Shown: one piece after another, positions 1 through 32,880 of the stretch | Layout: the number at the start of each line of letters is the position of its first letter | Numbering within the stretch: the first letter of the stretch is position 1 | From: Candidatus Nanopelagicales bacterium | GTDB lineage: Bacteria > Actinomycetota > Actinomycetes > S36-B12 | Length of the DNA stretch: 32,880 bases | Direction: 5' to 3' | NCBI GenBank assembly: GCA_030827125.1 | Contig: JAURFD010000006.1 | Coordinates: 117,680 to 150,559, forward strand | Translations under genes and position numbers: made by a program | Notes under the pieces: model-generated | Database searches by the model: none | Seen by the model: the letters and a program-made list of their open reading frames with translations, nothing else | Told to the model about the DNA's origin: nothing

Positions 1-8
1 ATCGACAG

Positions 9-1040
9 TTACTGCGGGTAGTAGGCGTTGTCGGGAACCGTCACCTCGAAGACGAGCGCGTCGAGGTTGGTCGGGTTGCCCCCGAGGCCCGCGATCATGG
101 TCCGGTAGTTGGATCGCAGGAGTTCGAGCAGGGTGTGCTCGGGGGCGCCGGGCTCGCCAGGGAGGTCGTCATCGCGCAATGAGTCCTCGTATCGCACACC
201 CGTCTCGGCGGCGATGGCTTCGAGGACCGATGAGGGGAAGACCTCCGACCCGAAGATCGTGGGCACGCCCTCGGCGCGGATCTGCTCGATGAGGCCCGCG
301 ACCTCAGAGGGCGTCGGCTCGTCGAAACTCTTGGGCTGAATCGCTCCGACGACCGTCCAGTCGAAGTTGCGCGCGAAGTAGGCGTAGGCATCGTGGTAGG
401 TCACGAGCTTGAGTTGCCCGTCGGGAACGGTCTGCTGATCGGCGCGGACCGCCTCAGCAAGTCGATCGGCCTCACGCGCAAACTCATCGAAGTTCGCCTG
501 GTACGCCGCGGCGTTATCCGGATCGCGATCGGTCAGCGTTTCGCGCACCAGATCGGCGTACTCGACGGCGTAGGTGGGATCGGTCCAGAGGTGGGGGTTC
601 GGCTTGCCCTCCTCCTCGGGGAAGGAGAAGTCGAAGATGTAGTCCGACTCGGGCAGCGTGACGGTGCCCAACTCGATGATCTCCGCGCCGTCCTTCATGT
701 TGGCCCTCGCAAGTCCCAGGGTCGGATCCTCCAACTTGAGCCCGTTGACGAAGATGAGGTCCGCGGTACTAAGGAGTTCGGCAGTCTGCGGCTGTGGTTC
801 GAAGGTGTGAGAGTTGGTGCCCTCAGGAACGATGCCCTCGATACGGACGTTGTCACCCGCCACAGCCGCCACGATGGAGGTGAGGGGTGACACGGTCGTG
901 GCGACAATAAGGCGGTTGTCCGCTGGGTCCGCGGCGCCCGAGGATCCGCTGTCGGATCCGCAGGCGGTCAGCGACAGCGCGGTCGCGACGGCCAGGGGCA
1001 GGGCGAGCCTAGTGAGGCGCCGAGTCCGAGGGAGAGCCAC
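9..1040 (-). CDS. Metal (Zn/Mn) ABC transporter substrate-binding lipoprotein, ZnuA-like
   Basis: This is an extracytoplasmic solute-binding protein of the ZnuA/cluster A-I family, which captures Zn2+ or Mn2+ for an ABC importer. With a GTG start at 1040 it has 343 residues. A basic, hydrophobic signal peptide ends in the lipobox LTAC, with the lipidated Cys at about residue 27. Metal-ligand segments typical of the family are visible: SHTFEPQPQ, NPHLWTDP and TYHDAYAYF, plus an acidic C-terminal region (FGSEVFPSS...EDSL). There is no His-rich loop, so Zn and Mn cannot be separated. The frame stays open upstream to 1121, but that extension would cross the promoter and operator and would put a non-signal segment before the signal peptide, so I prefer GTG 1040. 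The permease and ATPase genes would be expected beyond the left edge. Family call is firm; the metal is inferred. Confidence 0.9.
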   Translation of the reverse strand: MALPRTRRLTRLALPLAVATALSLTACGSDSGSSGAADPADNRLIVATTVSPLTSIVAAVAGDNVRIEGIVPEGTNSHTFEPQPQTAELLSTADLIFVNGLKLEDPTLGLARANMKDGAEIIELGTVTLPESDYIFDFSFPEEEGKPNPHLWTDPTYAVEYADLVRETLTDRDPDNAAAYQANFDEFAREADRLAEAVRADQQTVPDGQLKLVTYHDAYAYFARNFDWTVVGAIQPKSFDEPTPSEVAGLIEQIRAEGVPTIFGSEVFPSSVLEAIAAETGVRYEDSLRDDDLPGEPGAPEHTLLELLRSNYRTMIAGLGGNPTNLDALVFEVTVPDNAYYPQ

Positions 1041-1048
1041 AAGCAGTG

Positions 1049-1092
1049 ACCCTAGGCGGGGAGAACATTTATCGCAAATTCTTTGCAATAAA
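1049..1092 (-). promoter_or_regulatory. Promoter of the metal-binding lipoprotein gene with palindromic operator
   Basis: Reading the minus strand, a -35-like TTGCGA (1077-1072), a 17-bp spacer and a -10-like TAGGGT (1054-1049) end 8 nt before the GTG start. The -35 lies inside a 25-bp inverted repeat at 1068-1092: plus-strand arms TTTATCGCAAA and TTTGCAATAAA around TTC, with one mismatch in 11. The position is ideal for repression. A metalloregulator of the Fur/Zur or DtxR/MntR type is the natural candidate, but the motif does not match a consensus I can name with certainty. Confidence 0.72.
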
Positions 1093-1132
1093 GCCTTGGG
1101 AGGTTGCCGCGCGGATCCCACCCCTTCCGGTC

Positions 1133-1184
1133 TCCGACTGTTGTGGTGACTTCCTGGTCAGCAAAACCAACCACAACGGTCGGA
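1133..1184. repeat. Long inverted repeat, 15-bp arms with 22-nt loop
   Basis: The arms at 1133-1147 (TCCGACTGTTGTGGT) and 1170-1184 (ACCACAACGGTCGGA) pair at 14 of 15 positions. The 22-nt loop can form a small inner TGAC/GTCA stem. It lies in the gap between the metal-binding lipoprotein operator and the DUF3618 promoter. No U-tract follows on either strand, so it is not a standard terminator. The rest of the 1093-1220 gap shows nothing I recognise. Confidence 0.6.
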
Positions 1185-1220
1185 AATCGGAGGGGGTCCC
1201 CCGAGTCCCACCGGTCGGGC

Positions 1221-1226
1221 TAGGCT
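1221..1226 (+). promoter_or_regulatory. -10 element (TAGGCT), near-leaderless start of the DUF3618 gene
   Basis: TAGGCT ends 7 nt before the GTG at 1234, and no Shine-Dalgarno sequence lies between. No convincing -35 is seen. Confidence 0.5.
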
Positions 1227-1233
1227 GCCCCGC

Positions 1234-1521
1234 GTGAGTGAGCCGCACAAGAAGTCCGCCCAGCCCACGGCCGCCGAGCTTGAGGCTGAGATCGCCCAGG
1301 CCCGCGATGGCCTCACGTCGAGCCTGGAGCAACTGCGCGCGGAGACCCGCCCGGAGGCTCTCGTTCAGCGGGGCAAATCTGCGGTCGTGGGGTTCTTCAC
1401 CGACGAGTACGGCGGTGTACGTCCGGAACGCATCGCCATGGTCGCTGGCACGGTGATCACCCTGGTGGTCCTGCGCCGCTGGCGCTCCGCGCGCCGACGC
1501 CGCAACTGTCACTGCCACTGA
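1234..1521 (+). CDS. DUF3618 family protein
   Basis: A 95-residue protein starting at GTG. The N-terminal half is polar and helix-prone (TAAELEAEIAQARDGLTSSL), matching DUF3618, a small domain common in actinobacteria. One membrane segment follows at roughly residues 68-82 (IAMVAGTVITLVVL), then a very basic tail ending RRRRNCHCH. This suggests a single-pass membrane protein with a cytoplasmic basic end. Function is unknown. The groES-like gene starts 4 nt after its stop, so the two are probably co-transcribed. Confidence 0.8.
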   Translation: MSEPHKKSAQPTAAELEAEIAQARDGLTSSLEQLRAETRPEALVQRGKSAVVGFFTDEYGGVRPERIAMVAGTVITLVVLRRWRSARRRRNCHCH

Positions 1522-1525
1522 AGCC

Positions 1526-1885
1526 ATGGCTGCCTCGACCGAATCTCCCGACGTCACCCCCCGTGCGGACGGGTCACTGCCGATCAAGCTGCTGCATGAT
1601 CGGGTCCTCGTCAGTCCCGGCACGGAGGATGGTGAGCGAACCTCGACGGGGGGCATCCTCATCCCCGCTACCGCGCAGGTGGCCAAGCGACTGACCTGGG
1701 CGCGTGTGGTGGCCGCTGGTCCGACCGTGCGCAATATCGAGGTCGGAGACCGCGTGCTCTTCGAGCCCGAGGATCGATCGTCCGTCGAATTGCAGGGCGC
1801 CGAATACGTCATGCTTCGAGAACGCGATGTGCACGCGGTTGCCTCGTCTCGTCACGCCGACGGCCAGACCGGCCTGTATCTCTAG
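1526..1885 (+). CDS. groES: GroES-like co-chaperonin (Cpn10)
   Basis: A 119-residue Cpn10 protein. After about 20 extra N-terminal residues, the GroES fold begins at [13 protein letters not shown] mobile-loop segment follows ([15 protein letters not shown]), then the typical [10 protein letters not shown] and [13 protein letters not shown] strands. It is longer than the usual 95-100 residues because of extensions at both ends. No groEL is adjacent; it sits between the DUF3618 gene and zwf, which suggests a stand-alone or second copy rather than the main groESL operon. The symbol reflects family membership only. Confidence 0.88.
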
Positions 1886-1893
1886 GAGAAGCC

Positions 1894-3306
1894 TTGTCCG
1901 CCCATCCCGCGCATGTGCCGTCGGATTGCCTCGTCATCTTCGGGATCACCGGGGATCTCGCTCACAAGATGACGCTCCCCTCGCTCTACCACCTCGAGCG
2001 TCGCGGATTGCTCAACATTCCCATCGTGGGTGTCGCCTTCGACGACATCGGTGACCAGGGCCTTTGGGACGAAACGCGCGATGCAGTTCATAAGGTCCTT
2101 GAGGCCGCGGGTGAGCAGATCGACGAGTCCGTGCTCAACCGACTCATCGAGCGGATGACCTACGTGAGTGGGGATTTCACCGACGCTGGCCTCTACAACC
2201 GACTGGCTGCGCACCTCAAGGGGCGCGAACACCCGCTGTTCTACCTCGAGATTCCGCCGTCACTCTTTGGTCCCGTCGTTGAGCAACTCGGTGCTGCCAA
2301 TCTCACCGCGGGATGCCGCGTGGCGGTCGAGAAGCCTTTCGGCACGAGTCTGGACACCGCGCGCGAGTTGAATGATCGACTCCACCAGGTCCTCCACGAG
2401 GATCAGTTGCTGCGGATCGACCACTTCCTCGGCAAGGAGCCGGTCCAGGACATCGTCTTCGTCCGCTTCGCCAACTCCTGGCTCGAGCCGCTGTGGCGCC
2501 GACAGTACGTCGACTCGATCCAGATCACGATGGCCGAGGACTTCGGTGTCGAGGACCGCGGGTCGTTCTATGACAAGGTTGGTGCTCTGCGGGACGTCGT
2601 GCAGAACCACCTTTTGCAGGTGCTCGCGCTCGTGCTCATGGAGCCGCCCGGCGGCGGGGATGATCCGATTGGCGACCGGCGTCTTGATGTCTTCCGCGCG
2701 ATCCGACCAATCCGCTCCGATGACATCGTGCGTGGACAGTACGACGGCTATCGCCAGATCACAGGAGTCGCAGAGGACTCCGACACCGAGACGTACGTCG
2801 CGGTGCGCCTGCACTGCGACACGTGGCGCTGGGCTGGCGTCCCGATCTTCATCCGTGCGGGCAAGGACCTCCCGGTGAAGTCCACCGAGGTCGTGGTGCG
2901 CTTCAAGCAGGCGCCCGCGGTCCGCACAGGTGATCATGTGCAGCGAGTGTCCGGCTATGACGACGTGATCCTGCGGATCGGTCAACCGTCCGGAATCGAC
3001 ATCGGGCTGCGGGTCAAGGAGCCGGGCGTCGACACCGTCGAACCCGAGTTCTTGTCCATCGACTTCGCGAGCACGCTCGGGGATCTCCCGTCCCCGTACG
3101 AGCGGTTGCTGCACGACGCGATGGTCGGCGACCACACGCTCTTCCCGCGGTGGGATTCAGTGGAGGCGACGTGGGAGATCGTCCAGCCCGCCCTGGACAA
3201 TCCTCCGCCAGTCATCTCCTATGAGCCGGGCACGTGGGGGCCGCCCGAGGCCGACCGATTCGTGCGAACGCACGGTGGCTGGCGCGACCCCCACGGCAGC
3301 AACTAG
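1894..3306 (+). CDS. zwf: Glucose-6-phosphate 1-dehydrogenase
   Basis: This enzyme oxidises glucose 6-phosphate to 6-phosphogluconolactone with NAD(P)+, the first step of the oxidative pentose phosphate and Entner-Doudoroff routes. The Rossmann motif [10 protein letters not shown] lies near residues 11-20, EKPFG near 149, and the substrate-binding/catalytic signature [12 protein letters not shown] at about 174-185. At 470 residues it is slightly shorter than the common 490-510. The TTG start at 1894 is chosen because an SD-like AGGAGA follows the GroES stop at the right distance. Its TAG stop overlaps the TAG stop of convergent ino1 within one CTAG. Confidence 0.95.
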
Positions 3307-4388
3307 CGCTCGTTGGTCCCGGCGATGAAGTCCTCGACGGCGTCGCGGGCTTCGCTGTCGGAGTACTGCTCCGGTGGGCTCTTCATGAAGTAGGACGAGG
3401 CGCTCAGCAGCGGGCCGCCGATGCCGCGATCCTTGGCGATCTTGGCAGCGCGCAGCGCATCGATGATGACGCCGGCGCTGTTGGGGGAGTCCCAGACCTC
3501 GAGCTTGTACTCGAGGTTGAGCGGCACGTCCCCGAAGGCACGACCCTCGAGCCGAACGAAGGCCCACTTGCGGTCATCGAGCCACTCGATCCAATCACTC
3601 GGACCGATGTGGACGTTGCGGCTGCCGAGGTCGCGCTCGACCTGAGACGTCACCGACTGGGTCTTCGACACCTTCTTGGACTCCAACCGCTCACGCTCGA
3701 GCATGTTCTTGAAGTCCATGTTGCCGCCGACGTTCAATTGGTACGTGCGATCGAGAACCACGCCGCGGTCCTCGAAAAGTTTGGTCATGACGCGGTGGGT
3801 GATCGTGGCCCCGACCTGACTCTTGATGTCGTCGCCGACGATCGGAAGGCCCGCTGCTTCGAACTTCGCCGCCCACTGCGGATCGCTCGCGATGAAGACG
3901 GGGAGCGCGTTGACGAAGGCACAGCCAGCATCAATCGCACACTGCGCGTAGAACCGTGCAGCATCCTCGGAGCCGACCGGCAGGTAGCACACCACGACGT
4001 CGACTCGAGCGGCGCGCAGAGCCGCGACGACGTCCACTGGCTCGGCGTCCGACTCCACGATGGTCTCGCGGTAGTACTTGCCGAGACCGTCGAGGGTGTG
4101 TCCGCGCTGGACCGTGACACCGGTCTCTGGAACGTCGCAGATCTTGATCGTGTTGTTCTCCGAGGCACCGATGGCGTCGGCGAGGTCGGTGCCGACCTTC
4201 TTGGAGTCCACGTCGAAGGCGGCGACGAAGCGAACGTCGCGCACGTGGTAAGGCCCGAAGGTCACGTGCATGAGCCCGGGGACCTTGCCGGCCGGGTCAG
4301 CGTCCTTGTAGTACTCGACGCCTTGGACGAGTGACGAGGCGCAGTTGCCGACGCCGACAATGGCGACGCGGATTTCCTGTGTGGTCAT
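3303..4388 (-). CDS. ino1: Inositol-3-phosphate synthase
   Basis: This enzyme converts glucose 6-phosphate to 1D-myo-inositol 3-phosphate, the precursor of phosphatidylinositol and, in actinobacteria, of mycothiol. It has 361 residues, the usual actinobacterial size. The NAD-binding motif [14 protein letters not shown] is near residues 10-23. Family segments include [38 protein letters not shown] and [13 protein letters not shown]. The ATG at 4388 is preceded by GGAAATGGGAAG and overlaps the padR stop (ATGA), indicating translational coupling; a longer open frame to 4472 runs inside padR and is rejected. It competes with zwf, encoded tail-to-tail, for the same substrate. Confidence 0.96.
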
Positions 4389-4987
4389 GACTTCCCATTT
4401 CCTTTCGCTGTCCGGGTACCCCGGCGGCGCTGCCGTGCGCCTCGTTCCAAATCGATGAGTTCTTCCAGCCACGTAACTTCGCGGGCGGCCCCCTCGACAC
4501 CGTGCTGCTGAAGGCGTTCGGCGTACATGTCCATGCGCTCGGTCGTGCGCTGCATGGACCGCTCCAACTGGCGCATGCGCTCCTCCATGCGGGCGCGACG
4601 GCCTTCGAGGATGCGCAGACGTACCACGGCGTCGGTGCGGGAGAAGAACGCCATGCGAGCGGCAAACGCCTCGTCCTCCCAGGACTCCGGGCCCGCATCG
4701 GAGACCCAGGCGGTGAACGCCTCTTTGCCCGCCGCCGTCAGGGCGTAGACGATGCGCGCACGCCGACTTGACACCGTGCCGATTTCGGCTCGATCCACGG
4801 TGTCGACCTGTTCGACGAGACCGCCGTCAGTAAGGCGATGCAGGCACGGGTACAGCGAGCCGAAGGACAACGCTCGGAAGGGACCCAGGATCGCGGTGAG
4901 CCGCTTGCGGAGTTCGTAGCCGTGTAGCGGTCCGTCGGCCAAGACGCCGAGCACGGTGTGGTCGAGAACCTCGGTCCGAGATGACAT
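4385..4987 (-). CDS. PadR family transcriptional regulator
   Basis: A 200-residue PadR-type repressor. The N-terminal winged helix covers about residues 5-85 ([19 protein letters not shown], then [17 protein letters not shown]). The C-terminal half is a charged coiled-coil-like dimerisation region rich in Arg and Glu ([20 protein letters not shown]). The start at ATG 4987 follows a TATGGT -10 by exactly 6 nt; an in-frame TTG at 5005 lies upstream of that -10 and is unlikely. It is coupled to ino1 by ATGA. A PadR gene directly upstream of ino1 is also known in Mycobacterium (Rv0047c-Rv0046c), so control of inositol synthesis is likely though not shown here. Confidence 0.93.
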
Positions 4988-5022
4988 ATCAACACCATAT
5001 ATCAAGTTGTCATATCATGTCG
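4984..5022. promoter_or_regulatory. padR-ino1 promoter with three 13-bp-spaced ATATCA repeats
   Basis: The -10 TATGGT is read on the minus strand at 4999-4994, 6 nt before the ATG. On the plus strand, ATATCA occurs at 4986, 4999 and 5012, exactly 13 bp apart. The set covers the start codon, the -10 and the upstream spacer, as expected for an autoregulatory PadR operator array. The remainder of 5023-5065 shows nothing recognisable. Confidence 0.55.
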
Positions 5023-5065
5023 CGCTGACCATCAGGAGGTCGTCAGGGGGCTGTGGGATCACGGA

Positions 5066-5101
5066 AAGCAAAGACCCCCGCCTCCATGAGGGAGACGGGG
5101 G
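5066..5101 (-). terminator. Rho-independent terminator of tRNA-Lys
   Basis: On the minus strand a GC-rich hairpin (CCCCCG at one side, CGGGGG at the other, with inner CTCC/GGAG pairing and an ATGA-type loop) is followed by the T-rich TCTTTGCTTT. It lies 12 nt beyond the tRNA 3' end. Confidence 0.8.
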
Positions 5102-5112
5102 ACTTCGTGGTG

Positions 5113-5185
<73 letters not shown>

Positions 5186-5201
5186 GCGAGGCAGGACGTT
5201 A

Positions 5202-6725
5202 TCACCTGTCGAGGGTGAATCTCACGCTGGTCCCGGGTACGGCTTGGGCTAGACGATCGACAGCGCTGGTCGTGACGACGGCGATGACCGGGTAGCCGCC
5301 CGTCACGGGATGGTCCGGGCCGAGGATGACGGGCTTGCCATCCGGCGGCACCTGCAGTGCGCCCTGAACCATGCCCTCCGGTGCGAGCTCTCGGTGTTGA
5401 TCGGACGCGGTTCGCGTCAGCGAGGGCCCCTGTAGGCGCACGCCGATTCGATCGGACTGAGGCGACACGGTGAAGATGTCGTTCAGCAGGACATGCCAGC
5501 TATCGTCGGTGAACCAGTCCGCGCGCGGACCTTTGATGATGGGCAACGTCAGACTGATGTCGAGCGTGGGCACAGGTGCATGATCGACCACCATGTCGTG
5601 CTCCGGTTCGCCGAGTCGAACAACGTCGCCACGCACGATAGGAGCCGGGCCGAGAGCCGCGAGTGTGTCGCGCGCGTGCGAATTGAGCATTCGGCCGCCC
5701 TGAATCCCGCCCCGCATGGCCACGATGGTGCGCAACCCGGATCCGGGCGACAGGATACGGAGCACCTGCCCTGCCCTCACCGCAATCGGTGAGGCCGCGC
5801 TCATCGGTCTCCCGTCGATTGTCACCGACGGCGCAAGGCCCATGACGGCGATGGCGGTCGCCCGCAGGCATTGCAGGGTGAGTCCCCCACCGAGGACCTC
5901 CAGCCCGGCGCATGACTCCTTGTTGCCCACGAGCCGATTGGCAAGACGCAGGGACTGTCGATCAAAAGCCCCCGACGTCCCGACCGCGATCGCGCCGTAG
6001 CCCGGTCGACCGAGGTCCTGCACCAATGCCAGCGGCCCGGGATCATCGACCAGCCAGGTCGGCGTACCGATGACGTCCTCGACGATCGGCGGGGCCATGA
6101 GTTCAGGCAGGTTGTCCACGGGCCGGAAGTGCACCGTCATGCCGGGCTGCAGCAGCGCCGCTGGCTCTCGAGTGGGATCGAAGAGGGCCAGGTGTGTCCG
6201 TCCGATCAGCCGCCAGCCGCCGGGGCTCGCGGTCGGATAGACCGCGGTGTAGCCGGCGGCCAGGGCGACCGACCCGGCGGGCACCCGTGCCCTGGGCGAG
6301 GGTAGGCGTGGCACGTGCAGTCGCGAATCCACCCCGGAGAGATAGCCAAAGCCGGGAGCGAAGCCGCAGAAGTCAACGGTGTAGCGACCGGCGGCGTGCA
6401 CGGCAGCCACCTCGTCGGGAGCGATGCCCGCGTGTGCGGCAACCTCCGCGAGATCCTCCCCGTCGTAGACCACCGGCACGTCGAGTACGGCGTCGGGATC
6501 ACTGGGCGGGATGGGTGCGGGTGACAACGACGAGATGGCTCGTACGTCCACGTCCGCGGGCTCCTCGAAGCGCACGAGCACTGTGGCTGCCGCCGGAACG
6601 ATGTCGACGACCCCGTGGAGGCGATGGCACGCGAACTCGTCAGCGATGGCCCGGGCCATGCCCAGTGGATCCGCGGTCTCGATGAGGAGTGCGCGATCTC
6701 CCATGGGGTGGACGCCGCCGCTCAT
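5202..6725 (-). CDS. pxpBC: Fused 5-oxoprolinase subunits B and C (KipI-KipA type)
   Basis: A 507-residue fusion of the two subunits that act with PxpA to hydrolyse 5-oxo-L-proline to glutamate using ATP. The PxpB (KipI/allophanate hydrolase subunit 1-like) part spans about residues 1-205, with MGDRALLIE near the start and FCGFAPGFGYLSG at about 119-131. The PxpC (KipA-like) part begins near residue 225 (LALVQDLGRPGYGAIAVGT) and includes GAFDRQSLRLANRLVGN and a C-terminal LGPDHPVTGGYPVIAVV. The ATG at 6725 overlaps the pxpA stop as ATGA, fixing the start; an open extension to 6827 lies inside pxpA. The fusion is common outside enterobacteria. Family call is firm, substrate inferred from the pair. 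Confidence 0.93.
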   Translation of the reverse strand: MSGGVHPMGDRALLIETADPLGMARAIADEFACHRLHGVVDIVPAAATVLVRFEEPADVDVRAISSLSPAPIPPSDPDAVLDVPVVYDGEDLAEVAAHAGIAPDEVAAVHAAGRYTVDFCGFAPGFGYLSGVDSRLHVPRLPSPRARVPAGSVALAAGYTAVYPTASPGGWRLIGRTHLALFDPTREPAALLQPGMTVHFRPVDNLPELMAPPIVEDVIGTPTWLVDDPGPLALVQDLGRPGYGAIAVGTSGAFDRQSLRLANRLVGNKESCAGLEVLGGGLTLQCLRATAIAVMGLAPSVTIDGRPMSAASPIAVRAGQVLRILSPGSGLRTIVAMRGGIQGGRMLNSHARDTLAALGPAPIVRGDVVRLGEPEHDMVVDHAPVPTLDISLTLPIIKGPRADWFTDDSWHVLLNDIFTVSPQSDRIGVRLQGPSLTRTASDQHRELAPEGMVQGALQVPPDGKPVILGPDHPVTGGYPVIAVVTTSAVDRLAQAVPGTSVRFTLDR

Positions 6726-7483
6726 GGCATCTCGGTGAAGGATCGAATCCGGATCTGCGCGGACTCCAATGCGCGTCGCGCGTCGTGGGCCAACTGCACG
6801 GCTCCCGGTGTGTCCCCATGCAGGCACATGCTGACGGCGTCGATGTCGACGAACGTGCCGGTGATGCTGCGTACCTGACCGGTCTGCGCCCAGGTCACGA
6901 CGCGCGCCACGACGTCCCCACGGTCGTCCAGCACCGCGCCGGGTTGATCGCGTGGCACGAGGAGCCCTGATGGCTCGTAGGCGCGGTCGGCGAAGATTTC
7001 CCCAAAGGACGTCAGTCCGGCCGCCGAAGCGAGTTCCCTCAGATGTCCGTGCGGGAGTGTGAGCACTGGCAAGGAGAACTCCGCCGCCACCTCTGTGACG
7101 ACGTGCGCGATCTGCCGATCCTGCGCAGCCGCGTGGTAGAGCGCGCCGTGCGGTTTGAGGTAGGCGACTTGCGTGCCCGCCTCCGAAGCAGCGGTTGCGA
7201 GGTCGGCCACCTGCTGCCGGAGTTGGTCGGCGAGGAGGGCGCTGCTCACCTCCAGACGGCGCCGGCCGAAACCCTCACGATCGACGAAGGAGACCTGCGC
7301 CCCGATGGCTACCGACAGTGAAGCCGCCTCGGCGCAGACGCGGCGCATGGACTCAGCGTCACCGGCATGACCACCGCAAGCGACATTGGCGCTGGTCACC
7401 ACGCGAAGGAGCTCGCGGTCGATCGCGGCGCCCTCGATGCCGGGAATCTCGCCGAGATCAGCGTTGAGGTCGACGACGCGCAT
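6722..7483 (-). CDS. pxpA: 5-oxoprolinase subunit A (LamB/YcsF family)
   Basis: A 253-residue LamB/YcsF protein. It opens with the hallmark VDLNADLGE, followed by SANVACGGHAGD, then LKPHGALYHAA and FADRAYEPSGLLVPRDQPGA, all diagnostic. With PxpBC it forms ATP-dependent 5-oxoprolinase, which recycles the pyroglutamate that arises by spontaneous cyclisation of glutamine or glutathione-type compounds. A TAGCGT -10 ends 7 nt before the ATG and there is no SD sequence, so the transcript is probably leaderless. It diverges from the DMT transporter gene with only 35 bp between the start codons. Confidence 0.95.
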   Translation of the reverse strand: MRVVDLNADLGEIPGIEGAAIDRELLRVVTSANVACGGHAGDAESMRRVCAEAASLSVAIGAQVSFVDREGFGRRRLEVSSALLADQLRQQVADLATAASEAGTQVAYLKPHGALYHAAAQDRQIAHVVTEVAAEFSLPVLTLPHGHLRELASAAGLTSFGEIFADRAYEPSGLLVPRDQPGAVLDDRGDVVARVVTWAQTGQVRSITGTFVDIDAVSMCLHGDTPGAVQLAHDARRALESAQIRIRSFTEMP

Positions 7484-7490
7484 GCACAGG

Positions 7491-7512
7491 ACGCTACTCC
7501 GACCGCTAGCCT
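7491..7512. promoter_or_regulatory. Overlapping divergent leaderless promoters, pxpA and DMT gene
   Basis: The minus-strand -10 TAGCGT (7496-7491) ends 7 nt before the pxpA ATG. The plus-strand -10 TAGCCT (7507-7512) ends 6 nt before the GTG at 7519. Each polymerase footprint must cover the other's -10, so the two promoters should compete. -35 elements are not recognisable. Confidence 0.5.
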
Positions 7513-7518
7513 CCCGCC

Positions 7519-8427
7519 GTGGTCATGAGTGTGCGCCAGCGCCAGGGACTGGCGCTGGCGTTCATGGCTGTCGTCGCCTTCTCCTTCTCGCTGCCCTGGA
7601 CCGTCTGGGCCCTGGAGTCGTTCTCGCCGGTCCTCACCGCGACGGGGCGCGCGGCCATTGCCGGAGTCATCGCCGCGGTCATCCTGGCGGTAGCCCGCGT
7701 GCCGCGACCCACGCGCGCCCAGATTCGCCCCTTGCTCTACACCATGGCCGGAGCGGTCTTCGGCTGGCCGATCCTCATCGCCCTGGCCCTGCAACGCACG
7801 ACGTCCGCACACGCCGCGGTCATCGCGGCCGTCATGCCCCTCGTTACCGCGATCATCGCGGTGCTGCGCACCCATGAGCACGTGGCTCGGCAGTTCTGGC
7901 TGGCGGCTGCATGTGGAACCGGGGCTCTCATCGTCTTTGCCCTGTTGCGCGGCGGAGCAGAGGGTGGTGACTTTATTGCCGACCTGCTCATTGCCGGAGC
8001 CGTCATCGCGTCGTCCTGGTGCTACGTCGAGGGTGCGACGTTGACGCGGCAGTTGCCCGGCTGGCAGGTGATCTCCTGGGTTGTCGTGCTGGCTCTGCCG
8101 ATCACCATTCCCGCGTCACTTCTCATCGTGGCCACCGGTGGCGTCACTCTCCCGATCACGACGCAGGCATGGCTCGGACTGGTGCTCCTGGGCGTGGTGT
8201 CCATGTACTTCGCCTTCTTCGCCTGGTACCAGGGACTCTCCATGGCGGGTGTCGCCCGTGGCGCGCAAACGCAGCAACTGCAGGCGCCTCTCACGCTCCT
8301 GTGGTCGGCCTTGCTGCTGGGTGAGGTCATCACGTGGCCGACGATTGTGGCGACGCTCGCGGTAGTAGCGTCCGTGACGTGGGCGGTGCGGGTCCGCACG
8401 CCTACGGTGGTAGCGCCGGAGGAGTAG
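7519..8427 (+). CDS. DMT superfamily (EamA) transporter
   Basis: A 302-residue integral membrane protein with about ten hydrophobic segments arranged as two EamA repeats, the pattern of drug/metabolite exporters. The first repeat contains LTATGRAAIAGVIAAVILAVA and RTTSAHAAVIAAVMPLVTAI; the second contains GVVSMYFAFFAWYQGLSMAG and QLQAPLTLLWSALLLGE, matching EamA end motifs. The GTG start is 6 nt after TAGCCT; the ATG two codons later is an alternative. The substrate cannot be read from sequence. The divergent 5-oxoprolinase genes make an amino acid or related metabolite a reasonable guess only. Confidence 0.9.
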   Translation: MVMSVRQRQGLALAFMAVVAFSFSLPWTVWALESFSPVLTATGRAAIAGVIAAVILAVARVPRPTRAQIRPLLYTMAGAVFGWPILIALALQRTTSAHAAVIAAVMPLVTAIIAVLRTHEHVARQFWLAAACGTGALIVFALLRGGAEGGDFIADLLIAGAVIASSWCYVEGATLTRQLPGWQVISWVVVLALPITIPASLLIVATGGVTLPITTQAWLGLVLLGVVSMYFAFFAWYQGLSMAGVARGAQTQQLQAPLTLLWSALLLGEVITWPTIVATLAVVASVTWAVRVRTPTVVAPEE

Positions 8428-8437
8428 CAGCGGCGCG

Positions 8438-8842
8438 CTAGTTGGTGCCGCACACCTCGTCGTAGATGGTCGCCGGAATCCCGGAATCCTGCTGAGACGC
8501 CTGGCACGCGGATTCGATGGTCACGGCAACCCAGGCGCCGTTCTGGGCCTGCAGGAGAACCACGGTCGGGAACGTCGATCCGGAGGCTTCGAATTGCGCG
8601 TCGGCCTTGGCCCAACTGTCCTCGCATGCGAACGCGTCAAGGGAAACGAACGTCGAGCCGGGGTAGTTGGCTTCGAAGTCGGCGCGGACCGCTGCGGTGA
8701 TGAGGTCGACCGTGCACTCCGCCGTGCCCCCGTCCGGAGCGGATGTCGTCGGCGCCGGCTCGGGCGCTCCGTTGGAGCAGCCCGCAAGCGTGAGGCAGAA
8801 GGCCACTGCACACGTGGCCATCACTCCGGCACGCCGCCTCAT
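8438..8842 (-). CDS. Small secreted lipoprotein, unknown function
   Basis: A 134-residue protein with a basic N-terminus, a hydrophobic core and the lipobox LAGC (Cys at about residue 22), then a short Pro/Thr/Ala linker. The mature part holds four cysteines (AECTVD, FACEDS, ESACQAS, EVCGTN) that could form two disulfides outside the membrane. I do not recognise a family. The ATG start sits exactly 6 nt after TAGGCT on the minus strand and lacks an SD, so it is probably leaderless. It is convergent with the DMT gene (10-bp gap) and divergent from the FMN reductase gene (36 bp). Confidence 0.82.
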   Translation of the reverse strand: MRRRAGVMATCAVAFCLTLAGCSNGAPEPAPTTSAPDGGTAECTVDLITAAVRADFEANYPGSTFVSLDAFACEDSWAKADAQFEASGSTFPTVVLLQAQNGAWVAVTIESACQASQQDSGIPATIYDEVCGTN

Positions 8843-8848
8843 GACGCG

Positions 8849-8872
8849 AGCCTAAGCGGCCTCGGCTAGCGT
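8849..8872. promoter_or_regulatory. Overlapping divergent leaderless promoters, lipoprotein and FMN reductase
   Basis: The minus-strand TAGGCT (8854-8849) ends 6 nt before the lipoprotein ATG. The plus-strand TAGCGT (8867-8872) ends 6 nt (six Cs) before the FMN reductase ATG at 8879. The 36-bp divergent spacing leaves no room for both promoters to be occupied at once. Confidence 0.55.
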
Positions 8873-8878
8873 CCCCCC

Positions 8879-9484
8879 ATGACCGACGCACCCCCAGGAC
8901 ATTCCCAGGATGAGGTCGAACGACCGGTCCGACTGCTGGCCATGGGTGGGAGCACCAGGCCGGAATCCACGACGGAGCGGGCCCTGGCCATGGTGGCTGA
9001 GGGGGCGCGAACCGCGGGTGCCGACGTAGATGTCATCTGTGGTCGCGAGTTGATGTTGCCGATCTACGACACGGAAACCGACGAACGCGTGTCGGGTGCG
9101 GTCCGCCTGGTCGAGGCGGTGCGCAGGGCCGATGGGCTCGTGCTGGTGAGTCCTGGCTATCACGGCGCGATCAGCGGCCTGGTGAAGAACGCTGTGGACT
9201 ACTTCGAAGACCTGTCAGGTGACCCGCGGCCGTACCTGCACGGGATGGCCGTGGGGTGTGTGGCGGTGGCTGACGGGTGGCAGGCCTCCGTAACGACGCT
9301 GCACCAACTCCGCCAGGTTGCGCACGCGCTGCGCGGCTGGCCCACTCCTTTGGGTGTCGCGGTGAACTCGAAGTCGGATCGACTGCTGTCGCCCGACACT
9401 CATGACGCGCATCAACTGCACCTGGTGGGTGAGCAGGTCGTCCAGTTCGCTCGCATGTATCGCGGCGCCGAGGCCACACCGTGA
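8879..9484 (+). CDS. NAD(P)H-dependent FMN reductase family protein
   Basis: A 201-residue flavodoxin-like protein of the FMN_red family. The FMN phosphate-binding loop is LAMGGSTRPESTTERAL near residues 21-37, and the second family motif is VSPGYHGAISGLVKNAVDYFEDL. Such enzymes reduce FMN or quinones with NAD(P)H, or supply reduced flavin to partners. Its TGA overlaps the GTG start of the next gene (GTGA), an FMN-dependent dehydrogenase, so translational coupling of two flavin proteins is evident. The ATG follows TAGCGT by 6 nt without an SD. Confidence 0.9.
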   Translation: MTDAPPGHSQDEVERPVRLLAMGGSTRPESTTERALAMVAEGARTAGADVDVICGRELMLPIYDTETDERVSGAVRLVEAVRRADGLVLVSPGYHGAISGLVKNAVDYFEDLSGDPRPYLHGMAVGCVAVADGWQASVTTLHQLRQVAHALRGWPTPLGVAVNSKSDRLLSPDTHDAHQLHLVGEQVVQFARMYRGAEATP

Positions 9485-10698
9485 CGGCTCGTCGGCTGCC
9501 GCGGTGGCGGGAGTTGCAGCCACTCATCGGGGAGCCCCGCCTCCGGTGGGACCCCACCGGCTCAGCGCTGGACCGTTGCGCGAGTGTCGTGGACGTCCGT
9601 GCACTAGCGAGGAGGCGAGTGCCGCGCGCCGTCTTCGATTACACGGACGGTGCCGCCGGTATTGATGAGTCGTCACTCCGTCGTGCTCGTGCAGCCTTCG
9701 CGCGCGTGGAATTCCAACCACGCGTGCTCTGCGATGTCCGGAACGTCGATACGTCGACGACCATTCTCGGTGAGCGCGTAGGTCTACCACTGATGTTCGG
9801 CCCCACGGGATTCACCCGCATGATGAATCACGAGGGCGAGCCTGCGGTTGCGAGAGTAGCCGAGCGACTCGACGTACCGTTTGGCCTCTCGACGTTGGGC
9901 ACCACCAGCCCCGAGGATCTCGCCGCTGCCGTGCCGGGGGTGCGCCGCTGGTTCCAGCTCTATCTCATGACTGACCGGGGGTACGCCGGAGAACTCGTCG
10001 AACGTGCCCAGTCAAGCGGCTACGACACGATCATCCTGACCGTGGACACGCCCGTGGCTGGCCGCCGTCATCGCGACGTGCGCAACGGGTTGTCGATCCC
10101 GCCGCGTCTCACGGCGCGCACATTGCTCGATATGGCTTCATACCCGCGGTGGTGGTTCAACCTGCTGACAACCGAACCTCTCGAATTCGCAACCCTCAGC
10201 AGCACCGAGGGGACGGTTGCGGATCTCATCGGGCGGGTCTTCGACCCGGCGATCACGATGGATGATCTGGACTGGCTGCGGTCGGTGTGGCCCGGACGTC
10301 TCGTCGTCAAGGGGATTCAAACGGTGGCGGACGCCGAGCGCGTGCATCGCCACGGAGCCGATGCGGTCATCTTGTCGACGCATGGTGGGCGCCAGTTGGA
10401 GCGGGCGCCGCTGCCATTCGAGGTCCTGCCGCGGGTACGTGAGGCGCTCGGTGATGACACGGACATCTTCCTCGACGGCGGCATCCTCTCGGGCGCTGAC
10501 GTCGTGGCAGCCCTGTGCCAGGGAGCCACGGCGGTAGCGATCGGTCGTGCGTACCTCTACGGCCTGATGGCCGGAGGCGAGCGGGGCGTCCAGCGAGTCG
10601 CGGACCTGCTGCGTGAGGAGATCACCACCACGATGCAGTTGCTGGGGCGGACGAGCATCGATCAACTCGGTGCGGACTGTATTCGCATGCGTGACTAG
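9481..10698 (+). CDS. FMN-dependent alpha-hydroxy-acid dehydrogenase (LldD/MdlB-like)
   Basis: A 405-residue TIM-barrel flavoenzyme that oxidises an L-2-hydroxy acid such as lactate, mandelate or glycolate to the 2-oxo acid. Visible features are FDYTDGAAGIDESSLRRAR (family N-terminal signature), LPLMFGPTGFTRMM (FMN site), the catalytic THGGRQLERAP with His at about residue 301 and Arg at 304, and FLDGGILSGADVVAALCQGATAVAIGRAYLYG (phosphate loop). The position before the catalytic His is Thr rather than the usual Asn (NHGGRQ). It starts at GTG within the FMN reductase stop. The exact substrate is unknown; the amidase and CoA ligase downstream hint at an aryl or alkyl hydroxy acid. Confidence 0.92.
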   Translation: MTARRLPRWRELQPLIGEPRLRWDPTGSALDRCASVVDVRALARRRVPRAVFDYTDGAAGIDESSLRRARAAFARVEFQPRVLCDVRNVDTSTTILGERVGLPLMFGPTGFTRMMNHEGEPAVARVAERLDVPFGLSTLGTTSPEDLAAAVPGVRRWFQLYLMTDRGYAGELVERAQSSGYDTIILTVDTPVAGRRHRDVRNGLSIPPRLTARTLLDMASYPRWWFNLLTTEPLEFATLSSTEGTVADLIGRVFDPAITMDDLDWLRSVWPGRLVVKGIQTVADAERVHRHGADAVILSTHGGRQLERAPLPFEVLPRVREALGDDTDIFLDGGILSGADVVAALCQGATAVAIGRAYLYGLMAGGERGVQRVADLLREEITTTMQLLGRTSIDQLGADCIRMRD

Positions 10699-10730
10699 CA
10701 ATACCGGCTGCGGGGTGGGTCCAGCGGCGC

Positions 10731-10736
10731 TACTGT
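10731..10736 (+). promoter_or_regulatory. -10 element (TACTGT), leaderless start of formamidase-like gene
   Basis: TACTGT ends exactly 6 nt before the GTG at 10743, so the start codon would be the first transcribed base. There is no SD. This suggests the amidase-SDR-ligase genes have their own transcript. Confidence 0.5.
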
Positions 10737-10742
10737 CGCCGC

Positions 10743-11747
10743 GTGGTGGACATCATCGAGTACACGCCCTCACGGGATGACTACGCCTACACCTTCGGCG
10801 GCGTCGCTCCCGTCATGCGCATCAAGCCCGGAACGGCCCTGCGGCTGTGGTCGGAGGACGCATTCAACTTCGCCCTGCGATCCACGTCGGACCTGTCCAG
10901 CGAGAAGGTCGATCTGCGGTTCGTCAACCCCCAGACCGGCCCCTTCTATGTCGAGGGTGCCAAGCCGGGCGACACGCTCGCTATCCATATCGTGGACCTC
11001 GAACCTGCGCGGGACTTCGGTGCCTCGGCGGCGATTCCGTTCTTTGGTGGTCTGACCTCGACCGGTGCGACTGCGATGCTGCAAGAGGCCCTGCCGGACA
11101 CCACCTGGATCTATCACCTCGATCGTGCGCGCAACACGGTCACCTTCGACGGGCGCTTCAGTGATTTCAGCGTGGATCTCCCCGTGGAACCCATGCTGGG
11201 CACGGTGGGTGTTGCACCGGCCGCCGGCGAGGTGCGCACGTCCCTCGTCCCGGAGCGCTTCGGCGGCAACATGGACTCGCCCGAGGTGAAGGCCGGCACG
11301 ACCGTCTATCTGGGGGTCAACGTCGACGGCGCGCTCTTTTCACTCGGTGATGGGCACTATCGCCAAGGCGAGGGGGAGGCCTGTGGCACCGCGGTCGAAG
11401 GTGCCATGAATTCCACGATCATCGTTGACCTCATCAAGGGGCATGCTCCGGCATGGCCTCGTTTCGAGAGCGATAGCCATTGGATGGCCGTGGGCTCCAC
11501 CCGCCCCCTCGAAGACTCGTGGCGAGTCGGCAATGTGGAGATGGTGCACTGGCTCGAGGAACTCTTCGGCCTGCACACGATGGACGCCTACCAACTGCTG
11601 TCCCAGACGTCGATCGTGCCGATCGCGAACGTCGTCGATGCCAACTACAGCGTTGTCGTCAAGGTTCCGAAGGCGCTTCTGCCCTCGGCGTCGGCGTACG
11701 ACGGACTTCACGCCGACCTCCGCGCTCGCGCGGCCGGTCTCATCTAG
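10743..11747 (+). CDS. Acetamidase/formamidase family hydrolase
   Basis: A 334-residue member of the FmdA/AmdA family, which hydrolyses short amides such as formamide or acetamide to the acid and ammonia. Family motifs are present: GPFYVEGAKPGDTLAI, GTVGVAPAAGEVRT, GGNMDSPEVKAGTTVYL, SLGDGHYRQGEGEACGTAVE and a C-terminal region (DAYQLLSQTSIVPIANVVD). It is shorter than the roughly 400-residue formamidases and resembles the compact form of the family. No signal peptide is seen, so it is cytoplasmic. The SDR gene starts 8 nt after its stop. The true substrate is unknown; the oxidative and CoA-forming neighbours suggest something other than formamide. Confidence 0.93.
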   Translation: MVDIIEYTPSRDDYAYTFGGVAPVMRIKPGTALRLWSEDAFNFALRSTSDLSSEKVDLRFVNPQTGPFYVEGAKPGDTLAIHIVDLEPARDFGASAAIPFFGGLTSTGATAMLQEALPDTTWIYHLDRARNTVTFDGRFSDFSVDLPVEPMLGTVGVAPAAGEVRTSLVPERFGGNMDSPEVKAGTTVYLGVNVDGALFSLGDGHYRQGEGEACGTAVEGAMNSTIIVDLIKGHAPAWPRFESDSHWMAVGSTRPLEDSWRVGNVEMVHWLEELFGLHTMDAYQLLSQTSIVPIANVVDANYSVVVKVPKALLPSASAYDGLHADLRARAAGLI

Positions 11748-11755
11748 GAGGGTTC

Positions 11756-12517
11756 ATGGATCTCAAGGCACAGGGTCTCAAGGCGGTTGTCACCGGTGGC
11801 ACGCGCGGTATTGGACGGGCCATCGTCGAGACATTCCTTGATGAGGGTGTCGACGTGAGCTTCTGTGCTCGGAGCTCTGATGCTGTCGAGGAGACCGCAC
11901 AGGCGCTGTCGGGTCGAGGTGCGCACGTGCACGGATCCACCGTTGACGTTGGCGACGCAGTCGCGCTCTCGGCGTGGGTTGACGCGAGTGCGGAGCGGAT
12001 GGGTGGTATCGACATCGCGGTGAGCAATGTCAGTGCGCTGGCCATCCCGGATACCGACGAGAACTGGGAGACGTCCATCAACGTCGACCTCCTTGGCACG
12101 GTGCGCCTCGTGAAGTCCGCGATGCCCTACCTGGAGAAGAGCTCGGCGGCTTCCATCGTCACGGTCTCCAGCGTGAGCGGACGCGAGGTGGACTTTGCCT
12201 CCGGGCCTTACGGAACCGTGAAGACGGCCATCGTGGCCTACACGCAGGGTTTGGCCTTCCAGTTGGCCGACAAGGGGATCAGGGCGAACACCGTCTCTCC
12301 GGGCAACACCTACTTCGAAGGCGGGGTATGGGAGTCGATCAAGCACGGCGACCCAGACCTCTTCGCGACCGCCCTCGGCCTGAACCCGACCGGCCGCATG
12401 GGTACCCCCGAGGAGATGGCCGCCGCGGTTGTCTTCCTCGCTTCGCCGATCTCAAGTTTCACCACGGGGACCAACCTTGTAGTGGACGGGGCTCTCACTC
12501 GCGGCATCCACCTGTAG
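11756..12517 (+). CDS. SDR family NAD(P)-dependent oxidoreductase
   Basis: A 253-residue classical short-chain dehydrogenase. The cofactor loop TGGTRGIG is at about residues 13-20, the catalytic Ser lies in TVSSVSG near 138, and the YGTVK (YxxxK) motif has Tyr at 152 and Lys at 156. The usual NNAG segment reads VSNVSAL, and the C-terminus has the common FLASPISSFTTGTNLVVDG. The ATG at 11756 follows AGGAGGG, a strong SD; the frame is open upstream to 11480 but that stretch lies in the amidase gene. It probably oxidises or reduces an alcohol/ketone or acyl intermediate. It is co-transcribed with the amidase and ligase. Confidence 0.94.
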   Translation: MDLKAQGLKAVVTGGTRGIGRAIVETFLDEGVDVSFCARSSDAVEETAQALSGRGAHVHGSTVDVGDAVALSAWVDASAERMGGIDIAVSNVSALAIPDTDENWETSINVDLLGTVRLVKSAMPYLEKSSAASIVTVSSVSGREVDFASGPYGTVKTAIVAYTQGLAFQLADKGIRANTVSPGNTYFEGGVWESIKHGDPDLFATALGLNPTGRMGTPEEMAAAVVFLASPISSFTTGTNLVVDGALTRGIHL

Positions 12518-12528
12518 GAGGAGGCGCC

Positions 12529-14085
12529 ATGATCATCCACACCAGTCCGCTCCCGGCCGTCGACATCCCCGATGTTCCAGTCACCGAATATGTGGTGCGT
12601 CACGCGGCAGATTCGCCCGACGTCGTTGCGCTGGTGGACGGTCCGACGGGTCGCTCATATACCTACGGTCAACTGGCGGGGATGATCGCGTCCTTCGCGG
12701 GCGGATTGGCGGCGCGAGGCCTCGGTCCCGGCGACACCATTGCGCTCATGTCGCCGAATATCCCCGAATATGCCGTGGTCTTCCACGGTGCGGCCGTCGC
12801 CGGTGTCGCGGTCTCGACCGTCAACCCCACGTACACCGCCGAGGAAGTGCGATTCCAACTGCAGGACTCGGCTTCCACACTGCTGGTGACCATCGGCATG
12901 TTCGTCGACACGGCCAAGGAGGCGGCCGAGGGCACCGATGTCACCGACATCGTCGTGATGGGCGATGCGCCGGCGGGAACAGTCCCCTTCACTGATCTCC
13001 TCGGTGCACCCATCAGCCAGGTTGATGTGGACACCGCTAGCCAAATCGTCGTTCTGCCGTACTCCTCGGGCACCACGGGACTGCCTAAGGGCGTGATGCT
13101 GACCCATCGCAATCTCGTGGCCAACCTCTGCCAGATCGAGGGCGGGCTCGAGGTGGGAGACGGCGAGATCGCGCTCGCGGTGCTCCCGTTCTTCCATATC
13201 TACGGCATGCAGGTGCTGATGAACGGGCTGCTCGCAGCGGGCGCAACGATCATCACCGTGCCGCGCTTCGACCTCGAGCAGGTTCTTACCCTCATCCAAG
13301 ATCGAGGGGTCACGCGCTTCTTCGCCGTGCCGCCCATCGTCTTGGCCTTTGCCAAGCACCCCATGGTTGATCAGTACGACCTGTCGAGTCTGCGGCAGGT
13401 CTTCTCCGGAGCCGCACCCCTGAGTGCGGAGCTGGCCGTCGAGGCGGGGGATCGCATCGGATGCGAGGTGGTGCAGGGCTACGGCATGACCGAGATGAGC
13501 CCGGTGTCGCACCTCACGCCGATTGGCGGGTTCAAGCCCGGCACCTGCGGCGTGACCGTGCCCAACGCCGAATGTCGCATCGTCAGCCCGGAGACCGGTG
13601 AGGATCAGCCGGTCGGCGGCGAGGGCGAACTGTGGGTTCGCGGTCCCATGGTGATGGCGGGCTACCTGAACAACCCCGAGGCGACGGCCATGACCATTGA
13701 CCCCGACGGCTGGCTGCACACCGGGGATGTGGGTGTCATCGACGAGGACGGCCACCTCACGATCGTCGACCGGGTGAAGGAACTCATCAAGTTCAAGGGG
13801 TTCCAGGTCGCCCCGGCGGAGTTGGAGGCGCTGCTGCTCACCCACCCGGCCGTCGCCGATGCCGCCGTAATTGGCGTACCGGATGAGGAAGCGGGCGAGA
13901 TCCCCAAGGCGTTCGTGGTGCTGAAGCCCGGGCTGGAGTTGACAGTGTCCGAGATCACGGACTTCACCCGGGAGCACGTCGCGACCTACAAGGTGATCCA
14001 CGATGTCGAATTCGTGGAGGCGATTCCCAAGTCAGCGTCGGGCAAGATCCTGCGCCGCCTGCTCCGGGATTCCACCGCTTCCTAG
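12529..14085 (+). CDS. Acyl-CoA synthetase, 4-coumarate:CoA ligase-like (ANL superfamily)
   Basis: A 518-residue adenylate-forming enzyme that activates a carboxylic acid with ATP and CoA. Core motifs appear in order: SSGTTGLPKG (phosphate loop, about residues 179-188), YGMTEMSPVSH (A5), DGWLHTGDVGVIDEDGHL (A7), VDRVKELIKFKGFQVAPAELE (A8) and PKSASGKILRR (A10, catalytic Lys). The overall pattern is nearest plant-type 4-coumarate:CoA ligases and medium-chain acyl ligases. The ATG at 12529 follows AGGAGG; a longer frame to 12328 lies in the SDR gene. It closes the amidase-SDR-ligase unit and would commit the acid product to a CoA pathway. Confidence 0.95.
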   Translation: MIIHTSPLPAVDIPDVPVTEYVVRHAADSPDVVALVDGPTGRSYTYGQLAGMIASFAGGLAARGLGPGDTIALMSPNIPEYAVVFHGAAVAGVAVSTVNPTYTAEEVRFQLQDSASTLLVTIGMFVDTAKEAAEGTDVTDIVVMGDAPAGTVPFTDLLGAPISQVDVDTASQIVVLPYSSGTTGLPKGVMLTHRNLVANLCQIEGGLEVGDGEIALAVLPFFHIYGMQVLMNGLLAAGATIITVPRFDLEQVLTLIQDRGVTRFFAVPPIVLAFAKHPMVDQYDLSSLRQVFSGAAPLSAELAVEAGDRIGCEVVQGYGMTEMSPVSHLTPIGGFKPGTCGVTVPNAECRIVSPETGEDQPVGGEGELWVRGPMVMAGYLNNPEATAMTIDPDGWLHTGDVGVIDEDGHLTIVDRVKELIKFKGFQVAPAELEALLLTHPAVADAAVIGVPDEEAGEIPKAFVVLKPGLELTVSEITDFTREHVATYKVIHDVEFVEAIPKSASGKILRRLLRDSTAS

Positions 14086-14093
14086 CCGCCTTC

Positions 14094-14109
14094 TGTGATC
14101 CACGTCACG
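14094..14109. promoter_or_regulatory. CRP/GlxR-like palindromic site
   Basis: TGTGA, six bases (TCCACG) and TCACG match the TGTGA-N6-TCACA consensus of CRP-family regulators in 9 of 10 fixed positions. The site sits 9 nt after the CoA ligase stop and about 130 nt upstream of the L,D-transpeptidase start, so it would serve the latter. The rest of 14110-14222 contains a weak CATAAT -10 candidate at 14174-14179. Confidence 0.5.
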
Positions 14110-14222
14110 CCACACACTTCGGCTCATCCGAACGGACGAGGGGCCAATGTGGCGCTCGAGGCCCTCTTCTCCGCATAATGGTCAGAAGCGGCGTGTGCCG
14201 CGGCTTAGCAGTGGAGGTTCGG

Positions 14223-15773
14223 TTGCGTCCCCTTGTGCGCCTGGCGGCTGCCTCGCTGGCGGTCGTCCTGTCGGCCGGTCTCGTCCAGTCCACCGCCCTC
14301 GCTGCCGACAGTGTCTCGACGTCGGCCGACACTGTCGCGCCGTTGGTCGACCCGACAGATCCGCCAACTGATACGCCGACCGATCCCCCCGCCGACCCGA
14401 CTGATCCCACGGATCCACCCGTGGTGGAGCGCGCCCCGGCACCGGACAATCTGGCCGTCGAGTTCGGGGATGGCGCGGCGCTCATCTCCTTTGTCCAGCC
14501 CGACAGCGTCGAGCCGATCCTCAACTATCAGTTCGCCTTCAGCATTCGTGGTCCTTGGGAAGACGTCGACCCTGCTGCACCCGCGGGTCCGATCGCGATC
14601 GGTAATCTCGTTGATGGAGCGCCGTACGAGGTGTGGATCCGGCCGGTGACGGCATCGGGTCCGGGCTACAAGTCCAAGCGCCTTGCGTTCCGCACTCCGT
14701 CGGCGGAGCCCACCAAGCCCAGCAAGCCGGTGCGTTTCGAGGTGGCGGGCGAGGAACTGTCGAACGGTGTCAAGATCAAGCCCGGTGATGCGCTGAAGAT
14801 TCGCGATGTCCCCTCCGGTGGCTCGGTCGTGGTGATTGACAAGAAGGATCCCGACTTCAATTTCGAGGTGCGCGAGACGGACCGGGCGCACCTGTTCACC
14901 ACCGGTGCCCTGCCTCCCGCACGCCGCCTCTACGTCACTGTCCTCGACGTTGAGGGCAACACGGTGGCGAAGGTGAATTTCTTCACTCTCAAGGCGGAAA
15001 AGTCCTTCAGTGTCAGCGTCTGGCCGAAGGGGGACAACCTCGGGTCCGGTGTGCCCCTCGTGGTCACGTTCGGAATGCGCATCACGGACAAGGCGGCGGT
15101 TGAGCGTCAACTCACGGTGACGTCCGATAAGGACTTCGGCGAGGCCGGCTGGTACTGGATCGATGAGGGTGGCACGTCCAAGGCGGTGTTCCGGCCCCGC
15201 AACTACTGGCCGGGCAACGCCACGATTCGACTGGATGCCAATCTCGCGTCGGTCGAGGGGGCGGAGGGCTACTGGGGTCCGAAGGTGTCGACGAAGTTTG
15301 GCACGGGTGACCAGGTCGTCCTGCGTGTCAACCTGCGCAAGCACACGATGAAGTACACGATCAACGGTGTCACCGAGAGAAACTTCTTGATCTCTGGCGG
15401 CATGTCCGGCTGGGAGACTGAGGCCGGCACCAAGATTCTCACCGCGCATATCCCGGACAAGCGGCTCTACAACCCCGATCCCGAAGAGGGCTGGGATGTG
15501 ACCGTGAACTGGGCCATCCGCGTGAATGACAACGGTGAGTACATCCACGATGCGCCGTGGAACTACAGCATCGGCTACGCGAACACCTCGCACGGGTGCA
15601 CCAATATGACCGTCAGCGATATGCAATGGCTCTTCCGCAACACTAAGTTCGGTGACGTGGCGGAGTACAACGGGTCCAAGGTCAAGATGGGCACCGACGA
15701 CTACCTCGCGGGCTACTGGAACTACAAGTGGAACGAGTGGAAGCAGGGCTCGGCGCTGTACAAGAAGCGCTGA
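14223..15773 (+). CDS. Secreted L,D-transpeptidase (YkuD domain)
   Basis: A 516-residue exported enzyme expected to form 3-3 cross-links in peptidoglycan. The TTG at 14223 follows GGAGG by 5 nt and begins a clean signal peptide (MRPLVRLAAASLAVVLSAGL, cleavage after ALA). A linker of Asp/Pro/Thr repeats follows (PTDPP-like units, about residues 40-75). Next come a fibronectin III-like domain (about 80-165), Ig-like spacer regions and the C-terminal YkuD domain. The catalytic signature is SHGCTNM, with His 457 and Cys 459; IHDAPWN precedes it as in mycobacterial Ldt enzymes. No lipobox is seen. An ATG at 14178 in the same frame is an alternative start but would precede the signal peptide with a polar stretch. 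Confidence 0.9.
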   Translation: MRPLVRLAAASLAVVLSAGLVQSTALAADSVSTSADTVAPLVDPTDPPTDTPTDPPADPTDPTDPPVVERAPAPDNLAVEFGDGAALISFVQPDSVEPILNYQFAFSIRGPWEDVDPAAPAGPIAIGNLVDGAPYEVWIRPVTASGPGYKSKRLAFRTPSAEPTKPSKPVRFEVAGEELSNGVKIKPGDALKIRDVPSGGSVVVIDKKDPDFNFEVRETDRAHLFTTGALPPARRLYVTVLDVEGNTVAKVNFFTLKAEKSFSVSVWPKGDNLGSGVPLVVTFGMRITDKAAVERQLTVTSDKDFGEAGWYWIDEGGTSKAVFRPRNYWPGNATIRLDANLASVEGAEGYWGPKVSTKFGTGDQVVLRVNLRKHTMKYTINGVTERNFLISGGMSGWETEAGTKILTAHIPDKRLYNPDPEEGWDVTVNWAIRVNDNGEYIHDAPWNYSIGYANTSHGCTNMTVSDMQWLFRNTKFGDVAEYNGSKVKMGTDDYLAGYWNYKWNEWKQGSALYKKR

Positions 15774-16010
15774 TCTCCCCGGCTCCAGGAAGTCCCCGCT
15801 TCTCCAGGTCGCAGGCGGGCACCCGTCTTTGACCGAAATGTCGTTTTAGGTCACGTCGCGGGAAGCGGACGCTAGAGCCGTCCCGGGGAGTCGCCTGCCC
15901 ACGACGTGGATCGCCACGCGTGACGTTCGCCACGATTCCAGCCCCCCCGTGCGACATATTTGCGACATTCATGAGAACGTTTACATGTGCCCTATACCAA
16001 GGGGAACAAC
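15774..16010. other. Intergenic region before the 42-residue gene
   Basis: No coding frame is supported here. It holds a short hairpin CGGG/CCCG followed by TCTTT near 15811-15831, a possible weak terminator for the transpeptidase gene. There is also a 5-bp stem GGACG/CGTCC at 15867-15883 and a direct repeat GCGACAT at 15951 and 15962 (11 bp, about one helical turn). A -10 candidate TATACC lies at 15993-15998. I do not recognise a known RNA family. Confidence 0.4.
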
Positions 16011-16012
16011 AG

Positions 16013-16057
16013 TTCAGGGACAGTCTCGGCGCAACATGCCGAGATAGCGGACCTGAA
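16013..16057 (+). promoter_or_regulatory. Structured 5' leader of the 42-residue protein gene
   Basis: Nested perfect stems are present. Outer TTCAGG (16013-16018) pairs with CCTGAA (16052-16057). Inner TCTCGGC (16024-16030) pairs with GCCGAGA (16038-16044) around loop GCAACAT. Internal bulges of 5 and 7 nt separate the stems. The SD GGAGGG begins 7 nt downstream, so the fold could affect translation. It does not match a riboswitch class I know. Confidence 0.55.
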
Positions 16058-16075
16058 GGCAATGGAGGGAAAACC

Positions 16076-16204
16076 ATGTTCCGTCGCAAGAAGGTCAAGG
16101 ACGAGAAGTTGAGCCTGCACCAGCTGTGGGATCGTGAGCGCGACCGCGCCATGACCCCCGCCGAGCGCGAAGAGATCGACGCGATCTTCTCGCGTTATGT
16201 GTAG
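16076..16204 (+). CDS. Small basic/charged protein, 42 residues, unknown function
   Basis: The ATG at 16076 is preceded by a strong SD (GGAGGG, 6-nt spacing) and codes for 42 residues. A Lys/Arg-rich start (MFRRKKVKDEKLSL) is followed by a helical charged segment (LWDRERDRAMTPAEREEID) and an aromatic end (IFSRYV). There is no signal peptide or membrane segment. The good SD, a structured leader, GC-rich third codon positions and a following terminator all support a real gene. I do not recognise the family. Charge pattern alone would fit a nucleic-acid- or protein-binding adaptor, but that is speculation. Confidence 0.75.
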   Translation: MFRRKKVKDEKLSLHQLWDRERDRAMTPAEREEIDAIFSRYV

Positions 16205-16229
16205 GCACCACGCAATACCTCAGGCGAAC

Positions 16230-16263
16230 GAAGGGCCCGCAGCCACTGGCTGACGGGCCCTTC
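16230..16263. terminator. Bidirectional Rho-independent terminator
   Basis: AAGGGCCCG pairs with CGGGCCCTT, enclosing a second small stem AGCC/GGCT. It is followed by TTCGGCTTTC on the plus strand. It lies between the convergent 42-residue gene and the decarboxylase gene and can serve both. Confidence 0.75.
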
Positions 16264-16271
16264 GGCTTTCA

Positions 16272-16291
16272 CCTAGTCCCCGCGGACTAGG
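16272..16291. repeat. Perfect inverted repeat across the decarboxylase stop codon
   Basis: CCTAGTCC and GGACTAGG (8 bp, no mismatch) flank a CCGC loop. The decarboxylase TAG stop lies inside the right arm (16287-16289). Together with the hairpin at 16230-16263 it makes a double 3'-end structure. Confidence 0.6.
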
Positions 16292-17774
16292 TGGCGATGA
16301 CGCGGAAACGCGATACCTGCGGATCAAGGCTGCCGCGCACCCATCCGTACGGTGATGCCGCCGTCTGCCGCAGGAAGTCCACGACGGTGTCCGTGATGAT
16401 CTCGCCCGGCAGGACGTTAGCCACTCCCGGCGGGTAGGCAGCGAGGGAGTCGGCCGAAATGCGACCGACCGCCTCGGCAGCCGAGACCACCTCGCTCGGG
16501 CTGAAGTACGCCTCACGCAGGTCCATCGCTCGATCGCCTTGGGGTGGCAGGTGGATCGGCGGATGGTCGGCGAGGTCGCGCTCAGGCAGCGAGTGCAGAG
16601 CATTGGCGACGTAGTCGACATCGAGTCGACTCCCGGCTCCCACCAGTCCGACGATGCACGAGTCAGTGGCCATCTCGACATGCACGTGATGGTGCTCCTC
16701 AAGCAAGCGACGAGCGACATATCCCGGCACACCCCCGGATCGTGTATCCACGACAAACCGCAACGGGTCAAGGGCGATGACGTCGGGAGCCGCATGAATC
16801 GACGGATCAGGATCGGCATATCGGCCGTGCGCATTCAAGACTTCACGGAGGCGTTCCACATCGGCGATGGACTCACCAATCCCCGCAATCCCCTGCAATT
16901 GCAGGTCGCGGCGGGCGAGATCGAGCGAGGCATAGAGCAACGCGGAGGGACTCGTGGTCGCAACGGTATTCATCGCGCGCACGATCAGCGGCTCGATCGC
17001 ATCGGCGTACGCCGTGTCACCGAGATGCAGCATCGCGGATTGGGTGAGAGAGCCACCCAACTTGTGCGTACTCGAGATGACCAGGTCGGCGCCGAGCTGG
17101 ACAGCTGACGGTGGGAGCTCGGGGTGGAAGCCGAAGTGGCTGCCCCAGGCTTCATCGACAACCAGCGGTACACCGTGCCGATGCGCTACCTCCACGAGGG
17201 CGGGGACATCGGCCACGGCCCCGAAGTACGAGGGAGTGACGAGGTAGGCGGCCACTGCCTCGGGATAGGCCGCCAGCTGCTCCTCGAGTGCACTCGCGGT
17301 GACTCCGTGCGCAATGCCGAGGTGCGGATCCACCGTCGGTTGCACGAACTCCAGGCGTAGGCCGGCGAGGATGGCGCCGTCAATGACCGAGGTGTGGACC
17401 GAGCGTTGGACCACCGCGGTAGGCCCGAGACTGCGCAGCGCAAGAGAGGCCACGTGGTTGCCCTGCGAGGCCCCGTGGGTGAGGAACCAGGTGCGCCGGG
17501 CGCCCCAGGCCTCGGCCGCTAGGCGCATCGCTTCCTGAAGGGGGCTGGGCTCGTCGGATCCGGGCAGCGGGAGATCCACCCCCTCGGTGAACATGGGGAT
17601 GTCCATCGCGAGGAGTTCGGGCCCGGCGAGGCTGGCCAGGGCGGGATGCCGGTCCACCTGGTCTTGATGCCCCGGTACGCCGAGGCGCACCCACGATCCT
17701 GCCGCGTTGCGATGCAGCGCATCGGCGTACGGAGCGGGAGGAACCTCATGCTCGGTAGCGGACAGATCGGTCAC
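16287..17774 (-). CDS. Orn/Lys/Arg decarboxylase family PLP enzyme
   Basis: A 495-residue fold-type I PLP enzyme of the short SpeA/YaaO-like branch, lacking the long N-terminal wing of E. coli inducible decarboxylases. Visible elements are FLTHGASQGNHVASLAL (PLP phosphate loop), VVQRSVHTSVIDGAILAG, VDEAWGSHFGFHPELP (Asp that contacts the PLP ring nitrogen) and STHKLGGSLTQSAMLHLG with the Schiff-base Lys at about 238. The C-terminal part carries AYPPGVANVLPGEIIT. It would convert arginine, lysine or ornithine to the polyamine precursor agmatine, cadaverine or putrescine. The GTG at 17774 is the start; no SD is obvious. It is divergent from a polar amino acid ABC transporter. Confidence 0.93.
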   Translation of the reverse strand: MTDLSATEHEVPPAPYADALHRNAAGSWVRLGVPGHQDQVDRHPALASLAGPELLAMDIPMFTEGVDLPLPGSDEPSPLQEAMRLAAEAWGARRTWFLTHGASQGNHVASLALRSLGPTAVVQRSVHTSVIDGAILAGLRLEFVQPTVDPHLGIAHGVTASALEEQLAAYPEAVAAYLVTPSYFGAVADVPALVEVAHRHGVPLVVDEAWGSHFGFHPELPPSAVQLGADLVISSTHKLGGSLTQSAMLHLGDTAYADAIEPLIVRAMNTVATTSPSALLYASLDLARRDLQLQGIAGIGESIADVERLREVLNAHGRYADPDPSIHAAPDVIALDPLRFVVDTRSGGVPGYVARRLLEEHHHVHVEMATDSCIVGLVGAGSRLDVDYVANALHSLPERDLADHPPIHLPPQGDRAMDLREAYFSPSEVVSAAEAVGRISADSLAAYPPGVANVLPGEIITDTVVDFLRQTAASPYGWVRGSLDPQVSRFRVIAT

Positions 17775-17888
17775 AAGGGGTATCCAAGCGCATCCCTCAC
17801 TCGTTCCCTCATCTATTTGCTGGTTTCGCCCCCGAGGTTGGACCGCTTAGTCACAATGGCGCAATTCGACAGTGAAGGAGTTTGACTC

Positions 17889-18848
17889 ATGGGGACAACG
17901 CGTCGGCTGTCCATTGCGGCCGCACTCATGCTCAGTGGCGGCCTTCTGGCCGCATGTGGTGGTGGTGGGGGAAGCGCCACCACATCCAGCGAGGCAGCAC
18001 CGGAATCCAGTAGTTCGTCATCGAGTTCAAGCGAGTCGGCTTCGTCCGAGGCCACCGAGTCCTCGGAGGCCGCGCCTGCGGCCGACGGTCTCCTCGGCCA
18101 GATTCTGGAGACCGGCACCTTGCGAGTCGCGACTGACCCGGCTTATCCGCCGCAGTCGTCCTACGACGAGGGCACGGGCGAATGGCAGGGATTCGACATT
18201 GACGTGGCCACCGAGATCGCCACGCGTATGGGGGTCGTCGTGTCCTGGGAGACTCCGTCGTGGGACGTGCTGACCGCAGGCAATTGGAACGACCGCTGGG
18301 ATGTCTCAGTCGGCTCAATGTCGATTACGGATGAACGTGCACAGGTGCTCGACTTCACGGAGCCGTACTACTTCACCCCCGCGGGGCTCGCTGTCCAAGA
18401 GGGCAGCGACATCACCAGCATTGACCAGCTCTCCGGAAAGCGGATCGGAGTCTGCGGTGCGTGTACCTATGAGTTCTACCTGAATCGGACGCTAGCGATT
18501 CCTGGCTTCGCCTTCGAGTTCCTCGTCCCCGAAGACGTCGAGATCGTCACCTACGACACCGACTCGACGGCTATCCAGGACCTCAAACTCGGACGTGTGG
18601 ATGCTGTGATGTCAGCGGTGCCCACCCTCGAAGAGGCAGTGAAGAAGGGCAAGGAGATTCGTCTCCTAGGCGATCCAGTGTTCCTGGAGCCGCTCGCGGT
18701 CGCAGCGGACAAGAGTTCTTCCCTCCCGGTTGACAGTCTCGTCGCAGAACTGAACCGCATCGTCACCGAGATGCACGAGGACGGAACCCTCAGCGAACTG
18801 TCGATGAAGTGGTACGGCATTGACATCACGAAGGGCCCTGGCGCCTAG
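17889..18848 (+). CDS. Polar amino acid ABC transporter substrate-binding lipoprotein
   Basis: A 319-residue family 3 solute-binding protein. The signal peptide ends in LLAAC (lipidated Cys at about 23), followed by a glycine run and a low-complexity Ser/Glu linker to about residue 65 that tethers the binding domain to the membrane. The binding domain begins TGTLRVATDPAYPPQSSYD, with EWQGFDIDVATEIATRMGV, SITDERAQVLDFTEPYYF and GKRIGVC as typical lobes. It captures an amino acid for the permease and ATPase genes downstream. SD GGAG lies 8 nt before the ATG. Ligand specificity is not readable; the divergent decarboxylase suggests a basic amino acid. Confidence 0.93.
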   Translation: MGTTRRLSIAAALMLSGGLLAACGGGGGSATTSSEAAPESSSSSSSSSESASSEATESSEAAPAADGLLGQILETGTLRVATDPAYPPQSSYDEGTGEWQGFDIDVATEIATRMGVVVSWETPSWDVLTAGNWNDRWDVSVGSMSITDERAQVLDFTEPYYFTPAGLAVQEGSDITSIDQLSGKRIGVCGACTYEFYLNRTLAIPGFAFEFLVPEDVEIVTYDTDSTAIQDLKLGRVDAVMSAVPTLEEAVKKGKEIRLLGDPVFLEPLAVAADKSSSLPVDSLVAELNRIVTEMHEDGTLSELSMKWYGIDITKGPGA

Positions 18849-18885
18849 GTGTCAGTACTTGGCAACCTAAGGTCTCACGCCGTCC

Positions 18886-19758
18886 ATGACGAACAAGGCT
18901 GATGGCGAGGCCGTGCCGCAAACGCGGCACGGCCTCGCTCACTCACTCGAGGTCGCAAGTCTTCGCGTGCCTTTCCGCGTCAAAGTTGCTCTGGTCTGGG
19001 CAGTCATCGCGGTCCTGCTCGCCGTTGCCTTCACGCGAAGTGGCTTTGATGTTGAATGGATGATCGAGAAGGCTCCCGCGATCGTCAAGGGCGCCTGGGT
19101 CACCGTCCTCTTCTCGGTGATCGCCATCACTGGTGCCACGCTGCTGGCCCTCCTCGGCGCGCTGGGACGCGTGTCACGCAACCCCATCGCCTACGGGGTG
19201 AGTGGCTTCTACACCTCATTCTTTCGGGGAACACCCCTCATCGTGCAGTTGTTCCTTTGGTACCTCGCGCTCCCGCAGTTAGCGCAGGGCCTACTTCCAC
19301 AGGAGTACGCCCAATGGTTTATTTGGCCGGCTCAGGTGGCCGGGATTGTCGGAATCGCGTTCAACTACGGCGCCTACATGACGGAGATCTTCCGTTCGGG
19401 TATCGAAGCTGTCCCACATGGCCAGTCGGAGGCCGCTGAGGCTCTCGGCATGTCTTACCGCCAGCGGATGCGTCGCGTGGTCCTACCCCAAGCTGCCCGC
19501 ATTGTGATTCCCCCAACTGGCAACGAGTTCATTGCCATGATCAAGGACACCGCGCTCATCGGCCTACTAGGAACGACGTTGCTGTGGGCAGATCCGTTCC
19601 GGGTCGCGCAACTCACTGGCAAGGCGGACTTCCGCAATCTCGAAGCTTTGATTGTGGCCGCGCTCGTGTACTGGGGCTTGACCGGCATCTTCTCCTTCTT
19701 CCAGCGCAAACTAGAGACCCGCATGAGTAAGGGATACGTGAGGACCGTGCCAGCATGA
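18886..19758 (+). CDS. Polar amino acid ABC transporter permease
   Basis: A 290-residue membrane protein of the HisM/GlnP type. A polar N-terminus of about 40 residues precedes the first membrane helix ([16 protein letters not shown]), and about five helices follow. [16 protein letters not shown] is the characteristic start of the permease domain; the EAA loop reads [31 protein letters not shown], which docks to the ATPase. It lies 37 bp after the binding-protein gene, and its TGA overlaps the ATPase start (ATGA). Confidence 0.94.
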
Positions 19759-20510
19759 CCGAACCCATGATCCGGGTGCGAGGCCTGCACAAGTCCTTCG
19801 GCGCGCTCGAGGTCCTCAAGGGCATTGATATCGACATCCATCCCGGTGAGGTTGTGGTGCTCTTCGGACGATCAGGCTCGGGGAAGAGCACCTTCTTGCG
19901 ATGCGTCAACTTCCTTGAGGAGCCGACTACGGGCTCGGTCGAGGTCGCCGGCGTAGAAGTTTCTGCAGGGCCACCTACGCGGCAGCGAAAGTCGGCGATC
20001 AGGGATCTGCGTATCAGGTGCGGAATGGTGTTCCAGCAGTTCAATCTATTCCCGCATATGACAGTGATCGAGAACGTCATGGAGGCGCCCCTTCGCGTCA
20101 AGGGGGAATCGACGGCGGACGTCAGGGACCGAGCCCTCGCCCTCTTGGTGGACGTCGGTCTTGACGACAAGGCCGACGAACATCCCATCAGGCTCTCAGG
20201 CGGGCAGCAACAGCGTGTGGCGATTGCACGCGCTCTGGCCATGCAACCGCAGGTCATGCTCTTCGACGAACCGACTTCCGCCCTCGATCCAGAGTTGATT
20301 CACGAGGTTCTCGCGGTGATGAAGCGTTTAGCGGAGACTCACTCCACAACCATGGTCGTTGTCACGCATGAAATGGGTTTCGCTCGAGAAGTTGCTGACC
20401 GCATGTGCTTCTTCCATGAGGGCATCATTTTCGAGCAGGGCACTCCCGCTGAGATGTTCGCCCAAGCGCGCGAGCCCGAGACGCAACGTTTCCTGGACGC
20501 TGTCATCTAG
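19755..20510 (+). CDS. Polar amino acid ABC transporter ATP-binding protein (GlnQ-like)
   Basis: A 251-residue ABC ATPase. Walker A is GRSGSGKST, the signature [15 protein letters not shown], Walker [14 protein letters not shown], and the H-loop [16 protein letters not shown], which is diagnostic of the GlnQ/HisP amino acid group. An extra stretch after Walker A ([26 protein letters not shown]) contains the Q-loop. It drives import by the preceding permease. The ATG overlaps the permease stop. Confidence 0.96.
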
Positions 20511-20536
20511 GACGTCATCCAGCGAAGGTGTCCTTT

Positions 20537-20570
20537 GGCCCTCCTCCAGGGGGGTCTCGGTCAGTACCGT
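20537..20570 (+). promoter_or_regulatory. Hairpin and -10 candidate upstream of the P-type ATPase gene
   Basis: A G/C hairpin (CCCTCC with GGGGGG around TCCA, 20539-20554) lacks a U-tract and is a weak terminator candidate for the ABC operon. TACCGT at 20565-20570 could be a -10. It would give a leader of about 26 nt containing the SD GGAAGGGGG before the ATG at 20603. Confidence 0.4.
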
Positions 20571-20602
20571 GGGGGAAGGTAAGGACTGGGAAGGGGGCCT
20601 TC

Positions 20603-23158
20603 ATGATCCCCCGGGTCGAGGTTCACGGCCTTGCAGCCGCTGAAGCCCAGGAGCGACTCGCCCGCTTCGGCCCCAACGAACTACCCGCTCAGAAGCGGCC
20701 GAGCATCCTGCGGCAGGTATGGATGGTCCTGCGTGAACCAATGATCCTGCTCCTCCTCGCGGCCGCGGCGGTGAGTTTCCTGCTCACCGAGCCCATCGAC
20801 TCGGCGATCCTGCTGGCCTCGGTGGTGTTCGTGGTCGCCATCTCGCTCTATCAGCAGCACAAGACGGTGAACGCGCTGGCAGCGCTTCGCGACCTCAGCG
20901 CCCCGCGCGCTCTGGTCGTGCGCGATGGCGTTGAGATCCGGATTCCCGGCCGTGACGTGGTGCCCGGTGACCTGGTGCTCCTCGCTGAAGGTGACCGCGT
21001 TCCTGCCGACGGCGTCGCCCTGGCCTCGACCAACCTGCGCGTCGATGAATCGGCACTCACTGGTGAGTCGGTACCGGTGCTCAAGGGCTCCACGGCCGAG
21101 GTGACAAGCGAGATGGGCCCACCCGGGGGAGAGGGCACGCCCTGGCTCTTCTCCGGGACCTTGGTAGTGGGTGGACACGGTGAGGTCGTCGTCCATCGCA
21201 CGGGCGGCGCCACGGAGTTCGGCCGCATCGGACATGCCCTGAGTGACCAGGGGGAGTCAAGGACGCGCCTTCAGCGTGAGTTCGATCGCCTCGTCATCAT
21301 TTTCGCCTCGGTCGCGTTCACGACCGCCGTGCTCGTCGTGGTGATCTATGGCTGGACCCGAGGGGACTGGTTGCAGGGTGCGCTCGCGGGCATCACGACC
21401 GCAATGGCCGTCATCCCCGAGGAGTTCCCCGTCGTGTTCAGCGTATTCCTGGCGCTCGGGGCCTGGCGGATGGCGCGGCGCAAGGTGCTCGCTCGCAACC
21501 CTCCCGCGATCGAGAGCCTGGGGTCGGTGACGGTCCTGTGCGTCGACAAGACCGGCACGCTCACGAGCAACGACATGACGGTCTGGGATGTTGCGATCGA
21601 CGGTGTGAGCCAGCGCGTGGCGGACGGACTTGACGACGCGGCGATCGAGTTGGCCAGGGTGGCCGCCTTGGCCTGCCCGCGAACCGTGGTCGACCCGATG
21701 GATCGCGCATTCGTACGACTGGCTGACGAGTTCGCGCCGGACTGGCGTGACGGTGTCGGTGAACTGCTTCGGGAGTACCCGCTCTCGCCCGACCAACTCT
21801 CTGTCGCCCAGGCATGGCGGCTGCCCGACGGGCGCGCCCTCGTCGCGATGAAGGGAGCGCCAGAGACAGTGATGCGGGCCGCGCATCTTCCGTCCGACCA
21901 GCGCGTGGACTACGAGGCAGCCATAACAAGCGCGAGCGCCAACGGACTCCGCATTCTCGGGGTTGCCGTCGCCATCCTCGACGCCGCTGAGTTGCCCACG
22001 GAGCAGCGTGACCTACCCGTACGGATGCTCGGCCTTGCCGGACTGCGCGATCCGGTCCGTCCCGGCGTCCCCGATGCCGTCCAGACATGCGCTCGCGCAG
22101 GTATCCGCACCGTCATGATCACCGGGGACTACCCCGGTACGGCGATGGCTATCGCGCGCGAGATCGGCATCCCTACCGAGGCGGGCTGCCTGACCGGAGC
22201 TGACCTGGACGAGATGAACGATGCGGAACTCGCGGATGCCGCTCGTCGGGTCAACGTCTTTGCCCGCATGGTTCCCGAGCGCAAACTCGCCCTGGTGAAT
22301 GCGCTGCAGGCCGATGGCGAGGTCGTCGGCATGACCGGTGATGGGGTCAACGATGCTCCGGCGCTGCGAGCGAGCGACATTGGCATCGCGATGGGGGGTC
22401 GCGGCACCGACGTTGCCCGCGAGGCAGCCGACCTTGTCGTGGTCGACGATGACTTCGCCTCGATCGCCGGCAGCGTTCGTCAGGGACGCGGTGTCTTCGC
22501 CAACCTGCGCAAGGCGCTCACCTACATCATCAGCGTCCACGTGCCGATCTACGGCATCGCCCTGATCCCGGTCTTTGTCGCCGACTGGCCACTCGTCCTG
22601 CTGCCGGTCGAGGTGGTCATCCTTGAGTTGATCATCGATCCCGCCTGCACCGTGGTGTTCGAGAACGAGAAGGTCAGCCCCACCATCATGGAGGACGAGC
22701 CGCGATCGGCGACAGCACCGATGTTCGGTGTACGCGAGTTCATCGTGGCGCTGGCCCAGGGCGCGGTTCTCCTCGCTGTGGTCCTCGTCGTGTACGTCGG
22801 CTCGCTGTTCTCTGGCATGGCCGACGAGTCGGTGCGGTCGATCACCTTTGTCACCCTCGTGACCGGCAATGTGGCGCTGATCCTCGCCAATCGATCCCGA
22901 CACATCTCTGCCGTGCGGGCCCTGTTCACCCGAAGCAACCCGGCATTGTTGGTCATCCTCGCTCTGGCGGCCAGCGTCCTCCTCGTGCTCATCGCCGTAC
23001 CCCCCGTCCGGGCGGTGCTCCAACTCGGCTCCCTGACGCCGCTGCAATGGACCATCGGGATCGTGGCCGGGCTGAGCTCTATCGTCTGGTTCGAGGTCTA
23101 TCGGTGGTTCGGTCGCCGTAGGGAACCTCGCGAGGCGGCACCGCGTCCACTTCGCTAG
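20603..23158 (+). CDS. Cation-transporting P-type ATPase
   Basis: An 851-residue P-type ATPase. An N-terminal cation-ATPase segment (RLARFGPNELPAQKRPS) is followed by paired membrane helices. The actuator motif TGES lies at about 153-156, the ion-site helix PEEFPVVFSVFLALG at about 272, the phosphorylation motif DKTGTLT with Asp 315, TGDGVNDAPALRASDIG at about 578, and several C-terminal helices. There is no heavy-metal CxxC domain or CPC motif; PEEFP replaces the PEGLP of classic calcium pumps, so it looks P2-like with cation unassigned. The ATG at 20603 has an SD; an upstream open frame to 20528 overlaps the probable promoter. Confidence 0.93.
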   Translation: MIPRVEVHGLAAAEAQERLARFGPNELPAQKRPSILRQVWMVLREPMILLLLAAAAVSFLLTEPIDSAILLASVVFVVAISLYQQHKTVNALAALRDLSAPRALVVRDGVEIRIPGRDVVPGDLVLLAEGDRVPADGVALASTNLRVDESALTGESVPVLKGSTAEVTSEMGPPGGEGTPWLFSGTLVVGGHGEVVVHRTGGATEFGRIGHALSDQGESRTRLQREFDRLVIIFASVAFTTAVLVVVIYGWTRGDWLQGALAGITTAMAVIPEEFPVVFSVFLALGAWRMARRKVLARNPPAIESLGSVTVLCVDKTGTLTSNDMTVWDVAIDGVSQRVADGLDDAAIELARVAALACPRTVVDPMDRAFVRLADEFAPDWRDGVGELLREYPLSPDQLSVAQAWRLPDGRALVAMKGAPETVMRAAHLPSDQRVDYEAAITSASANGLRILGVAVAILDAAELPTEQRDLPVRMLGLAGLRDPVRPGVPDAVQTCARAGIRTVMITGDYPGTAMAIAREIGIPTEAGCLTGADLDEMNDAELADAARRVNVFARMVPERKLALVNALQADGEVVGMTGDGVNDAPALRASDIGIAMGGRGTDVAREAADLVVVDDDFASIAGSVRQGRGVFANLRKALTYIISVHVPIYGIALIPVFVADWPLVLLPVEVVILELIIDPACTVVFENEKVSPTIMEDEPRSATAPMFGVREFIVALAQGAVLLAVVLVVYVGSLFSGMADESVRSITFVTLVTGNVALILANRSRHISAVRALFTRSNPALLVILALAASVLLVLIAVPPVRAVLQLGSLTPLQWTIGIVAGLSSIVWFEVYRWFGRRREPREAAPRPLR

Positions 23159-23190
23159 GGTCACTAATGTCCCGCTGAAGGAGGAGGCAG

Positions 23191-23811
23191 ATGTCGAGCG
23201 AGGCCGTGGCCACCGTGCCGCCGCTCCCCACTGCCAAGGGGGCGCAGCATCGCGGCGCTTACCTGGAAATGCTCATCTCGAGCCTCATTGGGCTGATAGC
23301 CGCCCTTGTCCTCTCCGTTGAGGCGATCACGCTCGCCGCGGATCCCAACGCGGTCTTCAGCTGCGATATCAACGAGAAGATTTCCTGCGCCAAGGTCGCC
23401 CTCACGTGGCAGGCCAACCTGCTCGGCTTCCCGAATGCCTTCCTTGGTCTCATCGCCGAGCCGGTGGTCATCACCGTGGCGGTCGCAGGTCTCGGTGGGG
23501 TTCGCTTCCCACGGTGGTTCATGAACCTCGCCATGGGGGTCTACTTCATCGGGCTCGTCTTCGCCTACTGGCTCTTCTACGAGGCCTACTTCGTCATCGG
23601 TGCCCTGTGCCCCTGGTGCTTGCTCGTCACCGTGACCACCACGACGGTTTTCGCGAGCCTGCTGCGCGTGACCCTCTGGGACAACACCTTCCACTTCTCC
23701 GAGTCGTTGCACGCCCGGGTCCAAAGTTGGCTACGCATCGGCGTGGACGTCTGGATCACCGTCCTTCTCATCGCTGTCCTCGCGGCGATGGTGATCTTCC
23801 GGTATATCTAG
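23191..23811 (+). CDS. Vitamin K epoxide reductase (VKOR) family protein
   Basis: A 206-residue membrane protein with four to five helices and the four conserved cysteines of VKOR: Cys 58 and Cys 66 in the loop SCDINEKISC, and the redox pair CPWC at 140-143. Bacterial VKOR reoxidises DsbA-like thiol oxidases and passes electrons to quinone, replacing DsbB in actinobacteria. The ATG follows AAGGAGGAGG. No thioredoxin-fold partner is encoded alongside. It directly precedes alkB, possibly by chance or in one transcript. A TAGGGT at 23156-23161 overlapping the ATPase stop is a possible -10. Confidence 0.93.
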   Translation: MSSEAVATVPPLPTAKGAQHRGAYLEMLISSLIGLIAALVLSVEAITLAADPNAVFSCDINEKISCAKVALTWQANLLGFPNAFLGLIAEPVVITVAVAGLGGVRFPRWFMNLAMGVYFIGLVFAYWLFYEAYFVIGALCPWCLLVTVTTTTVFASLLRVTLWDNTFHFSESLHARVQSWLRIGVDVWITVLLIAVLAAMVIFRYI

Positions 23812-23825
23812 TTCCAGATATCTAG
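23804..23825. repeat. Direct repeat ATATCTAG between VKOR and alkB genes
   Basis: ATATCTAG occurs at 23804-23811 (including the VKOR stop) and 23818-23825 (ending directly at the alkB ATG), 14 bp apart. It is AT-rich against a GC-rich background. It could be an operator or simply a short duplication. Confidence 0.45.
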
Positions 23826-25253
23826 ATGCAGGCCTACGAGGGGGTGCCGGTGCCGTCAGAACAAATTCCGACCGACAACACCACGTGGCGTGACCCCAAG
23901 CGCTACCTGTGGATTCTCGGCGTCACCATGCCTCTCATCCCGTTCGCCGCGGTTGGACTCAACGCCTGGAGTGGCTGGGCCATCTGGCTGTGGCTCGGCC
24001 CCATCATCATCCTGGGTGTCGTCCCCCTCATCGATTGGACCGTGGGCCGGGACGCGGCCGGACCACCGGACGACGCGATCGCCCGACTCGAGGCGGACCG
24101 CTACTACCGCTGGCTGACCTACCTGTTCCTGCCGATCCAGTACGCCGGTTTCATCATCGCCTTCTGGTACCTCATGACAGCCGACCTGTCGACGCTGGAC
24201 CGCGTCGGCCTGGCGGTCACCGTTGGCTTCATCGGTGGCCTCGGGATCAACACGGCCCACGAGCTCGGGCACAAGAAGGAGTCGCACGAGCGGTGGCTGT
24301 CCAAGATCGCGCTCGCGCAGACCTTCTACGGCCACTTCTACATCGAGCACAACCGCGGACACCATGTCCGAGTAGCGACCCCGGACGATCCGGCGAGTTC
24401 GCGGGTGGGGGAGAGTTTTTATCGGTTCTGGCCCCGCACCGTCTTCGGTTCCTTGCGCAATGCGTGGCGGCTGGAGAAGCGGCGTTATGCACGGCGCGGC
24501 CAGCATCCATTCCGCCTCGGCAATGACGTGCTCAATGCCTTCGCCATGTCGGCGTTGCTCTGGGTGGTGCTCATCGTGTGGCTCGGTCCGGGCGTCATCC
24601 CCTATCTGCTCATCCAGGCACTCGTCGGCTTTACGCTCCTCGAAGCGGTGAATTACCTCGAGCACTACGGTCTGCTGCGGGAGATCGTCGGTGTTCCCGG
24701 CAAGGAGAGATTCGAGCGGGTCGAACCTCGACACAGCTGGAACTCCAACAACATAGCCACCAACGTGCTGCTCTATCACCTGCAGCGCCACAGTGACCAC
24801 CATGCGAATCCCACGCGCCGATACCAGGCTCTGCGCGACGAGGTCGATGCGCCGGTCCTGCCCACGGGCTACGCCGGCATGATCCTGCTGGCTCTCGTTC
24901 CCCCGATGTGGCGTCGCGTTATGGATCCGCGGGTGCTCGCGCACTACGACGGCAACATGGCACGCGCCAACATCGCACCGCACATGCGCACCAAGATGCT
25001 GCGTCGCTACCCCGACCCTGCTTCGACGTCGGTGACGAATGTCAAGGTCGTGGACATGTCCGTGTCCACCCTGCCCGGTCGTCCGGTGGTCCTGCAGTGC
25101 CCCGGTTGTGGCTACGAGTACGACGAGCGTCTCGGTGACGACCGCGAGGGCTTCCCCGCGGGCACCGCCTGGTCGATCATCCCCGCGGATTGGTGCTGTC
25201 CTGATTGCGGTGTCCGCGACAAGGCCGACTTCGTCGTACGCCTCAGCGACTGA
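23826..25253 (+). CDS. alkB: Alkane 1-monooxygenase fused to C-terminal rubredoxin
   Basis: A 475-residue membrane di-iron hydroxylase that inserts oxygen at the terminal carbon of alkanes, with its electron carrier attached. The three histidine clusters are HELGHKKESHERW (from residue 145), EHNRGHH (from 174) and LQRHSDHH (from 319), and the AlkB signature NYLEHYGL starts at 276. About six membrane segments are visible. The rubredoxin domain (about 420-475) has CPGC (425, 428) and CPDC (458, 461) as iron ligands. Such fusions are known in actinobacteria. A rubredoxin reductase is not encoded nearby. The ATG at 23826 lacks an SD; GTG at 23850 after GAGGGGG is an alternative start. Confidence 0.94.
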   Translation: MQAYEGVPVPSEQIPTDNTTWRDPKRYLWILGVTMPLIPFAAVGLNAWSGWAIWLWLGPIIILGVVPLIDWTVGRDAAGPPDDAIARLEADRYYRWLTYLFLPIQYAGFIIAFWYLMTADLSTLDRVGLAVTVGFIGGLGINTAHELGHKKESHERWLSKIALAQTFYGHFYIEHNRGHHVRVATPDDPASSRVGESFYRFWPRTVFGSLRNAWRLEKRRYARRGQHPFRLGNDVLNAFAMSALLWVVLIVWLGPGVIPYLLIQALVGFTLLEAVNYLEHYGLLREIVGVPGKERFERVEPRHSWNSNNIATNVLLYHLQRHSDHHANPTRRYQALRDEVDAPVLPTGYAGMILLALVPPMWRRVMDPRVLAHYDGNMARANIAPHMRTKMLRRYPDPASTSVTNVKVVDMSVSTLPGRPVVLQCPGCGYEYDERLGDDREGFPAGTAWSIIPADWCCPDCGVRDKADFVVRLSD

Positions 25254-25291
25254 AAGGTAGTGCCGCCGAGGTGCCCGTCGCTGCGGAGCAA

Positions 25292-25297
25292 TACTGT
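25292..25297 (+). promoter_or_regulatory. -10 element (TACTGT), leaderless start of SRPBCC gene
   Basis: TACTGT ends exactly 6 nt before the ATG at 25304. The intervening GGAGCA is too close to the ATG to act as an SD in the usual way. Confidence 0.5.
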
Positions 25298-25303
25298 GGA
25301 GCA

Positions 25304-25786
25304 ATGAGCGAACGAGCCGACGTCGTCGACACCGGACACAAGTACCGCCGCGCGGGGCGGATTGTCATCAATGCCCCGCAGCAGATGGTGTTCGACATCG
25401 TGGCCGATCCGAAGCGCCACGCGGAGATCGACGGCTCCGGCACGGTCAAGACCCCCACGTTCGCGCCGGACCGCCTCGCCAAAGGGGCGACGTTCGGGAT
25501 GGAGATGCGACTCGGTGTCCCCTACAAGATCAAGAACACGGTGGAGGAGTTCGACGAGTCCTCCCGCATCGCCTGGCGACACATCGGCCGTCATCGCTGG
25601 CGCTATGAGTTCCGCGCGATCGACGAGAACACCACTGAAGTGACGGAGACGTTCGACGGGTCCACCGCGATCTTTCCGCCCGCGCTCAACCTCATCAACG
25701 CCTACGACAACAATCAGACGGCCATCCTCAAAACGCTGGTGCGGCTTAAGGCGCTTGCCGAGCAGGAGGCCGCGACACCTGCCTAG
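25304..25786 (+). CDS. SRPBCC (START-like) family protein
   Basis: A 160-residue polyketide cyclase/dehydrase-like protein of the SRPBCC fold, a helix-grip with a hydrophobic ligand pocket. The pattern IVINAPQQMVFDIVADPKRHAEIDGSG is the typical N-terminal strand-helix; a Trp/Arg-rich core (RIAWRHIGRHRWRYEF) and TEVTETFDGS follow, and a long C-terminal helix ends the protein. There is no signal peptide. It follows alkB, so binding of a hydrophobic substrate or product is conceivable but not shown. Its stop shares CTAG with the convergent MFS gene. Confidence 0.88.
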   Translation: MSERADVVDTGHKYRRAGRIVINAPQQMVFDIVADPKRHAEIDGSGTVKTPTFAPDRLAKGATFGMEMRLGVPYKIKNTVEEFDESSRIAWRHIGRHRWRYEFRAIDENTTEVTETFDGSTAIFPPALNLINAYDNNQTAILKTLVRLKALAEQEAATPA

Positions 25787-26967
25787 GCGTCGATCATCGT
25801 GCCCTTGCGCAGCGGGATCATCGGGGGGATCTGAGTCACTGCGATGACCGCAAGGATGACGTAGACCGCGGTCCACGATGACGTGAGATCGAGAAGGAGC
25901 CCAGCCAGCGCGGGTCCGATCGCCGCGAGCAAGAAGGTGACGGTCAAGGCCATCGCGGTGAGGCGAGCCGATGCAGCCGCGTCATGCACGAATTCGCTCA
26001 GCATGGACAGGCTGATCGTGAATCCGCCGCTGTTGGCAAAGCCGAAGACGAAGACCACGAGCAATGTCGCGGTGTGCGGCGCGTAGGCGAGGAAAAGCAG
26101 AGGGACCACCGTGGCGATCGCGGTAGCGGCCCACAGGGTGCGTCGAGCAGAAATGCGCTGCCCCAGCCACGGCAGGAATACCGCCGCGAGGATGGGCGCG
26201 GCGGCAAAGACGCCGAAGAGCGCTCCGCTGGCTTCGGCACTCCAGCCGCGCTCCTCCAGCGACGGGGCGACCCACGCGAGAGCGGTGTAGAAGATGAGGG
26301 AGTTGATGGCGATGTACGCCGTCAACGCCCACGCTTTGCCGTCTCGCCAGGGCAGGTGCGAGACCCGCACGAGTCGGGGACCGGCGTCCATCTCGGGAGC
26401 GTTCGAACGTTCGGTGAGCGTCCACACGATGAGTCCGGCCACCGCGGGCAGTGCCCAGACGGCAAGGGCTACGGGCCACGACCCCGTCCACAGGGCGAGC
26501 GGGATAGTCAGCGCGGCGGCCAGCGAGGCTCCTACGAACATGACGGACGTCCACAGACCGGTGGCCGCTCCGGTGGATCGCGGCAATTGCTCGCGGACGA
26601 TGCCGGGGACCAGGCCGGTCGCGATCGCGATGCCGAACCCAGCGAGCACCGTGGTCACGAACAGTGTCCAGGGCCAGATGGCCAGCAGGCGCAGGCCGCT
26701 CGCAGCGATGAGCAAGATCAGGGCGAATGACACCGCACGTGTTCGGCCAAGCCGAGCCGCGACCGCCGGGACGATGAGTGCGGCCAAACCCATGACGACG
26801 AGGGGGAGCGTGGTGAGCAGTCCGATCACCGTGTCATTCCATCCAGTGTCCGACTGGATCTGCTCGGTGAGAGGTGGAATCGCGGTGAGGACAGCCCGCA
26901 GATTCACCGCGACGAGGGCGAGTGCGAGAAGTACGACCCACATGGGGCGCTGGTGGGCCGGGGGCAC
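25783..26967 (-). CDS. MFS transporter (CynX/NimT-like)
   Basis: A 394-residue, 12-helix major facilitator protein. It has the loop signature AARLGRTRAVSFAL between helices 2 and 3, and the opening LRAVLTAIPPLTEQIQSDTGW common in CynX/NimT-type carriers. The central loop is short and charged (TERSNAPEMDAGPRLVRV). The GTG at 26967 follows a minus-strand TAGATT by 6 nt. It lies 19 bp downstream of arsR on the same strand and may also be read from the arsR promoter, so an arsenical or related anion substrate is possible. Cyanate or a nitroimidazole-type substrate is the family-based alternative. Confidence 0.88.
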   Translation of the reverse strand: MPPAHQRPMWVVLLALALVAVNLRAVLTAIPPLTEQIQSDTGWNDTVIGLLTTLPLVVMGLAALIVPAVAARLGRTRAVSFALILLIAASGLRLLAIWPWTLFVTTVLAGFGIAIATGLVPGIVREQLPRSTGAATGLWTSVMFVGASLAAALTIPLALWTGSWPVALAVWALPAVAGLIVWTLTERSNAPEMDAGPRLVRVSHLPWRDGKAWALTAYIAINSLIFYTALAWVAPSLEERGWSAEASGALFGVFAAAPILAAVFLPWLGQRISARRTLWAATAIATVVPLLFLAYAPHTATLLVVFVFGFANSGGFTISLSMLSEFVHDAAASARLTAMALTVTFLLAAIGPALAGLLLDLTSSWTAVYVILAVIAVTQIPPMIPLRKGTMIDA

Positions 26968-26973
26968 CTGGTG

Positions 26974-26979
26974 AATCTA
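26974..26979 (-). promoter_or_regulatory. -10 element (TAGATT), leaderless start of MFS gene
   Basis: On the minus strand, TAGATT ends exactly 6 nt before the GTG at 26967. It sits between the arsR stop and the MFS start. No -35 is recognisable. Confidence 0.45.
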
Positions 26980-26986
26980 CTCGCGG

Positions 26987-27337
26987 CTAGGCAAAGACGG
27001 CGCCCAACTCCGACAGGCGCGTCGGCAGCAGGGAGTACCACGTCCAGTAGCCGCGCTTCTCGCGATCGACGATCCCGGCATCAAAGAGCACCTTGAGGTG
27101 GTGACTGACGGTGGGCTGACTCAGTCCCGTGGCGTCGGTGATATCACAGACGCATGAGGCGCAGTCGGGTGCGGCACGCAGGAGCGAGACGATCTGGAGT
27201 CGTGCCGGGTCGGCAACCGCCTTCATGAGTCGAGCCAGGTCGGTGGCGGACTCGCGATCCAGGGGAGATCCCAGACCGCCCGGGCAACAGGCGGGGCCCG
27301 CCACCGGGAGTTCATCAGGAGTTGTTGTTCGCGCCAC
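26987..27337 (-). CDS. arsR: ArsR family arsenic-responsive repressor
   Basis: A 116-residue winged-helix repressor. An N-terminal vicinal cysteine pair (ACCPG, Cys 17-18) and a Cys-rich segment before the recognition helices (DCASCVCDIT, Cys 59, 62, 64) resemble the type in Corynebacterium glutamicum ArsR, where an N-terminal Cys pair plus one further Cys bind As(III). The DNA-binding part reads LSQPTVSHHLKVLFDAGIV, followed by the wing KRGYWTWYSLLP. The GTG at 27337 is 6 nt after a CAATAT -10; the open frame upstream to 27742 is antisense to arsI and rejected. It is divergent from arsI, with the operator between them. Confidence 0.93.
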   Translation of the reverse strand: MARTTTPDELPVAGPACCPGGLGSPLDRESATDLARLMKAVADPARLQIVSLLRAAPDCASCVCDITDATGLSQPTVSHHLKVLFDAGIVDREKRGYWTWYSLLPTRLSELGAVFA

Positions 27338-27343
27338 GGATCC

Positions 27344-27375
27344 ATATTGACGTATATCGATACAGATGGCAAGGT
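27344..27375. promoter_or_regulatory. Interlocked divergent arsR and arsI promoters with TATCGATA operator
   Basis: Plus strand, arsI: TTGACG (27347-27352), 17-bp spacer, CAAGGT (27370-27375), then 7 nt to the ATG. Minus strand, arsR: TTGCCA (27372-27367), 17-bp spacer, CAATAT (27349-27344), then 6 nt to the GTG. Each -35 overlaps the other's -10. The perfect palindrome TATCGATA (27355-27362) sits in the shared spacer and fits an ArsR/SmtB operator core. Confidence 0.72.
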
Positions 27376-27382
27376 GTCGGGC

Positions 27383-27862
27383 ATGGAAAACGTCCTGCCG
27401 ACCTCCCGTGTCCAACTCGCCTTGAACGTCGCCGACCTCGAAGGTGCCATCGCCTTCTACTCGGCCATGTTCGGTGTGGAACCCCACAAGCGCCGCCCCG
27501 GCTACGCCAACTTCGTGGTCGATGTACCGCCGGTGAAGCTGGTCCTCATCGAGGTGCCGGCCGGGGATCGTGGCGAGGGACCCGTCGGCGCGCTGAATCA
27601 CCTTGGCGTCGAAGTATTCGATACCTCCGGCGTCCATGACGCTCGCACGCGTTTGAGCGATGCCGGACTCGCAACCTTTGACGAGACCGACACGACCTGC
27701 TGCTACGCATTGCAGGACAAGGTATGGGTACACGATCCCCATGGCACACCGTGGGAGGTGTACGTCGTCAAGGATGAGAACCCTGCGGACGCTCGCCCGG
27801 CGACGGCTTCTCTGCCGCTTCTTGAAGCGTCGACTCCTTGCTGCGCGTCACACGTGGAGTGA
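27383..27862 (+). CDS. arsI: ArsI-type C-As lyase (CadI/VOC family dioxygenase)
   Basis: A 159-residue vicinal-oxygen-chelate protein. ArsI cleaves the carbon-arsenic bond of trivalent organoarsenicals such as methylarsenite, giving As(III). Candidate Fe(II) ligands are Gln 11 (VQLALNV), His 73 (ALNHLGVEV) and Glu 125 (PWEVYVV), the Gln-His-Glu set known in Thermomonospora curvata ArsI. The substrate-binding vicinal cysteines are Cys 106-107 in TTCCYALQDKVWV. The ATG at 27383 is chosen because an in-frame TTG at 27347 lies inside the promoter. The older name CadI (cadmium-induced) covers the same family. First gene of the arsI-aquaporin-arsC unit. Confidence 0.92.
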   Translation: MENVLPTSRVQLALNVADLEGAIAFYSAMFGVEPHKRRPGYANFVVDVPPVKLVLIEVPAGDRGEGPVGALNHLGVEVFDTSGVHDARTRLSDAGLATFDETDTTCCYALQDKVWVHDPHGTPWEVYVVKDENPADARPATASLPLLEASTPCCASHVE

Positions 27863-27864
27863 TC

Positions 27865-28590
27865 ATGGCTGCTCCCATCCCGAGACGTCTCCTGGCGGAG
27901 TTCTTGGGCACCGCACTCCTCGTCGCTGCCGTGGTGGGCTCAGGCATCATGGGGGCTGCTCTCAGCGATGATCTCGCCGTCGTCTTGCTCGTCAATGCGG
28001 TGGCAACCGTAGCTGCTTTGGGGGTCCTGATCTGGATGCTCGGCCCCATCTCCGGAGCACACTTCAACCCATGTGTGACCGGGGTCGAGATGGCCAGGCG
28101 GGAGATCTCCGTGCCTCTCGGAGCGGCCTACGTCGCGGTTCAGATCGGTGGCGGGCTGGCCGGTGTCGCCCTGGCGAACGTGATGTTTGGCCTTGCCGCG
28201 TGGCACCCGTCGACGAATGTGCGCGAGGGAGCCGGCATCTGGCTCGGGGAAGTCGTCGCGACGGCGGGACTTCTCCTGGTGATCGGGGCGATCACGCGCA
28301 CGGGACATGGCACTCTCGGCCCGGCACTCGTGCCGGCATGGATTGGTTCGGCGTACTTCTTCACCGCCTCGACATCCTTTGCCAATCCGGCCGTCACCAT
28401 CGGTCGCAGCATGACCGATACCTTCACCGGAATCGCGCCGTCGTCAGTTCTCGTATTCATCGCCTTTCAGATCGTGGGAGCCGCGGTCGGTGCGCTGCTG
28501 ACGGAAGTCCTCTACCCCCGTAGGGGCCGCGTCCCCGAACCTCTCGACCTGCCCTATCCCGTCAACGATCCCGATCGGAGTTCGTCGTGA
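27865..28590 (+). CDS. MIP-family aquaporin/aquaglyceroporin in ars operon (AqpS-like context)
   Basis: A 241-residue channel with six helices and two half-helices. The first pore motif is altered to NPC (HFNPCVT, residues 68-70); the second is NPA (FANPAVT, 174-176). In Sinorhizobium meliloti an aquaglyceroporin (AqpS) in the ars operon lets As(III) produced by ArsC leave the cell down its gradient; the neighbours here suggest the same use. The ATG at 27865 lies 2 nt after the arsI stop, with GGAG upstream. Its TGA overlaps the arsC GTG (GTGA). A Cys in the pore loop is notable because arsenite and methylarsenite bind thiols. Confidence 0.9.
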   Translation: MAAPIPRRLLAEFLGTALLVAAVVGSGIMGAALSDDLAVVLLVNAVATVAALGVLIWMLGPISGAHFNPCVTGVEMARREISVPLGAAYVAVQIGGGLAGVALANVMFGLAAWHPSTNVREGAGIWLGEVVATAGLLLVIGAITRTGHGTLGPALVPAWIGSAYFFTASTSFANPAVTIGRSMTDTFTGIAPSSVLVFIAFQIVGAAVGALLTEVLYPRRGRVPEPLDLPYPVNDPDRSSS

Positions 28591-28988
28591 CCGATACACC
28601 AACCGTCCTCTTCGTCTGCGTGCACAACGCTGGACGGTCGCAGATGGCTGCGGGCTATCTGCGACATCTCGGTGGGGATCGCGTGGAGGTGCTCTCGGCT
28701 GGATCGATGCCCGCTGATCAGATCAACCCGGCCGTCGTCGAGGTGATGCTCGAGGAGGGCATCGATATCCGCGCCGAGGTGCCCAAGGTGCTGACGACCG
28801 ATTCCGTCCAGGAGTCCGACGTCGTCATCACGATGGGATGCGGCGACGTCTGTCCGATCTTCCCCGGCAAGCGCTATGAGGACTGGCAGTTGGAGGATCC
28901 CGCCGGTCAAGGCGCTGACGCCATCCGGCTGATCCGCAACGAGATTCGCCAGCGCATCGAAGGTCTATTGGCACAGCTGCTCGGTTAG
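28587..28988 (+). CDS. arsC: Arsenate reductase (LMW-PTP type, probably mycothiol-dependent)
   Basis: A 133-residue low-molecular-weight phosphatase-fold enzyme reducing As(V) to As(III). The nucleophile loop CVHNAGRS (Cys 11, Arg 17) is near the N-terminus and the segment TMGCGDVCPIFPGKRYEDW is typical of actinobacterial arsenate-mycothiol transferases; the acidic general-acid site is EDPAG. The thioredoxin-type triple-cysteine arrangement is less clear, so mycothiol use is inferred from family resemblance. Coupled to the aquaporin gene by GTGA, which links As(III) production to its exit. Confidence 0.93.
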   Translation: MTDTPTVLFVCVHNAGRSQMAAGYLRHLGGDRVEVLSAGSMPADQINPAVVEVMLEEGIDIRAEVPKVLTTDSVQESDVVITMGCGDVCPIFPGKRYEDWQLEDPAGQGADAIRLIRNEIRQRIEGLLAQLLG

Positions 28989-29001
28989 GGCGTAGGCCTG
29001 G

Positions 29002-29030
29002 CACCGCCACCTCCGCCCGAGGTGGCGGTG
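29002..29030. terminator. Perfect 11-bp hairpin between arsC and acnX
   Basis: CACCGCCACCT (29002-29012) and AGGTGGCGGTG (29020-29030) pair without mismatch around a 7-nt loop. It may terminate the ars transcript, but no U-tract follows. Its right arm ends 4 bp before the acnX -10, covering the -35 zone, so an operator role is equally possible. Confidence 0.6.
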
Positions 29031-29034
29031 TCGA

Positions 29035-29040
29035 TAGAGT
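29035..29040 (+). promoter_or_regulatory. -10 element (TAGAGT), leaderless start of acnX
   Basis: TAGAGT ends exactly 6 nt before the GTG at 29047. There is no SD. Confidence 0.5.
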
Positions 29041-29046
29041 TCGCAA

Positions 29047-30324
29047 GTGCCCCTGACGCTCACACCTGAGGAAGAGGCCATGCTCGCGGGGGAGCACGGG
29101 CCTGCGATCGCGCTCTCCATGCGCATCATCACCGAACTCGGCCGCATTCGCGGCGCGGAGGAACTCGTCGACATCGAATCCGTACATATCGACGGCTGCA
29201 TCTTCTACGGCCAGGCCGGACTGGACTTCGCCCAGAAGCTCGTTGCACTCGGCGGCCAGGTCAAGGTCCCCACGACGGTCAACGTCGGCTCGGTCGACCT
29301 GATTCATCCGACTCTCATCCTGCAGAACAATGACCGCGAGAAGTGGGTCTACCAGGGTGGCCGGGATCTCATGCAGGCCTACGTCGATCTCGGCTGCCGC
29401 CAGACCTGGACGTGTGCGCCGTACCAAATGGACTCGCGCCCGGACGTCGGCGCCAACATCGCGTGGGCGGAGTCCAACGCCATCGTCTTCGCCAACTCGG
29501 TCCTCGGGGCACGCACCGACCGTTACGGCGATTTCGTCGATATTGCCGCGGCGATCACCGGCAAGGCCCCCCGCGGCGGCCTGCACTTGGATGCAGAGCG
29601 TCACGGTGATGTCGTCCTGGACTGCACCAGCCTCTCGCCCGAGTCGCTCGCACTCGATGTCACCTATCCGGTGCTCGGCTATCTCGCAGGTGCCATCGCC
29701 GGTACGACGAATCCGGTGCTGGTGGGCATCCCGTCGGATGTGTCGGAAGACAGTCTCAAGGCCGTGGGAGCAGCGGCAGCCTCATCAGGCGGCGTCGCTC
29801 TTTTCCACGTTGTCGGCCGCACGCCTGAAGCCCCCACGTTGGACGCCGCCCTTGGCCCCCACATCAACGCACCCGTGCACCACATCACCCCCCAGCGGCT
29901 CAATGCCGCTCGCCAGGAACTCTCGACGGCGCGTGAGGACAAACTCGACGCGGTGAGCCTGGGCACTCCCCACGCTTCCGTCGATGAGATCGGTGAGGCG
30001 TACGACGCCATCATTGGTGGACCGGCGCTGTCTGACGGTGTTGCCTTCTACATCTCAACCGGTCGGTCGGTTTTCGCGGAGGCGGATCGGCGCGGCTGGG
30101 TGAAACCGCTTGAAGAGTGGGGCGTGACCTTCGTGCTTGACACCTGCACCTATGTCACGTCAATCCTGCGGCCCGGTACCCGCACGGTCATGACCAACTC
30201 CGGCAAGTGGGCGCACTATGCGCCCGGCAACATGGGCGTCGACGTCGTCCTCGCCACCCTGGGGGAGTGTGTCGAGTCGGCCACGACCGGCCGCGTGACC
30301 TGGAACCGGGAGCTCTTCACATGA
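29047..30324 (+). CDS. Aconitase X catalytic (large) subunit
   Basis: A 425-residue AcnX (DUF521) protein, a separate aconitase-superfamily branch. Characteristic stretches are LTPEEEAMLAGEHGPA at the N-terminus, SVHIDGCIFYGQAGLDF, the Cys-bearing TWTCAPYQ, ESNAIVFANSVLGARTDRYGDF and FVLDTCTYVTSIL. In bacteria, two-subunit AcnX enzymes characterised so far are cis-3-hydroxy-L-proline dehydratases; in archaea, AcnX makes trans-anhydromevalonate phosphate. The first is more likely here but no proline racemase or pyrroline reductase is adjacent. ATGA overlap with the small subunit shows the two chains are made together. Confidence 0.92.
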   Translation: MPLTLTPEEEAMLAGEHGPAIALSMRIITELGRIRGAEELVDIESVHIDGCIFYGQAGLDFAQKLVALGGQVKVPTTVNVGSVDLIHPTLILQNNDREKWVYQGGRDLMQAYVDLGCRQTWTCAPYQMDSRPDVGANIAWAESNAIVFANSVLGARTDRYGDFVDIAAAITGKAPRGGLHLDAERHGDVVLDCTSLSPESLALDVTYPVLGYLAGAIAGTTNPVLVGIPSDVSEDSLKAVGAAAASSGGVALFHVVGRTPEAPTLDAALGPHINAPVHHITPQRLNAARQELSTAREDKLDAVSLGTPHASVDEIGEAYDAIIGGPALSDGVAFYISTGRSVFAEADRRGWVKPLEEWGVTFVLDTCTYVTSILRPGTRTVMTNSGKWAHYAPGNMGVDVVLATLGECVESATTGRVTWNRELFT

Positions 30325-30740
30325 CCACGATCACGGGCTGGCGTGTGACCTCCGGCGAAGCCGAGGGCGCGGTACTCAAACTCGATGCGCCCGTGTCCTT
30401 CTGGGGGGGTATCGGCCCCGAAGGCGACATCATCGATGTCCATCACCCGCAGCACGGGGCGGTCGTCACCGGACACATCCTGGTGATGCGCTCGGGCCGC
30501 GGATCGAGCTCGGGGACCTACGTTCTCGCCGAACTGCTCCGCCTGGGCATTGCCCCTGCCGGCATCATCCTCACCGAACCCGATGGCATCATCGCCACCG
30601 GCGCGCTTGTCGCCGCAGAGTTGTACGACGCCCGCATGCCGATCGTCACGGTGAGTGATGAGGATTACGCCCGCATCGAGGACGGCGTAACCGTGTCGAT
30701 TGAAATGAATGGCGATAACGCTCTCCTCACTATCAACTGA
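30321..30740 (+). CDS. Aconitase X swivel (small) subunit
   Basis: A 139-residue DUF126-type swivel domain that completes the AcnX active site. Family motifs are GEAEGAVLKLDAPVSFWGGI, GHILVMRSGRGSSSGTYVLAELL (catalytic Ser region) and PDGIIATGALVAAELYDARMPIV. The ATG lies inside the stop of the large subunit (ATGA). The acetyltransferase gene follows after 14 bp on the same strand. Confidence 0.93.
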   Translation: MTTITGWRVTSGEAEGAVLKLDAPVSFWGGIGPEGDIIDVHHPQHGAVVTGHILVMRSGRGSSSGTYVLAELLRLGIAPAGIILTEPDGIIATGALVAAELYDARMPIVTVSDEDYARIEDGVTVSIEMNGDNALLTIN

Positions 30741-30754
30741 TTGGCGGCTCCCGA

Positions 30755-31381
30755 GTGAATACCTCGCCGCAGGTCACCGTACGCACGGCACGAGGGGACA
30801 CTGTCGACGCGCGCGAGGTGGCGTGGGCCCTGGAGACAGCGACCGACCGCATGTTCTCCATGATGATCGGCCGCACGTGGCAGGCCACCCTCGCCGATCT
30901 CGTATTGGTTCCCGGACACGCGTGGTCTTGGCCGCAGGCGCGGATTGCCGAGGTCAACGGCGAGACGCAAGGTGTTGCGCTCAGCGGGCCGGCCGACCTG
31001 CCAGCTCCGGATGATTCCCTAGGTCTGGGGTGGGGCTGGCGCCGGATCAGGCTCAGCGCGGTAGCCCTTGCGGGCTACCCGTTCCTGTCCTTCATGGAGC
31101 ACCACGAACCGGGTGAGTGGTATCTCACGGCAATCGCGGTCCGACCCAAGGCTCGGGGCCTCGGCATCGGCAGCCGTTTGCTCTACGACGTGATTGAGCG
31201 GGGCACTGCGGCGCAAAAGTCATCGGTCACTCTGGATGTCGATGCCAAGAACACGGGGGCGTCGCGTCTCTACGGTGAGTGCGGATTCACCGTCACGGGA
31301 TCGTCGGGTCGAGCCTGGCTCATGGGTGGTGTCGTCGTACGTCGGATGCGGCGTTTGTTGACCGATCCTCCGGTGCTCTGA
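30755..31381 (+). CDS. GNAT family N-acetyltransferase
   Basis: A 208-residue GNAT protein. The acetyl-CoA binding motif is WYLTAIAVRPKARGLGIGSRLLYDVIERG at about residues 126-155, with the Q/RxxGxG/A pyrophosphate loop RGLGIG. VDAKNTGASRLYGECGFTVTG completes the fold. The N-terminal half is less typical and may bind the substrate. The GTG start is 14 bp after the AcnX small subunit with no intervening promoter seen, so it probably belongs to that operon. Acceptor unknown; an amino acid or amine related to the AcnX substrate is possible. Confidence 0.88.
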   Translation: MNTSPQVTVRTARGDTVDAREVAWALETATDRMFSMMIGRTWQATLADLVLVPGHAWSWPQARIAEVNGETQGVALSGPADLPAPDDSLGLGWGWRRIRLSAVALAGYPFLSFMEHHEPGEWYLTAIAVRPKARGLGIGSRLLYDVIERGTAAQKSSVTLDVDAKNTGASRLYGECGFTVTGSSGRAWLMGGVVVRRMRRLLTDPPVL

Positions 31382-31431
31382 GGCGACGGCGCTCGGCCGT
31401 GTGAATGCCAGCCGCGGTTACCATCGTCGCG

Positions 31432-31437
31432 TAGCCT
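31432..31437 (+). promoter_or_regulatory. -10 candidate (TAGCCT) of ion-channel gene
   Basis: TAGCCT would start a transcript with a leader of about 24 nt that includes the strong SD AGGAGGT before the ATG at 31468. This gene is thus an SD-led exception to the leaderless pattern. Confidence 0.4.
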
Positions 31438-31467
31438 CCAGATCGCGGCCGTTCCTAGGAGGTCCCC

Positions 31468-31986
31468 ATGTCAGACCGCCGTTACTCGATGCGTACCTAC
31501 CTTCCCGCGGTGATTGCGGGCTTCGTCGTGGTGTTGTTAATCGTCATGCAGGTGATTGGGGCTGACGTCCCCGCGCTGGCGGCGGTGTCCTTCGTTTTCG
31601 GCCTGGCCTGCCTCGCCTTCGCTCTGGGCGACATGTTGATCCGCGACGTTCGACGAACCTATGTCGAAGCGATTCAGTTCCGCGCCCTCGTGCTCGCCGT
31701 CATGATCGTGGAGACAGTGTTGCTCTTCGCCACGACATATATGACGGTGAGCGCTCAGCCCGGTCAGATCAACGGCTTGAACACGCCCCTCGACGCTGTC
31801 TACTTCACCATGACCACGCTGATGACGATCGGCTTCGGCGACATCTCGGCCGAGGGGCAAGTGGCGCGTGGTCTTGTGCTGACTCAGATGATCTTCACCA
31901 TCCTGTTGCTGACGGCGTCGGTGCGTCTGCTCACCAGCCTCGTTCGTGCGCTGACGGTAGAGGAGGGCGCGCACCGGCCCGGCTAG
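31468..31986 (+). CDS. Potassium-channel family membrane protein
   Basis: A 172-residue membrane protein with about four helices (near 11-30, 33-52, 68-92 and 130-152). A pore loop before the last helix holds a selectivity filter TIGFGD at 120-125, a variant of TVGYGD, so it belongs to the two-TM-pore Ion_trans_2 family with two extra N-terminal helices. No RCK/TrkA-N regulatory domain is attached. It would act as a tetramer passing K+ or a similar monovalent ion. SD AGGAGGT lies 4 nt before the ATG. Its stop shares CTAG with the convergent dioxygenase-like gene. Confidence 0.88.
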   Translation: MSDRRYSMRTYLPAVIAGFVVVLLIVMQVIGADVPALAAVSFVFGLACLAFALGDMLIRDVRRTYVEAIQFRALVLAVMIVETVLLFATTYMTVSAQPGQINGLNTPLDAVYFTMTTLMTIGFGDISAEGQVARGLVLTQMIFTILLLTASVRLLTSLVRALTVEEGAHRPG

Positions 31987-32690
31987 GCCGGCAGGACGAA
32001 GTCGAATGTCGCCACCATCGCTGAGCCGTCGTAGGACACGATGGCGATGTCCATGCCGGGCACATAGAAGCGGTCGCGATTGTTGCCCTCGGAGTCGGGC
32101 ACGTAGAGCTGCGTCGTGTATGTCCTGCCTCCAGACGGTGCGATCTTGACGTGGATGTGCTCGGTGCGTCCGGGGTACTGGCCGGGGATCACGGTGGTCA
32201 AGGTGTAGGCGCCGTTGGCGTCTGTCGTTTGATTGCCGCGCAGGATGAAGCCGCTGTTGTCGTAGCTGCCGTTGCCATCCGCCTGCCAGAAGTCGACGGT
32301 CGCGCCAGCGATGGGCTCACAGTTGTCGTCGAGGACGTATCCAGTGAGCGTGAGCGGGGTACCGAAGGCACCATCGGTGATATCCATGCGCTCGGGTGCG
32401 CCCGGCGTGAAATACGGACCCTCGGGCTGCTCGGTGAGACTCTCCCCCGGTGTACAGGTGGGGGTCACCACCTCTGCACTCTCTTCGGCGGCATCGAGTT
32501 CTTCGGCCGCATCGAGGGAGGGTGTTGCGGGCGGCGACTCGACCGCTGAACTGCTTGATGACGACGAGGTGGCTGCCGGTGCGCTGGTGGCGCTGTCGGT
32601 GGTGGCGCTCACACAAGCCCCCAGGGCGAGGGCAGCAGAGGCGAGCAGGACGCCTATGGGGAGGCCGCGTCTTCTCATGTCCCAGGTCAT
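31983..32690 (-). CDS. Exported lipoprotein with intradiol ring-cleavage dioxygenase domain
   Basis: A 235-residue protein. A basic signal peptide ends in LALGAC (lipidated Cys 26), followed by a Ser/Ala/Glu-rich linker to about residue 75. The domain then matches intradiol dioxygenases: EGPYFTPGAPERMDI, PIAGATVDFWQADGNGSYD and IPGQYPGRTEHIHVKI. Likely Fe(III) ligands Tyr 143, Tyr 172, His 178 and His 180 are all present, so it may be catalytically competent outside the cytoplasm. Catechol-type substrates are expected from the family; the extracellular site is unusual. SD GGAAAGAGAG precedes the ATG. Confidence 0.9.
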   Translation of the reverse strand: MTWDMRRRGLPIGVLLASAALALGACVSATTDSATSAPAATSSSSSSSAVESPPATPSLDAAEELDAAEESAEVVTPTCTPGESLTEQPEGPYFTPGAPERMDITDGAFGTPLTLTGYVLDDNCEPIAGATVDFWQADGNGSYDNSGFILRGNQTTDANGAYTLTTVIPGQYPGRTEHIHVKIAPSGGRTYTTQLYVPDSEGNNRDRFYVPGMDIAIVSYDGSAMVATFDFVLPA

Positions 32691-32742
32691 GCTCTCTCTT
32701 TCCGGTCAAGGACTGAAAGGCTCATCCGATTCGGCATCGTCA

Positions 32743-32880
32743 TCATCGCGAACACGAACGCGTACGCGACGGCGCTGGGCGGCGTATCCCGGCAACGTAG
32801 AGAGCGCGGACCAACTCTCGACTCGTGACCTCGATCGCACCCTCCTCAATCGCGATGAGGCGCATATCGATGGAGATGTC
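32743..32880 (-). CDS. 3' end of an unidentified gene (frame uncertain)
   Basis: Reading inward from the window edge on the minus strand, one frame gives 45 residues (DISIDMRLIAIEEGAIEVTS and onward) ending at TGA 32745-32743. Its first 30 codons look genuinely coding. The last 15 codons look poorer, while the neighbouring frame over the same stretch gives a plausible charged tail (RVRVRVRDDDDAESDEPFSP) ending at 32706. The gene either ends as stated or a frameshift joins the two. Too short to identify. Confidence 0.4.
   Translation of the reverse strand, partial: DISIDMRLIAIEEGAIEVTSRELVRALYVAGIRRPAPSRTRSCSR

Follow-up and report, generated by a model that had tools for sequence, protein, structure and literature searches.

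A probable pump-free arsenic operon with an AqpS-type channel and an adjoining MFS gene in a Candidatus Nanopelagicales bacterium

In 2010, Wu et al. reportedly described a fusion of an aquaglyceroporin with ArsC in the actinobacterium Salinispora tropica. This fusion is cited in PMC6205960, PMC12838822 and PMC9775063, and the available text of PMC6205960 gives it and AqpS of Sinorhizobium meliloti as published precedents for arsenic-linked channels. The ars-operon MIPs covered by the accessible part of PMC4435449 stood alone in 18 of 18 cases. In Frankia, aqpS is reported in clusters with arsR, arsC2 and cadI, whose hosts are arsenate-resistant and arsenite-sensitive (PMC4531530, available part). 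CadI falls with ArsI in the family NF041414. The arrangement of a channel in place of a pump is known but uncommon, and it is found here with an extra transporter gene. The window (the whole stretch of 32,880 nucleotides that was analyzed) carries a tightly packed arsenic cluster at 25783-28988, in which an MFS gene and arsR on the minus strand are followed by divergent arsI, aqp and arsC on the plus strand:

25783..26967, minus strand: MFS transporter, CynX/NimT-like (Pfam MFS_1, 104.6 bits against a cut-off of 33.4)
26987..27337, minus strand: ArsR repressor, 116 aa (HTH_5, 61.6 bits; NF033788, 87.2 bits against a cut-off of 55)
27345..27361, no strand: candidate ArsR operator in the divergent arsR-arsI intergenic gap, an inverted repeat ATTGA-N6-TCGAT
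27383..27862, plus strand: ArsI C-As lyase, 159 aa (NF041414 ArsI_CadI_VOC, 174.1 bits against a cut-off of 116)
27865..28590, plus strand: AqpS-family channel, 241 aa, motifs NPC and NPA (Pfam MIP, 85.1 bits against a cut-off of 25)
28587..28988, plus strand: ArsC arsenate reductase of the low-molecular-weight phosphatase kind (Pfam LMWPc, 79.5 bits against 23.2)

The coordinates bear out the gene set, order and positions given in a preliminary description of this DNA, as well as the 19 bp that it placed between the arsR stop and the MFS start, both on the minus strand. The spacing from arsI to aqp is 2 bp, and aqp and arsC share a 4-bp GTGA overlap (28587-28590). Since all five proteins score above the Pfam gathering score and a second species of the genus (G397) also conserves the five-gene block, the cluster is more than a chance assembly. 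Since arsR, arsC2, cadI and aqpS have been reported together in Frankia, the core of the cluster is an AqpS-type ars operon of a kind already known.

The preliminary description had noted that neither ArsB nor Acr3 is encoded in the window, and the search was extended to the host genome (2.6 Mb, 97.2% complete). No Acr3/SBF or ArsB protein was found there with PF01758, PF02040 and TIGR00832 (no match at E ≤ 0.001), although a pump could sit in the nearly 3% of the genome that may be missing. Protein searches of the genome with the window channel as query returned only the channel itself. A permease of the ArsP_1 family scores above its cut-off elsewhere in the genome (G000:C82); it was set aside as an arsenic exporter, not disproved, because its neighbors read as a Fur/Zur-like regulator and a zinc-type ABC permease. 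The channel is encoded with arsR and arsC in an operon that has neither ArsB nor Acr3, and very probably the cluster is a pump-free arsenic detoxification operon that would be under arsR control.

Acr3 is common in the bacterial family, occurring in 27 of 59 genomes, a count that takes in G380 and G388, partial matches that score under the cut-off. Channel and Acr3 tend to substitute for one another: 25 genomes had the channel only, 20 Acr3 only, 7 both and 7 neither (Fisher p = 7.8e-5, which overstates independence because the genomes are related; within-genus permutation p = 0.014). With completeness of 90% or more required, 37 genomes remained, and the numbers were 17, 10, 6 and 4 (p = 0.015). 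The 32 channel genomes include matches split in two or with in-frame stops (G186, G352, G358 and G375), and channel matches with E > 1e-25 were counted as other MIPs, a gap lying between 1.5e-29 and 1.5e-13. The 5-kb surroundings of 80 named channel homologues, some of them cut by contig ends, yielded ArsC 66 times, ArsR 42 times and ArsI 15 times, and Acr3 not once (tblastn with one Acr3 query). The slot between arsR/arsI and arsC is filled by the channel in the window, L032, L041, L043, L141 and L148, and by Acr3 in L147, L175, L177, L181, L184 and L186. Here a passive channel seems to do the work of an active arsenic pump genome-wide, not only within one operon, which makes the case a clean one. 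Channel and Acr3 stand together in one island once (L034), among the seven family genomes that have both.

The operator candidate in the window is the sole match of ATNGAYNNNNGTCRATA in its own genome, where a control pattern gave 0. The generalized pattern ATNGA-N6-TCNAT, which was drawn from the same loci, lies upstream of 19 of 21 channel-type arsR genes (shuffle mean 0.015) and 16 of 16 Acr3-type arsR genes (shuffle mean 0.02), a usable arsR being present in 21 of 31 channel-type and 16 of 22 Acr3-type loci. One candidate ArsR operator is thus common to channel-type and Acr3-type clusters. The common slot and operator make an exchange of channel and pump in one operon testable, and with it the question of when downhill exit suffices. 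ArsR itself, which starts with GTG and is apparently made without a leader, has an ArsR as its best structure match (6j0e) and contains only Cys17, Cys18, Cys59, Cys62 and Cys64. Among its matches, the window included, Cys62 is kept in 39 of 39, Cys64 in 35 of 39 and Cys59 in 24 of 39, and of those that cover the N-terminal positions, Cys17 in 37 of 37 and Cys18 in 34 of 37. The protein has no C-terminal Cys pair of the kind tied to methylarsenite sensing (Cys101-102; PMC6514093, available part), which argues mildly against an organoarsenical-specific response.

ArsC has the C-x5-R loop (CVHNAGR) and further cysteines (Cys11, Cys85 and Cys89) of a low-molecular-weight phosphatase-type arsenate reductase, with 3t38 as its best structure match (E = 1.8e-42); the NCBIfam arsenate-reductase models match it below their own cut-offs, and its redox partner may be thioredoxin or mycothiol. 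In ArsI proteins, Gln, His and Glu act as ligands. The window protein carries Gln11, His73 and Glu125 together with the pair Cys106-Cys107, the residues already picked out at first reading, and its alignment to PDB 5c4p, which we take to be ArsI of Thermomonospora curvata, sets the same ligand and Cys letters opposite them (E = 1.1e-41). These residues and the NF041414 score identify it as an ArsI C-As lyase. A role for ArsI Cys98-99 is given in the available text of PMC6514093.

The MFS gene is probably the second gene of an arsR-mfs unit, co-transcribed with arsR. Its best NCBIfam match, TIGR00896 CynX, reaches 217.9 bits against a cut-off of 406, which is short of the score for the CynX/NimT subfamily. 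ArsJ, ArsK and ArsQ are names of arsenical MFS proteins. No family of this type was among the NCBIfam and Pfam matches of the MFS protein, it being not established whether these libraries hold such models; ArsJ is also named in the available part of PMC6205960. There is an even chance that the MFS protein is a resident of the alkB locus handling another solute, with arsR a mere neighbor whose read-through has no arsenic function. The gene adjoins an alkane-hydroxylase-like gene in the host (G000), G397, G383, G247 and G396, and in G396 it does so on a 4.4-kb contig without an arsR match. In G247, moreover, arsI-aqp-arsC is absent and there is neither an ArsR frame of at least 100 aa nor the operator pattern, yet mfs is open over 395 aa. 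On the other hand, four genomes preserve the short gap between arsR and mfs, and the gene is not tied to alkB either, since G347 has arsR-acr3-arsC beside alkB without mfs and G371 has mfs without alkB in the available stretch.

It is also possible, though we would not expect it, that the MFS protein works actively alongside the passive channel and complements it, as an exporter under ArsR control whose substrate is an arsenical, be it inorganic arsenic, methylarsenite or an organic product. The gene lies on the arsR strand, 19 bp behind the arsR stop in the window, 19 bp in G397, 23 bp in G383 and 24 bp in G247, and G397 and G383 share with the window its placement beside the NPC channel cluster, G383 being read from two contigs with identical ends inside arsR. 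Some ars operons are known to include MFS genes (PMC4435449, available part), but no homologue of the window MFS turned up within 5 kb of the 80 named channel genes. Nor did one occur in L148-L167, another 20 channel loci of which several run into contig ends, in three plasmid loci, or in the 39 channel loci with G handles that remain of 40 when the window is set aside. The orthologues in G396 and G371 have no arsR in the available stretch, ArsR is near an mfs homologue in 1 of 20 order loci (G247) and 2 of 20 class loci (ArsR matches of 35-37%), and the best family match is CynX-like. At the class locus L290 an aquaporin adjoins a distant MFS homologue, but it is of the canonical NPAR kind and not of the window channel's family. 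From the preliminary suggestion of an additional exporter, perhaps for an organic arsenical, there remain the adjacency and co-orientation with arsR and the linkage in four of the six genus members with the gene; organic-arsenical export drew no support, and arsR is absent from the available stretch in the other two. Among the ars-linked aquaporin clusters examined beyond the genus, none had the MFS gene. Table 2 of PMC4435449, in the portion available, lists MFS only with ArsB or ArsY, and the literature searched, partly in excerpt, yielded no report of MFS and channel in one ars cluster.

The first pore motif of the channel is NPC (N68-P69-C70), as had been proposed, and the second NPA (N174-P175-A176), so that it departs from the two NPA motifs reported for 18 MIPs in the available part of PMC4435449. 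The third residue of motif 1 was Val in 78, Ala in 45, Leu in 9, Cys in 5 and Ile in 1 of 138 distinct matched channels; as only 45 have NPA, this motif does not define the larger family, and NPC, the motif singled out at first reading, is ruled out as its key pore feature. To judge by the alignments, the family-wide feature is the lost selectivity-filter arginine, not NPC. The window channel has Val at this place, and no Arg was found in the 136 readable channels of the 138 (two are cut off before the second motif), whereas 20 of 20 other aquaporins of the family genomes, taken as a control, have it. The AlphaFold model (mean pLDDT 90.1) shows the MIP fold, also recognized by Pfam, with half-helices at 69-77 and 175-181, and aligns with 7cjs_C over 201 residues (VIA-align, Z 26.6, rmsd 2.1). 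A phmmer alignment of motif 2 that set GRS against NPARS was dropped because HE of the model begins at Pro175 and the profile comparison pairs NPAV with NPAR; a single-sequence fold (pLDDT 49) was discarded, and 6 stretches interrupted by in-frame stops, out of 38 candidates, were omitted from the fold alignment. The best 50 matches of the fold search included no hAQP11 or TbAQP2 chain, which is uninformative on kinship. In the material searched, partly in excerpt and with Wu et al. 2010 outside it, no report came up that AqpS lacks the filter arginine. A role of the NPC cysteine in As(III) binding or gating within the pore is very doubtful: the six genomes that yielded the closest channels (G000, G397, G194, G368, G383 and G377) all keep it, and in human AQP11 NPC likewise accompanies the loss of the filter arginine (PMC12857728, available part), but G194 and G368 are nearly identical DNA and count once, only 5 of the 138 channels have it, and the next closest channels (G390 and L163; 76-77% over a partial match) are already NPA. 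The lost arginine offers a testable basis for selectivity, and the NPC motif gives none.

We propose that, without arsenic, ArsR would sit on the single operator between arsR and arsI and keep both divergent units off, and that As(III) bound by its cysteines would release it. As(V) would enter as a phosphate analogue and be reduced to As(III) by ArsC, and ArsI would cleave methylarsenite to As(III). As(OH)3 would then follow its gradient out of the cell by way of the AqpS-type channel, made beside ArsC from overlapping genes; without the usual arginine in the filter, the channel mouth should be wider and less polar, and the Cys of NPC would be a minor clade variant. The exit of As(III) through the channel, suggested early on by analogy with AqpS, fits the lack of a pump match in the genome, the alternation with Acr3 and the 50% identity to an S. 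meliloti MIP. The expected phenotype is resistance to As(V) and MAs(III) and sensitivity to outside As(III). A bolder picture seems unlikely to us, namely that the AqpS family would be a distinct arginine-less class that evolved for metalloid hydroxides, with a pore wide enough for both As(OH)3 and methylarsonous acid and swapping freely with Acr3 under one ArsR operator, and that the genus would have gained an ArsR-controlled MFS exporting an arsenical which the channel cannot clear.

Among described channels, human AQP11 and Trypanosoma brucei AQP2 have an aliphatic residue in place of the filter arginine, and AQP11 shares NPC with the window channel (PMC12857728 and PMC4734766, available parts); their physiology is unrelated, and the likeness is one of pore make-up only, no close kinship being shown. 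In the S. tropica fusion, as far as the sources describe it, channel and phosphatase-type ArsC are made together with the channel first, as in the window, but as one polypeptide, whereas the window has separate frames overlapping by 4 bp and hence no fusion protein. The Frankia aqpS clusters combine the same four functions, and unlike the window no MFS is named with them in the available text of PMC4531530, which does not give the channel motifs. In the S. meliloti AqpS operon the channel replaces the pump beside arsR and arsC, as in the window. The window channel is close kin, 50% identical, to the MIP of an S. meliloti plasmid ars cluster (L071), the copy compared in place of the characterized chromosomal AqpS. 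Both have Val at the filter-arginine place; L071 has NPA at motif 1 where the window has NPC, and its cluster holds arsH where the window holds arsI, overlaps ArsC with aqp and adds an MFS gene. The arsR-arsI-acr3-arsC operons of the same bacterial family share the gene order and operator pattern of the window, with an ArsR 57-75% identical to its own and homologous ArsI and ArsC, and carry the Acr3 pump at the position of the window's channel.

The preliminary description placed mfs, arsR, arsI, aqp and arsC in this order at 25783-28988, with mfs 19 bp behind arsR, and this gene set, order and spacing were recovered in the window together with flanking genes.

23826-25253, alkane-hydroxylase-like desaturase with a rubredoxin domain fused at its C-terminal end (profile search)
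25783-27337, minus strand: mfs and arsR, 19 bp apart
27383-28988, plus strand: arsI, aqp and arsC, with a 2-bp gap between arsI and aqp and a 4-bp overlap between aqp and arsC
29047-30740, aconitase X: large subunit of 425 aa and putative small subunit

In profile searches, the products matched MFS_1 (mfs), HTH_5/metalloregulatory ArsR (arsR), MIP (aqp) and LMWPc (arsC), and that of arsI matched ArsI_CadI_VOC over the cut-off. The ligands Gln11, His73 and Glu125 and the cysteine pair Cys106-107 ascribed to ArsI are present and match PDB 5c4p in alignment. ArsC has 3t38 as its top structure match and cysteines at 11, 85 and 89. The small subunit of aconitase X is read at the end of the large subunit, which is 86-91% identical in five relatives with full-length matches; at another locus, L094, the aconitase X gene is preceded by genes read as glutamine-synthetase-like and aldehyde dehydrogenase.

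As in the window, no classical arsenite pump was found in the host genome (82 contigs, 2,597,045 bases, 97.2% complete), where searches with PF01758 (SBF, the family that includes Acr3), PF02040 (ArsB) and TIGR00832 (Acr3) returned no match; the same searches matched in 12, 6 and 7 of 14 control genomes, respectively. Protein searches with the window channel as query found no second MIP in the host genome. One ArsP_1-family permease is encoded elsewhere (L145, about 96.65-97.78 kb of contig G000:C82), followed by a second membrane protein. Nearby genes are read as encoding a regulator of Fur/Zur type and an ABC permease of zinc type, so that a zinc-related role is possible for this ArsP relative.

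Among 59 family genomes, the ars-type channel was present in 32 and Acr3 in 27 (two partial): 25 carried the channel only, 20 Acr3 only, 7 both and 7 neither (Fisher p 7.8e-5). Restricting the comparison to the 37 genomes with a completeness of 90% or more gave 17, 10, 6 and 4 (p 0.015), and under within-genus shuffling 10.6 genomes with both were expected against the 7 seen (p 0.014). The order divergent arsR-arsI-acr3-arsC was found in 6/23 Acr3 loci, and the slot that acr3 holds there is held by aqp in the window and at loci L032, L041, L043, L141 and L148. Around 80 named channel homologues from public genomes, ArsC lay within 5 kb in 66 and Acr3 in none (tblastn with one Acr3 query, some loci being truncated). 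MIPs of ars operons are reported to stand alone in 18/18 cases (PMC4435449); the tendency of channel and Acr3 to exclude each other extends that report from operons to whole genomes. However, seven genomes do carry both, and L034 has both in one island. In G347, of the same genus, arsR-acr3-arsC adjoins alkB (L146, G347:C4), as the channel-type cluster does in the window, and the flank of alkB seems to be a recurring location for ars genes in the genus. The ars blocks of L032 (G194) and L148 (G368) are about 99% identical in DNA across two different genera, in two matching stretches that are 6.8 kb and 4.0 kb long and separated by a break, which may reflect either recent transfer or shared contamination.

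The first pore motif, NPC, stressed in the preliminary description, is not shared across the family: among 138 distinct matched channels, NP is followed by V in 78, A in 45, L in 9, C in 5 and I in 1. NPC was seen in six genomes (G000, G397, G194, G368, G383 and G377); their channels rank nearest among the matches found, and that of G390, next in rank, has NPA. NPC is thus a clade variant. The filter arginine of canonical aquaporins (Arg206 in GlpF, PMC4734766), located three residues after the Asn of the second motif, is replaced throughout: its place holds V in 121, I in 13, A in 2 and R in none of 136 readable channels, and R in 20/20 other aquaporins from family genomes, used as a control. 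Profile comparison pairs NPAV of the window channel with NPAR. In the predicted model (33 sequences, mean pLDDT 90.1), the second half-helix begins at Pro175 and the predicted fold is that of an ordinary aquaporin; the top VIA-align entry is 7cjs_C (Z 26.6, rmsd 2.1, 201 aligned), with many further entries only 1 to 3 Z lower. Leu replaces Arg both in human AQP11, which has NPC and a narrowest pore of 4 A (PMC12857728), and in T. brucei AQP2, whose constriction is virtually absent (PMC4734766). Arginine loss can therefore accompany a wider pore, and by analogy we infer that the bacterial arginine-less channel may have one.

Loci were compared if their ArsR identity was 50% or more and 60 or more bases preceded arsR; among these, the inverted repeat ATNGA-N6-TCNAT, a candidate operator, lies 5' of arsR in 19/21 of channel type and 16/16 of Acr3 type (shuffled-sequence means 0.015 and 0.02); the two loci without it are the nearly identical L032 and L148. 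A stricter pattern matches once in the host genome, at window 27345-27361, and a control pattern nowhere; as the pattern was derived from these very loci, the single match indicates specificity, not independent discovery. ArsR matches conserve Cys62 in 39/39, Cys64 in 35/39 and Cys59 in 24/39, and, where these positions are covered, Cys17 in 37/37 and Cys18 in 34/37.

The mfs product, suggested as an additional exporter, has CynX as its best family match, scoring below the family cut-off. The gene is present in 6/11 genus genomes and adjoins arsR in four of them, at a distance of 19 bp in G000 and G397, 23 bp in G383 and 24 bp in G247. G397 has the complete block of mfs-arsR plus channel genes. 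In G383, mfs-arsR most likely faces aqp-arsC, because the arsR-mfs and arsR-aqp contigs end identically inside arsR. At the G247 locus, the mfs frame is open, no ArsR frame of at least 100 aa is listed, and neither operator nor arsI-aqp-arsC was found; in G396 and G371, the sequence examined includes mfs but no arsR. Window-ArsR matches lay near mfs homologues outside the genus in 0/19 order loci and, weakly, in 2/20 class loci; mfs is thus a genus-level neighbour. Two genomes of one other family (L305, L307) have distant MFS homologues (32-33%) adjoining ArsR-family genes 35-37% identical to the window ArsR. Co-transcription of mfs with arsR is likely, and a role in arsenic handling is possible. 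The combination of MFS and channel without ArsB or Acr3 is absent from the survey PMC4435449.

For specialists, the value of these findings lies in the replacement of the pump by a channel and in the missing filter arginine. The core arsenic system of the window is already described in other bacteria: AqpS in S. meliloti and a channel-ArsC fusion in S. tropica (PMC6205960), and aqpS together with arsR, arsC2 and cadI in Frankia (PMC4531530). On these precedents, we count the window cluster as a further case of a described system.
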